DNA of 51,989 nucleotides from Deltaproteobacteria bacterium (GTDB lineage Bacteria > Desulfobacterota > Binatia > HRBIN30), in NCBI GenBank assembly GCA_016200585.1, contig JACQEN010000017.1:1-51989 (forward strand). Reading direction: 5' to 3'. Positions within the stretch are counted from its first letter, which is position 1. Each line of letters starts with the position of its first letter. The translations under genes and the position numbers were made by a program. Shown in pieces: positions 1 to 51,989 of this stretch. The notes under the pieces were generated by a model. That model did not search any database. It was not told where the DNA came from and saw nothing but the letters and a program-made list of their open reading frames with translations.

Positions 1-1
1 C

Positions 2-349
2 TTCACCGGCGTCATCAGCCAACACCCGGAAGTGCGGCGGGTCATTCTCTATTTGATTTTTGCCAGCGACGGGCGACCCGAGCTGCGGGCGCGCTTGCAA
101 CAGCTCTATCGCAGCATGCGTCGCTTGTTTATGGAGGGTCTCAAGGACGTGGTTGCCGACCGGCAACAGCGACAGCAGTTGGCGACACTGGTGGTGGCCG
201 CACTCGACGGCATCTTCCTGCAATGGCTTGTCGATCCCGACGCCATCGATCTGAAGGCCTTGCACGAACAAGTGCAACGCTTGACGGTCCTGGTGACAAC
301 TTCGGTCCGATCGCTCGCTCGCAAGCCGCGACGCCGGACCCGAGGGTAA
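2..349 (+). CDS. TetR-family regulator, C-terminal part (5' end outside window)
   Basis: Open frame from the window edge; ...RRVILYLIFASDGRPELRARLQQLYRSMRRLF...LVVAALDGIFLQWLVDPDAIDL... resembles a TetR C-terminal ligand domain. Confidence 0.6.
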   Translation, partial: FTGVISQHPEVRRVILYLIFASDGRPELRARLQQLYRSMRRLFMEGLKDVVADRQQRQQLATLVVAALDGIFLQWLVDPDAIDLKALHEQVQRLTVLVTTSVRSLARKPRRRTRG

Positions 350-350
350 G

Positions 351-1700
351 ATGGCCGCGGCCCAGGCCGGGAGCGAAGCAATGCAACGTGCGACTCCGCC
401 GGCACGCCGGGCTCGGCCATTGCAATCGCGACAGCGCTTCGTTCCGGTGGCGCGCATGGTGGCGCGAATTTACGCCGGGTACAAAGGCATCCAACTGCTT
501 GGCCGAGCGCTCGGCGAGGATCGCGTCGATTGGATGTACCATCGCCAGCACCGTATGGCGGCAGAAGCCATCTACGAGACGGCGACACAGCTGGAGGGCC
601 TGCTGATCAAGGCCTGTCAATTTCTTGGAACGCGAGCCGACATCCTACCGGACGAGTTCATCGAGGTATTGTCGCGTCTGCAGGACCGGGTTCCGGCGCG
701 CCCCTTCTCGGAGCTTGCTGCCCATGTCGAAGATCAATTGCGACGTCCGATCGCCGCTGTCTTCGCCGAGATCGACCCCCATCCCGTCGCTTCAGCGTCG
801 CTGGCCCAGGTACATCGCGCCGTCCTGCACAACGGTCAGGAAGTTGCGGTCAAAGTCCAATACCCGGAAATCGCCGCGCTCGTCGACGTCGATCTGCAGA
901 ATCTGGGCTTCTTGATCAATCTTCTGGCGCGCGTCGAGCACAGCTTCGACCTGCGCTTGGTGCTGCGCGAGATCAAGCGCTACGTGCCGCTCGAGCTTGA
1001 TTTTCAAAACGAGGCGCAGAACGCCGAACGGATCCGCGCCAACTTGCGCCACCGCGGCGACGTCGTCATCCCGCAGATCGTGCACGAGCTGACCACATCG
1101 AAGCTGCTGGTGATGGAGTATCTGCCCGGAATCCGCGTCACCGACGTCGATCGCCTCTCTGCCGCGGGCATCGATAAACACGCCGTGGCCCAAACGCTCA
1201 CGGAGATCTTCTGCCACCAGATCCTCGTCGACGGCTTCTTTCACGCCGATCCGCATCCGGGAAACATTTTGGTACGTCCCGGCCCACAGCTGGTGTTGCT
1301 CGACTTCGGTTTGGCGAAGGACTTCCCAGCTGGCTTTCGGCAAGGCGTCACCAAGCTGGCGGCAGCGATCCTGATGCAAGATCGCAGCACGATTGCGCAG
1401 GCGTTTCGCGATCTCGGCTTCCAAACCAAAAACCCCGACGTGGATACGTTGGTGGCGCTCGGCGATGCGTTTCTCGGTCAGGTGGTGCGCAGCGGCAAGG
1501 CGTACGCTGACGAAGCGCTGATCGAACAATTCAGCAAGGACTTGTCGCAGGCCTTGCGCGCCAACCCGCTGGTGGAGGCGCCGTCGGATATCCTTCTTGT
1601 GGTACGCGTCATGGGTCTGCTTTCCGGCATCGGCAAGCAGCTCGACTCACGCGTCGATCCGCTCGGGTTGATGCTGCCGTTCTTGCAGGCAGGCGGGTAG
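351..1700 (+). CDS. ABC1/AarF/UbiB-family atypical kinase
   Basis: KxGQ-like region (LLIKACQFLGTRADILPDEF), ASLAQVHRA, VAVKVQYP, FHADPHPGNILV, LLDFGLAK motifs. Confidence 0.9.
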   Translation: MAAAQAGSEAMQRATPPARRARPLQSRQRFVPVARMVARIYAGYKGIQLLGRALGEDRVDWMYHRQHRMAAEAIYETATQLEGLLIKACQFLGTRADILPDEFIEVLSRLQDRVPARPFSELAAHVEDQLRRPIAAVFAEIDPHPVASASLAQVHRAVLHNGQEVAVKVQYPEIAALVDVDLQNLGFLINLLARVEHSFDLRLVLREIKRYVPLELDFQNEAQNAERIRANLRHRGDVVIPQIVHELTTSKLLVMEYLPGIRVTDVDRLSAAGIDKHAVAQTLTEIFCHQILVDGFFHADPHPGNILVRPGPQLVLLDFGLAKDFPAGFRQGVTKLAAAILMQDRSTIAQAFRDLGFQTKNPDVDTLVALGDAFLGQVVRSGKAYADEALIEQFSKDLSQALRANPLVEAPSDILLVVRVMGLLSGIGKQLDSRVDPLGLMLPFLQAGG

Positions 1701-1762
1701 TCGTCCGTTGTCTGTGATCTGTGGTCGGTAGTCAGGAGTCCTGACGACAGACAACGGGCGAC
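1700..1762. terminator. Candidate bidirectional terminator hairpin between convergent genes, built from heptad repeats
   Basis: GTCGTCCGTTGTCTGT (1700-1715) pairs with ACAGACAACGGGCGAC (1747-1762) with one T/G wobble; lies between convergent stops. Confidence 0.5.
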
Positions 1763-1765
1763 CGC

Positions 1766-2695
1766 CTACTGCCCACCGCCGCGCTGCAGCTCTTCGCGAA
1801 TCGAGTACATCTTCTGCCGCGCTTCGTTGACGTAGGCATCGAGGTTGTGACGATGGTTGGCGAAGATGCCGTCGGGATTGCCGTTGAAGACGATGAGCGG
1901 CTTCAGCACCGCGGCTTTGCCGAGTGCCTCGGCAACCTCGTTGAGTAGATCTTGGATGACCTGGCGATCGCGGAATTCTTCTTGGTACTCGTGAGCGATG
2001 GCGCGCGTCAGATGATGAATCGCGTGCGCTACGCCTTGAGCGAAGTAGAAGTCGTCATCGGTTTCGAAGAAGCTGTCGGTGGTTCGGTACAAGCGCGCGT
2101 GCGCGTCGCCCAGCATGTCGCTCCACGACTGGAATAGGCGGATGAGCTCGATGTTGCGGCGGTTGATCGGGCGTGACTTCGGCGGGTTGGTTGCCAGGCC
2201 GTCGATGTAGGCTTGCAAGTGGCGCACGCCTTCGCGGAACTTGCTTTCGGCCGACGGCAGCCACAGCTTGTGCGCGTCGTTGCGAAAGTCGGTGTCGGCT
2301 TCCACGAGATTGGCATCGAACTCGTTGCTCGACACCTTGGTCAGGTGATCTTTGAGAACGCGCACACTTTCGCGCACGGCTTGCAGAATTCCGAGCTGTC
2401 GGTTGGAGTTGTTGTCGGCCCACAGTGTCGGACCCCAGAGAAACAGGTCGTTCGGTCGCCAGCCGGTGACGCTGTTGAGCTCATGCTCCATGAGAGCTTT
2501 CACCGTACTGGCATAGGCTTCACCGCCCACCAGCTTGGCGTCGGCCGGATACGCCTTGTCGACGTCGAAAGGCAGGACGTTGTGACGCTTCTGTCCGAAG
2601 TGCAGGACGATGGGGATGCCCGAGATGATCAGGACAACGAGAGCTACGATTGCCCTTAGAAAACTGCTGCCGCGCTGGTTGGAAGTAGATGCCAT
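1766..2695 (-). CDS. DUF2333-family membrane-anchored protein
   Basis: N-terminal TM segment; GWRPNDLFLWGPTLWADNNSNRQLGILQAVRESVRVLKDHL and LWLPSAESKFREGVRHLQAYIDGL pattern as I recall DUF2333. Confidence 0.7.
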   Translation of the reverse strand: MASTSNQRGSSFLRAIVALVVLIISGIPIVLHFGQKRHNVLPFDVDKAYPADAKLVGGEAYASTVKALMEHELNSVTGWRPNDLFLWGPTLWADNNSNRQLGILQAVRESVRVLKDHLTKVSSNEFDANLVEADTDFRNDAHKLWLPSAESKFREGVRHLQAYIDGLATNPPKSRPINRRNIELIRLFQSWSDMLGDAHARLYRTTDSFFETDDDFYFAQGVAHAIHHLTRAIAHEYQEEFRDRQVIQDLLNEVAEALGKAAVLKPLIVFNGNPDGIFANHRHNLDAYVNEARQKMYSIREELQRGGGQ

Positions 2696-2843
2696 GCGAC
2701 CTGCCTACTCAACGCCGTCGCCGCCTGCAAGCAGCTGCGTGAGGGACGACCAGCGTCTCTTGCATCCGCGGGGCGAAGATCGTAGGAGCAATCGCGGCGA
2801 GGGGCTCATAGTCGCCACGTTCAATTCGTTCGGGAGGGGCAAC

Positions 2844-4211
2844 ATGAAATCTAGAAGAACGTTCTGTCTCGGCCGAGGTTCGCGCCGGGCGGCGCTGGCA
2901 TTGGGCGCGGCGCTGCTGAGTTGGGCTGGGCTCGCATCTACCGCAGGTGCGGCGACCTTTGCCGACAACAGCGGGAGCGATGTCTCCGACGCAATGCCAG
3001 GTGACGGTGTGTGCTCAACGATGGCGGGGGTATGCACGCTTCGCGCGGCTGTTGAAGAAGCCAACGCCTTGAGCGGCGCAGACGTGATCACGGTACCATC
3101 CGGCATGGTCCATATCAGTCAAGGTGAGATCGCCGTTGCAAGCAACGTCACCGTGAACGGCGCGGGATCGAGCAAGTCCATCGTCGATGCCGGTTACAGT
3201 AGCCGCATCTTCAACGTTACCGGAGCCGTGCTGAACATCTCCGGCCTGCGTCTGCAGCGTGGCATGGTCGTCGACGATTGCGGCGGCGCTCTCTACGTCG
3301 ACTCCACCTCGACGCTGGTTGTCAGCGATTCGGTGATTACGCACAGCCGCTGCAAAGCCGAAAGCGTAAGCGTGCAGGGCGCTGGGCTGTGCAACGACGG
3401 TCAAACCACGCTGACCAACGTACGCGTTCGGGGCAACCGTCTCTTCGGAGGCTACTACAACGATGGCGACGGCGGCGGTATCGAAAACAACGGTGATCTG
3501 TCGCTCAACCACACCGAGATAAGCCAAAACCGGATCACCGCCAGCGGCGGCGGTTGGGAACAAGGAGCTGGTCTGTCGAACTACGGCACGTTGAATATCA
3601 ATCATGTCGTGGTTGCCGGCAATCGAATCCGTGCCGGTGTCGGCCCCGCCGGTGACAGTAGTGTCGACGGTGCGGGGATTTACAATGAGGGAACGATCAC
3701 AGGTGGTGACCTGACACTGGAAGGAAACGTAGGCCTTGCCAAAGGCAGTACGTACGCACAAGGGGGCGGGTTGAGCTGCTTCGCATCCCTCTCCTCGGTC
3801 ACCCTCAGCGGAGTGACGGCGACCGGGAACCGGATCATTGCGAAAGGCGACGGTTGGGGGAACGGGGCCGGCATCCACCTCCTTGGTGGTACCGCTGTGC
3901 TGGACCACGTAACCGCGGTCGGCAATCAGGCCATGAGTCGCGGCTTTGCCTATGGCGGCGGCATCGATGTCGAAGATGGTACGCTGACGGTAACGTCGGG
4001 GTTCATCAGTCGGAACATCGCCAAGGGCCTGGCGCGGTCAACCGCCCCCTTCGGCGGAGGGGTTTCGATTGAGTCGGCACTCGAAGTGACTTTGACCGAC
4101 GTCGTGGTCAGCTACAACAAAGCGGTCGGGGACGGTGCTGCCGACGGCGGCATCTCTATCGGCGGTTTACTGACGCTGAACAACGTCGTGCAGGCCAACA
4201 ACACGCCTTGA
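2844..4211 (+). CDS. Exported right-handed beta-helix protein with N-terminal CSLREA-like region
   Basis: Signal peptide (MKSRRTFCLGRGSRRAALALGAALLSWAGLASTAGA), VCTLRAAVEEANAL (CSLREA signature), repeated GAGLxNxGxLxLxxxxxxxNR repeats. ORF-track start (2610) is probably too early. Confidence 0.75.
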   Translation: MKSRRTFCLGRGSRRAALALGAALLSWAGLASTAGAATFADNSGSDVSDAMPGDGVCSTMAGVCTLRAAVEEANALSGADVITVPSGMVHISQGEIAVASNVTVNGAGSSKSIVDAGYSSRIFNVTGAVLNISGLRLQRGMVVDDCGGALYVDSTSTLVVSDSVITHSRCKAESVSVQGAGLCNDGQTTLTNVRVRGNRLFGGYYNDGDGGGIENNGDLSLNHTEISQNRITASGGGWEQGAGLSNYGTLNINHVVVAGNRIRAGVGPAGDSSVDGAGIYNEGTITGGDLTLEGNVGLAKGSTYAQGGGLSCFASLSSVTLSGVTATGNRIIAKGDGWGNGAGIHLLGGTAVLDHVTAVGNQAMSRGFAYGGGIDVEDGTLTVTSGFISRNIAKGLARSTAPFGGGVSIESALEVTLTDVVVSYNKAVGDGAADGGISIGGLLTLNNVVQANNTP

Positions 4212-4220
4212 ATGCGGTGC

Positions 4221-4263
4221 GCGGCGGAGGTTGCGAGATTCGTCGGACCGCAATCTCCGCCGC
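4221..4263. terminator. Hairpin between convergent genes (candidate bidirectional terminator)
   Basis: GCGGCGGAGGTTGCG (4221-4235) / CGCAATCTCCGCCGC (4249-4263), 15-bp stem with one G-T wobble; no T-tract. Confidence 0.45.
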
Positions 4264-4283
4264 TGTACGGCGAGCAAGAATTG

Positions 4284-5633
4284 CTAGCGTGGCTCACGCC
4301 GCCAGCGATTGAGCCGCTCCTTGATGCTGCGTTCGTCGCCCTCTTCCGACGGCTGGTAGTAGCGTCGCTCCTTCAACGTGTCGGGCAGATGCTGCTGTTC
4401 GACGTGGTGTCCTTCGAAGTCATGGGCGTACTTGTAGCCGCTTCCGTACCCCAGGCCTTTCATCAGAGGCGTCGGCGCGTTGCGCAAGTGCAGCGGTACC
4501 GGTAGGGGACCGTGCTCCTTCACGTCGGCAGCGGCTGCAAGCATCGCTTTGTACGATGCATTCGACTTCGGCGCCGACGCCAGATAGGTCGCCGCCTGCG
4601 CCAGCGGGATGCGTCCCTCCGGCATGCCGACGAAATGCAAAGCGTCCTTGGCCGCGACCGCGACCTGCAAGGCGCGCGGGTCGGCGTTGCCGATGTCTTC
4701 GGCGGCGAAGATCACCATGCGGCGTACCACGAACAGCGGATCCTCACCCGCTTCCAGCATGCGCATCATCCAATACACTGCGGCGTCGGGATCGCTGCCG
4801 CGCATGCTTTTGATGAACGCCGAGATGATGTTGTAGTGCTCGTCGCCGCCCTTGTCGTAGAGCAGCGCGCGGTGTTGAGCGGCTTCTTCGACGAGGGGAA
4901 GGTCGATGGCGGTCACTTTGCGGACGGCTGCCAGGTCGGCAGCGCTCTCCAAGGCGTTGAGCCCGAGGCGCGCATCGCCGCGCGCGTAATCCGCCAGGAA
5001 CTGCAGTGCCTCCGGCGCGATGCTCAAGCCGTACTTACCGAGGCCGCGCTCGGGATCTTGTAGGGCACGTTCGAGAAGCTGGGTGATTGCTTCGAGCGGC
5101 AGCGGCTCGAACACCAGCACCGAGGTGCGCGATAGCAACGGCGAGATGACTTCGAACGACGGATTCTCCGTGGTGGCGCCAATCAATGTGACCGTGCCGT
5201 CTTCGACGTACGGCAGGAAGGCGTCTTGCTGCGCTTTATTGAATCGATGGATCTCGTCGACGAATAGAATCGTCTTGCGTCCATGCAGGCGCTGCTGCTC
5301 TTTGGCTTCCTCGATGATCTCGCGCAGCTCGCGCACACCCGACAAAACGGCGGAGAAGTGCACGAAGTTGGCCTGGGTGCGACCGGCTACCAGCAACGCC
5401 AGGGTTGTCTTGCCGCAGCCCGGAGGTCCCCACAGAATCAGGGAATGCAGGCGTTGACCTTCGATCATGTCGCGCAACAAGCGTCCGGGGCCGACCAAGT
5501 GCGCCTGGCCGACGAATTCTTCCAGCGTCTGCGGCCGCATGCGGTCGGCCAACGGCGCTTCGCGGCGTCGCGTTTGTTCGGCTTGGGCGGCGAACAGGTC
5601 GGATTCACCGCGAGCAGGCGAGCGTTTGGCCAT
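4284..5633 (-). CDS. rarA: Replication-associated recombination protein A (MgsA/RarA AAA+ ATPase)
   Basis: RPQTLEEFVGQAHLVGPGRLLRDMIE, GPPGCGKTTLA Walker A, FVDEIHRFNKAQQDAFLPYVE, GATTENPSFEV, MRGSDPDAAVYWMMRMLEAGEDP. Confidence 0.95.
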   Translation of the reverse strand: MAKRSPARGESDLFAAQAEQTRRREAPLADRMRPQTLEEFVGQAHLVGPGRLLRDMIEGQRLHSLILWGPPGCGKTTLALLVAGRTQANFVHFSAVLSGVRELREIIEEAKEQQRLHGRKTILFVDEIHRFNKAQQDAFLPYVEDGTVTLIGATTENPSFEVISPLLSRTSVLVFEPLPLEAITQLLERALQDPERGLGKYGLSIAPEALQFLADYARGDARLGLNALESAADLAAVRKVTAIDLPLVEEAAQHRALLYDKGGDEHYNIISAFIKSMRGSDPDAAVYWMMRMLEAGEDPLFVVRRMVIFAAEDIGNADPRALQVAVAAKDALHFVGMPEGRIPLAQAATYLASAPKSNASYKAMLAAAADVKEHGPLPVPLHLRNAPTPLMKGLGYGSGYKYAHDFEGHHVEQQHLPDTLKERRYYQPSEEGDERSIKERLNRWRREPR

Positions 5634-5657
5634 GCGCCGAAGCTAGCACATTGAATT

Positions 5658-5731
5658 GCAGATTGGAGATTGGTGACTGTAGATTTGCCAGGCGAAAATC
5701 TGCAATCACCAATTCCCAATCGAAAATTCGG
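5658..5731. repeat. Heptad-phased repeat array, two opposed blocks
   Basis: GCAGATT GGAGATT GGTGACT GTAGATT (5658-5685), then AATCTGC AATCACC AATTCCC AATCGAA AATTCGG (5697-5731). Confidence 0.8.
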
Positions 5732-5747
5732 AAGCGAGGAGCACCGT

Positions 5748-6503
5748 ATGGACTGTTTCGACCTCACTGGGCGTGTCGCGCTTGTCACCGGCGCTAGCAA
5801 GGGTCTCGGGCGAGTCATCGCCACGGCGCTGGCAAAAGCGGGTGCCGACGTTGCGGTCGCCAGCCGCACGCAGGCCGATCTCGACGTCGTTGCGGCCGAG
5901 TTGCAAGCCAACGGACGTCGCTCCTTCGCGGTTGCCGCCGACGTCACGGACGAGTCGAGCATCGGCTCGATGGTTGAGCAGATTCTGGCTCGCTTCGGCC
6001 GCATCGACATCCTCGTCAACAACGCCGGTATCGGCGACACGCAGGCTGTGGTCGAGATGGATACGGCGCATTGGGACCGCGTCATGAACGTCAACCTGCG
6101 CGGACCCATGCTGTGCTGCAAACACGTCGGTCCGTACATGATCGCCCAGCGCTCCGGCAAAGTGATCAACGTCGGCTCGGTGATGGCGGCGCGCGTGGCG
6201 CGCTACATGACGCCGTACTGTTCGAGCAAGGCGGCCCTCGTGCAGTTCACGCGGACGCTGGCTCTCGAATGGATTCGGCATGGCATTCAAGTCAACGCGC
6301 TCTGTCCGGGTTACTTCCTGACCGATATGAACCAAGAATTCTTCTCGTCGCAGCGCGGTAAGCAATTCATCAAGGCTCTACCCATCGAACGACTGGGCGA
6401 ATCGCGCGAGCTCGAAGGTGCAGCCGTGTTTCTGGCATCGGAAGCGAGCAGCTACGTCACCGGCACGGCGCTGTACGTCGACGGCGGGCACGGGTTGGCC
6501 TGA
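5748..6503 (+). CDS. SDR-family oxidoreductase
   Basis: MDCFDLTGRVALVTGASKGLGRVIA (TGxxxGxG), NNAGI, YxxxK as YCSSK, C-terminal VDGG. Confidence 0.93.
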   Translation: MDCFDLTGRVALVTGASKGLGRVIATALAKAGADVAVASRTQADLDVVAAELQANGRRSFAVAADVTDESSIGSMVEQILARFGRIDILVNNAGIGDTQAVVEMDTAHWDRVMNVNLRGPMLCCKHVGPYMIAQRSGKVINVGSVMAARVARYMTPYCSSKAALVQFTRTLALEWIRHGIQVNALCPGYFLTDMNQEFFSSQRGKQFIKALPIERLGESRELEGAAVFLASEASSYVTGTALYVDGGHGLA

Positions 6504-6518
6504 GATTCCTGGCCGGCC

Positions 6519-6553
6519 AATCATCAATCTAAAATCTCCAATCCGCAATCAGA
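6519..6553. repeat. Heptad repeat array AATCNNN x5
   Basis: AATCATC AATCTAA AATCTCC AATCCGC AATCAGA in perfect 7-nt phase. Confidence 0.85.
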
Positions 6554-6570
6554 TCAGGTACAATAAGGGG

Positions 6571-9102
<2,532 letters not shown>

Positions 9103-9114
9103 GGGATTGTCCGG

Positions 9115-9693
9115 TCAATCGATCGGCTGCCAACTTTGAATGAGTGCCGCCGGTGGGTGACGAAAGACGAAGTAGTTGCCGCCGTTGTTGCCGGGCTGTT
9201 CTTGGTCGCGGCGGATCGGGATACCTTTGACGTGACACAGCAGTAGCGCGCCGACGGCGCCGTGCGCGATCACGGCAATCGGCGTGTCGCCGGTTGCAGA
9301 CTCGGCCAGGCCAACGACGGTCTTGACGATACGTGCCTGCGCATCGATGGCCCGTTCCCAACCGCGTACGCTTTCGGCCGGATGGGCAAAGAAGCGATCG
9401 GCCGTTTCCTGAAACTCGTTTGCTTCGAGATAGCCGGTCGACGTGCGATCGTTCTCGCCGAGCTCGGGCACGGTGGTAAACGGCAACCGGCAATGCTCGG
9501 CAAGGATCGAAGCGGCGTCGAAAGCCTTGCGCTCGGTGCTCGAGAAGATAGCGCCGATCTTGGCAACCCACGGTTGAAGCAGCATCGCTTGCGTGCGCGC
9601 CCGGCCGCGTTCGGAAAGCGGCCAGCGCGCTACCGGGATGCGCGGCTCAACAACGACATCGGCGTGGGTGATGAAGTAGATCAGGCGCGGCAT
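9115..9693 (-). CDS. Histidine phosphatase family protein
   Basis: MPRLIYFITHADV, PLSERGRAQ-like (WPLSERGRARTQAML), IFSSTERKAFDAASIL, VIAHGAVGALLL. Confidence 0.8.
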   Translation of the reverse strand: MPRLIYFITHADVVVEPRIPVARWPLSERGRARTQAMLLQPWVAKIGAIFSSTERKAFDAASILAEHCRLPFTTVPELGENDRTSTGYLEANEFQETADRFFAHPAESVRGWERAIDAQARIVKTVVGLAESATGDTPIAVIAHGAVGALLLCHVKGIPIRRDQEQPGNNGGNYFVFRHPPAALIQSWQPID

Positions 9694-9732
9694 GGTGTTC
9701 GCCCGGACCGCTGCGGCTCACACCCCGTTGCT

Positions 9733-10614
9733 TCATCCCACCCCTTCCAACACGCCCGGTTCGAAGAGACGCTGCATCTCGAAACGCGCTACGTCAGCTT
9801 CCATCGCAGCGTTCGCCGGCACGCCGGCGGCCTGGTTGGCCGCTTCGAGCGTCGTGCGCAGCAGCGTCGCGTCACTCGAGGTGTTGAGAAAGATGCCCGG
9901 CCGTCCGAGGACAAAATGGACGCCGCGGCGGATTGCCTCGGGGTCGCGCAGCGGCTCGTACCAGCTGAAGCGGCGTTCGGTCGACTCACCCCAACGGCGG
10001 CGGGCAATCGATTTGATGGTCTGCACTGCGACTTGATTTTCGCGGCACGTCGTCATCAGACGTTCGAAGTCGGCGGCGTACTGCGGCAGGGTCAGCATCG
10101 TGTAGTTGAGCGGCAGCAGCACGCTGTCGCAAGCAAAGTGGGCAAGGCTGCGGATGTGCATGGCGGCGACGCGCGTGCCGTGGCCGGTAACGCCGATGAA
10201 GCGTACCAGGCCTTGTTGGCGCGCTTCGATCAGCGCTTCGAGGGCGCCGCCGGGGCCCATCGCGGTGCGCCACTCTTCGTCGTCGACGAGGTTGTGCAGC
10301 TGGATCAAGTCGACCTGGTCGACACCAAGGCGATCGAGCGAGCGGCGGATGCTGTCGCGGGCGCCGGCATAGGTGCGGTCGCCGGTCTTCGTTGCCAGAA
10401 AGAACTGCTTGCGGTGGCGCTTCATCCAAGGTCCGACGCGCAGCTCCGAATCCCCGTACGAGGCAGCCGTGTCGATGTGGTTGATGCCGAACTCGAAGAG
10501 CAGGTCGAGGATCGGATCCGCCTTCTCCTGCTTCATCGCACCCAGCGCGGCGGCGCCGAAGATGACGCGCGAGCTGTGGTGGCCGGTTCGCCCGAATGGA
10601 GCCTTGTCGATCAT
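9733..10614 (-). CDS. Aldo/keto reductase
   Basis: [51 protein letters not shown]. Confidence 0.92.
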
Positions 10615-10732
10615 GAGTCGTCTCCTCGACGCCGAGGTTGCTGTTGTACGGGTTCTTCCATTTGAGACAACGCCGCGCCGGGGGAATCAACCAGGAAATC
10701 GGCGTCAAACGCAAGCAGTGCGGCGGCGGCGA

Positions 10733-12562
10733 TCAGGCGGCCGAGCGTGCCGCGGTCTTGTTGGCGGAGATCCGCGTCGGCAGGCGGAGCGTGAAGATCG
10801 AGCCGACGCCGACTTGGCTAGCGACCTCGATCTCACCGTGCAGCAGGTTGGTCATGCGTTTGACGAGCGTCAGCCCGAGCCCGACGCCGTCGTGAACACG
10901 CGTCATCGATCCATCGACGCGGCGGAAGTCGTCAAAGATATGCGGCAGTGCCTCGGCCGGAATGCCAATGCCGGTGTCGGTCACGGTGAAGACCATCTGC
11001 GCCGGAGATTCGCAATGGGCAATGCCGACGCGGACGGTGCCGCTGTTGGTAAACTTCACCGCGTTGGTGAGCAGATTGGTGAGGATCTCTTCTAGCCGCA
11101 ACGGATCGGTTTCCATCGTCGGCAGAACCGTCGGGCAATCCCACTCGACTGTCACGCCTTTTCCTTCGCACAACCGTCTTCCCAGCGGTTCGAGGTGGTT
11201 GAGCAGGGCCGGGACGTGTACCGGGCTGACGTCGATCGGTAGGGTGCCGCGCTTGAGGCCCGACAAGGTCAGCAGGTCGGAAAGCATCTGGTACAGATGC
11301 TGCGATTGCCGGCGCACCGCGCTGAGGAACTGGCTGGCCTCCGAACCAAGTTGCACTTCATCGGCCAGCATATCGCTGTAACCGATGATGGCGTGCAACG
11401 GCGTGCGCATCTCGTGCGAGATGCCTGCAAGAAATTCCTCTTGCAACCGTATCAACTCTTCCCGTTCTTCGAGCCGGTGTTCCAAAGCGGCCCGCGAGCG
11501 GCCAAGCTCGACACGCATTTGCTCGAAGGTCTGCGCCAGGGTCGAGATCTCGTCGCGTTGGGAAGGGATCGGTACCGGATGCGACAGATCGCCGCCGGCC
11601 ATCGTTTCGGCGGCGTCGGTCAGGCTGCGAACGTCGGTGACGAAGCGGTTGACGGCTGGTGCGCCGACGGCGAGCGTGACGAGAAGCAATCCGATGCCGA
11701 AGACGAGGAGCTCGTTTTGCACCTGCGTCACCTGTTGCAGCGCCAGGCTGCGTGGTTGCCCGGCAACGACTCGCCACGGCACTTGCGCCAGCGACACCTC
11801 GGTCGTCACCCACGGGTCACCGTCCTGGGATTTGTCGTTTTCGGTGCGCGCCGGTTGAAGGATCTGCGGGTGCTTGTTTCCGCCGATCACGTGACCGTCC
11901 TGGTCGACGACCTCGATGAAACGTCCATCGGTGGTAGCAACGGCTCCGAGAATCTTGGTGAGCTCAGGCGACTGAAGATCGATGATGCCGCCGAGCGCGC
12001 CGTCGACTTCGCCGTCCGGATTGCGCACCGGAAATGCGACGACAACGTGCGGGCGGTCGAGCAAGATATCGGCGCCGAGTCCCGGCGTCACGATGCTTTC
12101 CTGCAGCTGCGGGAGGTTCTTGAGCGCCGGATGATTGCCCAGGCGCTCACCGGTCCACGGACGGCCAGGAGGTTCGGTCCACAGAACCTTGAAATTGCGA
12201 TCGACGAGAAACACGCCGCCGGTGAACACCGGCGACTTGAAGAACAGGTAGTGCAGTGAGGTCCAGGGTGGGATGCGTCCTTCTTCCGCTGACTCCTGCA
12301 TGCGCCGCAGCCCATAGGTCAGGCCGGGCAATTGGCTCACCAGAGCGAGGCGCTGGCGCCCGTTGTCGATGTAGGAATCGAGCTCGGCCGCAACCATATC
12401 GACCGTTTGTCGCAGCCGCTCGTGCGCTTGGTGGTTTTCGCGCCGCAGCAGCCAGTAGGTGAAGGTACCGTAGACGGCGACGAGGACGAGAGCATAGCCG
12501 GCGACCAACGCAATTCCCTTGGCGCGGATACTCCAGCGCGTTGAGGATCGGGACCTGGTCAT
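10733..12562 (-). CDS. Membrane sensor histidine kinase (extracellular Cache-like sensor, HAMP, HisKA, HATPase)
   Basis: Two TM segments; FLAGISHEMRTPLHAIIGYSDML H-box; TNLLTNAVKFTNSGTV N-box; DTGIGIP; GVGLGLTLVKRM. Start taken as MTRSRSSTRWSIRAKG. Confidence 0.92.
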   Translation of the reverse strand: MTRSRSSTRWSIRAKGIALVAGYALVLVAVYGTFTYWLLRRENHQAHERLRQTVDMVAAELDSYIDNGRQRLALVSQLPGLTYGLRRMQESAEEGRIPPWTSLHYLFFKSPVFTGGVFLVDRNFKVLWTEPPGRPWTGERLGNHPALKNLPQLQESIVTPGLGADILLDRPHVVVAFPVRNPDGEVDGALGGIIDLQSPELTKILGAVATTDGRFIEVVDQDGHVIGGNKHPQILQPARTENDKSQDGDPWVTTEVSLAQVPWRVVAGQPRSLALQQVTQVQNELLVFGIGLLLVTLAVGAPAVNRFVTDVRSLTDAAETMAGGDLSHPVPIPSQRDEISTLAQTFEQMRVELGRSRAALEHRLEEREELIRLQEEFLAGISHEMRTPLHAIIGYSDMLADEVQLGSEASQFLSAVRRQSQHLYQMLSDLLTLSGLKRGTLPIDVSPVHVPALLNHLEPLGRRLCEGKGVTVEWDCPTVLPTMETDPLRLEEILTNLLTNAVKFTNSGTVRVGIAHCESPAQMVFTVTDTGIGIPAEALPHIFDDFRRVDGSMTRVHDGVGLGLTLVKRMTNLLHGEIEVASQVGVGSIFTLRLPTRISANKTAARSAA

Positions 12563-12567
12563 CGGTG

Positions 12568-13164
12568 CTATTTCTTTACCGGCAAGTCGAGCGCCAGATC
12601 GCCGTTTTCTGGAACCACGACCTCGCGCGCCGGCAAGAAACGGCCGTGCCACACCTTTGCCGTGTAGTTTCCCGGGGGAACCGACGAGATCTGGTAGCGG
12701 CCGTCGTTCGTCGAAAGCGCGAAGTAGGGATCGCGCAAAACGACGATGTGCGCTTCCATTTCCATATGGATGTTGCACAGCACCAGCACCTCGCCGGGCT
12801 CGTTGAAGGTGACGCTGCGCGTCGCCCCCGGGCCGTAGGCGCCGAGATCGAATTTCCCGGCGATGGCGGACGGTGAAAACACGTTGTGTTGGATGTCGTC
12901 GTTGTTGGTGAAGTCGACCGTCGTGCCGCGCACGATCGGCAACACTGCCGGCAGGAACTCGAGGTTGCGCTGGTCCATGACGATGTGTGAGGTCGGTACG
13001 ACCGGTCGCGTCGCGCCGCTGTTGCTTTCGAGGTAGACCACGATGTCACGGATGGGACGGCCGTCGATCGTGACCGTGCCGCTCACTGTGGCAGCACTCG
13101 CCGCGTGGGCAAATGCCAGGACGGCTAACGGCAGTATGCCGTCTGCAAGCAGTGGCAGCCGCAT
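12568..13164 (-). CDS. Exported cupredoxin/carboxypeptidase-regulatory-like protein (methylamine-utilisation-like)
   Basis: Signal peptide; SGTVTIDGRPIRDIVVYLES; VMDQRNLEFLPAVLPIVRGTTVDFTNNDDIQHNVFSPS; EPGEVLVLCNIHMEMEAHIVVLRDPYFALSTNDGRYQISSVPPGNYTAKVWH. Confidence 0.8.
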   Translation of the reverse strand: MRLPLLADGILPLAVLAFAHAASAATVSGTVTIDGRPIRDIVVYLESNSGATRPVVPTSHIVMDQRNLEFLPAVLPIVRGTTVDFTNNDDIQHNVFSPSAIAGKFDLGAYGPGATRSVTFNEPGEVLVLCNIHMEMEAHIVVLRDPYFALSTNDGRYQISSVPPGNYTAKVWHGRFLPAREVVVPENGDLALDLPVKK

Positions 13165-13167
13165 GCC

Positions 13168-13389
13168 TTACTCGAGAGCCTCTGCCAACAACGGCGGCGT
13201 CAGCGACCAGAAAGCCGTTGAAACGCGGAGAGTGGCCGTCAACCCATTGACCGTGGTTCTGCGCACCGCCTCATGATTCTCCGAGTAGGTCACCTCTGCA
13301 ACCACTTTCAGATTTTCCCGTATCAGATATTGGGACCCAGCGGTGGCTTCCCAGAGGCGGCGGCGAACATCCGTGGTGCCGCTGGGTGT
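13168..13389 (-). pseudogene. C-terminal remnant of a probable outer-membrane beta-barrel protein (not in ORF track)
   Basis: Stop-bounded frame: TPSGTTDVRRRLWEATAGSQYLIRENLKVVAEVTYSENHEAVRRTTVNGLTATLRVSTAFWSLTPPLLAEALE*; alternating hydrophobic beta-strand pattern, TAG directly upstream, no in-frame ATG. Confidence 0.5.
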
Positions 13390-13443
13390 CTAAATCACTG
13401 AAGCCCCTTCATTCCGATAAAATTTGGGCGCGATAGTCCAGGC

Positions 13444-14403
13444 TTGAAGGGCAGGGCGGAAGGTGGTTTGCGACAGGGAAGGGGAATTTGTTTGGTCCAT
13501 GATGAATTGCCATTCGGCGCTGGTCCCGTTTCGAGCTCGACGGATCCGGCGCTGCGTCGGATTCGACTGCGGGATGGGCGCATCCTTGCCTACGCCGAGT
13601 ATGGCGATCCGTATGGCTTGCCGGTGGTCTACTGTCACGGTGGTTTGGGCTCGCGGCTGGAGATTGCCTTTGCTGCGGACACCTGCCGGCGCAGCGGCGT
13701 ACGCCTCTTGGCAATCGATCGGCCAGGAATCGGCGCATCGGACCCCCAGCCCGGTCGTACCCTCGTCGGCTGGCCGTACGACGTTGCGCATCTCGCCGAT
13801 CGACTCGGGATCACACGCTGCGCCGTTTTGGGCTGGTCGGCGGGCGGGCCGTATGCCCTGGCTTGTGCTTCGCGCTTGGGAAGACGTGTCGCACGCGTAG
13901 CGATTGTCGGCGGTCTGGCACCGCTCGAGTTGCCGGCGACGGTCGCCGAGCTCGGCATGCGCGCCGAACGCTTGCTCTTGCGCCTGGCGATCGAGAATCC
14001 GGGCCGCGCGCGGATCTTGTTACGCATGGCTGGCTACCTGCCCCCCAGACTGCTGCGGGCGGTCCTGCTCTACGACCTCACCTCGCCTTCCGATCGCGCC
14101 GTCGTAACCGGATTGCCGGCGGAGAGCGCACTTGATGGCTTCTACGAAGCCATCCGCTGCGGCGTCGACGGTGCCGTCGACGACTATCGGGTTCTCGCCA
14201 GCTCTTGGGAGCTCGGCCTCGGTGACATCACGACCGAGGTGAACCTGTGGCACGGGCAAGAAGATAACCTGGTTCCGGTGTCGCATGCCGAACGACTGTC
14301 AGCGCACCTCCCAAACGCCCGTCTCATCGTCTTACCCGGCCGCGGGCACTTTCTATTGCACGTCGAGCTCGAGCACGTGTTGAGCACGCTGCGATATCGC
14401 TGA
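13444..14403 (+). CDS. Alpha/beta hydrolase
   Basis: VVYCHGGLGSRLE, LLAIDRPGIGASDP, CAVLGWSAGGPYALACA nucleophile elbow (GWSAGG), LPGRGHFLLH. Confidence 0.88.
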   Translation: MKGRAEGGLRQGRGICLVHDELPFGAGPVSSSTDPALRRIRLRDGRILAYAEYGDPYGLPVVYCHGGLGSRLEIAFAADTCRRSGVRLLAIDRPGIGASDPQPGRTLVGWPYDVAHLADRLGITRCAVLGWSAGGPYALACASRLGRRVARVAIVGGLAPLELPATVAELGMRAERLLLRLAIENPGRARILLRMAGYLPPRLLRAVLLYDLTSPSDRAVVTGLPAESALDGFYEAIRCGVDGAVDDYRVLASSWELGLGDITTEVNLWHGQEDNLVPVSHAERLSAHLPNARLIVLPGRGHFLLHVELEHVLSTLRYR

Positions 14404-14417
14404 GTGGGGGAAGACAT

Positions 14418-14452
14418 GGGAAGCGGGAGATGGGAGACGGGGGGCGGGAATG
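14418..14452. repeat. Heptad repeat array GGGNNNN x5
   Basis: GGGAAGC GGGAGAT GGGAGAC GGGGGGC GGGAATG in 7-nt phase. Confidence 0.8.
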
Positions 14453-14453
14453 A

Positions 14454-14481
14454 GACAGGTTGCCACTTGTGGTTACCTGTC
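14454..14481. terminator. Hairpin downstream of the alpha/beta hydrolase
   Basis: GACAGGT (14454-14460) / ACCTGTC (14475-14481), 7-bp stem with a CCAC..GTGG-type inner element; no clear T-tract. Confidence 0.3.
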
Positions 14482-14528
14482 GCTTGCCGTTTTCGTCGGT
14501 CGTCCTCGGTGCCTCCCCGGTGAGTGGG

Positions 14529-15095
14529 ATGTCCCGTCGTCTATCGAACGTCGTTGGTTTCGACGACGCGCCGTTCGCGCGCTCACCCGCCGGCGCGGTG
14601 CAGATCGTCGGAGCGGTGTTTGCCGATCTGCGCTTCGATGGCGTCTTGATCGGGCAGGTGGAAAAAGACGGTGACGATGCCACCGACACAGTCGGGCGCC
14701 TGGTGAGCGAATCTCGCTTTGCCGAGCACGTGCAGGCGGTCTTGCTGCAAGGTATCGCCTTCGGTGGCTTCAATGTCGTCGACGTTGCCGCACTTCACGA
14801 GCGCCTCGACCTTCCGATCCTGGTGGTGGCGCGGCGCCAGCCCGACCTCGATGCGATCCGCAACGCCTTGCTGACGCGCGTCGTCAACGGCAAACAAAAG
14901 TGGAGGCGCATCGAAGCGGCGGGCCCGATGGAGCCGTTACGGGGCGTTTACGTCCAGCGTGCTGGTTTGACGCCGGCTCAAGCCGAAGCGTTGATCGATC
15001 GCTTTGCGCTGCACGGGCGCATACCGGAGCCGCTGCGCGTCGCGCATCTGATTGCCGGGGCGCTGAGCAAAGGCGCGAGTCGCGGACGAGTGTGA
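14529..15095 (+). CDS. DUF99 (UPF0215)-family protein, endonuclease V-like fold
   Basis: NVVGFDDAPF, GAVFADLRFDGVLIGQVEKDGDDATDTV, LLQGIAFGGFNVVDVAALHERLDLPILVVARRQPD, VYVQRAGL, IPEPLRVAHLIAGALSKGASRGRV. Confidence 0.85.
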   Translation: MSRRLSNVVGFDDAPFARSPAGAVQIVGAVFADLRFDGVLIGQVEKDGDDATDTVGRLVSESRFAEHVQAVLLQGIAFGGFNVVDVAALHERLDLPILVVARRQPDLDAIRNALLTRVVNGKQKWRRIEAAGPMEPLRGVYVQRAGLTPAQAEALIDRFALHGRIPEPLRVAHLIAGALSKGASRGRV

Positions 15096-15097
15096 GG

Positions 15098-16684
15098 TCA
15101 CGATCCGCGCTGGTTCAAGCGCCGATAGATCGGCCGCAAGCGTTTGTAGAGCTCCATGAACTCGCGAAAGTGGGCATCGTAGATGCCGCGGTTGGCGGCG
15201 ATCGGTTGGTACTCGCGGGCGATCTGTATGCGACCGGAAATGTCTTCGACGCGAATCTCACCGAGAGCGGCGAAGGCCGCCAGCGCGGCGCCAACGCCGT
15301 TGGCGTAGCGTGAGTTGGCGACGGCACGGATCGGGCAGCCCAGAACGTCGGCCAGAATCTGGCACCAAACTTCGGAGAGAGCACCGCCGCCGATGAAGCT
15401 GAGGTGCTCGAAGCGCCGGCCAATGAATTTCTCGATCGGCGCCTTCAACCATCGGAGGTTGAACGCCACGCCTTCCATCACCGCGCGCGCGTAGTGAGCC
15501 CGCGTCGTGCGCGCCGATTGGTTGAAGAAGGCGCTACGCGTGTACGGATCGTCGGCGGGCACCAAAACCCCGTTGATCCATGGTGTGAAGATCAGCCCGT
15601 CGCAGCCCGGCGGAGCTTGCTGGGCCAGCTGATTGAGCACGGCGTACGGATCGGACAACTCGGCCACGCCGGGCGCGGTATCGGGAAAGAGAACGTTGTC
15701 CTTGAGGAACTCCAGACAGCGACCCGCCATGCCCTGCTCAGCCACCAGCGAGTAGCGGCCGGGCAATGCGGCCGGCATCGTCGACAGCATGTGCAGCACG
15801 TCGGTCTTCTTTCTTGGCAGATGACAGCTCATCCACGCCGATGTGCCGATATAGAAATAGCCCTGGTAGTCGGCGACGGTGCCGGCGCCAACGGTTGCGG
15901 CCGGGCCATCGCAAACGCCGGCAAGGACGCGCGTCGACGGCAACAGCCCGAGCTCGGAAGCCACCTCGGCGCGCAGCGTTCCGACGACTGCGTCGACCGG
16001 CAGCAGATCCGGCAGCTGGCGCCGCTCGAGGCCGGCCAGGTTCAAAAGTCCGCTGTCGTAGTCGATGCGATTCGGATCGCGGTTATCGGTGAGCCAATAC
16101 GGGAACATCGTACCGTACGACGCCACCATCCGACCGCTGAAGCGGAAATTCAAGTAGTCCATCGGTTCGAGGAATTTGTGCGTTCGCCGGTAGACGTCGG
16201 GGCGTTCGTTCTTGAGGAAGAGAATGTGTCCCAAGCCGTCGACGCCCAGACGTGCCGGACAACCCCCGGTCAGCTTGACGTAGCGCCACAGCTTGAAAAC
16301 GTCGTACCCGGCGACCCTGAGCGTGCCGTTCATCAGCCGGCGGTTGTACGGTCCGCCGCGCGTGTCCATCCACGAAATGGCATTGTGAAGCGGCGTGCCG
16401 TCGGCATCGACCGGCACAGTAACCGACCACTGGCCGGTGCACTTCACCGCGAGAATGCTTTGTGCCGGAACCGCCGCGGCAGCGACGGTCGCCTTCGCCG
16501 CCGCGGTGACCGCGCTCCACCATTCGCGAGGATCCTGTTCGACTCCGCCACCCGGCAACATCTGGGTGTGCAGGTGCTCGATGGCGGAGGCAACGACTCT
16601 ACCGTGTTGCGACACCAGCGCCACCTTGGCGCTGCCCGAGCCCATGTCGACGACAAGGACGTGCTTGTCGGCGGATTGGGTCAT
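15098..16684 (-). CDS. FGGY-family carbohydrate kinase (xylulokinase-like)
   Basis: VLVVDMGSGSAKVALVSQHGRVVAS, ISWMDTRGG, GVCDGPAATVGAGTV, LSFIGGGALSEVWCQILADVLGCPI. Confidence 0.9.
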   Translation of the reverse strand: MTQSADKHVLVVDMGSGSAKVALVSQHGRVVASAIEHLHTQMLPGGGVEQDPREWWSAVTAAAKATVAAAAVPAQSILAVKCTGQWSVTVPVDADGTPLHNAISWMDTRGGPYNRRLMNGTLRVAGYDVFKLWRYVKLTGGCPARLGVDGLGHILFLKNERPDVYRRTHKFLEPMDYLNFRFSGRMVASYGTMFPYWLTDNRDPNRIDYDSGLLNLAGLERRQLPDLLPVDAVVGTLRAEVASELGLLPSTRVLAGVCDGPAATVGAGTVADYQGYFYIGTSAWMSCHLPRKKTDVLHMLSTMPAALPGRYSLVAEQGMAGRCLEFLKDNVLFPDTAPGVAELSDPYAVLNQLAQQAPPGCDGLIFTPWINGVLVPADDPYTRSAFFNQSARTTRAHYARAVMEGVAFNLRWLKAPIEKFIGRRFEHLSFIGGGALSEVWCQILADVLGCPIRAVANSRYANGVGAALAAFAALGEIRVEDISGRIQIAREYQPIAANRGIYDAHFREFMELYKRLRPIYRRLNQRGS

Positions 16685-16773
16685 GGAGCGAAACCCGGAC
16701 GATTCATGAGCAGCCGAAGCAAGAGCGCCAAGCGTGCGCCCGATCCCGCCGCACGTGGCAATGAGCAATCACC

Positions 16774-17973
16774 TCAGTCGTGTTCTCTCAATTCGAGTTT
16801 GCCGATCTGGTTGCGATGGACTTCGTCGGGTCCGTCGGCCAGCCGCAGCGTGCGGGTTCCCGCCCAAGCGTACGCCAGGCCGAAGTCGTCGCAGACGCCG
16901 GCTCCACCATGCGCCTGGATCGCCCAGTCGATGATTTTCAGCGCCATGTTGGGAGCGGCGACCTTGATCATGGCGATCTCCTTGCGCGCCACCTTGTTGC
17001 CCACCGTGTCCATCATGTACGCCGCTTTCAACACCAACAGCCTGGCTTGTTCGATGGCGATGCGAGCTTCGGCGACGCGCTCGAGGGTGACGGTTTGTTC
17101 GGCGATCGGTTTGCCGAACGCCACGCGACTCTTGACGCGTTTGCACATCGCATCGAGGGAGCGTTCGGCGACACCGATCACGCGCATGCAGTGATGGATG
17201 CGCCCGGGGCCGAGCCGGCCTTGCGCAATCTCGAAGCCGCGGCCTTCGCCGAGAAGCAGGTTCGAAGCCGGCACGCGAACGTCCTCGAAGAGCACCTCGC
17301 CATGACCGTGCGGTGCATCGTCGTAGCCGAATACCGGTAGGTGCCGTAGGACTTTGATCCCCGGTGTGTCGCACGGTACGAGGATTTGCGACTGTTGCTC
17401 GTGGCGCGCCGCGTTGGGATCGGTCTTGCCCATGACGATGAGGATCTTGCAGTGCGGATGCAAGATGCCGGAGGTCCACCACTTGCGTCCATTGATGACG
17501 TACTGATCGCCGTCGCGGCGAATGCTGCACTGGATGTTGGTGGCATCGGAGGAAGCGACTTCGGGTTCGGTCATCGCGAAGGCCGAGCGGATCTCGCCGG
17601 CCAGCAGTGGCTTCAGCCATTGTTCCTGATGGGCGGACGTGCCGTAGCGGTCGATGACTTCCATATTGCCGGTATCCGGGGCGGCGCAGTTGAAGGCCTC
17701 CGGAGCGATGTGCGAGCGCCCCATGATTTCGCACAAGGGTGCGTACTCGAGATTGGTCAGACCCGCACCGTGTTTACTTTCCGGTAGGAACAGGTTCCAC
17801 AGGCCGGCGCTGCGCGCCCTGGCTTTGAGCGTTTCGATGATCGGCGGTTGTTGCCAACGGCTGGCCGCAACCTGCTCGGCATAGAGTTTTTCGTTTGGAT
17901 AGATGTGCTCGTCCATGAACGCTTGCACGCGCTGCTGAAGGTCTTGCACTTTCTTGGAGTATGCGAAGTCCAT
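16774..17973 (-). CDS. Acyl-CoA dehydrogenase
   Basis: [81 protein letters not shown]. Confidence 0.94.
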
Positions 17974-18160
17974 GTTGCTGGATGCTCCTTTCTGGAATCG
18001 TGAAACCGGTCGACCTATTCATGCTGCGTCGCTTGCGTCAAGCGCGCATCGATCTCGCGAATCAGGCTCGCTTGCGGCCGCCTCTTTAGGCTATGTTGCG
18101 GCGGCGATGGCGCTCTTGTGCGAGCGCTGCTGGTGCAACCGGGAATCAAGAGGAGGAGCG

Positions 18161-18529
18161 ATGAGCCTGAAGCGAGCGATGCGGTTCATGATGTTTGGTG
18201 CGGTGCTTTGTGCAGCAACTGTCGCCACGGCGCAACCGCGCCCGTGCGCCGGTGACATCGGAAAATTCTGCAAGGATGTTCCGTCCGGCAGTGGCAAAGT
18301 GCGCGACTGTTTGGCGCAACACATCAAGGAGCTGTCTTCCGCCTGTCGCGCGCGCGTCGAGCGACGAACGGCTGCCGCCGAGAAACGCAACCTGTGTGCC
18401 GCCGACGTCGAGAAGTTCTGCAAAGACGTGCAGCGCGGTGCCGGGCGGGTTCGCCGCTGCCTGAAGCAACACGTCGCTGACCTTTCGGACGCTTGCAAGA
18501 ATCAATTGTCCCAGGGCAAGCAACCATAG
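18161..18529 (+). CDS. Exported cysteine-rich protein with two GLG1-type repeats
   Basis: Signal peptide; CAGDIGKFCKDVPSGSGKVRDCLAQHIKELSSAC and CAADVEKFCKDVQRGAGRVRRCLKQHVADLSDAC. Confidence 0.85.
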   Translation: MSLKRAMRFMMFGAVLCAATVATAQPRPCAGDIGKFCKDVPSGSGKVRDCLAQHIKELSSACRARVERRTAAAEKRNLCAADVEKFCKDVQRGAGRVRRCLKQHVADLSDACKNQLSQGKQP

Positions 18530-18535
18530 GGTCTC

Positions 18536-18955
18536 TCACCACGCGCCGGTGTTCGGCATCGATTTCCACGGCTCACTCGGAGGCAAGGCGTCGCCTTTCT
18601 GCAACAACTCGATGGAGATTTTGTCGGGGGAACGGACGAAGGCCATGCGCCCGTCGCGCGGCGGTCGATGGATGACCACGCCTTTGTCCATCAAGCGCTG
18701 GCAGACGGCGTAGATATCGTCGACCTCGTAGGCGACGTGGCCGAAGTTGCGGCCACCGCCGTAGGTTTCCGGATCCCAATTGTAGGTTAGCTCGACCTGT
18801 GCGTCGTCATTGCCCGGCGCAGCCAGAAAGACCAACGTGAAACGCCCGGCCGGCACCTCATGCCGTCGCATTTCTCTGAGCCCCAGCTTGTTGCAGTAGA
18901 AATCGAGCGACTGCTCGAGGTCGGTGACGCGCACCATCGTGTGCAAGTATCTCAT
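18536..18955 (-). CDS. VOC-family / lactoylglutathione lyase (glyoxalase I)-like protein
   Basis: [121 protein letters not shown]. Confidence 0.9.
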
Positions 18956-18978
18956 TGGGGTCCTTTCTTGTGATGGCA

Positions 18979-18999
18979 GTCGACAGTCGAGAGTATCGT
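18979..18999. repeat. Short heptad array (GTCGACA GTCGAGA GTATCGT)
   Basis: Three 7-mers in phase, same family as 49243 and 51648. Confidence 0.6.
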
Positions 19000-19098
19000 A
19001 CACGGTCGGTGCAATACTCCAAATCCCCCGACTCGATTTCACGTAGCCACCCCCCGTACCGGCGTGATATTCGACGCAGTCCGAAGGAGAAGGAACCG

Positions 19099-19656
19099 AT
19101 GACCCGGCGGATCGACTTGATGGAAGACTTCGTGCACGTCTTCGATCACGAGCAGATGGTGGCGTTCTTCGAAATCCAATGCCCACGCGCCGATGCCGAG
19201 CCGCTACGGGGGCTGTGCCGCGTATCCAAACCCAAGACCCAGGCGACGATGCGTTACTTGTCGCTGTCGTTCATGATCGACACCGCCGACGATGCAGCGC
19301 GTGTTGCGGCCGACGCTTGCCTCGGGCGCCTCGAAGGCGAGGCGATGACGGCGGTGGTGTCGATGATCACGAGCGTGATGTCGATGCCGGTGAGCGCCAC
19401 GACTGCCGAAAACTACGTACGGCAGATGGACGTCATGCTCGACGAGCACGTCGACCCTGGCCGCTTCTTCATCGAGCAACGGCTCGTGCCGGCGTTGCGG
19501 CAGTTGGCGCAAATCCAGACCGGTGAAATCGTCTGGTGGGGCGAGTTGGCGGAAGACCGCCCGCTGGAGCCGGCGGTGACGGCGAGCGGCGCCGACAGCG
19601 AAGGGCTGGGCGCACGCCTACGCCGCTACCTCGGCGGGCATTGTGCTCAAAGGTAA
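19099..19656 (+). CDS. Hypothetical protein
   Basis: Start [15 protein letters not shown] with upstream GAAGGAGAAGGA; no recognised family. Confidence 0.65.
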
Positions 19657-20396
19657 CCGCCGCCGTTTGGACTGATGACTTGGCCGGTGATGAATCCGGC
19701 GTCGTCGGAGACCAGATAGGCGCAAGCGGCCGCGATGTCGTCGGGTTGGCCGACGCGCCGTACCGGGACGCGCTGGCCGATCTGCCGGATGAAGTCGTCG
19801 GCCATGCCTGAGCCGCGAACCATCGGCGTGTCGATGAGTCCGGGGGCAATGGCGTTGACCGTGACGCCCGCCGGCCCAAGCTCCTGCGCCAACGCCTTCG
19901 TCAGAGCGATGATGCCGCCTTTGGCGGCCGCGTAGTGTGCCAGTCCGGCTCCGCCGCCGTTCAGCCCCGCTACCGAAGCGACGTTGACGATGCGACCGCG
20001 GCCGGCGGCAATCATGTCGGGAGCAACCTCTCGACAGCACAGAAACACTCCGCGTACGTGTACGGCCAGCATGCGGTCGAACGTCGCGTCGTCCATCTGC
20101 AGAAACGGCACGAAGGTGCAGATACCGGCCGAGCAAACCAGAATGTCGAGCACACCGAATTCGCGCCGCACTTGATGGACACCGTCGCGCACGGCGGCGG
20201 AATCGCTGACGTCTACCTTTGCCGTGACACTGCGGCGTCCGCAGCTCTCGACCTCGTGCGCGACGGTTTGCAGGCCATCCTCATTCACATCAAAGAGCGC
20301 CACGTCGGCTCCGGCGCGCGCCAGCCGCAACGCGATGCCGCGGCCGATGCCCGAGGCGCCGCCGGTGACGATCGCGTGCTTGCCGGCGAGGTCCAT
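19647..20396 (-). CDS. SDR-family oxidoreductase
   Basis: MDLAGKHAIVTGGASGIGRGIALRLARAGADVALFDVNE, CSAGI, YAAAKGG, C-terminal GQVISPNGG. Confidence 0.93.
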   Translation of the reverse strand: MDLAGKHAIVTGGASGIGRGIALRLARAGADVALFDVNEDGLQTVAHEVESCGRRSVTAKVDVSDSAAVRDGVHQVRREFGVLDILVCSAGICTFVPFLQMDDATFDRMLAVHVRGVFLCCREVAPDMIAAGRGRIVNVASVAGLNGGGAGLAHYAAAKGGIIALTKALAQELGPAGVTVNAIAPGLIDTPMVRGSGMADDFIRQIGQRVPVRRVGQPDDIAAACAYLVSDDAGFITGQVISPNGGGYL

Positions 20397-20635
20397 CAGT
20401 GCAACAGGATGTGGCCGCTGAGGCCGCCTTCGATCTTCTGACTCAGACGTTCCCAGCCGCGCACGACGCGGATGGCTTCTTCGCGGTTCGACAAGCCGGT
20501 GGCGACGCAAACACCGGTGTTGGCGTCGACCACTTCCCAGCTCACCTCGCCGCTGTGTCGCAGCCGCACTTCACGCATCCGGTAGTTTGCCGAAGCTTCT
20601 TCGTCACTGAGGATTTCGCGGCCGATCATGTCCAT
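20396..20635 (-). CDS. Small conserved-looking hypothetical protein, translationally coupled to the SDR
   Basis: MDMIGREILSDEEASANYRMREVRLRHSGEVSWEVVDANTGVCVATGLSNREEAIRVVRGWERLSQKIEGG; stop TGA overlaps downstream ATG (TGATG). Confidence 0.6.
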   Translation of the reverse strand: MDMIGREILSDEEASANYRMREVRLRHSGEVSWEVVDANTGVCVATGLSNREEAIRVVRGWERLSQKIEGGLSGHILLH

Positions 20636-20832
20636 ACGCTGCCTCGATGCCGGCACTGTGCCGGCTCGCTACAGGTGCAAGCTATCACGAGTTGCGGCGC
20701 TTGGTCGATTGAGGATGGAGGTGGAGGCTGCCTGAGTTGGTTGTTGCGAAGAGGGGACAACGCGGCAACGAAAATCCGCATGACAAGGCGATCTTCAGGG
20801 CGTAGTCTGATTCGCCAGGAGGAAACGATCAC

Positions 20833-21171
20833 ATGCGACGGAGAGCTTTTGGATTCCTCATGGCCCTGACCCTCGGTTGCGCGGCGCCTTTGTGGGCGGC
20901 CCAGCAGAACCCACAGGTCGAGGTTGGCCCGCCGCAGCCTGGTCACGACGTCAGCATTGCCGTTGCCGCGGCGATGTTCAACGTCTTTTACGTACCGGCT
21001 AGACTCGCCGTTACCGCCGTGATGGCCGGGGTTGGCGGTACGACGGCTTGGTTCAACGGCGGTGACTACACCACCGCGAACGCGCTGTGGGACGCCACCG
21101 ACGGTCAGGCCTTCATCACCCCGAACATCTTGGAAGGCAAAGAGCGATTGCGCTTCGGGCAAGGGCGCTGA
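20833..21171 (+). CDS. Small exported/membrane hypothetical protein
   Basis: Signal-like N-terminus, hydrophobic VAAAMFNVFYVPARLAVTAVMAGVGGTTAWFNGGDYTTANALWDATDGQAFITP. Confidence 0.65.
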   Translation: MRRRAFGFLMALTLGCAAPLWAAQQNPQVEVGPPQPGHDVSIAVAAAMFNVFYVPARLAVTAVMAGVGGTTAWFNGGDYTTANALWDATDGQAFITPNILEGKERLRFGQGR

Positions 21172-21185
21172 CTCCGGCCGGCCCG

Positions 21186-21210
21186 ACCGCCAAAATCGGA
21201 AAATGGCGGT
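21186..21210. terminator. Hairpin between convergent genes
   Basis: ACCGCCA (21186-21192) / TGGCGGT (21204-21210) in the gap between stops at 21171 and 21217. Confidence 0.4.
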
Positions 21211-21216
21211 TCCAGC

Positions 21217-22383
21217 CTACAGGCGCTCGATGATCGTCCCAGTGCCGAGCCCGCCGCCGCAGCACATGGCGATCAGCGCGTAACGCCGCTGCGTACGTTC
21301 GAGCTCGTGCAGTGCGGTGGTGATCAATCGGGCACCCGTGCAGCCCGTTGGGTGACCGAGAGCAATGGCGCCGCCGTTGGGGTTGACGCGTTCCGGATTG
21401 GGATGGCAGGCCTTCATCCACGCCAGCACCACCGAGGCGAACGCTTCGTTGACCTCGAACTCGTCGATGTCATCGATCTTGAGAGCGGATTGTTGCAGGA
21501 CCTTTTCGGTGGCTGGGATCGGTCCCTTCAGCATCGTCACCGGATCGACGCCGACCAACGTGGTTGCCACGATGCGTCCGCGCGCTTTCAGTCCCAAGCG
21601 TTGTGCCGCCGCGGGTGACGCCAGCAAGACCGCCGAAGCGCCGTCCGAGACCTGTGAAGCGGTGCCCGCGGTATGGATGCCGTCGGGTTCGACGGGATTC
21701 AAGGCCGCAAGCTTTTCGAGCGAGGTGGCGCGCAGGCCTTCGTCTCTGGCGACGATGCGCTTCTCGCCGGTCGGCTGCCCGGCTTCGTCGAGCACGGGTG
21801 CTTCGATGGGGATGATTTCGCGCGTAAATCGACCCTCGTTCCACGCCTGATTGGCCAACGTCTGACTGCGCAGGCCAAAGCGATCGGTGTCGTCGCGGCT
21901 GATGCCGAATTCCTTCGAGATCAACTCGGCGCCCTTGAACTGCGATGCCAGCGCGTAATGTTGGCGATAGCTCTTCGACAAAGGCGAGCCGCCCTTCGAG
22001 TTCGAACCAAGCGGCACGCGCGTCATCATTTCCACGCCGCAGGCCAGAGCGACTTCCTCGATGCCCGAACCGATCAAGCCGGCCGCCAAGGTGGTGGCCT
22101 GCTGACTCGAGCCGCACTGGCTGTCAACCGTGGTCGACGCCACCTCCATCGGTAGCCCCTGCGCCAACCAGGCGCAGCGGGCGATGTTGAACGACTGTTC
22201 GGCAACCTGCGACACGCAACCGCCGACGACTTGCCCGACATCCCTGGGGTCGATGCCCGAACGGTCGACCGCGGCGCGTTGCACGGCGCCGAGAAGATCT
22301 GCCGGATGCACGCCACTGAACCCGCCTTTGCGCCGCCCGATGGCGCTACGAACCGCTTCGATGATCAAAACTTCTTGCATCAC
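21217..22383 (-). CDS. Acetyl-CoA C-acyltransferase (thiolase)
   Basis: VVGGCVSQVAEQSFNIAR, TTVDSQCGSSQQA, NPNGGAIALGHPTGCTGARLITTALHELERTQRRYALIAMCCGGGLGTGTIIE. Confidence 0.95.
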   Translation of the reverse strand: MMQEVLIIEAVRSAIGRRKGGFSGVHPADLLGAVQRAAVDRSGIDPRDVGQVVGGCVSQVAEQSFNIARCAWLAQGLPMEVASTTVDSQCGSSQQATTLAAGLIGSGIEEVALACGVEMMTRVPLGSNSKGGSPLSKSYRQHYALASQFKGAELISKEFGISRDDTDRFGLRSQTLANQAWNEGRFTREIIPIEAPVLDEAGQPTGEKRIVARDEGLRATSLEKLAALNPVEPDGIHTAGTASQVSDGASAVLLASPAAAQRLGLKARGRIVATTLVGVDPVTMLKGPIPATEKVLQQSALKIDDIDEFEVNEAFASVVLAWMKACHPNPERVNPNGGAIALGHPTGCTGARLITTALHELERTQRRYALIAMCCGGGLGTGTIIERL

Positions 22384-22454
22384 TTCCTCCAGCGTTTGTC
22401 TGTCTCGGAATGGACTTGCCCGCAGCGAACCAAACAGCCTTCTTCCCCGTGATT

Positions 22455-22481
22455 CTCTGAGCCTCCGTGTCTCCGTGGTGA
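22455..22481 (-). repeat. Intergenic repeat of the TCACCACGGAGACACGGAGGCTCAGAG type
   Basis: Reverse complement reads TCACCACGGAGACACGGAGGCTCAGAG, with ACGGAG units; encodes the familiar spurious peptide HHGDTEAQR in track ORF 22346..23008. Confidence 0.6.
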
Positions 22482-22502
22482 GTCATTTCCGTCTGACTGG
22501 GG

Positions 22503-23234
22503 CTAATCGTTTGTTCTCGCGATCGGCGCTTTGCTCGGCAGTTGCGCCAGCAGATCGACGAGCGACCGCAGCCGTAAGCAGTCGGCATCGGTGTAGTGAT
22601 CGAGCGGGTCGAGCAAAACGGGATGGAGTCCGGCCGCGCGCGCGCCGCGAACGTCGATTTCGTAGATGTCGCCGATGTAGACGCTCTCCACGGGGCTGCT
22701 GCCACAGCCGGCGAGCGCAATTTCGAAGATTCTCGGCTTGGGTTTTTCGACACCGACGACGTGCGAGTCGACGATGACGGCAAAGGAGTCGGCGATGCCG
22801 CTTGTTGCCAGCGACTGGGCGACGCGGCCGTCGGAGTTCGACACGACGCCGAGCTTGAAGCCGCGGTCGCGCAACTCGGAGAGCACTCTCGGGGTCTCGG
22901 GATGCATGACCCTCCAAAGCATCCGCTGCGCGTTTTCGGCGTGCAGATCTTCGACGACACGTGCGGCTGCTTCTGCAGGTACGGAAAGCGTATCCATGAT
23001 GGTTTCAAAGTATCCGCGCTGGCGCGTCGTATCGTTACCGCCGTTGTTGCCGTGAAAGAGCGCGTCGATGGCGCGCTTCGCCGCCAGCTCCGCGGTCATC
23101 ACATCGCCCACCCCTACTTTGTGGCTGCGCTCGCAGATGCGTGCGGCGATGAAGGCGTGATCCAGATGCTGTAGTGTGTTGCCAACATCGAACAGGACCG
23201 TCGTGACCTCTTTGGGGAGCGAATGATTTTTCAC
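22503..23234 (-). CDS. HAD-family hydrolase
   Basis: TTVLFDVGNTLQ, KLGVVSNSDGRVAQSL, GVEKPKPRIFEIAL, YIGDIYEIDVRGARAAGLHPVLLDP. Confidence 0.88.
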   Translation of the reverse strand: MKNHSLPKEVTTVLFDVGNTLQHLDHAFIAARICERSHKVGVGDVMTAELAAKRAIDALFHGNNGGNDTTRQRGYFETIMDTLSVPAEAAARVVEDLHAENAQRMLWRVMHPETPRVLSELRDRGFKLGVVSNSDGRVAQSLATSGIADSFAVIVDSHVVGVEKPKPRIFEIALAGCGSSPVESVYIGDIYEIDVRGARAAGLHPVLLDPLDHYTDADCLRLRSLVDLLAQLPSKAPIARTND

Positions 23235-23349
23235 GCCGACAAGAATCTACGCTTGCCGTTGGCAAGTCAAAGGTGGTCTTGCCGCGATCCGCTAGGCAGC
23301 CGTTTGCCCGCGTGATAGGCCGGGCGCAATCCATAAGGGAGGCTCTGCG

Positions 23350-24117
23350 GTGAAAGATTTGTTTTCCATTCAAGGCAAGGTCGCTCTCGTCACCGGTGGC
23401 TCGCGAGGCATCGGTTTGATGATCGCCCGCGGCTACGTCGAGAACGGCGCCAAAGTCTACATCTCGTCGCGCAAGCAGGAGGTCTGCGACAAAGTTGCGG
23501 CCGAGCTGTCGCAGCATGGTGCCTGCATTTCCTTGCCTGCCGATCTGGCAAGCGAAGCGGAGTGCAACCGACTCGCCGCCGCGGTCGCGGCGCGTGAGCC
23601 GGCGTTGCACATTCTCGTCAACAATGCCGGCGCCAACTGGGGTGCGCCGATTGCAGAGTATCCCGATTCGGCTTGGGACAAAGTGCTGGCGCTCAACCTC
23701 AAGAGCGTCTTTCACCTGACGCGGGCTCTGCTGCCGCAACTCGAGAAGGCCGCGAAGCCAGGTGATCCGGCGCGCGTCATCAATATCGGGTCGATCGACG
23801 GCCTCAAGCCGCCGTTGCTCGAAACCTATGCCTACTCGGCGAGCAAGGCGGCCGTACACCACATGACGCGGGTACTGGCGATACAGCTTGCGAGTCGCGG
23901 AATCGCGGTGAACGCGGTGGCCCCGGGCCCGTTCGAGAGCAAGATGATGGCTGAGACCCTCGATCGGTTCCGCGATGCCATCATCGGCTCGTGCCCGCTT
24001 GGGCGTATCGGCGAGCCGGAAGACATGGCTGGCGTGGCGATTTATCTGGCGTCGAGGGCCGGGGCCTATGTGACCGGTACGGTGATCCCGGTGGATGGCG
24101 GAATTTCGACGAGATGA
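23350..24117 (+). CDS. SDR-family oxidoreductase
   Basis: MKDLFSIQGKVALVTGGSRGIGLMIARGYVENGAKVYISSRK, NNAG, YSASKAAVHH, IPVDGG. Confidence 0.95.
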   Translation: MKDLFSIQGKVALVTGGSRGIGLMIARGYVENGAKVYISSRKQEVCDKVAAELSQHGACISLPADLASEAECNRLAAAVAAREPALHILVNNAGANWGAPIAEYPDSAWDKVLALNLKSVFHLTRALLPQLEKAAKPGDPARVINIGSIDGLKPPLLETYAYSASKAAVHHMTRVLAIQLASRGIAVNAVAPGPFESKMMAETLDRFRDAIIGSCPLGRIGEPEDMAGVAIYLASRAGAYVTGTVIPVDGGISTR

Positions 24118-24136
24118 CGGGATTCGGCAATCGAAT

Positions 24137-24152
24137 GCCTCTTCCGAGAGGC
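24137..24152 (+). terminator. Stem-loop after the SDR gene
   Basis: GCCTCT-TCCG-AGAGGC followed by ggctccTTTT. Confidence 0.4.
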
Positions 24153-24272
24153 GGCTCCTTTTCGAACTGGTCGCCGACGTAGTCGCCGCGCCAGGCGATT
24201 TCCTGCTGTTGCGAAGGGTTCGGCCCATCTTTCGGCCGCATTCAACCGATGGTCCTCTTGTCCAAATAGGGC

Positions 24273-26534
24273 ATGGAGGATGCTACGCCTGTCCGCCCGA
24301 GCCGCGACCGTATCAACGAGCGGCGGATCCGATACCTCCTTCTGCTTTGCTTCGGAATTCTGGCACTCGCGATTGGTATCGCCGGCCGGACCTCCTACGA
24401 AAGGTTCCAGGAGCGCTACAGGTTTGGGGTTGTCCGAATCGATCGAACTGAGGTCCAGGCGCCGGCGCAAGAAAAGCGTCGGGGAACGATCGTAGTCAGC
24501 AGCGCGCTTATCTTTTGCGCGGCTGCGGGCCTCGGTTTGTTTTGGTGGTTACGCCGGTCACGTCGCGACTCGGCGATCGACATCGACGAGCTGCGGCAGA
24601 CGCATGAGCGTTTGAAGGAAAATGAAGCGCGACTGCGGCTCGCCGTTGCCGCCGCCAACATCGGCCTGTTTGACGTCGATCTTCGCACCGGCACCGTGCA
24701 GTACTCGGCGGAATGGAAACGCCAAGTCGGCTACGGCGACGACGAGATTTCGACTTCGTTCGGCGAATGGCAGAGTCGCGTCCATCCGGAAGACTTCGAG
24801 CGCTGTCAACAGGCGGCACAGAAGGCGATGTCGGAAGGCACCAACGAATATGACCTCGAGTTTCGCTTCCGCCACAAGAATGGAGCCTACTTGTGGATCA
24901 TGAGTCACGCTTCGGTGCAGCGCGATGTCGACGGCGTGCCGATTCGCCTTCTCGGCTCGCACATCGACATGACGCAGACGAAGCTTGCCCAGCTTGAGCT
25001 GTTGTCGCGTAACGCCGCGCTCGAAGCTGCGGCCAACGCCGTCGTGATTACAGATCGCGCCGGCGTCATTCAATGGGCCAATCGTGCCTTCACGACGCTG
25101 ACTGGGTACACTCTCGACGAAGCCGTCGGCAAGAATCCCCGTGAGCTCGTGAGATCGGGGCAACACTCGCGGGAATTCTACAAAGATCTTTGGGATACCG
25201 TCCTCAGCGGACGCGTCTGGTCGAACGAAATGATCAATCGCCGCAAGGATGGCAGCCTTTACTGTGAGGATCTGACCATTACGCCGTTGTGCGACGAGAA
25301 CGGCGTCGTCTCCCAGTTCATCGCCGTCAAGCAGGACATCACCGACCGCAAGCAGGCCGAAGAGGCGAGGGCGCACCTCGAAGCCCAGCTCAATCTGGCG
25401 CAAAAGATGGAAGCTCTCGGAACCCTGGCGGGTGGCATTGCGCACGACTTCAACAATATCCTGGGTGCGATCATCGGCAACGTTGTGCTGGCCGAACAGG
25501 ACATCGGCGCCGGCCACGCGGCGATGGAGAGTCTGGAGGAAATTTTCAAAGCCAGCTGTCGCGCCAAGGAGCTCGTGCAGCGCATCCTCACCTTCAGTCG
25601 CCCTCAGGTCCCGCAGCGCAGCGTCATTTCGCTACGTCCCGTGGTCCAGGAAGCCTTGGCACTCCTGCGCGCGACGTTGCCAGCGGGTGTCGAGCTGTCA
25701 ACCACCTTCGATTCCGAAACGCCCAACGTGCTCGCCGACCCTACCCAGATTCATCAGGTGTTGATGAATCTTTGCACCAATTCGTGGCGGGCAATGCAGG
25801 GTGAGCAGGGACGAATCGAGATCCGGCTCGAAGGCGTAACCGTCGACGGTGAAAGCGCCCGTGGCGCTTTGCCCGGACAGTACGTGCGATTGTCGGTGAC
25901 GGACAACGGCGTCGGGATGGATGCAGCGACGGTGAAACGGATCTTTGAGCCGTTCTTCACCACCAAACCGGTGGGCGAAGGTACGGGTCTCGGATTGTCG
26001 GTGGTCCACGGTATCGTCAAAGCTCACGGTGGGTGGATTCGCGTCAGCAGCCGGTCGAGTATCGGGACAACCTTCGACCTGTATTTCCCCGCCGCTCGCG
26101 GCAAGGAGGAAGTTGCGGCGCCGGAGAGCCGCAAGGTGGAAGCCAGCGCGAATGGTGCCGGCTTGCATGTGTTGTACGTCGACGACGAGGAGGCGCTGGT
26201 GACATTGACCACGCGCTTGCTCGAGCGCCGCGGTTACAAGGTCAGCGGATTTACCGACGCCAGCGAGGCGTTGGCTGCCGTCCGCTTGAATCCCGCTGCC
26301 TTCGATTTGGCGGTGACGGATTTCAACATGCCGGGAATGTCGGGGCTGGATCTGTCGCGTGAGTTGATGCGCTTGCGGCCCGACCTGCCGGTGGCCGTGA
26401 CATCGGGATACATCACGGAGGAGCTCAGGGCGGCAGCCTTGGGTTCCGGCGTGCGTGTATTGCTTCACAAACCTGACACCGTGAACGAGCTTTGCTCTGC
26501 GGTTCAACACCTGGCCGACGGGCTCAAGCCGTGA
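24273..26534 (+). CDS. Hybrid PAS sensor histidine kinase with C-terminal receiver domain
   Basis: Two TM segments, two PAS domains, GTLAGGIAHDFNNILGAIIGN H-box, GVGMDAATVKRIFEPFFTTKPVGEGTGLGLSVVHGIVKAHGG, receiver LHVLYVDDEEALV...LAVTDFNMPGMSGLDL. Confidence 0.94.
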   Translation: MEDATPVRPSRDRINERRIRYLLLLCFGILALAIGIAGRTSYERFQERYRFGVVRIDRTEVQAPAQEKRRGTIVVSSALIFCAAAGLGLFWWLRRSRRDSAIDIDELRQTHERLKENEARLRLAVAAANIGLFDVDLRTGTVQYSAEWKRQVGYGDDEISTSFGEWQSRVHPEDFERCQQAAQKAMSEGTNEYDLEFRFRHKNGAYLWIMSHASVQRDVDGVPIRLLGSHIDMTQTKLAQLELLSRNAALEAAANAVVITDRAGVIQWANRAFTTLTGYTLDEAVGKNPRELVRSGQHSREFYKDLWDTVLSGRVWSNEMINRRKDGSLYCEDLTITPLCDENGVVSQFIAVKQDITDRKQAEEARAHLEAQLNLAQKMEALGTLAGGIAHDFNNILGAIIGNVVLAEQDIGAGHAAMESLEEIFKASCRAKELVQRILTFSRPQVPQRSVISLRPVVQEALALLRATLPAGVELSTTFDSETPNVLADPTQIHQVLMNLCTNSWRAMQGEQGRIEIRLEGVTVDGESARGALPGQYVRLSVTDNGVGMDAATVKRIFEPFFTTKPVGEGTGLGLSVVHGIVKAHGGWIRVSSRSSIGTTFDLYFPAARGKEEVAAPESRKVEASANGAGLHVLYVDDEEALVTLTTRLLERRGYKVSGFTDASEALAAVRLNPAAFDLAVTDFNMPGMSGLDLSRELMRLRPDLPVAVTSGYITEELRAAALGSGVRVLLHKPDTVNELCSAVQHLADGLKP

Positions 26535-26547
26535 CTACGAACTGGAG

Positions 26548-26922
26548 ATGAACCCTATGGCCAAGATTCTCTTAGTGGATGACGACGCTGCTTTTCGCAG
26601 TATGCTGCGGCGCACCTTGCAACGGCTAGGACACGAGGTTGTGGAGGCGGAGGACGGCGAAGAAGCGTTGCGCACGCTCCGGAAGCTCGCTGTCGATCTG
26701 GTGATTACGGATATCATCATGCCGAACGTCGAGGGCATCGAAACGATTCGCGCCCTGCGACGCGACTACCCCGGTCTCAAGATCATCGCCATGTCGGGCG
26801 GCGGTCGCGTCGTGCGTAGCGACTATCTCGAAATTGCCGAAGCCTTCGGAGCCGCCTGCGTTCTGAGAAAGCCATTCCCCAACGAACAGCTGTGCGCGGC
26901 GATCGACGCGGCTTTGGCGTAG
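26548..26922 (+). CDS. Single-domain response regulator (CheY-like)
   Basis: MAKILLVDDDAAFRSMLRRTL, DLVITDIIMPNVEGIE, VLRKPFPNEQL. Confidence 0.93.
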   Translation: MNPMAKILLVDDDAAFRSMLRRTLQRLGHEVVEAEDGEEALRTLRKLAVDLVITDIIMPNVEGIETIRALRRDYPGLKIIAMSGGGRVVRSDYLEIAEAFGAACVLRKPFPNEQLCAAIDAALA

Positions 26923-26943
26923 CACGTCGGGATCGACCGGGGC

Positions 26944-28131
26944 TTAATCCACCGACACCGGCATTTCTTCGATGCCGACAATGAAGTTCGACGGTCGCAA
27001 CGGCGGCGGTTCGTCGTGTACGAGCCGCAGTCGCGGTAGGCGCCGGGCGATTTCTTCGAACATCATGCGGAGCTCCAGCCGCGCCAAGCTGGCGCCGAGA
27101 CAGAAATGCGCACCGTAGCCTCCGAAGGCGAGGTGCTCGTTGGGCTGGCGTTCGATATCGAAGCGAAACGGATCGGCGAAGACGTCCTCGTCGCGGTTTG
27201 CCGACGGGTAAAGCAACAGCACCTTGTCGCCCTCGCGAATCGTCTGCCCGTGCAGCTCGACGTCGCGCGTGGCCGTGCGCGCCATGTTCTGAATAGGTGT
27301 GACCCAACGCAGCATCTCTTCGACCGCGGTCGGAACGCGCGCCGGATCGGCGGCCAGCTTGTGCATCTGATCGGGATGCAGCAGCAGCTGGTACATGCCG
27401 CCACTGATGACATGCCGCGTCGTTTCGTCGCCGCCGACGAGGATCAGCAGCGATTCGTGCAGCAGGGCGTCGTCACTGAGAGTGTCGCCATCGATGTTGG
27501 CGTGTACGAGGACGCTCATCAGATCGTCGCGCGGCTGGGCGCGACGGTCGGCGACGACCTTGCGGTGGTAGGCGCCGTACTCCTCGAAGGCGCGTTGCGC
27601 CGCCATGATGTATTCCATCGGCGCCGTCATCGTGGCACCGAGGATCAAGTCGTCCGACCAACGTAGCAGGTCGTCGCGATCCTGCGGCTCGACCCCGAGC
27701 ATGTCGCCGATCATGATCATCGGCAGCGGCGCGGCGATGTCGCGCACGAAGTCGAAACGGCCCTTGGCGGCAGCCCGCTCGATGAGGTCAACGCAGATCT
27801 CGCGCACTTTCGGCTCGTGGGCGCGTACGCGATTGGCCGTGAATCCCTTGTTGACCAGGGCGCGGCGCCGCTTGTGATCCGGGTCGTCGAGGTTGATCAT
27901 CGACGGCATCGGCGGCGAATCCGGGCGCATGCCGTGACGGTTGCAAAAGGTCTCCGAGTCTTTGGAGATCTGCATGACGTCGTCGTAGCGCGTGACGCCC
28001 CACACACTGCCCTTTTCGTCCCAGTACAGCGGCGCGTGCCGCCGCATCCAGGCGAAGTGCTTGTGCGGATCGGTGGAGTAGAAGTCGCCGTCGGCAAGGC
28101 GGATGTCGGCGTCGATCGGATGGTTGGCCAT
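26944..28131 (-). CDS. Cytochrome P450
   Basis: Heme-binding FGGYGAHFCLGASLARLEL; I-helix LILVGGDETTRHVISGG; K-helix EEMLRW. Confidence 0.97.
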   Translation of the reverse strand: MANHPIDADIRLADGDFYSTDPHKHFAWMRRHAPLYWDEKGSVWGVTRYDDVMQISKDSETFCNRHGMRPDSPPMPSMINLDDPDHKRRRALVNKGFTANRVRAHEPKVREICVDLIERAAAKGRFDFVRDIAAPLPMIMIGDMLGVEPQDRDDLLRWSDDLILGATMTAPMEYIMAAQRAFEEYGAYHRKVVADRRAQPRDDLMSVLVHANIDGDTLSDDALLHESLLILVGGDETTRHVISGGMYQLLLHPDQMHKLAADPARVPTAVEEMLRWVTPIQNMARTATRDVELHGQTIREGDKVLLLYPSANRDEDVFADPFRFDIERQPNEHLAFGGYGAHFCLGASLARLELRMMFEEIARRLPRLRLVHDEPPPLRPSNFIVGIEEMPVSVD

Positions 28132-28202
28132 GCGCCGCTTTCTTACGACGGCGGCCGCATTGGCGCCAGAGGTGCGGCCGCAGCATTTTGTCGGACCAGG
28201 GG

Positions 28203-28226
28203 AAATCTGACGCCAGCGTCATATTT
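28203..28226. promoter_or_regulatory. Operator candidate 1 (TetR-type palindrome)
   Basis: AAATC-TGACGC-CA-GCGTCA-TATTT. Confidence 0.7.
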
Positions 28227-28229
28227 TTC

Positions 28230-28258
28230 TTGACCTAGGCTGATGTGGCGAGTAGGAA
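28230..28258 (+). promoter_or_regulatory. Possible sigma70-like promoter for the ACAD operon
   Basis: TTGACC (28230-28235), 17-nt spacer, TAGGAA (28253-28258; weak -10). Confidence 0.35.
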
Positions 28259-28280
28259 ATATGACACACGCGTCACATTT
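28257..28280. promoter_or_regulatory. Operator candidate 2 (TetR-type palindrome)
   Basis: AAATA-TGACAC-AC-GCGTCA-CATTT; same layout as 28203-28226, centres 54 bp apart. Confidence 0.7.
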
Positions 28281-28295
28281 GAAAGGGAGGTCACC

Positions 28296-29507
28296 ATGGG
28301 ATTGGCGGAAATCGACGTTGACCTGGGCGAAGAGGAACGATCGATCCAGTCGGCGGTCCACAAGTTTGCGGCCGAAGTCATGCGCCCCGCCGGACGCCAC
28401 CTCGACCGCCTCGCCAACCCTGGCGACGTCATTGCCCGCAACTCTGTGCTGTGGGACGTGTTCGAGAAGTATCGCGGCCTCGGGCTGGAAGCCGTCAACG
28501 CCGATCCCGCTCTGGTCGGCACGACCAAGCTGGCGAGGATCCACGCTTTGGTCCAGGAGGAGCTCGGTTGGGGCGATGCCGGCTTGGCGATCAGTCTCGC
28601 CGTCGCCGGCTTTCCCGGAATGTTCGCGCGACTCGTTGGCCGTCCCGAGCTCATCGAACGCTTTGCCGCTCCGGGCAATCGTGAGATCGGCTGTTGGGCG
28701 ATCACCGAGCCCAATCACGGCAGCGACGTGCTCGGCTTCAATCAATCGTTTTTCGCCGACGCCAAGATCCACGCCGATTGCATCGCCACCAAGGATGGTG
28801 ACGACTACATCATCCGCGGTCAGAAGGCGGCTTGGGTTTCAAACGGCAGCATGGCCACGGTCGCGACCTTGTTCTGTACGCTCGATCCGTCCCATGGTCT
28901 GCGCGACGGCGGCGTTGCCCTGGTACCGCTCGACCTGCCGGGCGTCTCGCGCGGCGCGCCGCTCGACAAGCTCGGCCAACGCGCCCTCAACCAGGGTGAG
29001 ATCTTTTTTGACGACGTGCGCATTCCTTCCAACTACATGATCGTCGGAGCCGAGGCGTACCAGATGGTCGTCGAGATGGTGCTGACCATGGCGAACGCCC
29101 ACATGGGCGTCACGTTCGTCGGCTTGGCGCGCGCCGCTCTCGAACATTCGCTGGCGTACGCACAGGAGCGCATCCAAGGCGGACAGCCGATCGCCCGTCA
29201 CCAGGCGGTCAAGATGAAACTCTTTCGCATGTTCCAGCAAACCGAAGCGGCGCGTTCGCTGGCGCGCCGCGTCTTCGTGTACAACGCCACGCAGCAACCG
29301 CAGCTGCTCGAGTACTCGATTGCGTCCAAGACCTTCTGTACGCAGGCCGCGTTCGACGTCGCGCACACGGCGGTGCAGGTCTTCGGCGGCAACGGCCTGA
29401 GCCGCGAATATCCGGTCGAAAAGCTGCTGCGCGACGCGCGTGCTTCGCTCATCGAAGACGGCTGCAACGACATGCTGTCGCTGGTCGCCGCCGACAAGCT
29501 CTGCTGA
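28296..29507 (+). CDS. Acyl-CoA dehydrogenase
   Basis: WAITEPNHGSDVLGFN, IIRGQKAAWVSNGSMA, QVFGGNGLSREYPVEKLLRDARASLIEDGCNDML; SD gaaaGGGAGGtcacc upstream. Confidence 0.93.
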   Translation: MGLAEIDVDLGEEERSIQSAVHKFAAEVMRPAGRHLDRLANPGDVIARNSVLWDVFEKYRGLGLEAVNADPALVGTTKLARIHALVQEELGWGDAGLAISLAVAGFPGMFARLVGRPELIERFAAPGNREIGCWAITEPNHGSDVLGFNQSFFADAKIHADCIATKDGDDYIIRGQKAAWVSNGSMATVATLFCTLDPSHGLRDGGVALVPLDLPGVSRGAPLDKLGQRALNQGEIFFDDVRIPSNYMIVGAEAYQMVVEMVLTMANAHMGVTFVGLARAALEHSLAYAQERIQGGQPIARHQAVKMKLFRMFQQTEAARSLARRVFVYNATQQPQLLEYSIASKTFCTQAAFDVAHTAVQVFGGNGLSREYPVEKLLRDARASLIEDGCNDMLSLVAADKLC

Positions 29508-29567
29508 TGCACAGCGACACGTATCGTGCCGCGATTCCCCATCGCGTTTGAAAGGAGAGGCTTGCAA

Positions 29568-30356
29568 ATGGAGTTGAGAGAAGTCATCGGCCGCCGCCGT
29601 TCGATCCGTTTCCTTTTGCCCTACAAGCCGGTGGAGCCCGAAAAGATTCAACGCATGCTCGAGGCGGCGCGCATTGCCTCGCACTGGGGCAACGTACAAA
29701 GCTTGCGCGCCCTGGTGGCCTTCCGCGACAGCGCGCCGAAGGAGACCCTCGACGCTCTGCAGGCGCCGATCGCCGGCTATCAGATCCGCCTGGCCCCGGT
29801 GGTCATCGTCTGGTACGTCGAGACCGCCGCCGTCGACGACCAGTCGAATCGCCTGCGCGAGCTTCTCAAGGCCGGCGCACTGGGCTTCGGCAAGGACAAG
29901 GAGCAAGCCCTCGAGACGCAACTCATTCCGATCTTCGAAGGCATTCGCGAGTCGCTCAAACAGCCCGGCCTCAACGAGATCGATTGCGGCCAGGGAATTG
30001 CCCAAGCGACTCTCGTTGCCTTCGAACAAGGTTTGGGGACCTGCTGTCTCGGCACGCCCTACGGCGAACAAATTCGAGTCGGTCTCGGCCTCCCGGAGAC
30101 CTGTCGCATCTTGTTGCTGCAGACGGTCGGCTATCCCGCCGAGAGTCCAGAGGCCGGCGGCCAGCGCCCGCGCTTGCCGTTCGACAAGATCTTTCAGATG
30201 AACCGCTACGACACACCGTTCCCGCGATCGCCGGCGGTCGTCGAGGAGCTCAAGGCGGACAAGATGCTGCAAGACCCGGCGCCGCTGCCCTGGCGTGAGG
30301 CCGAGCTCGAATACCTCAAAAACGCCCTCGGCATTAGGGGGCACGGGTTACTCTGA
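29568..30356 (+). CDS. Nitroreductase-family flavoprotein
   Basis: MELREVIGRRRSIRFLLPYKPVEPEKIQRMLEAARIASHWGNVQSLRALV; GQGIAQATLVAFEQGLGTCCLG. Confidence 0.85.
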   Translation: MELREVIGRRRSIRFLLPYKPVEPEKIQRMLEAARIASHWGNVQSLRALVAFRDSAPKETLDALQAPIAGYQIRLAPVVIVWYVETAAVDDQSNRLRELLKAGALGFGKDKEQALETQLIPIFEGIRESLKQPGLNEIDCGQGIAQATLVAFEQGLGTCCLGTPYGEQIRVGLGLPETCRILLLQTVGYPAESPEAGGQRPRLPFDKIFQMNRYDTPFPRSPAVVEELKADKMLQDPAPLPWREAELEYLKNALGIRGHGLL

Positions 30357-30395
30357 TTCCTAACGTAGACGCAACGAAGCGAGGAGAACATCCAA

Positions 30396-31628
30396 ATGCG
30401 ACAAAATGCGCTCATCGCCGGCGTGGGCATGACCCACTTCGGCAAACACCTGGAGATCGGCTTCAAGGCTATCGGCGCGGAAGCGGTGCAACGCGCTGTG
30501 GAAGATGCGGGCATCCGCCTGCAGGACATCGAGGTCGCCTACGTCGGCAATGCGGCGGCCGGGTTGGTCACCGGCCAGGAGTGCATTCGCGGACAGGTGA
30601 TTCTACGCTCGCTCGGAGTGGGTAAGATCCCGGTGGTCAACGTCGAGAACGCCTGCGCCAGCGGTTCGACCGCATTTCATCAGGCGGCGGCGATGGTCAC
30701 CGCCGGCGCCAACGACATCGTGCTCGCGCTTGGCGTCGAGAAGCTCTACAGCGAGGATCGCAAGAAGAGCTTCTCGGCGTTTTCCGGTGCGGTCGACGTC
30801 GAGTTCATGCAGGCCATCATGGAAAGCTTGCAAAAGAGTGCTGCCGCCAGCGGTGGCAGCGCCGGTGCGGCGGGAGCCGGTGAGAAGCGGTCGATGTTCA
30901 TGGACATCTATGCCGCCGTCGCGCGTGCTCACATGCAACGCTACGGCACGACGGTGGAGCAGTTTGCCATGGTGTCGGCGAAAAACTCGTTCCACGGCAG
31001 CCTCAACCCACGGGCGCAATTTCGTGAGGCACTCACCGTTGAACAAGTTCTCGCCGCACCGATGATCGCCGAGCCGCTGACACGGCCGATGTGCTCACCG
31101 ATCGGCGACGGCGCTGCTGCCGCCATCTTGGTGAGCCCGGCCAAGGCGCGCCAGCTCGGTATCAACAAACCGGTTCGCGTCGTCTCGACCGTCCTCGTCT
31201 CCGGTTGGGATCACGCTCCCGACGAAGACGGCGCCGGCGAAGTGAGCTCGCGACAAGCCTACGAGGAAGCCGGCGTCGGGCCGAGTGACATCCACGTCGT
31301 AGAGCTGCACGACGCGTCGGCACCCGGTGAAATTCTGGCATACGAATATCTCGGGCTCTGTCCCAAGGGTGGAGGCGGACGCCTGGTGCAGGACGGCGTT
31401 ACCAAGCTGGGCGGCCGTCAACCGGTGAACACCTCCGGCGGGTTGCTGCGCAAGGGTCACCCGGTCGGCGCCACCGGTGTGGCACAGATCGTCGAGCTCA
31501 CGGAACAATTGCAAGAACGTTCCGGATCTCGCCAGGTACAGGGCGCGAAGCTGGGCCTGGCGCAGAACGGCGGCGGCAACATCGGCATCGACGTTGCCGC
31601 AATGTGCGTTTCCATTCTTCAGGCCTGA
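30396..31628 (+). CDS. Thiolase-family / lipid-transfer (SCP-x-like) acyltransferase
   Basis: NALIAGVGMTHFGKH, VVNVENACASGSTAFHQAAAMV, GGLLRKGHPVGATGVAQIVELTEQL, LAQNGGGNIGIDVAA. Confidence 0.92.
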   Translation: MRQNALIAGVGMTHFGKHLEIGFKAIGAEAVQRAVEDAGIRLQDIEVAYVGNAAAGLVTGQECIRGQVILRSLGVGKIPVVNVENACASGSTAFHQAAAMVTAGANDIVLALGVEKLYSEDRKKSFSAFSGAVDVEFMQAIMESLQKSAAASGGSAGAAGAGEKRSMFMDIYAAVARAHMQRYGTTVEQFAMVSAKNSFHGSLNPRAQFREALTVEQVLAAPMIAEPLTRPMCSPIGDGAAAAILVSPAKARQLGINKPVRVVSTVLVSGWDHAPDEDGAGEVSSRQAYEEAGVGPSDIHVVELHDASAPGEILAYEYLGLCPKGGGGRLVQDGVTKLGGRQPVNTSGGLLRKGHPVGATGVAQIVELTEQLQERSGSRQVQGAKLGLAQNGGGNIGIDVAAMCVSILQA

Positions 31629-31674
31629 CGGCGCGGGCAAAATGCTTCGAACTGATTGCAACGCACTGCAGGAC

Positions 31675-31713
31675 CTCACCCCTTGTTCCCCTCTCCGACT
31701 GTGCGGCGAGGGG
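31675..31713. repeat. Intergenic palindromic repeat of the CTCACCCCTTGTTCCCCTCTCCG type
   Basis: CCCCTCTCCG (31688-31697) / CGGCGAGGGG (31704-31713), 10-bp stem with one mismatch, preceded by CTCACCCCTTGTT. Confidence 0.6.
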
Positions 31714-31748
31714 CCGGAAACCTGCGCTACCAATCCGGTGAATCAAGC

Positions 31749-33383
31749 ATGAGGCAGACCATGCGCCAGCCGAGCCCGATGATTCTGGCCGATCTGATTC
31801 GCGACAAGGCCACGAGCCGGCCGGATTTCAAGGTTCTGACGTTCGAGCATCTAACGTTGGATGACGAGGCCACGCCCGACGAGGTGCGTACCTACGCCGA
31901 CCTCTCCGCCAACGCCGATCGTATCGCCGCGGCGCTGATCGCTTACGGCATGCGGCGCGGCGACCGCTTCGGCCTGATGATGCGCAATCATCCCGAGTAC
32001 GTCGAAACCATGATTGCCGCTTCGATCACGGGGTGTGTCATGGTGCCGCTCGATCCACGCACGCGCGGCGAGAAGCTTGCCTTCATGCTGCGCAATGCCA
32101 GCTGCCGCGGCATCGTTTGCGCCGACTATTGCCTCGGCTACGTCGTGCCGGTGCGCCAGCAATGCCCGGATCTGCGTTGGACGCTGGCTCTCGAGACGGG
32201 CGAGGGCGTGCCGACAGAGACCGTTGCTTCGACGCCGGCGACCGATTCATTGCGCGCCGTGTTGGCGCGCCCTGCGGCGGCGATGGACATCCGCTTGGAG
32301 TCGGGGGCCGACCCGCTGCAGATCGTCTACACGTCGGGGACCACCGGCGACCCCAAAGGCGTGGTCTTTCCCAACGAGCGCTTCGGCGCCATGGCGATGC
32401 TGGGCGTGCTGGCCGGCTACCAATCCGGAGACCGTCCGTACACCGGTCTATCGTTGACGCACGGCAACGCCCAAGCGGTGACTCTCGCGCCCTCGTTGAT
32501 GATGGAGCTGGGCGCGGTGTTCAGCCGCAAGTTTACCAAGTCGCGTTTGTGGGACGTATGTCGGCGTCACGGCTGCACCGTGTTCTCGCTCCTCGGCGGC
32601 ATGGCCACGGCGATCTACAGCGAGCCGCGGCGTCCGAACGATGCCGACAACCCGGTGCGCTTCGTCACCAGCGCCGGAATGCCGGCCGGCATCTGGGAGG
32701 CCTTCGAGAAGCGTTTCGATGTGCGCATCCTCGAATGGTACGCAGCGGTGGAAGGCGGAATGGCGATGAAGCCGATTGGCGAGGGGCCGATCGGTTCTTT
32801 CGGCAAACCGGTTGTGGGCATGGAAATGAAAATCCTCGACGACAACGACCACGAATGCCCGCCCGGAGTCATGGGCGAGGTCTGTTCGCGCCCGTTCGGC
32901 GCCAAGGCCAGCGTCGAGTACTACGGCAACGAGAAGGCTTCGGCCGAAAAGACGCGCGGCGGGTGGCTGCGTAGCGGCGACATCGGACACACCGACGAGA
33001 ACGGTTGGTTCTTCTTCGACTTCCGCAAGGGCGGTGGGATTCGTCACAACGGCGATTTCATCAATCCGGGTTTCGTCGAAAAGGCCATCGCCGAAGATCC
33101 TGCCGTCAGCGACGTGTTCGTCTACGGCGTACCTGCAGCCTCGGGGGCGCCGGGAGAAAAGGATGTCGTGGCGGCGGTGGTGCCGGTCGATCGGACCGGG
33201 TTCAAGCCCGCGGCATTGTTCGCTGCGTGCCGCAAATCGCTGGAGCCGAACTTCGTCCCTTCGTACATCCAAGTTGTCGACGAGATTCCGAAAACCGCCT
33301 CCGAGAAGCCGCAGGAGCGCTTTCTCTACGAAGCCTTTGCTCCCGATGCTGCGGGTGTGTTCCGAGACACGGGTGCTGCATGA
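31749..33383 (+). CDS. AMP-binding acyl-CoA synthetase/ligase
   Basis: LQIVYTSGTTGDPKGVVF, GGWLRSGDIGHTDENGWFFFDFRKGGGIRHNGDFINPGFVE, KTASEKPQERFL. Start could also be 31761. Confidence 0.95.
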   Translation: MRQTMRQPSPMILADLIRDKATSRPDFKVLTFEHLTLDDEATPDEVRTYADLSANADRIAAALIAYGMRRGDRFGLMMRNHPEYVETMIAASITGCVMVPLDPRTRGEKLAFMLRNASCRGIVCADYCLGYVVPVRQQCPDLRWTLALETGEGVPTETVASTPATDSLRAVLARPAAAMDIRLESGADPLQIVYTSGTTGDPKGVVFPNERFGAMAMLGVLAGYQSGDRPYTGLSLTHGNAQAVTLAPSLMMELGAVFSRKFTKSRLWDVCRRHGCTVFSLLGGMATAIYSEPRRPNDADNPVRFVTSAGMPAGIWEAFEKRFDVRILEWYAAVEGGMAMKPIGEGPIGSFGKPVVGMEMKILDDNDHECPPGVMGEVCSRPFGAKASVEYYGNEKASAEKTRGGWLRSGDIGHTDENGWFFFDFRKGGGIRHNGDFINPGFVEKAIAEDPAVSDVFVYGVPAASGAPGEKDVVAAVVPVDRTGFKPAALFAACRKSLEPNFVPSYIQVVDEIPKTASEKPQERFLYEAFAPDAAGVFRDTGAA

Positions 33384-34123
33384 GATCCTCGCGTCGCGGA
33401 TCGAGGCCGAGCAAGCGGCGGGTTCGCGCACGGCGCAAGAGCCCCGACCGCCGGAGCGTCTCCTTGCTCGCGTACAGCGAAGGTGGCGTTCCGGGAAAGC
33501 CGGCGGAGCCGCTGCGCAAGCGCGAGCGTAACGCGCTACGCAATCGCAACGCCATCCTGTCGGCAGCCCGCGAGGTCTTCAGCGAGCTCGGGTACGGCGC
33601 TGCCACCATTCGCGACATCATCCGGCGCACTCAGTTGGCGGCCGGAACGTTCTACAACTATTTCCCCGACAAGGAATCGGTCCTGCAGGCGATCATGGAA
33701 GAGTTCACGCAGCGCATGCGAGCTCGGGTCCACGCGACACGGATGGAGGCGCGCACGACGGAAGAGCTGCTGCGATCGTCGTTCCTGACCTGCTTCCGTC
33801 TCTATGCCGAAGAGCAGACGCTCGTCGAGATGATGGCGCGCAACGCCGGCGAGATGACCTTGCTGGGGGCCGGCGCCATCCTCGAGCCAGCGGTTGAAGA
33901 GCTGATCGCCGATTTGCGCGCCAAAGAAAAGGAAGGTGTACTGCCGCCGATCGACATCGAACGATTGGCGCGGGCGGCGGTGGCTTTGGCTGCAGAGCTG
34001 GGAGTGCACATGCTCGATCGCAAGCCGTTCGACATCGAAGGGACGACCGAGTTCGTTACGCAGCTCATGCTCGGCGGCATGGAGCGCTTGACGGGCAAGT
34101 CGCTGGCGGATGACAACGGTTGA
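33380..34123 (+). CDS. TetR-family transcriptional regulator
   Basis: RNAILSAAREVFSELGYGAATIRDIIRRTQLAAGTFYNYFPDKESVLQAIMEEF; ATGA overlap with the ligase stop. Confidence 0.92.
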   Translation: MRSSRRGSRPSKRRVRARRKSPDRRSVSLLAYSEGGVPGKPAEPLRKRERNALRNRNAILSAAREVFSELGYGAATIRDIIRRTQLAAGTFYNYFPDKESVLQAIMEEFTQRMRARVHATRMEARTTEELLRSSFLTCFRLYAEEQTLVEMMARNAGEMTLLGAGAILEPAVEELIADLRAKEKEGVLPPIDIERLARAAVALAAELGVHMLDRKPFDIEGTTEFVTQLMLGGMERLTGKSLADDNG

Positions 34124-34163
34124 ACCAGATTCAAGCTCACGGTGACAATGAAACGACCACAGT

Positions 34164-34243
34164 GAATCCCCCTGCGGTCCCCCTTTGGAAAAGGGGGACG
34201 GACATTATCCCCCCCTTTTTCAAAGGGGGGCTAGGGGGGATTC
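34164..34243. repeat. Composite palindromic repeat, likely also bidirectional terminator
   Basis: Outer arms GAATCCCCCT (34164-34173) / AGGGGGGATTC (34233-34243) enclosing two hairpins (TCCCCCTTTGGAAAAGGGGGA and CCCCCCCTTTTTCAAAGGGGGG). Confidence 0.8.
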
Positions 34244-35925
34244 TGGATGCAGGCGTTGCCGACTTTCTGAACAAACTTTCGACTCTGGCCTCTAACCCGG
34301 ACCAGCCCGGCCACCGCCAACACGAACGCCGCCGGCGGAAACCAATCGCCCCAGGCCAGTAACAAGGTCTGCCGATGGTCTGCCGGAGCGACACTGGCGA
34401 TCAAAGCGGTGCGCTCGCCGACATCCGCCAGCGCGGCGATGTCACCGGTCGCATCGATGATTGCGGAGATTCCCGTGTTGGTGGCGCGCACCTGGGGTCG
34501 CCGTGTTTCCAGCGTGCGGAACGCCGAGACGACCAGATGCAAGCGCGGGCCGCCGCCGGACGCGAACCAGGAGTCGTTGGAGATCGTCACGATCATCTCG
34601 GCCCCGTGGCGCACAGCGTCGATAGTCAGGCGCGGATCGACGGCGTCGTAGCAGATCAACGGCGCAACCTTGAGCGTGCGACCTTCGTTGAGCCGCAGCA
34701 CCACGACGTCGGGAGCGGCACCGGGTTTCCATGTCCCCAACCACGGTAGCCGGCGGCGCACCGGTTCGATATCGAGCCACGCCGGTACGCGTTCGGTGAG
34801 CGGGAATAGCGATGCCTTGCGATAGGTTTCGAACGACAGCTGGCGGTTGTCGTCGCGCTGCAGGAAGAATGCGGCGTTGAACTCGCGTTCGTTCTCGACG
34901 TCGTAGGCGCCGAAGATCAGCGGCAGGTTGTGATCGGCGGCAAAGGCAGCGATCTCGCGGTCGAAGGCCGCACCGTCCTCGCTTTTCGGTGAACCGAAGG
35001 TCGTAGGATAGACGGTTTCGGGCCAGACGGCGAAATCAACGGCAGTGCGTTCCAGCGCCGCTGCCGTCAGTTTGAAGTGCGCGTCGAGAATCGTGCGCAC
35101 GGCGTCGAAGGTGCCGAGCTGCGCCGCCAGTCGTTCGTAGCGGCTGATGTCGGCTTGGATGAGTGCCGCTGTTACCGGCTTCGCGTCCACCCCGTTGGTG
35201 AGCTGGGCGATACGAACCGCCCCGTAGATCGAGAGGACGGCAATGATTGAGGCAGGGATGATGAGCGGTGGTAAGAACCTCCTCCTTGCCAAGGAGGGGG
35301 TCAGGGGGTGGTCGCCACGCCGAAGCCGCATGAGCGCTTCGAGCACGCACTCGTTGGCCACGATCAAAACAAATGTCAGCCCGTGTGCTCCGACCAGGTC
35401 GGCGGCTTGGCGCAGCAGACGCGAGGCAAAGAATCCATGACCGATCGTGTCGCCGAACAGCTTGGGCCAGAGCCATTCGCACCCGACGTAGACGCAAGCC
35501 CCGATGACGATCTTCGGCCTCCACGACGGTGCGCTGCAGCGCCCAATCCACCAGCGCAACAGCGCGAACATCCAAAGCTGCGGTTGCAGCAGCGGGGCCA
35601 GCAGCAGGACGATGCCGACGCAGAGAACCAGCGACGCGCCGGTGTAGTTCTGGATGGCGACGGCGAACCAACTGAAAACCGCGAGGGTGAATGCCTCGCA
35701 CATGAGAACGCCGGCGATTAGGGCAGCGCGCCACGACGGAGCTCGGTCGAGAGTCCATAGCCACGGCACGAAACCGATCCACCCCAAAGCGAACCACGGC
35801 CACTCGACGCGCGCGTAGAAGCGGAACGCGATGGCGCTTGCGAAGATGGCGGTGCAGGTCAGCAGGAATTGGATTCCCGAGCCGCGGCGGGGTGACGCAG
35901 AGCGACTGGATTCCAATGTCCGCAC
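34231..35925 (-). CDS. lnt: Apolipoprotein N-acyltransferase
   Basis: Multiple TM segments then nitrilase domain: DFAVWPETVYPT, LIFGAYDVENEREFNAAFF, KVAPLICYDAVDP, VTISNDSWF, LETRRPQVRATNTGISAIID. Confidence 0.9.
   Translation of the reverse strand: MRTLESSRSASPRRGSGIQFLLTCTAIFASAIAFRFYARVEWPWFALGWIGFVPWLWTLDRAPSWRAALIAGVLMCEAFTLAVFSWFAVAIQNYTGASLVLCVGIVLLLAPLLQPQLWMFALLRWWIGRCSAPSWRPKIVIGACVYVGCEWLWPKLFGDTIGHGFFASRLLRQAADLVGAHGLTFVLIVANECVLEALMRLRRGDHPLTPSLARRRFLPPLIIPASIIAVLSIYGAVRIAQLTNGVDAKPVTAALIQADISRYERLAAQLGTFDAVRTILDAHFKLTAAALERTAVDFAVWPETVYPTTFGSPKSEDGAAFDREIAAFAADHNLPLIFGAYDVENEREFNAAFFLQRDDNRQLSFETYRKASLFPLTERVPAWLDIEPVRRRLPWLGTWKPGAAPDVVVLRLNEGRTLKVAPLICYDAVDPRLTIDAVRHGAEMIVTISNDSWFASGGGPRLHLVVSAFRTLETRRPQVRATNTGISAIIDATGDIAALADVGERTALIASVAPADHRQTLLLAWGDWFPPAAFVLAVAGLVRVRGQSRKFVQKVGNACIQNPP
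35277..35301. repeat. Palindromic repeat inserted in frame within lnt
   Basis: ACCTCCTCCTTG-C-CAAGGAGGGGGT, 12-nt arms with one mismatch, followed by cagggggtggt. Confidence 0.75.
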
Positions 35926-35994
35926 CTCTTCGATCGAGCTCGTTCACGTTGGCGCGGAAGCTCTACGTGTTCCGCGCTCGCGTGTGCGATTCGT

Positions 35995-36429
35995 CTAGTC
36001 GACAGGCTCGAGAACCACTACCGGTATGCGCCGCTGCGTGCGGCTCTGATACTCTGCATAGTCTGCCTGACGGCGTACGACTTCTTTCCATAGGCGCTCG
36101 CGTTCCGGACCTTCGGCCTCGCGGGCGCGGACCGTGATGGTGGAGCTGCCGATGACGGCTTGCGCTTGCGGGTTGGCTTGCAAGTTGAGCCACCAAGCCG
36201 GATGGCGCGGCTCTCCGAGGTAGGAGGCGATGACGACGAAATTCTTGCCGTCCGGCACGTACATCAGTGCCTTGGTGCGCTCGTCGCCGCTGCGCCGCCC
36301 GCGCGTCGTCAGCAACAGCACCGGCAGGTTCATGAGCTTGCCGCCGATGCGCCCGCCGCTCCAGCGATAGAGAGCAGGGTGGACCTTCCAGAACAGTTGA
36401 ACCAGGGCGTTCTTCTTGGCTGCAGCCAT
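35995..36429 (-). CDS. DDN/DUF385-type nitroreductase (deazaflavin F420-dependent family)
   Basis: LPVLLLTTRGRRSGDERTKALMYVPDGKNFVVIASYLGEPRHPAWWLNLQANPQAQAVIG. Confidence 0.88.
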   Translation of the reverse strand: MAAAKKNALVQLFWKVHPALYRWSGGRIGGKLMNLPVLLLTTRGRRSGDERTKALMYVPDGKNFVVIASYLGEPRHPAWWLNLQANPQAQAVIGSSTITVRAREAEGPERERLWKEVVRRQADYAEYQSRTQRRIPVVVLEPVD

Positions 36430-36551
36430 AGGCCCCGGTTACACCGGGTTGCCTGGGATTGGCAACTCGCCAAGGGGATTGCGATGGGCGGCCTTGGCTG
36501 CAGATGTAATTCGGAGGATCATCGATGGCGAATCGTCCATCCCATCCGGCC

Positions 36552-39500
36552 CTATTCCAAGTAGCCCAATGCTCGCATTCGTTCTTTCACGCCTTCGTCT
36601 TCCACCGGTACGCGCTTGGCGTCGCTGGGTCGCGACGGCAATGTTGCCTGCCAGTGCTCGACTGCAGACAGAAGTCGGGTGACGACGTCGGGGTGATCCG
36701 CGGCGACATCGTTGTGCTCTCCAGGGTCGGCATCGAGGTCGAAGAGCTGTCGCCGAGCAACGGCATCCGCGGAGCTGATCAATTTCCATTTTCCGTCATG
36801 AACACTTCGCAGATTCGGTCGCGGCGGATGGAGCTCGGAGTAGACCGGACGTTCGCCTTGTGACGGTTCACCGCGCAGCAGGGGAACCAAACTGCGACCC
36901 TGACCGCTGCTGCCGGCATTGAGCCGCGCCAATTGTGACAGCGTCGGATAGACGTCGACGAGGTTGACGGCGGCGTCGACGCGTTTGCCGCGTGCCAGTG
37001 CCGCCGGCCAACGCACGATCAGGGGAATGTGGACGAGCTCCTCGTACAGCGTATGGGCGTGGCCCCAGCTGCCGTGATCGCCGAGCTCTTCACCGTGATC
37101 GGCGGTGACGATCAGCAGCACGTTGTCGTCAAGCAGTCCGATTTCTTCCCCCAGCTGGCGAAAGTGATCGTCGAAAAAACTGGTATCGGCGAGATACAAG
37201 GCGCGCCCGTGGCTCCGCGTGGCGGGATCGGGGTGAGCCAACCTGCGACGTAGCTCGGCAACCGGCGCCGCGACGGGAAACTGCCTGCGCCAGCGATCGT
37301 AATCGGGCGCGTAGCGGCTCAGCCAAGGTTGTCGGGGCTCGTAGGGATCGTGTGGATCGAAGTAGTGGATCCACAGGAAGACCGGCCGTTGCTTCCAGGC
37401 GGTTTTCCAGTCGCTGCCGAAGGTGCTTTCGAGCTGCGCTTCGACCTCGCGATTTACCGCGGGCGCGGGCTTGAAGTCCGGCGCGCTGTAGTGATCGAAG
37501 CCCTGCGCGAAGCCGAGTGCGGCGGCCAGGTGCAAGTTCGACGGCACGCCGATCGTCGTATAACCGGCGGCTTGGAAGGTCTCGGCGAGTGTGGTCAGCG
37601 AGTCGGCGAGCACATCCTGGTTGACGATCTGACCTTCACGAGCGACGCCTGTAACGATGCCGTGTACACTCGGCATGAGGCCGGTGAACAACGAAGCCAT
37701 CGAAGGCGCCGTCCACGAGCTCGGCGCGTAGGCGTGATCGAAGCGTATCCCGTCTGCCGCCAGCTGCTGCACGAACGGCGTCGAGGGCAGCTCCGAGGCA
37801 CTGTCCGACACGGCGTCGGCGCGCAGCGTATCGACGGTGACCAACACCACGGAGGATGGAGTGGGCCAATCGGCATGCGTCTGCTTGTTCAGTGGCGGCG
37901 CGAGTCGCGAACGTAAGGCGGCCAGGCGTTGCCGCGCCTGTTGGCTGGCGTCGCCGTCGGGCGCAAGCTTGAGAATGGCTTCGAACTGCGCCGCAGCGGC
38001 GGCAGGCTGCCCGCTTTCTTCGAGCAGCTCGCCGTAGTTGCTGCGCGCGTTGATGTACTCGGGTCGGCTTTCGACGGCTCGCCGCATCAGCTCCAGAGCG
38101 GCGGTCGTTTCACCCTGGTTGTTGCGCAGAAGTGCAAGGTTGTTGAGCAGACGTGCGTCGCTCGGATAGATGCTCAGCATCGCTTCGTAGATCGCCGCAG
38201 CCTGAGCCGCGTCGCCTTGGTCCATCTCGAAGGCGGCATAGGCGCTGGCGATGCGCAGATCATTCGGCCGATCGGCAATGGCGCGCTGGTACTGTTGCTT
38301 CGCCGGCTCGACGTCGCCGCGGTCACGAAAGATTTCAGCGGCGTTGAAGTAGATGTCGGCGTAGCCGCTTGCGTCGTTCAACAGAGGCTGCAAGAGCTTC
38401 AGAGCGTCATCGGCGCGTCCGGTGATGCGATAGAGATAGGCCAGGTTGTTCAGCGCTGCGGCACGCCCGGAGCGGGCCTCGTGGGTGATGCGTTCTTGCA
38501 GCTCGATGGCGGCTTCGGGATGACCATTGACGACGTGCCATAGTGCTTGCGACGACAGCACGGAGTAGTTTTTCGGGTCGAGCGCTGCGGCGCGTTCGAT
38601 GGCTTGCGAAGCCTCGTGCAGATTCTTCTTTCCCAGATGGTACGTGGCAAGATTGCCCCATAGCAGGGTTGCCGTCGGGCTTTGCTTGAGCGTCGTCGTG
38701 AGGAATGTCAGCTCGTCGCTCCATTGGCGATTGCGCCGGACGCTCACCAGCAGTGCCGTCAGAACGACGGCGGCAAAAACTCCGGCGGCGGCGAAGCGCA
38801 GGCTTTTCTGGCTGGTCATTCTTGACCATCCTGCGACTGCGACCAGACCGATCAGCGCCACGAACGGGAACGACGGGAAGTAGCAAAAGCGCTCGGCCAT
38901 GACGTTTCCCATATCCGCCGGAGCGGCCAGGCGAGTGAAATTGGCAATCGGGGCGAACGCTGAAATCAACAAGAGCGTGGCGAGCCAAACCCGTCGATCC
39001 CGCCGCCCGGCCGACATGACCAGGGCGGCGAGGCCGCCGAGAAACGCGACGCCGAGCCAAAGCCGCGGGTCGAGCGCGCCGGTGACGTAGGGATTCTGTA
39101 CGTAGGCGCTGAGAGCGATCGGCGCTGCCAGCCATGCAAGGTAACGCAGTAGCAGCGCCGGAAGGCTCAGCGTGACCATCGTCAGCGAATAGCCGGGCAG
39201 GGTTCCCGGAAGCGGCACATGGATGACCCACAATCGCCAGATCCCGTAGAGGGCGACCAGTGCGATGTGCGGCGCGAGACGTACGGCGACCGCTTTCCCA
39301 TCGCGCGTTCCGCTGTACCAGTGAACGGCAGCCAACCAAGCCAGCGCGACCACGCCCATCTCCTTTGCCAGGAGCGCCGCCGCAAACGCCAGCAGACCGC
39401 ACCAGCGCCGCCATCGTGCTTCGAATCCGGATCGCCGGCTGGCAGAAAGATCGAGCGCGACGGCGACGACCGCAAACAGAAACGCCAGCAAATCGGTGCG

Positions 39501-39962
39501 ACCGGCAATCCACGCCACGTTTTCCGTGTGGATCGGATGCACGGCGAACAGCAAGCCGGCGACGGCGGCGGCAACCAGCGACCAGCCCAACTGCAGGAGC
39601 AGCGACACCGCCAGCACACTGCAAGCGCCGTGCAGGAGCACGTTGGTGAGGTGATAGCCGAACGGTCGCAGGCGCCAGAGGCTGTAGTCGATGAGATACG
39701 ACACCGTGGTCAGCGGGCGATAGTAGCCGTACGGCAAATCGTCTTCGTTGCGATCGAAGAAGTCGTGCGTGAAGATTTCGCCCAGCGCGCTCCACGACTT
39801 GATGGCGCGGTCGTCGACGATGAGCTTGCGATCGTCCCACACGAAACCGTTGGTCAAGCTGTTGGCGTAGGTCGCCAAGCTCGCCGCCAACACGGCGGCA
39901 AGCAGCACGCGTCGGTGGAGGTGTGGCATGCGTCGTTGCCCGCTGTGAAGTTGGTGATCCAT
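36552..39962 (-). CDS. Multi-domain envelope protein: TMTC-like membrane GT-C module, TPR repeats, C-terminal sulfatase/alkaline-phosphatase-fold domain
   Basis: N-term NGFVWDDRKLIVDDRAIKSW...YYRPLTTVSYLIDYSLW...GYHLTNVLLHG and many TMs; TPR run (LLWGNLATYHLGKKNLHEASQAIERAAALDPKNY...); C-term SSVVLVTVDTLRADAV...ADHGEELGDHGSWGHAHTLYEELVHIPLIVRWP. Start 39962 preferred over ORF-track 40214. Confidence 0.85.
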   Translation of the reverse strand: MDHQLHSGQRRMPHLHRRVLLAAVLAASLATYANSLTNGFVWDDRKLIVDDRAIKSWSALGEIFTHDFFDRNEDDLPYGYYRPLTTVSYLIDYSLWRLRPFGYHLTNVLLHGACSVLAVSLLLQLGWSLVAAAVAGLLFAVHPIHTENVAWIAGRTDLLAFLFAVVAVALDLSASRRSGFEARWRRWCGLLAFAAALLAKEMGVVALAWLAAVHWYSGTRDGKAVAVRLAPHIALVALYGIWRLWVIHVPLPGTLPGYSLTMVTLSLPALLLRYLAWLAAPIALSAYVQNPYVTGALDPRLWLGVAFLGGLAALVMSAGRRDRRVWLATLLLISAFAPIANFTRLAAPADMGNVMAERFCYFPSFPFVALIGLVAVAGWSRMTSQKSLRFAAAGVFAAVVLTALLVSVRRNRQWSDELTFLTTTLKQSPTATLLWGNLATYHLGKKNLHEASQAIERAAALDPKNYSVLSSQALWHVVNGHPEAAIELQERITHEARSGRAAALNNLAYLYRITGRADDALKLLQPLLNDASGYADIYFNAAEIFRDRGDVEPAKQQYQRAIADRPNDLRIASAYAAFEMDQGDAAQAAAIYEAMLSIYPSDARLLNNLALLRNNQGETTAALELMRRAVESRPEYINARSNYGELLEESGQPAAAAAQFEAILKLAPDGDASQQARQRLAALRSRLAPPLNKQTHADWPTPSSVVLVTVDTLRADAVSDSASELPSTPFVQQLAADGIRFDHAYAPSSWTAPSMASLFTGLMPSVHGIVTGVAREGQIVNQDVLADSLTTLAETFQAAGYTTIGVPSNLHLAAALGFAQGFDHYSAPDFKPAPAVNREVEAQLESTFGSDWKTAWKQRPVFLWIHYFDPHDPYEPRQPWLSRYAPDYDRWRRQFPVAAPVAELRRRLAHPDPATRSHGRALYLADTSFFDDHFRQLGEEIGLLDDNVLLIVTADHGEELGDHGSWGHAHTLYEELVHIPLIVRWPAALARGKRVDAAVNLVDVYPTLSQLARLNAGSSGQGRSLVPLLRGEPSQGERPVYSELHPPRPNLRSVHDGKWKLISSADAVARRQLFDLDADPGEHNDVAADHPDVVTRLLSAVEHWQATLPSRPSDAKRVPVEDEGVKERMRALGYLE

Positions 39963-39964
39963 GT

Positions 39965-41362
39965 TCAGTCGCCGTAGCCGAGTTGGCGCAATCGCTCTTG
40001 CGCTTCGGGCGGCAGTTCGACGTTGTCGAGAGGTGGTGGGGCCGGCAGAGCCGCTGTCTGCTGCATCAGGGCCGTATCCAGGAGTGTGACGACTTGGGGA
40101 CGGTCGGTCACGCGATTTGTTCGCTCGTGCGGATCCTGCTGCAGGTCGAAGAGCTGGGTCGACTTTCCGGGGCCGTGAATCAACTTCCACTCGTTTTGGC
40201 GGATCGCCGTCCATTCCGAGTGTCCCCGCGTCAGGTGGAAAAACTGTGTCTGCGGCGCGCTGCTGCTGCCCTCCATCAGTGCGACGAGGCTTCGCCCTTG
40301 GGATGCGGTGGGGACTGGTAACCCGAGGAGCGCCATGAGCGTCGGATAGACGTCAAGCAAGTTTACCGGTGTGTCGACGCGGGAAGGTTTCAACACCCGT
40401 GGCCAGCGGATCAACAGGGGGACGCGGAGGAGCTCTTCGTACAAGGAATTCGCGTGTCCGAACCGCCGATGCTCCGCGAACTCCTCTCCATGGTCGGCGG
40501 TGAGAATCAGAAGTACGTTGTCGCGATCCAGTTGCAGTCTTTCGTTGAGGGCTCGCAACTGATCATCGAGAAAGCGCACTTCCGATTCGTACGTGCAGCG
40601 CAGCCGCTGCGTGAAGGGCGCCGTCTCGTCTTGAATTTGACCGATCAGCTCGGAGCCTTCGACCTGCACAAGATCCTCTTCGTTAATCAAAGCTCGCTTG
40701 GCGCACTCTCCGATCCAGGGCTGGTGCGGCGTGTACGGGACGTGCGGATCCATGTAGTGAATCCACAAGAATGGATGTGCCTTGGTCTCGTCGAGAACCG
40801 GGTTCTTGAAAGCCTTGCGGAGCTGCGCATAGAGGACGTCATTGACCGACTCGGCCGACGTCACTTTGGTGTTGGCGTAATGATCGAAGCCCTGCGCGAA
40901 GCCGAGCTCCCGCGCCAGATGTGGGTTGCTCGGCAGGCCGATGGTGACGTAACCGGCTTGCTTCAAGCTCTCGGCCAAGGTTGTGAACGACGATGACAGC
41001 ACAGGCTGACGGCGTACCGCGAGGTCGCGAATCACGCCGTGCGACTGCGGCGCGAGCGATGTGAACAGCGAAGCCATCGCCGGTACCGTCCATGAGCTCG
41101 GCGAATAGGCATTGCGAAACACGACGGCCTGCTGCGCCAGCTGCGCCAGGAAAGGCGTCTTGTCGGACCCGTCTTTCTCCAGTGACAGCGCGTCGGCGCG
41201 CAATGTGTCGATCGTGATCAGCACAACAATCGGACGTTCGTTGCGCCGTGGGTCGTGGCGTCGGAGCATGACGATGGCAAAGATCGCCCCGACCACAAGG
41301 GCGAGCAGGATCGCCGTCAGGCGCAACGTTTGCGGGCGTCGGCGGTTGGCCAAGAGAGTCAT
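39965..41362 (-). CDS. Membrane-anchored sulfatase/alkaline-phosphatase-superfamily protein
   Basis: N-terminal TM; PIVVLITIDTLRADALS, LLILTADHGEEFAEHRRFGHANSLYEELLRVPLLIRWP. Confidence 0.9.
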   Translation of the reverse strand: MTLLANRRRPQTLRLTAILLALVVGAIFAIVMLRRHDPRRNERPIVVLITIDTLRADALSLEKDGSDKTPFLAQLAQQAVVFRNAYSPSSWTVPAMASLFTSLAPQSHGVIRDLAVRRQPVLSSSFTTLAESLKQAGYVTIGLPSNPHLARELGFAQGFDHYANTKVTSAESVNDVLYAQLRKAFKNPVLDETKAHPFLWIHYMDPHVPYTPHQPWIGECAKRALINEEDLVQVEGSELIGQIQDETAPFTQRLRCTYESEVRFLDDQLRALNERLQLDRDNVLLILTADHGEEFAEHRRFGHANSLYEELLRVPLLIRWPRVLKPSRVDTPVNLLDVYPTLMALLGLPVPTASQGRSLVALMEGSSSAPQTQFFHLTRGHSEWTAIRQNEWKLIHGPGKSTQLFDLQQDPHERTNRVTDRPQVVTLLDTALMQQTAALPAPPPLDNVELPPEAQERLRQLGYGD

Positions 41363-42453
41363 TCTGGTTTCCGAGCCCAGCCGCGGGTTACCAGGTCGTC
41401 TGCCAGCGCAGGCGCCGCGAGACCGTGGCCGACCTCCGACCAGTGTCCCCAGCGGAACAACGTCTTCGCGACCGATGGATCGGCTGCCCTGTCGGCAAAA
41501 AGCGGGCGCAGCGAGACGCAGGCGATGTTGTGTGCCTCGCAATACTTCGAGAAGAAGGCCTCACCCCAGGTCGGCCCGCGGCGTCTGGGGTTGTGCACTT
41601 CGCGTGGTACGGGGAGATAGACGAACAACGGCCGCGCACCGTTGCTTTGAATCGTGCGCACGATCTCGTCGAGAATCGCCGACGTCAGTTGGCGCACGTA
41701 CGTTTGCTGCGGTCGAGCTCCCTGGGACAGGCGTTCGCGGAAGATCTCGTAGGCATCGACGGTCTTGAGCCGGTAGACCTCAGCGTGCAGGACTTCCTCC
41801 GGCGTCGGCACGGGGACGTTGCGGAGCTCGAGCGCGCCGTTGAGCAAATCGAAGTACGGCTTGGCGAAATCGCGGAAAGCGAGCAGGTTGCGCGACATGT
41901 CGGCGGCTACGAAGCCGAGAATCACGACGTCGGGGTGATACTTTATGACGTCGCTCTGAAGGTAGAGGAGCATTTGATCGTGGCCGTAGCCGTGGACGCC
42001 GAAGTTCAGCACCTCGGCGTCGGCGAGTTGCCGGCCGAGCAGCGCCGCATAGGTCTGATCGTCTGATACCTGATCGCCGAACGTAAACGAGTCGCCGATT
42101 GTTGCGATACGCAGCCGTCCCGGAGTCTTCTCGTATTCGAACTCGTGCATGCCACGCAGACCGCGCGAGTTGGTGCTCAGCCAGCGGTTTCCGAAAGCGC
42201 GCGAGCGCGGTACGGCGGGACGCACGGCCCAGCCGCGTCGTGGGTCGTGAACGTCGAAGCGGTAGGCTGTGACTTCTTGACCGCGATGCCGATTGACCCA
42301 CAGCAGGCGCATCGCATCGCTGCCGCCGCCTCGCACATACCTCTTGAGAAACGTCGGCGATGAGAAGGCAATGCGCAGCGATCCTTCCAAGCTGAGGAAG
42401 ACGATGGCGAGGAAAGCCAGGAGTTTGAGATTGCGCCTGCCCTGGCTCGTCAT
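41359..42453 (-). CDS. SGNH/GDSL-type hydrolase with N-terminal TM anchor
   Basis: RLRIATIGDSFTFGDQVSDDQTYAALLGRQLADAEVLNFGVHGYGHDQMLLYLQ; terminal RWGHWSEVGHGLAA; ATGA overlaps with both neighbours. Confidence 0.82.
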   Translation of the reverse strand: MTSQGRRNLKLLAFLAIVFLSLEGSLRIAFSSPTFLKRYVRGGGSDAMRLLWVNRHRGQEVTAYRFDVHDPRRGWAVRPAVPRSRAFGNRWLSTNSRGLRGMHEFEYEKTPGRLRIATIGDSFTFGDQVSDDQTYAALLGRQLADAEVLNFGVHGYGHDQMLLYLQSDVIKYHPDVVILGFVAADMSRNLLAFRDFAKPYFDLLNGALELRNVPVPTPEEVLHAEVYRLKTVDAYEIFRERLSQGARPQQTYVRQLTSAILDEIVRTIQSNGARPLFVYLPVPREVHNPRRRGPTWGEAFFSKYCEAHNIACVSLRPLFADRAADPSVAKTLFRWGHWSEVGHGLAAPALADDLVTRGWARKPE

Positions 42454-44207
42454 CGTTCGTCGCCCCTTACCGCGGTGTCGAGCTCGACTACGGCCAATTC
42501 GAATCGAGTCCCACCCCCCGGTAGCGGCTCATCCGTAGCGAGCAAGACCTTTCCGGGAAGATTTTCCGGGTCGGGCAGGCGGCCACGTCGGGCTGTGAGG
42601 ATGCACCACACGGGCGGCCGGAGCTGCCTTGCACGCGCCAGGGCCGCGCGCGGGCCTTGGCGGACGAAGGTTGCGTTCAGTCCGTCGATGTTGCCGAAGT
42701 AGTAGCGCGTCATCATATCGAATCGGGGTTGCGGCGTGTTGACCACCAGCGTTCCTTGCCGGCTGCCTTTGGCTTCTTTCAGAACCTCGCGGGCGCGTAC
42801 ATAGGCGTTGGCGTAGTCGGCCAATGCCAACGGTCGGGCCGCACTGAGCAAGCTTGCACACCCGAGCGCGATCAACACCGGAGCGACGGTGAACAACCGG
42901 GTGCGCAGAAACCGCGCGCCCTGTCCGTCGGTCTGTTGCGAGCTCGATGCACGGCGAAACCACCAGGCCGTGAGCACTGCGGCAGAGCACGCGACCAGCA
43001 AGGTCGCCAGCCGCCCGAAGGTCGTAAGCGCCAACTGCGGCCGGGTGATACTCCACAACGCAAATGGATGAAGCAGCGGACGCTGTTGCCAGATGAGCGC
43101 CGCAGCGAGCGCGATGACTGCGGTCGTCAGACGCCAAGTCGCGGCCCAACGTGGTCGTTCGTCGCGATCGAGCAGGAGACGCGAAGCGCTAACCGCCAAG
43201 AACGGAAACAATGGAATCAGGTACCATTGATTGGCGCGGCGCAAGCCGAGACACAGGGCCAAGGCGAGGACGCCGACCCAGACGAGCACGACGACGCTGC
43301 CGAGGTCGCGTCGGCGCATCGCCTTGCGCGCGTCTTCCAGCAGCCCGCCGATTGCGAGGATGGTCCACGGCGAAAAGCCCGCCAGCAAAGTCGTGAAATA
43401 CAAACTGGCGGCCGATTGCACCGAATGTGAGCCGGCCTTGAACGGGCGATGCAGTACCTCGACGCCGATGTATTGTGTCCAGAAGCGGCGCCCGTGCAGC
43501 GCGGCCATCGGCAGCACCCACCCCAGGTTCAGCGCCGCAAAAACCACGACGCACGCGAGCAGCTGTTTCTTCGCCGGCCGCTTTGCGCGGGGCACCGCCA
43601 GGAGTGAAATCGAAAACACAACGGCGGGGATGATGCCCGCCAGGTTCTTCGCGTTCGACGCCATGGCCGCGGTTGCGGCACACCACGCCCAACCACGTTG
43701 CGTGCGCACCGCACGCACGAACAGCAGCGTTGCGACGACGAAGCAGAGCACCATCAAGCTGTCGAATTCGCCGGTACGAGCGCCGTGGGTGTAGAGGAAC
43801 GGGTATGTGGTGGTCAGAACAAATCCGGCGAGGGCACCGACAGCGACGCCGCCGAGCGACTCGCCGAGCAGGTAGGTGGCCAGAACCGCTGCTACGGCGA
43901 ACGAGGCAGCCCAGACGCGCGTCGCGAAGTCGGTGACGCCGAAAACCCGGTACGCGACGACGGTCAGCCACAGCGGCAGCGCCTGTTTCGAGAAGAACGG
44001 GCCGCCGAACGCCGTCGGGTGCCACCAAGCGCTGCTGCGATACATCTCGAGCGCCGCTTGCGCCTGCCAGGCTTCGTCGAGCTCGTGCACGCCGTTGCGG
44101 CCCAGCCCGTAGAAACACAGAGTTGCGGCCAGCAGCCCGAGCGCCGCGAGTACCAGCCAGCGCCGCCGAGCCGGCGGCGGCGAGGGTAGAAGATTGGGTT
44201 CACTCAT
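42450..44207 (-). CDS. Glycosyltransferase family 39 (ArnT/PMT-like) membrane protein
   Basis: NGVHELDEAWQAQAALEMYRSSAWWHPTAFGGPFFSKQALPLWLTVVAYRVFG; multiple TMs; ARTGEFDSLMVL. Confidence 0.85.
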   Translation of the reverse strand: MSEPNLLPSPPPARRRWLVLAALGLLAATLCFYGLGRNGVHELDEAWQAQAALEMYRSSAWWHPTAFGGPFFSKQALPLWLTVVAYRVFGVTDFATRVWAASFAVAAVLATYLLGESLGGVAVGALAGFVLTTTYPFLYTHGARTGEFDSLMVLCFVVATLLFVRAVRTQRGWAWCAATAAMASNAKNLAGIIPAVVFSISLLAVPRAKRPAKKQLLACVVVFAALNLGWVLPMAALHGRRFWTQYIGVEVLHRPFKAGSHSVQSAASLYFTTLLAGFSPWTILAIGGLLEDARKAMRRRDLGSVVVLVWVGVLALALCLGLRRANQWYLIPLFPFLAVSASRLLLDRDERPRWAATWRLTTAVIALAAALIWQQRPLLHPFALWSITRPQLALTTFGRLATLLVACSAAVLTAWWFRRASSSQQTDGQGARFLRTRLFTVAPVLIALGCASLLSAARPLALADYANAYVRAREVLKEAKGSRQGTLVVNTPQPRFDMMTRYYFGNIDGLNATFVRQGPRAALARARQLRPPVWCILTARRGRLPDPENLPGKVLLATDEPLPGGGTRFELAVVELDTAVRGDER

Positions 44208-45933
44208 CTTTGCGTCCCAACGGCGACGGCTCGATTATCTGCACGACCATCACGTGGTACGCCTCGCCGGGCGTCCCGGTCTCCGCGCCTGCGAAGATCA
44301 CTCGACCGGGATACTCGGCCGGCAATGCGGCGATCGGTCGGCGCGACACCAATACGGCAAAAGCCGGGAGAGGCAGGTGGCGGGCTCGTTCGAGCACCGC
44401 ATCCGGTTGCGACCAGTGATATTCGACGCGTGCCGGCGGCAGCCCGGCCATGTAGTAGCGAGTCAGACGATCAGGCCCGGCGCGCGCCAGGTCGACGGCC
44501 AAATGCGCGGTTTGCCCGGGTGCCGCTTGTAGTATGGCATCGACGGCGCGCACATAGACGTTCGTGTAGGTTGTCGAACCCAGCGGCCGCAGCACACTCA
44601 TCGTGGCGCTGGCGGTAAGAACGAGCAGGCACAACCACGTCAGGCGGCGCGCTGCCCTTCTCAAGATCCACCAGCCGGCGAGCAGAGTTGCGGTCAGGGC
44701 GGCGGCTGAGCTGCCGCTGTTCCAGGTGAGCCGTAGCGGGCGGTCTTGGCTCCACAGCGCAAACGGATGTGCCTCCGGTTGCAGCTGCAGCAGCAGCGCC
44801 GCGCCGATCAGCGCAACGCTGGCTGCGGTTCGCCAATGTCTCAGCCAGGATGGTCGCTCCGACTCGTCGACCAAGAAGGTGGCTCCAATGACGGTTAGGA
44901 ACGGAAAGAGCGGGATCACGTACCAGACGAGTGCCTGGCGTAAGACGGTACACAAAAGCAAGCTCAACACCCCGATCCACACCAGCAGCACCATGCTGCC
45001 GGCATCGCGCTGGCGAGCGCGGTAGGCCGCATCGGGCAAGGCGGCGATGCCCAGAAAAAACCAGGGGAAGAAACCTCCCGCCAGATTCCGGGAATACACG
45101 GCAACAATCGACGAGACGATCTGTCCATGGCCGAGACCCGGCCGGCCCAGCACCTGGTGTCCGAGAAAATTTGCCAGAAAGGGTCTGCCGTGAACGACGA
45201 CCATCGGCACCAGCCAGGCGAGGTGAATGGCGGCAAATACTGTTCCCAGGCGTAGCCACTGCCGACCCGTCGGGCGATGTGGTGATTTGGAAATCAGTAA
45301 TGTGATGATGAAAACGAAGACCGGAGCCGACGCTGCGAAGTTCTTGGCATACGACGCGAGCGCGGTTGCGACGCTCCATAGTACCCAGCCGCGGTTGGTT
45401 TCCAGCGCGCGTAGAAAGAGCGCCGTCGACAGAGTGAATGAAAAAACCATCAAGCTGTCGAATTGCACCGTGCGCGCGCAGTGGCGGAAGACGAACATGT
45501 AGCTGGTGGCGAGGGCAAGACCGGCAACAAATCCGGCGCGTCGCCCGCCAATCCGTGTACCCAGCGCACTGGTCGCAAGCACCGCTGCGACCGCAAAGAA
45601 GGCCGCCCAGAAACGTGCGGCAAACACAGTTGGTCCAAGGAGTCGGTACCCCGACGCAATGAGCCACAAGAACGGTGCAGGCTTTTCGAAGTATGGGTTG
45701 CCGAATTGCGTTAGCCGCCACCAGTGGCCGTCGCGATAGAGCTCGGCGACCGCCTCGGCGTGCCAGGCTTCGTCCTGTTCGTGCACGCCGTTCGAGCCCA
45801 GGCCGTAGAAGCACAGGAAACCTGACAGTAGCAGCAAGACGACCGGGCCTGCCCAAGTAGGAAGGCGGTTCAACCACACTCTACTGCCGGAATAGTCCTT
45901 CCGGTGAACCCAGCCCGTCGACATCGGCCCCAC
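44200..45933 (-). CDS. Glycosyltransferase family 39 (ArnT/PMT-like) membrane protein, paralogue of the preceding gene
   Basis: NGVHEQDEAWHAEAVAELYRDGHWWRLTQFGNPYFEKPAPFLWLIASGYRLLG; ARTVQFDSLMVF; overlaps the next gene by 8 nt. Confidence 0.85.
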   Translation of the reverse strand: MGPMSTGWVHRKDYSGSRVWLNRLPTWAGPVVLLLLSGFLCFYGLGSNGVHEQDEAWHAEAVAELYRDGHWWRLTQFGNPYFEKPAPFLWLIASGYRLLGPTVFAARFWAAFFAVAAVLATSALGTRIGGRRAGFVAGLALATSYMFVFRHCARTVQFDSLMVFSFTLSTALFLRALETNRGWVLWSVATALASYAKNFAASAPVFVFIITLLISKSPHRPTGRQWLRLGTVFAAIHLAWLVPMVVVHGRPFLANFLGHQVLGRPGLGHGQIVSSIVAVYSRNLAGGFFPWFFLGIAALPDAAYRARQRDAGSMVLLVWIGVLSLLLCTVLRQALVWYVIPLFPFLTVIGATFLVDESERPSWLRHWRTAASVALIGAALLLQLQPEAHPFALWSQDRPLRLTWNSGSSAAALTATLLAGWWILRRAARRLTWLCLLVLTASATMSVLRPLGSTTYTNVYVRAVDAILQAAPGQTAHLAVDLARAGPDRLTRYYMAGLPPARVEYHWSQPDAVLERARHLPLPAFAVLVSRRPIAALPAEYPGRVIFAGAETGTPGEAYHVMVVQIIEPSPLGRKDE

Positions 45934-46011
45934 CGGCTTGTCATACCCTCAAAGGTTGAGAAAATCGAAGTCGTGAGTCGGGTCTCGGGGCATTGCAGGC
46001 AGAGTTTGCAT

Positions 46012-46040
46012 TTGACGAGGTCCCCTTAGCGGTGTAAAGA
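46012..46040 (+). promoter_or_regulatory. Candidate sigma70-like promoter for the TPT-repeat gene
   Basis: TTGACG (46012-46017), 17-nt spacer, TAAAGA (46035-46040). Confidence 0.4.
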
Positions 46041-46082
46041 CGCAGGCGCTCTGGGCTTTGCGGAGCCAGGCCGGGGGGCCAA

Positions 46083-46676
46083 ATGATGATGTCGCGGGGA
46101 CGATACCGTCGAGGGGTGGAAGCGGCTGCGTTGTGCAGTCTGGTTGCCCTTTGCATGCTTTCAGCAACCGCTGCTGTAGCGCAGATCTCGGACGGCCAGA
46201 AAAAGGCGAGCTCCAAGCTGGTGTTCGACAAGTTCGACGACTCAGGCGACGCGCCGGTCGGTTGGACCGCATATTTCAACCTTACCGTCGCCAGCCAGAC
46301 GCCGACTGAAACCCCCACCCAAACCCCAACGGAAACCCCGACCCAAACGCCAACGAACACTCCAACTCAGACTCCAACCAGTACACCGACGCAGACACCG
46401 ACGATCACGCCGAGCGGAACGCCGACGCGGACGCCTTCGGTAACACCCAGCACAACACCGACGCTTGCCCCGAACGAAAACACCGGCGGCGACCAGTTCT
46501 GCCACGATATGTTCGACAACGACGGCGACGGCTTGATCGATTGCGCCGATCCCGACTGCGCCCGCGTGGCTCCGTGCGGTGCGCCGGCACCGACCGCGTC
46601 GCCGGCTGGTTTGATCTTGCTGGTGATCGTTCTCGGCGGACTCGCCGGGCTGCGCCTCAATTGGCGGCGACCTTAG
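46083..46676 (+). CDS. Exported surface-type protein with Thr-Pro repeat linker, DNDGDG/Cys motif and C-terminal TM-Arg tail
   Basis: Signal peptide; TPTETPTQTPTETPTQTPTNTPTQTPTSTPTQTPT; CHDMFDNDGDGLIDCADPDCARVAPC; tail SPAGLILLVIVLGGLAGLRLNWRRP. Confidence 0.75.
   Translation: MMMSRGRYRRGVEAAALCSLVALCMLSATAAVAQISDGQKKASSKLVFDKFDDSGDAPVGWTAYFNLTVASQTPTETPTQTPTETPTQTPTNTPTQTPTSTPTQTPTITPSGTPTRTPSVTPSTTPTLAPNENTGGDQFCHDMFDNDGDGLIDCADPDCARVAPCGAPAPTASPAGLILLVIVLGGLAGLRLNWRRP
46297..46462 (+). repeat. In-frame ~12-nt tandem repeat (ACNCCNACNNNN), encodes (T-P-T-x)n
   Basis: Direct reading: acgccgactgaa acccccacccaa accccaacggaa accccgacccaa acgccaacgaac ... Confidence 0.85.
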
Positions 46677-47026
46677 CGGTTCCGGATCGCCTTTCGCCGA
46701 AGTCGAAGCCGCGGAGCGGCGGTCGCTCTGCGTCATACGACCGTTGAGCTGACCGCAGCGACCGAACGCCAGGCTGATGCACCGTTCGCGTTGCGATCCG
46801 AGCCTTTGCCGCGTCTGCAAATTGACTCATCTCGGAGCAGTCGATAGAGGCTCATGGGCCGTGCTGTACCGCGTTTCAGATCCAGAGCGTTCAACCGACT
46901 CCGACGTATCCACCGATCCCCTCCCGCCATGCTGAAACGATCGCTATTGCTCTCTACGATCATGACAAAACATCTGTGTACCGGGCCAACACCCGCCGGT
47001 GGCAGCGACGATCAGGAGGTCTACCC

Positions 47027-47668
47027 GTGGAAGGCTTGAGTATTCTCGACATGATCCAGTCAGGCTGGATCGCCACTTACCCGTTGATCCTGTTTTCGCT
47101 GGCGACACTGACGATCATCTTTGAACGGGCCTGGTCGCTACGCGGCATTGTGCCCGAGAGCTTGGCTCTGGCTGAGTCGATTCGCCCGCCGATCGAAAAG
47201 GGCGACTTCGCCGGCGCGTTGCAAGCGACCCAGGCGAAGGCGGAAACCCCGGCGGGTCGGATCTTCGGCGACGTTCTGGCGCGCCACAAGTCGGATTCGA
47301 TGGAATACCTATCGGATCTGACGGAAGACAAACGCTTCGAGGAAGTCGAAGCCCTGAAGGGCCCGCTGTGGATTCTCGGCACCGTCTCCAGCTCGGCGCC
47401 GTTCATCGGCTTGTTCGGCACCGTCGTCGGCATCATCAAGGCCTTTCACAACATGGCTCTCATGGGCAGCGGCGGCTTCTCGGTGGTCGCGGCCGGAATC
47501 TCGGAAGCGCTCATCGCCACCGCACTGGGTCTCGGCGTCGCCATTCTCGCCGTTATCTTCTATAATTTTTTTGAAACGCGGATCGAACGAATCGAAGCGG
47601 CGCTGACGATTGCTTCGAATCGTGTCCTCGACTCGATTCACGTCGGGAGACAAACCAATGGCGTTTAG
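47027..47668 (+). CDS. MotA/TolQ/ExbB proton channel protein
   Basis: GTG start with AGGAGGT SD; TYPLILFSLATLTIIFERAW; SSAPFIGLFGTVVGIIKAFHNMALMGSGGFSVVAAGISEALIATALGLGVAILAVIFYNFF. Confidence 0.94.
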   Translation: MEGLSILDMIQSGWIATYPLILFSLATLTIIFERAWSLRGIVPESLALAESIRPPIEKGDFAGALQATQAKAETPAGRIFGDVLARHKSDSMEYLSDLTEDKRFEEVEALKGPLWILGTVSSSAPFIGLFGTVVGIIKAFHNMALMGSGGFSVVAAGISEALIATALGLGVAILAVIFYNFFETRIERIEAALTIASNRVLDSIHVGRQTNGV

Positions 47669-48074
47669 CTCCCGGCATCGCGGCCATAAGGGCATCGTTG
47701 CCGAAATCAACATCACGCCGCTGACCGACATCTTCCTGGTGTTGCTGATCATCTTCATGGTCACCAGTGCCGCGATGGTCGAGTCGGGTGCCAAGATCAG
47801 CTTGCCGCAGGTCGACAGCACCGCCTCGCAGCCGCGCGAGATCACCATCACGGTCACTCCCAACAACGACATCTTCGTCAACAGCCAAATGACGCCGTAC
47901 GAAGAACTGGAAAACGCACTACGCGGGCTGGTGAGTGCGCGGCCCGATATCCCCGTCGTTCTCGAAGGTGATCGTGAAGTTCTGTTCGGGCAGGCGGTAA
48001 AGATCCTGTCAATCGCGCAGAAGGCCGGCGCGACACAGATCGCCATCGCCGCCGAACGCCGTCAATCTCAGTAG
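47658..48074 (+). CDS. ExbD/TolR biopolymer transport protein
   Basis: VAEINITPLTDIFLVLLIIFMVTS, ISLPQVDS, ITVTPNNDIFVN, PDIPVVLEGDREVLFGQAVKILSIAQKAG; overlaps the ExbB-like gene. Confidence 0.94.
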   Translation: MAFSSRHRGHKGIVAEINITPLTDIFLVLLIIFMVTSAAMVESGAKISLPQVDSTASQPREITITVTPNNDIFVNSQMTPYEELENALRGLVSARPDIPVVLEGDREVLFGQAVKILSIAQKAGATQIAIAAERRQSQ

Positions 48075-48081
48075 CCTTCCT

Positions 48082-49236
48082 ATGGCGCAGGCCTCTCCGC
48101 CACCTGAGCGTTTTGATCCGTGGGCGCCCAATCCGGGCCGTACGGTGCGCTGGCTCGCTTTGTCGACGGTCTTTCATGCTGGGTTGCTGTTCTTGTTTGC
48201 GACCGTGACGCTTACGGTGATCAAGAAGATCGAGGAGATCAAGGTAAAGATCGACGATACCGTGCCGGGTGAAGAGACGCTTGAAGACGGAGCGCCGTCG
48301 CTGCGCGACCTTGCCGGCGCCTTGAAAATGGAAAAGACGATACCGCAGCGGGCGGTGCCGAGCGGACCCGCAATCCAGGGCGTGCGCGCACCGGAGCTAC
48401 CGCGCATCGGCGGTTTCGGGCCGAAGCTCGGCGAAGGGCCGGTGGTCGACGTCGCCAGCGCCCTGTCTCTCGGTGCCGGCGGCTCCGGCGCGGGCGGGAT
48501 CGGCAGCCTGGCGGGGAGCGGCAACTTCGGCGACTACGTCTGCGGTCTGCGCAAGGTCGGCCTCGATGTGGCGTTGGTGATCGATACCACCGACAGCATG
48601 CAGTTCGTCATCGACGACGTGCGCGCCAAGCTGCAAGACCTCATCGGCACGCTGCAACGCATGGTGCCGACGACGCGCGTCGGTATCGTCGTCTATCGCG
48701 ATAAGGGTGACGACTACGTCGTCAAGTGGAGCGATCTCAGCTTCAGCACGCAAAAGCTCACCGAATTCCTGTCGCACATCAGCGCCGACGGCGGCGGTGA
48801 TTGGGAAGAAGCGGTGAAAGAAGCGCTCGACGCCGCCGTGCACGAGCTCAAGTGGCGCAAGAACTCGAAGAAGGTGATCATCCTGGTCGGCGGCTCGCCG
48901 CCGCACCCGTGGGAGATGGATGACGTGATGGACATCGCCCGCAACTTCCGCAAACAGGGCGGTTACATCAGTGCCATCGACGTGACCGTGCGGCAGCATG
49001 AGATGTTCGACAAGACGATGTGGCGCTCTCTGCACGGGTCGCAGCCGTACCAGCCGGCGCCGATGCCCGAGTTCTATAAGGAGGTCTCCAAAGTTTACGG
49101 CGAAATCGCCAAGAACGGCGACGGCGAGCTGCTACAGCTTGGAGAAAACAAAACCCTGGTGCGCGAGATCTTCGAGCTCACCTTCGGCTCGCGCTGGAAG
49201 ACCGAGCTGGCGAAGTACATGAAGGAGCTGTCGTGA
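48082..49236 (+). CDS. TonB-like membrane-anchored protein with von Willebrand factor A domain
   Basis: TM LALSTVFHAGLLFLFATVTLTVI; linker; vWA domain VGLDVALVIDTTDSMQFVIDDVRAKLQDLIGTL (MIDAS-like DxTxS)...VGIVVYRDKGDDYVVKWSDLS...KVIILVGGSPPHPWEMDDVMDIARNFRKQGGYISAIDV. Confidence 0.88.
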   Translation: MAQASPPPERFDPWAPNPGRTVRWLALSTVFHAGLLFLFATVTLTVIKKIEEIKVKIDDTVPGEETLEDGAPSLRDLAGALKMEKTIPQRAVPSGPAIQGVRAPELPRIGGFGPKLGEGPVVDVASALSLGAGGSGAGGIGSLAGSGNFGDYVCGLRKVGLDVALVIDTTDSMQFVIDDVRAKLQDLIGTLQRMVPTTRVGIVVYRDKGDDYVVKWSDLSFSTQKLTEFLSHISADGGGDWEEAVKEALDAAVHELKWRKNSKKVIILVGGSPPHPWEMDDVMDIARNFRKQGGYISAIDVTVRQHEMFDKTMWRSLHGSQPYQPAPMPEFYKEVSKVYGEIAKNGDGELLQLGENKTLVREIFELTFGSRWKTELAKYMKELS

Positions 49237-51641
49237 CAGGAAGTCGACAGTCGACAGTCGACAGTCGACAGCTCCCCTCTCGCTATTTCGTGACTCTTGC
49301 CATCGTCGCAATCGTGTGGCTTGGTCCGGCCGCGCTGGCGCAAACCGCCGGCGACATTCGCAACGGCGCGCGGCAGATCGCGGCGCGCATCCAATCGAGC
49401 CAAGCAGCGGGCAGCTTCGACGAAGCGGCGCAAAAGCGTGGCATCGAGGAGCTCGGTCACCTCGGCCTGCAGTTCATCGAGCTGTGCGACAAGGCGGCCA
49501 ATAGCGGTGCGGAAAGTCGCGAACGTGAATCGCTGCTTGGCGCCTACGAAGCCGTCAGCGACCCGCTCGAAGACATTTACGAGAAGAGCGCCGGCGATCT
49601 CGAACGCAAGGCGAAGAAGATCATGGAAGACGACGGCGACCTCGAAGCGTTGTACGAAACCCCAGCCTACAAGCAGGGGCAGATCGTCGGACTTCAAGCC
49701 CTCTATTACTTGAACTGGCTGCGCTACTACGGTGCGCGCCTGCACGATGGCACGGCGCGCAAAGCGTTGTTGGAGAAAGCCGAAAAGGGCTTCGGCGAGC
49801 TGACCACCGGTGAGAAGCGCGGTGAGCTGCAGATCGAAAGCATGCTCGGTCGCGGCCTGTGCTCGCTCGAGCTCGGCGACCTCGACGCCGCTGCCGCCGA
49901 TCTGAAAGCGGTTGCGGCCGATGCGCACGTCACCGAGGAGCGACGCTCGAAGGCGCGCCTGGCTTTGCTCGATGGTTACGTGCGCAACGGCAACGTGCAA
50001 GGCGCTTTGAAGGTATCCGATGAGCTGCTCGGGCAGGGGTCGCACTCCGAAGACAACCTCATTCGTTATTTTCGCATTCGCGCGCTGCTCGACGGTGCGA
50101 AGAAGTCGTCGGGGTCGGAAGCGGAGAAATATCGCTCGCAGGCCCTGGCACTGATGGACCAGCTGCGCAAAGCCGGCGGCGGCTGGGAGGAAAAAGTCGC
50201 CGCCCTGCTCGCCGCCTCGGTCGACAAGCCGGAGCAGTGGGCCAACGACGCCAACAATCCGTTCGCTCGCTGGGAGCTGGCGAAGATGTTGGTACAGAAG
50301 AACGATTACAAGCAGGCGACGCCGCTGCTCGAAGAGTTCGTCAACAGCAAGGATGCGGCGCTGGGCCGCTTCAAGGACGAAGCGCAGTACTTTCTCGGGC
50401 TGGCAAGATTCCAGGAAGGAAAGCTGGAAGAAGCGGCGCAACGTTTCGACGCGTCGCTGCAAACCGATAAGCCGACGTACGGCGCCGACGCCGCGTACCT
50501 GCTGTTCAAGACGCGCGAGGCGCTGGCGGCAAAGAATCCCGAAGCCGCCAAGTCGCCGGAGTACGAAAAGGCCGTCGAGCAATACGTCGCGCACTGTCCC
50601 GACCACAAGTTTGCCTACGAAGGCTGGTTCCGTCTCGGCGAGCTGCGTCACGCGCAGAAGCGCTTCGGCGATGCGATCGACGCCTATGCGAAGGTGAAGG
50701 GTGACGCGGCGTTCGACTTGCGTGCCGAGTTCGGTACCGTCCAAAGTCGCTTCGAGATACTTCAGGCCGATCCGAAACAGCTGGACGTCTTGCGCGCACC
50801 GATCGGGGCCGGTCTGCAACGCTTCGAGGAGAAAGCCGCCGAGCTGGAGAAGCGCAAGGGCGCGACCGATCAGGTGCCGATGGCACAGATGCGCTCCAAG
50901 GTCGCGATCATGGAAGCCGTCTTCGACGGCTTGCAAACGCAGCCGTCGCCGCAGAAGGTCGCCGACCTGCTCGCCGGCTTTGAAAAGAAGTATCCCGAGC
51001 AAAAGGACCTCTTGCCGCAGGCCGTGCGCTTGCGAACTGTCGCCTACCAGAGCCTCGGTCGTTTCAATGATGCTGCGGCCGACGCCAAAGCCTACGGAGC
51101 GCTGTTGGTGCAGACGTACGGGCCCAAGGAGATCGAGGATCTCGCCGTCGCCTTCGTCCGTGAAGGCGCGAAGCGTAACGGCAAGGGCGATCCCAACGCC
51201 AACCAGGCAGCGCAGCAAGTGGCGCTGGCGTTGTACGAGCAATTGCCGGCGGACGGCGACGGCAAGAACAAGAAGCAGCTGACCTTGGCACGTCTGTACG
51301 AGAACACCGGCGAGCTGCCGAAAGCCGAGCAGCTGTACCACGAAGCGCTGGGCGACAAGGGTGATTCATTGCCGGCGTTGCGTGGCCTGGCGCGCATCAC
51401 CGAGTCGGAAAACAAACTGCCCGACGCTCTCGGCTACTGGCAACAACTTGCCAAAGCGTCGCGTCCCGGCGATGCGCCGTGGTACGAAGGCCAATATCAA
51501 GTCGCCCGCCTGACCAACGCGCTCGGCAAGCAGCACGAGTCCTGCGAGCAACTCGAAAAACTCAAACCGGCCATGCCGGGCCTCAGCGACGTCGACCTGC
51601 GCGGCAAGCTGGATGAGCTCTACAAGCAGGTCTGCCGGTGA
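49233..51641 (+). CDS. Exported TPR-repeat protein
   Basis: Signal-like VTLAIVAIVWLGPAALAQ; multiple TPR-like repeats (EAQYFLGLARFQEGKLEEAAQRFDASL, KFAYEGWFRLGELRHAQKRFGDAIDAYAKV, LTLARLYENTGELPKAEQLYHEAL). Alternative GTG start at 49290. Confidence 0.85.
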   Translation: MTGSRQSTVDSRQLPSRYFVTLAIVAIVWLGPAALAQTAGDIRNGARQIAARIQSSQAAGSFDEAAQKRGIEELGHLGLQFIELCDKAANSGAESRERESLLGAYEAVSDPLEDIYEKSAGDLERKAKKIMEDDGDLEALYETPAYKQGQIVGLQALYYLNWLRYYGARLHDGTARKALLEKAEKGFGELTTGEKRGELQIESMLGRGLCSLELGDLDAAAADLKAVAADAHVTEERRSKARLALLDGYVRNGNVQGALKVSDELLGQGSHSEDNLIRYFRIRALLDGAKKSSGSEAEKYRSQALALMDQLRKAGGGWEEKVAALLAASVDKPEQWANDANNPFARWELAKMLVQKNDYKQATPLLEEFVNSKDAALGRFKDEAQYFLGLARFQEGKLEEAAQRFDASLQTDKPTYGADAAYLLFKTREALAAKNPEAAKSPEYEKAVEQYVAHCPDHKFAYEGWFRLGELRHAQKRFGDAIDAYAKVKGDAAFDLRAEFGTVQSRFEILQADPKQLDVLRAPIGAGLQRFEEKAAELEKRKGATDQVPMAQMRSKVAIMEAVFDGLQTQPSPQKVADLLAGFEKKYPEQKDLLPQAVRLRTVAYQSLGRFNDAAADAKAYGALLVQTYGPKEIEDLAVAFVREGAKRNGKGDPNANQAAQQVALALYEQLPADGDGKNKKQLTLARLYENTGELPKAEQLYHEALGDKGDSLPALRGLARITESENKLPDALGYWQQLAKASRPGDAPWYEGQYQVARLTNALGKQHESCEQLEKLKPAMPGLSDVDLRGKLDELYKQVCR
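49243..49271 (+). repeat. Perfect heptanucleotide tandem repeat (GTCGACA)x4 + G
   Basis: gtcgacagtcgacagtcgacagtcgacag. Confidence 0.95.
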
Positions 51642-51647
51642 GAAGAA

Positions 51648-51668
51648 GTCGACAGTCGAGAGTTGTTT
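51648..51668 (+). repeat. Heptad array GTCGACA GTCGAGA GTTGTTT
   Basis: Shares GAAGTCGACAGTCGA with the start of the same gene's upstream array. Confidence 0.75.
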
Positions 51669-51764
51669 AGCTCGCACCCTACGTTGGGACGAGCAGCGAG
51701 CACCGGCGGACTTGAGGGTCCGGAGCGACCCAAGCGGGAGCGAGGCACCGCACCGACGCCGGCC

Positions 51765-51989
51765 CTACGGCGATTCATAGGCGCCGATGTCGCAGGTGGT
51801 GTCGCTGCCGTTGATTCGCAGGTGCCCGCGTTGATCGAGGTTGTTGACCGAGGAGCCCTGGCAGATGCTGGTGTCGCCGTTGTTGACCGCCGGGCTGGCG
51901 GCTTGGCACGACGCGCGCGGCATGCCTGGGCCTGTGCACAGTCCCATGGTTTTGGTCGCGCCGCCGTTGCTGGCCAGATGCAACAGCCC
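51765..51989 (-). CDS. C-terminus of a choice-of-anchor Q/CSLREA-type exported protein (5' end outside window)
   Basis: LHLASNGGATKTMGLCTGPG...SPAVNNGDTSICQGSSVNNLDQRGHLRINGSDTTCDIGAYES. Confidence 0.8.
   Translation of the reverse strand, partial: GLLHLASNGGATKTMGLCTGPGMPRASCQAASPAVNNGDTSICQGSSVNNLDQRGHLRINGSDTTCDIGAYESP

Follow-up and report, generated by a model that had tools for sequence, protein, structure and literature searches.

Organisation of the locus and integrity of the fused gene

The window analysed here is the whole stretch of 51,989 nucleotides, which represents an entire contig of a draft genome (5.6 Mb, 369 contigs, 85% complete). On its minus strand (none had been given in the initial annotation), a single uninterrupted frame without internal stop runs from an ATG at 39962 to a stop codon at 36552-36554 and encodes a protein of 1136 aa, hereafter P0001. 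The protein consists of a GT-C membrane domain (residues 1-425), TPRs (430-690) and a sulfatase-fold domain (704-1136), and the strings NGFVWDDRKLIVDD, YYRPLTTVSYLIDY and GYHLTNVLLHG, quoted in the initial annotation, were found in it. The three parts proposed there and their order were borne out by the single frame, by Pfam and by AlphaFold2 models compared with Foldseek; the domain-architecture search recovered TPR models and PF00884 from Pfam, and the GT-C part was placed through the structural model instead. The full-length AlphaFold2 model had a pLDDT of 78.5 and was poor in region 343-446. A TPR array joined in one frame to a 433-aa sulfatase fold with intact catalytic residues is not a product of chance. 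The features of the locus are listed in Table 1.

Table 1. Features of the fused gene and of the genes packed against it, with positions in the window
Feature	Positions	Strand	Evidence
PMTb, PMT_2/ArnT-like GT-C gene	44200..45933	-	PF13231 3.3e-10; related to Brocadiia PMT_2
PMTa, PMT_2/ArnT-like GT-C gene	42450..44207	-	PF13231 1.2e-9; related to Brocadiia PMT_2
SGNH/GDSL hydrolase or acyltransferase-like gene, overlaps neighbours	41359..42453	-	PF13472 9.2e-12
P0002, stand-alone sulfatase-fold gene, N-terminal TM anchor	39965..41362	-	44-45% identical to P0001 C-domain
Fused gene P0001, 1136 aa	36552..39962	-	Single open frame; domain matches
TMTC-like GT-C membrane domain, residues 1-425	38688..39962	-	AF2 + Foldseek: Pmt4/STT3/ArnT; TMTC relatives
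D43-D44, DD motif, first external loop	39831..39836	-	Invariant in alignments; corresponds to DD of TMTC1 (PMC7801869)
PxDMG insertion (P348-G352), signature of the TMTC clade paired with sulfatase-fold genes	38907..38921	-	TMTC alignments, clade tree
R358 in AERF	38889..38891	-	Equivalent of lipid-phosphate-binding Arg (AERV; R404, EL5) of TMTC1
TPR array, residues 430-690, predicted periplasmic	37893..38675	-	Pfam TPR models (about 434-690); helical repeats in model
Alkaline-phosphatase-superfamily (sulfatase-fold) domain, residues 704-1136	36555..37853	-	PF00884; Foldseek 7stt
Thr751, formylglycine/nucleophile position (SSWTAPSM)	37710..37712	-	Alignment to solved sulfatases
D955-H956, predicted metal ligands with D711	37095..37100	-	Near-invariance in relatives

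The five genes in Table 1 lie on one strand and either overlap or are 2 nt apart, a packing like that of an operon. The ATG of P0001 is credible because it follows the stop codon of the upstream gene by 2 nt, despite a frame that stays open to 40214. Given the number of contigs in the draft and the finding of only one fused case, P0001 might be an assembly artefact joining two genes. This is very unlikely, since the frame is continuous, GC is even across the domain junction (0.62-0.65), the start sits immediately after the upstream stop, and the order TMTC then sulfatase-fold gene is the natural one in the nearest relatives (loci L129 and L236). Downstream of the operon, on the same strand, lies a gene for an Lnt-like apolipoprotein N-acyltransferase (34231-35925; TIGR00546, 6e-58).

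Structure and catalytic residues of the two enzyme domains

Neither Pfam nor NCBIfam matched a family to residues 1-425, and a PDB sequence search with a profile of the sulfatase-paired TMTCs yielded no match, so a comparison of folds was needed. An AlphaFold2 model of residues 1-429 (m4e07bae8645f; 12 sequences) reached a pLDDT of 85.6 and a pTM of 0.89. Nearly all of its Foldseek matches in the PDB with a probability of at least 0.9 were GT-C enzymes, the best being Pmt4 (9i5k, E 1.4e-4), followed by STT3/AglB, Pmt1-Pmt2 and ArnT. Relatives of this domain in the class of P0001 were TMTC-like proteins with TPRs behind the membrane part, and 7 of 16 matched PF08409 (TMTC_DUF1736).

The features described for TMTCs, namely the DD motif, the D/K pair, the arginine of AER, DUF1736 with its DW, and SHKSYRP (PMC7801869), were used as criteria. 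The DD motif and R358 are kept, and residues D157 and K200 were invariant in the alignment and correspond to the D (EL2)/K (EL3) pair, D169/K219 of TMTC1. Hydropathy and the model suggest 10-12 membrane helices; TMTCs have 11, with their C-terminal TPRs on the external side. PF08409 gave no match at E<=10 in the sulfatase-paired TMTC clade and no DW was found in the loop; EL1 of P0001 reads PYGYYRP where animal TMTCs have SHKSYRP, so that the lipid-phosphate His/Lys are not kept. Thus, of what the initial annotation had claimed, the GT-C fold was upheld by structure prediction and Foldseek, and the likeness to TMTCs held for DD, D/K, the AER arginine and the TPRs. TMTCs carry out O-mannosyl transfer to cadherin-type proteins, but neither mannose nor a protein acceptor can be assumed for P0001, because DUF1736/DW and SHKSYRP are missing. 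Judged from its sequence, the N-terminus is best described as a divergent bacterial TMTC-like GT-C subfamily rather than a demonstrated O-mannosyltransferase.

The C-terminal domain was matched by Sulfatase (PF00884, 1.4e-36, residues 705-1012) and SGSH_C (1.9e-15), which together span 705-1090, and also by Phosphodiest (PF01663, 2e-10). In the full-length model it fell among sulfatases in Foldseek (best 7stt, E 8.9e-18). When aligned with solved sulfatases, WTAPSM lay over the S-T-P-A-R-type signature, with Thr751 in the place of the nucleophile and Met755 in that of the arginine; the C/S-x-P-x-R formylglycine signature was not found in P0001, which has T751-A-P-S-M755 instead. Among 176 collected relatives of the domain, Thr occupied the position of Thr751 in 171, and the metal ligands were D955 in all 176, H956 in 174 and D711 in 173.

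Cys and Ser, but not Thr, are converted to formylglycine, and the Thr-nucleophile members of the alkaline-phosphatase superfamily, such as nucleotide pyrophosphatases, EptA and LtaS, carry out phospho-ester chemistry. The family of the C-terminal domain is accordingly best placed in a Thr-type branch of this superfamily, and P0001 is not predicted to be a formylglycine sulfatase because of Thr751. By analogy with the known Thr-nucleophile members, the domain probably handles phosphate rather than sulfate groups. In sequence, phosphotransferases are more distant from it than models of arylsulfatase and choline-sulfatase, and EptA-type matches were faint and occurred in relatives. A true sulfatase, which would strip a glycan or a protein of its sulfate esters, would agree with the Pfam assignment and the S1-like fold; it is nevertheless highly unlikely, as CxPxR is missing, the Cys/Ser and Arg are replaced by Thr751 and Met755, and nearly all relatives carry a Thr from which formylglycine is not formed.

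A conserved gene pair and its TMTC clade

Six near relatives of the C-terminal domain were used as search queries. The nearest relatives were found to be stand-alone secreted genes that, in several phyla, immediately adjoin a TMTC-like gene; the stop codon of one gene often overlaps the start of the other. A directly adjoining TMTC-TPR gene on the same strand was present in L129, L130, L131, L132, L134 (Brocadia), L139, L148 and L206, and one lay a few kb off in L138. Identity to the C-terminal domain was 50% in L129 (Acidobacteriota), 48% in L236 (from the phylum search), 47% in L130 and 43% in L131. In L129 and L236 the TMTC gene comes first and overlaps the sulfatase-fold gene, at the start/stop in L129, and across phyla the pair occurs in both orders. 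In L131 the two genes are in the same frame, with one in-frame TAG between them (L131:7863-7865).

The sulfatase-fold proteins of L129, L130, L131 and L236 have lipoprotein-like or signal-peptide starts and would therefore be located outside the cytoplasm. These signal peptides fit an external C-terminus of P0001, and because the unfused partners carry export-type starts, fusion to a periplasmic TPR array would keep the partner in its place. In the tree, the C-terminal domain grouped with L129, L130, L131 and P0002 (support 97) inside a clade of 21 rows (99). Of the 18 rows that are fused or linked to a TMTC, 11 fall in this clade (Fisher 0.003), and about half of its members have no TMTC within the stretch read. 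A recent tandem copying of P0002 was considered as the origin of the domain and dropped, since in the tree L129 and L130 are closer to the domain than P0002 is. The chief new finding is that P0001, as far as sequence comparison can tell, is a fusion of two genes that are often neighbours in other bacteria.

The TMTCs of the paired loci carry a P-x-D-M-G insertion ahead of AERF, which is missing in other TMTCs. The N-terminal half of P0001 was most similar to TMTCs of paired loci (L129, 43%; then L138, L134, L139, L130, L148 and L132), and these outranked every TMTC from 150 genomes of its own class. The PxDMG TMTCs formed one clade (support 99, 15 of 15 rows). Most paired loci had been found via the sulfatase, so clade members were also sought through the TMTC alone. 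Seven of the eight members found in this way had a sulfatase-fold gene beside the TMTC or one gene away (L234, L238, L251, L252, L253, L255 and L256), six of these seven pairs being from Brocadiia and hence not independent; L254 had no such partner nearby, and L257 was left out of the count as too short. By comparison, none of 15 non-signature TMTCs, each read for at least about 2.5 kb on each side and drawn from the class of P0001, in another phylum than the clade members, had a sulfatase-fold gene so placed (Fisher 3e-5). A mirror-tree test of the two halves was weakly positive (Mantel rho 0.40, p 0.036 for all pairs; rho 0.27, p 0.05 for signature pairs only). PxDMG thus provides a sequence mark separating the sulfatase-paired clade from other TMTCs.

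The two halves might also be co-expressed for convenience and serve different substrates, in which case the fusion would be a nearly neutral event at a gene boundary of the operon. The single fused case and the lone in-frame TAG of L131, which implies that fusing is easy, would agree with this, but several phyla retain the pair, either gene may come first, and a TMTC subfamily is specific to it; we regard such an origin as unlikely.

No second full TMTC-TPR-sulfatase fusion was found in the phylum and class searches among the genomes searched, in which strict cut-offs were applied and few candidates scored per genome, so that fusions of remote or convergent origin may have escaped notice. A scan of genome contigs with full-length P0001 as a single protein returned no relatives, only sulfatase genes were among the plasmid tblastn matches listed, and a literature search of partial coverage for the combination of TMTC, TPR and sulfatase gave nothing relevant.

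Several related arrangements were recorded. In L237, a probable lipoprotein with TPRs and a sulfatase fold overlaps a TMTC-TPR gene (L237:165-2792 and 2621-4666), which is another split of the three parts of P0001. A PMT_2 (ArnT-like) domain fused to the same Thr-type domain occurs in the class of P0001 (L055:2206-5760, L056:2044-5415, L057:1549-5511 and L065:2346-5060), with an SGNH gene like that of the window near L056 and L057. An LPG_synthase_TM-type membrane domain is fused to a sulfatase fold in L061:2230-5316, L062:737-3823 and L063:2347-5478, and two sulfatase-fold domains stand in tandem in one open frame in L147:7851-10643 and L153:5163-9350. Because the PMT_2 and LPG_synthase_TM fusions and L237 exist, the joining of the Thr-type domain to membrane domains is a recurring arrangement, of which P0001 is the tripartite form. 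The parts of P0001 are known; their combination is a new variant, exposing a conserved partner of a little-studied bacterial TMTC clade.

Proposed role and comparison with known systems

In the Brocadiia pairs, the sulfatase-fold gene and the TMTC gene flank a gene for an ArnT-like PMT_2. The Brocadiia PMT_2 proteins are related to both PMTa and PMTb (E down to 6e-48), and a profile of the whole set matches ArnT (5ezm) at 3.8e-32. Next in the Brocadiia loci come a GT4 gene and one for a WaaP/Kdo-kinase-like protein. The gene neighbourhood points to envelope glycoconjugates, which would be LPS-like in some hosts.

We propose, with a probability of about 0.5, that P0001 is a fused pair of periplasm-facing enzymes acting on the same envelope glycoconjugate, one by GT-C sugar transfer and the other by phospho-ester chemistry. 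At the periplasmic face of the inner membrane, the GT-C domain would take a sugar from a polyprenyl-phosphate carrier and pass it to an acceptor, the TPR array would bind this acceptor or a partner, and the Thr-nucleophile domain on the same side would transfer or cleave a phospho-ester on the same glycoconjugate, for example by adding a phospho-substituent. That envelope glycan is probably also modified by the ArnT-like PMT_2 and the SGNH proteins encoded in the operon. The fusion suggests that both enzymes act together in building cell-surface molecules, and the view of the initial annotation that sugar transfer belongs together with a second group-transfer or hydrolysis step in the periplasm is now backed by the conserved gene pair, both activities being predicted ones.

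Alternatively, the C-terminal domain may not add a group as a transferase but act as a phosphodiesterase or phosphatase, a hydrolase serving to trim the product, to control its quality or to recycle the lipid carrier. The solved structures closest to it are of hydrolases, namely sulfatases and phosphonate monoester hydrolases, and PF01663 matches it, but the stand-alone partners look membrane-held and stand with GT-C enzymes in biosynthetic loci, for which a transferase is at least as fitting; we hold the hydrolase to be possible but less likely. On the reading of a sugar- and phosphate-handling pair, a broader and tentative proposal is that the PxDMG TMTC clade is the dedicated partner of a Thr-type phosphotransferase and, with an ArnT-like enzyme, may build an undescribed phospho-decorated envelope glycan in several phyla, P0001 being its single-chain form.

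Thr-Pro repeat proteins (TPTQTPTETPT...) were also observed near TMTC genes. One adjoins the operon of the window (46083-46676), one directly follows the TMTC-sulfatase pair in L132 (11393-12760), and one lies next to another TMTC of the same genome (L007, 2-1384). Such proteins are typical targets of O-glycosylation. A protein acceptor, which would count against an envelope glycan, is at most hinted at by these three cases, counted without a background rate.

Bacterial TMTC-like proteins are common, and the fusion, together with the conserved pairing of neighbours in several phyla, assigns them a partner enzyme and a compartment. EptA/MCR and LtaS belong to the alkaline-phosphatase superfamily and act on the external side of the membrane with a Thr nucleophile; the C-terminal domain of P0001 has the superfamily, the Thr nucleophile and its predicted side of the membrane in common with them, whereas sequence similarity is faint and their 5-TM N-terminal domain is absent from P0001. 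With S1-type sulfatases and phosphonate monoester hydrolases the domain shares the fold and the metal ligands (D711, D955 and H956), but at the formylglycine signature it carries Thr rather than Cys/Ser and lacks the Arg. The ArnT/PMT_2 lipid A glycosyltransferases resemble P0001 in the GT-C fold and in the polyprenyl-phosphate donors expected, and PMTa and PMTb are of the ArnT type; their profile similarity to the N-terminal half is weak (hhalign E 1e-3 to 7e-5), and they have no TPRs. Prokaryotic TMTC homologues combining a glycosyltransferase with TPRs have already been noted, in typically not yet well characterised prokaryotes (PMC7801869). Like TMTC1-4 (GT-C, CAZy GT105), P0001 has a GT-C domain with the DD motif, the D/K pair and the AER arginine, followed by TPRs; unlike them, it lacks DUF1736/DW and the EL1 His/Lys, and adds the PxDMG insertion and a sulfatase-fold domain.
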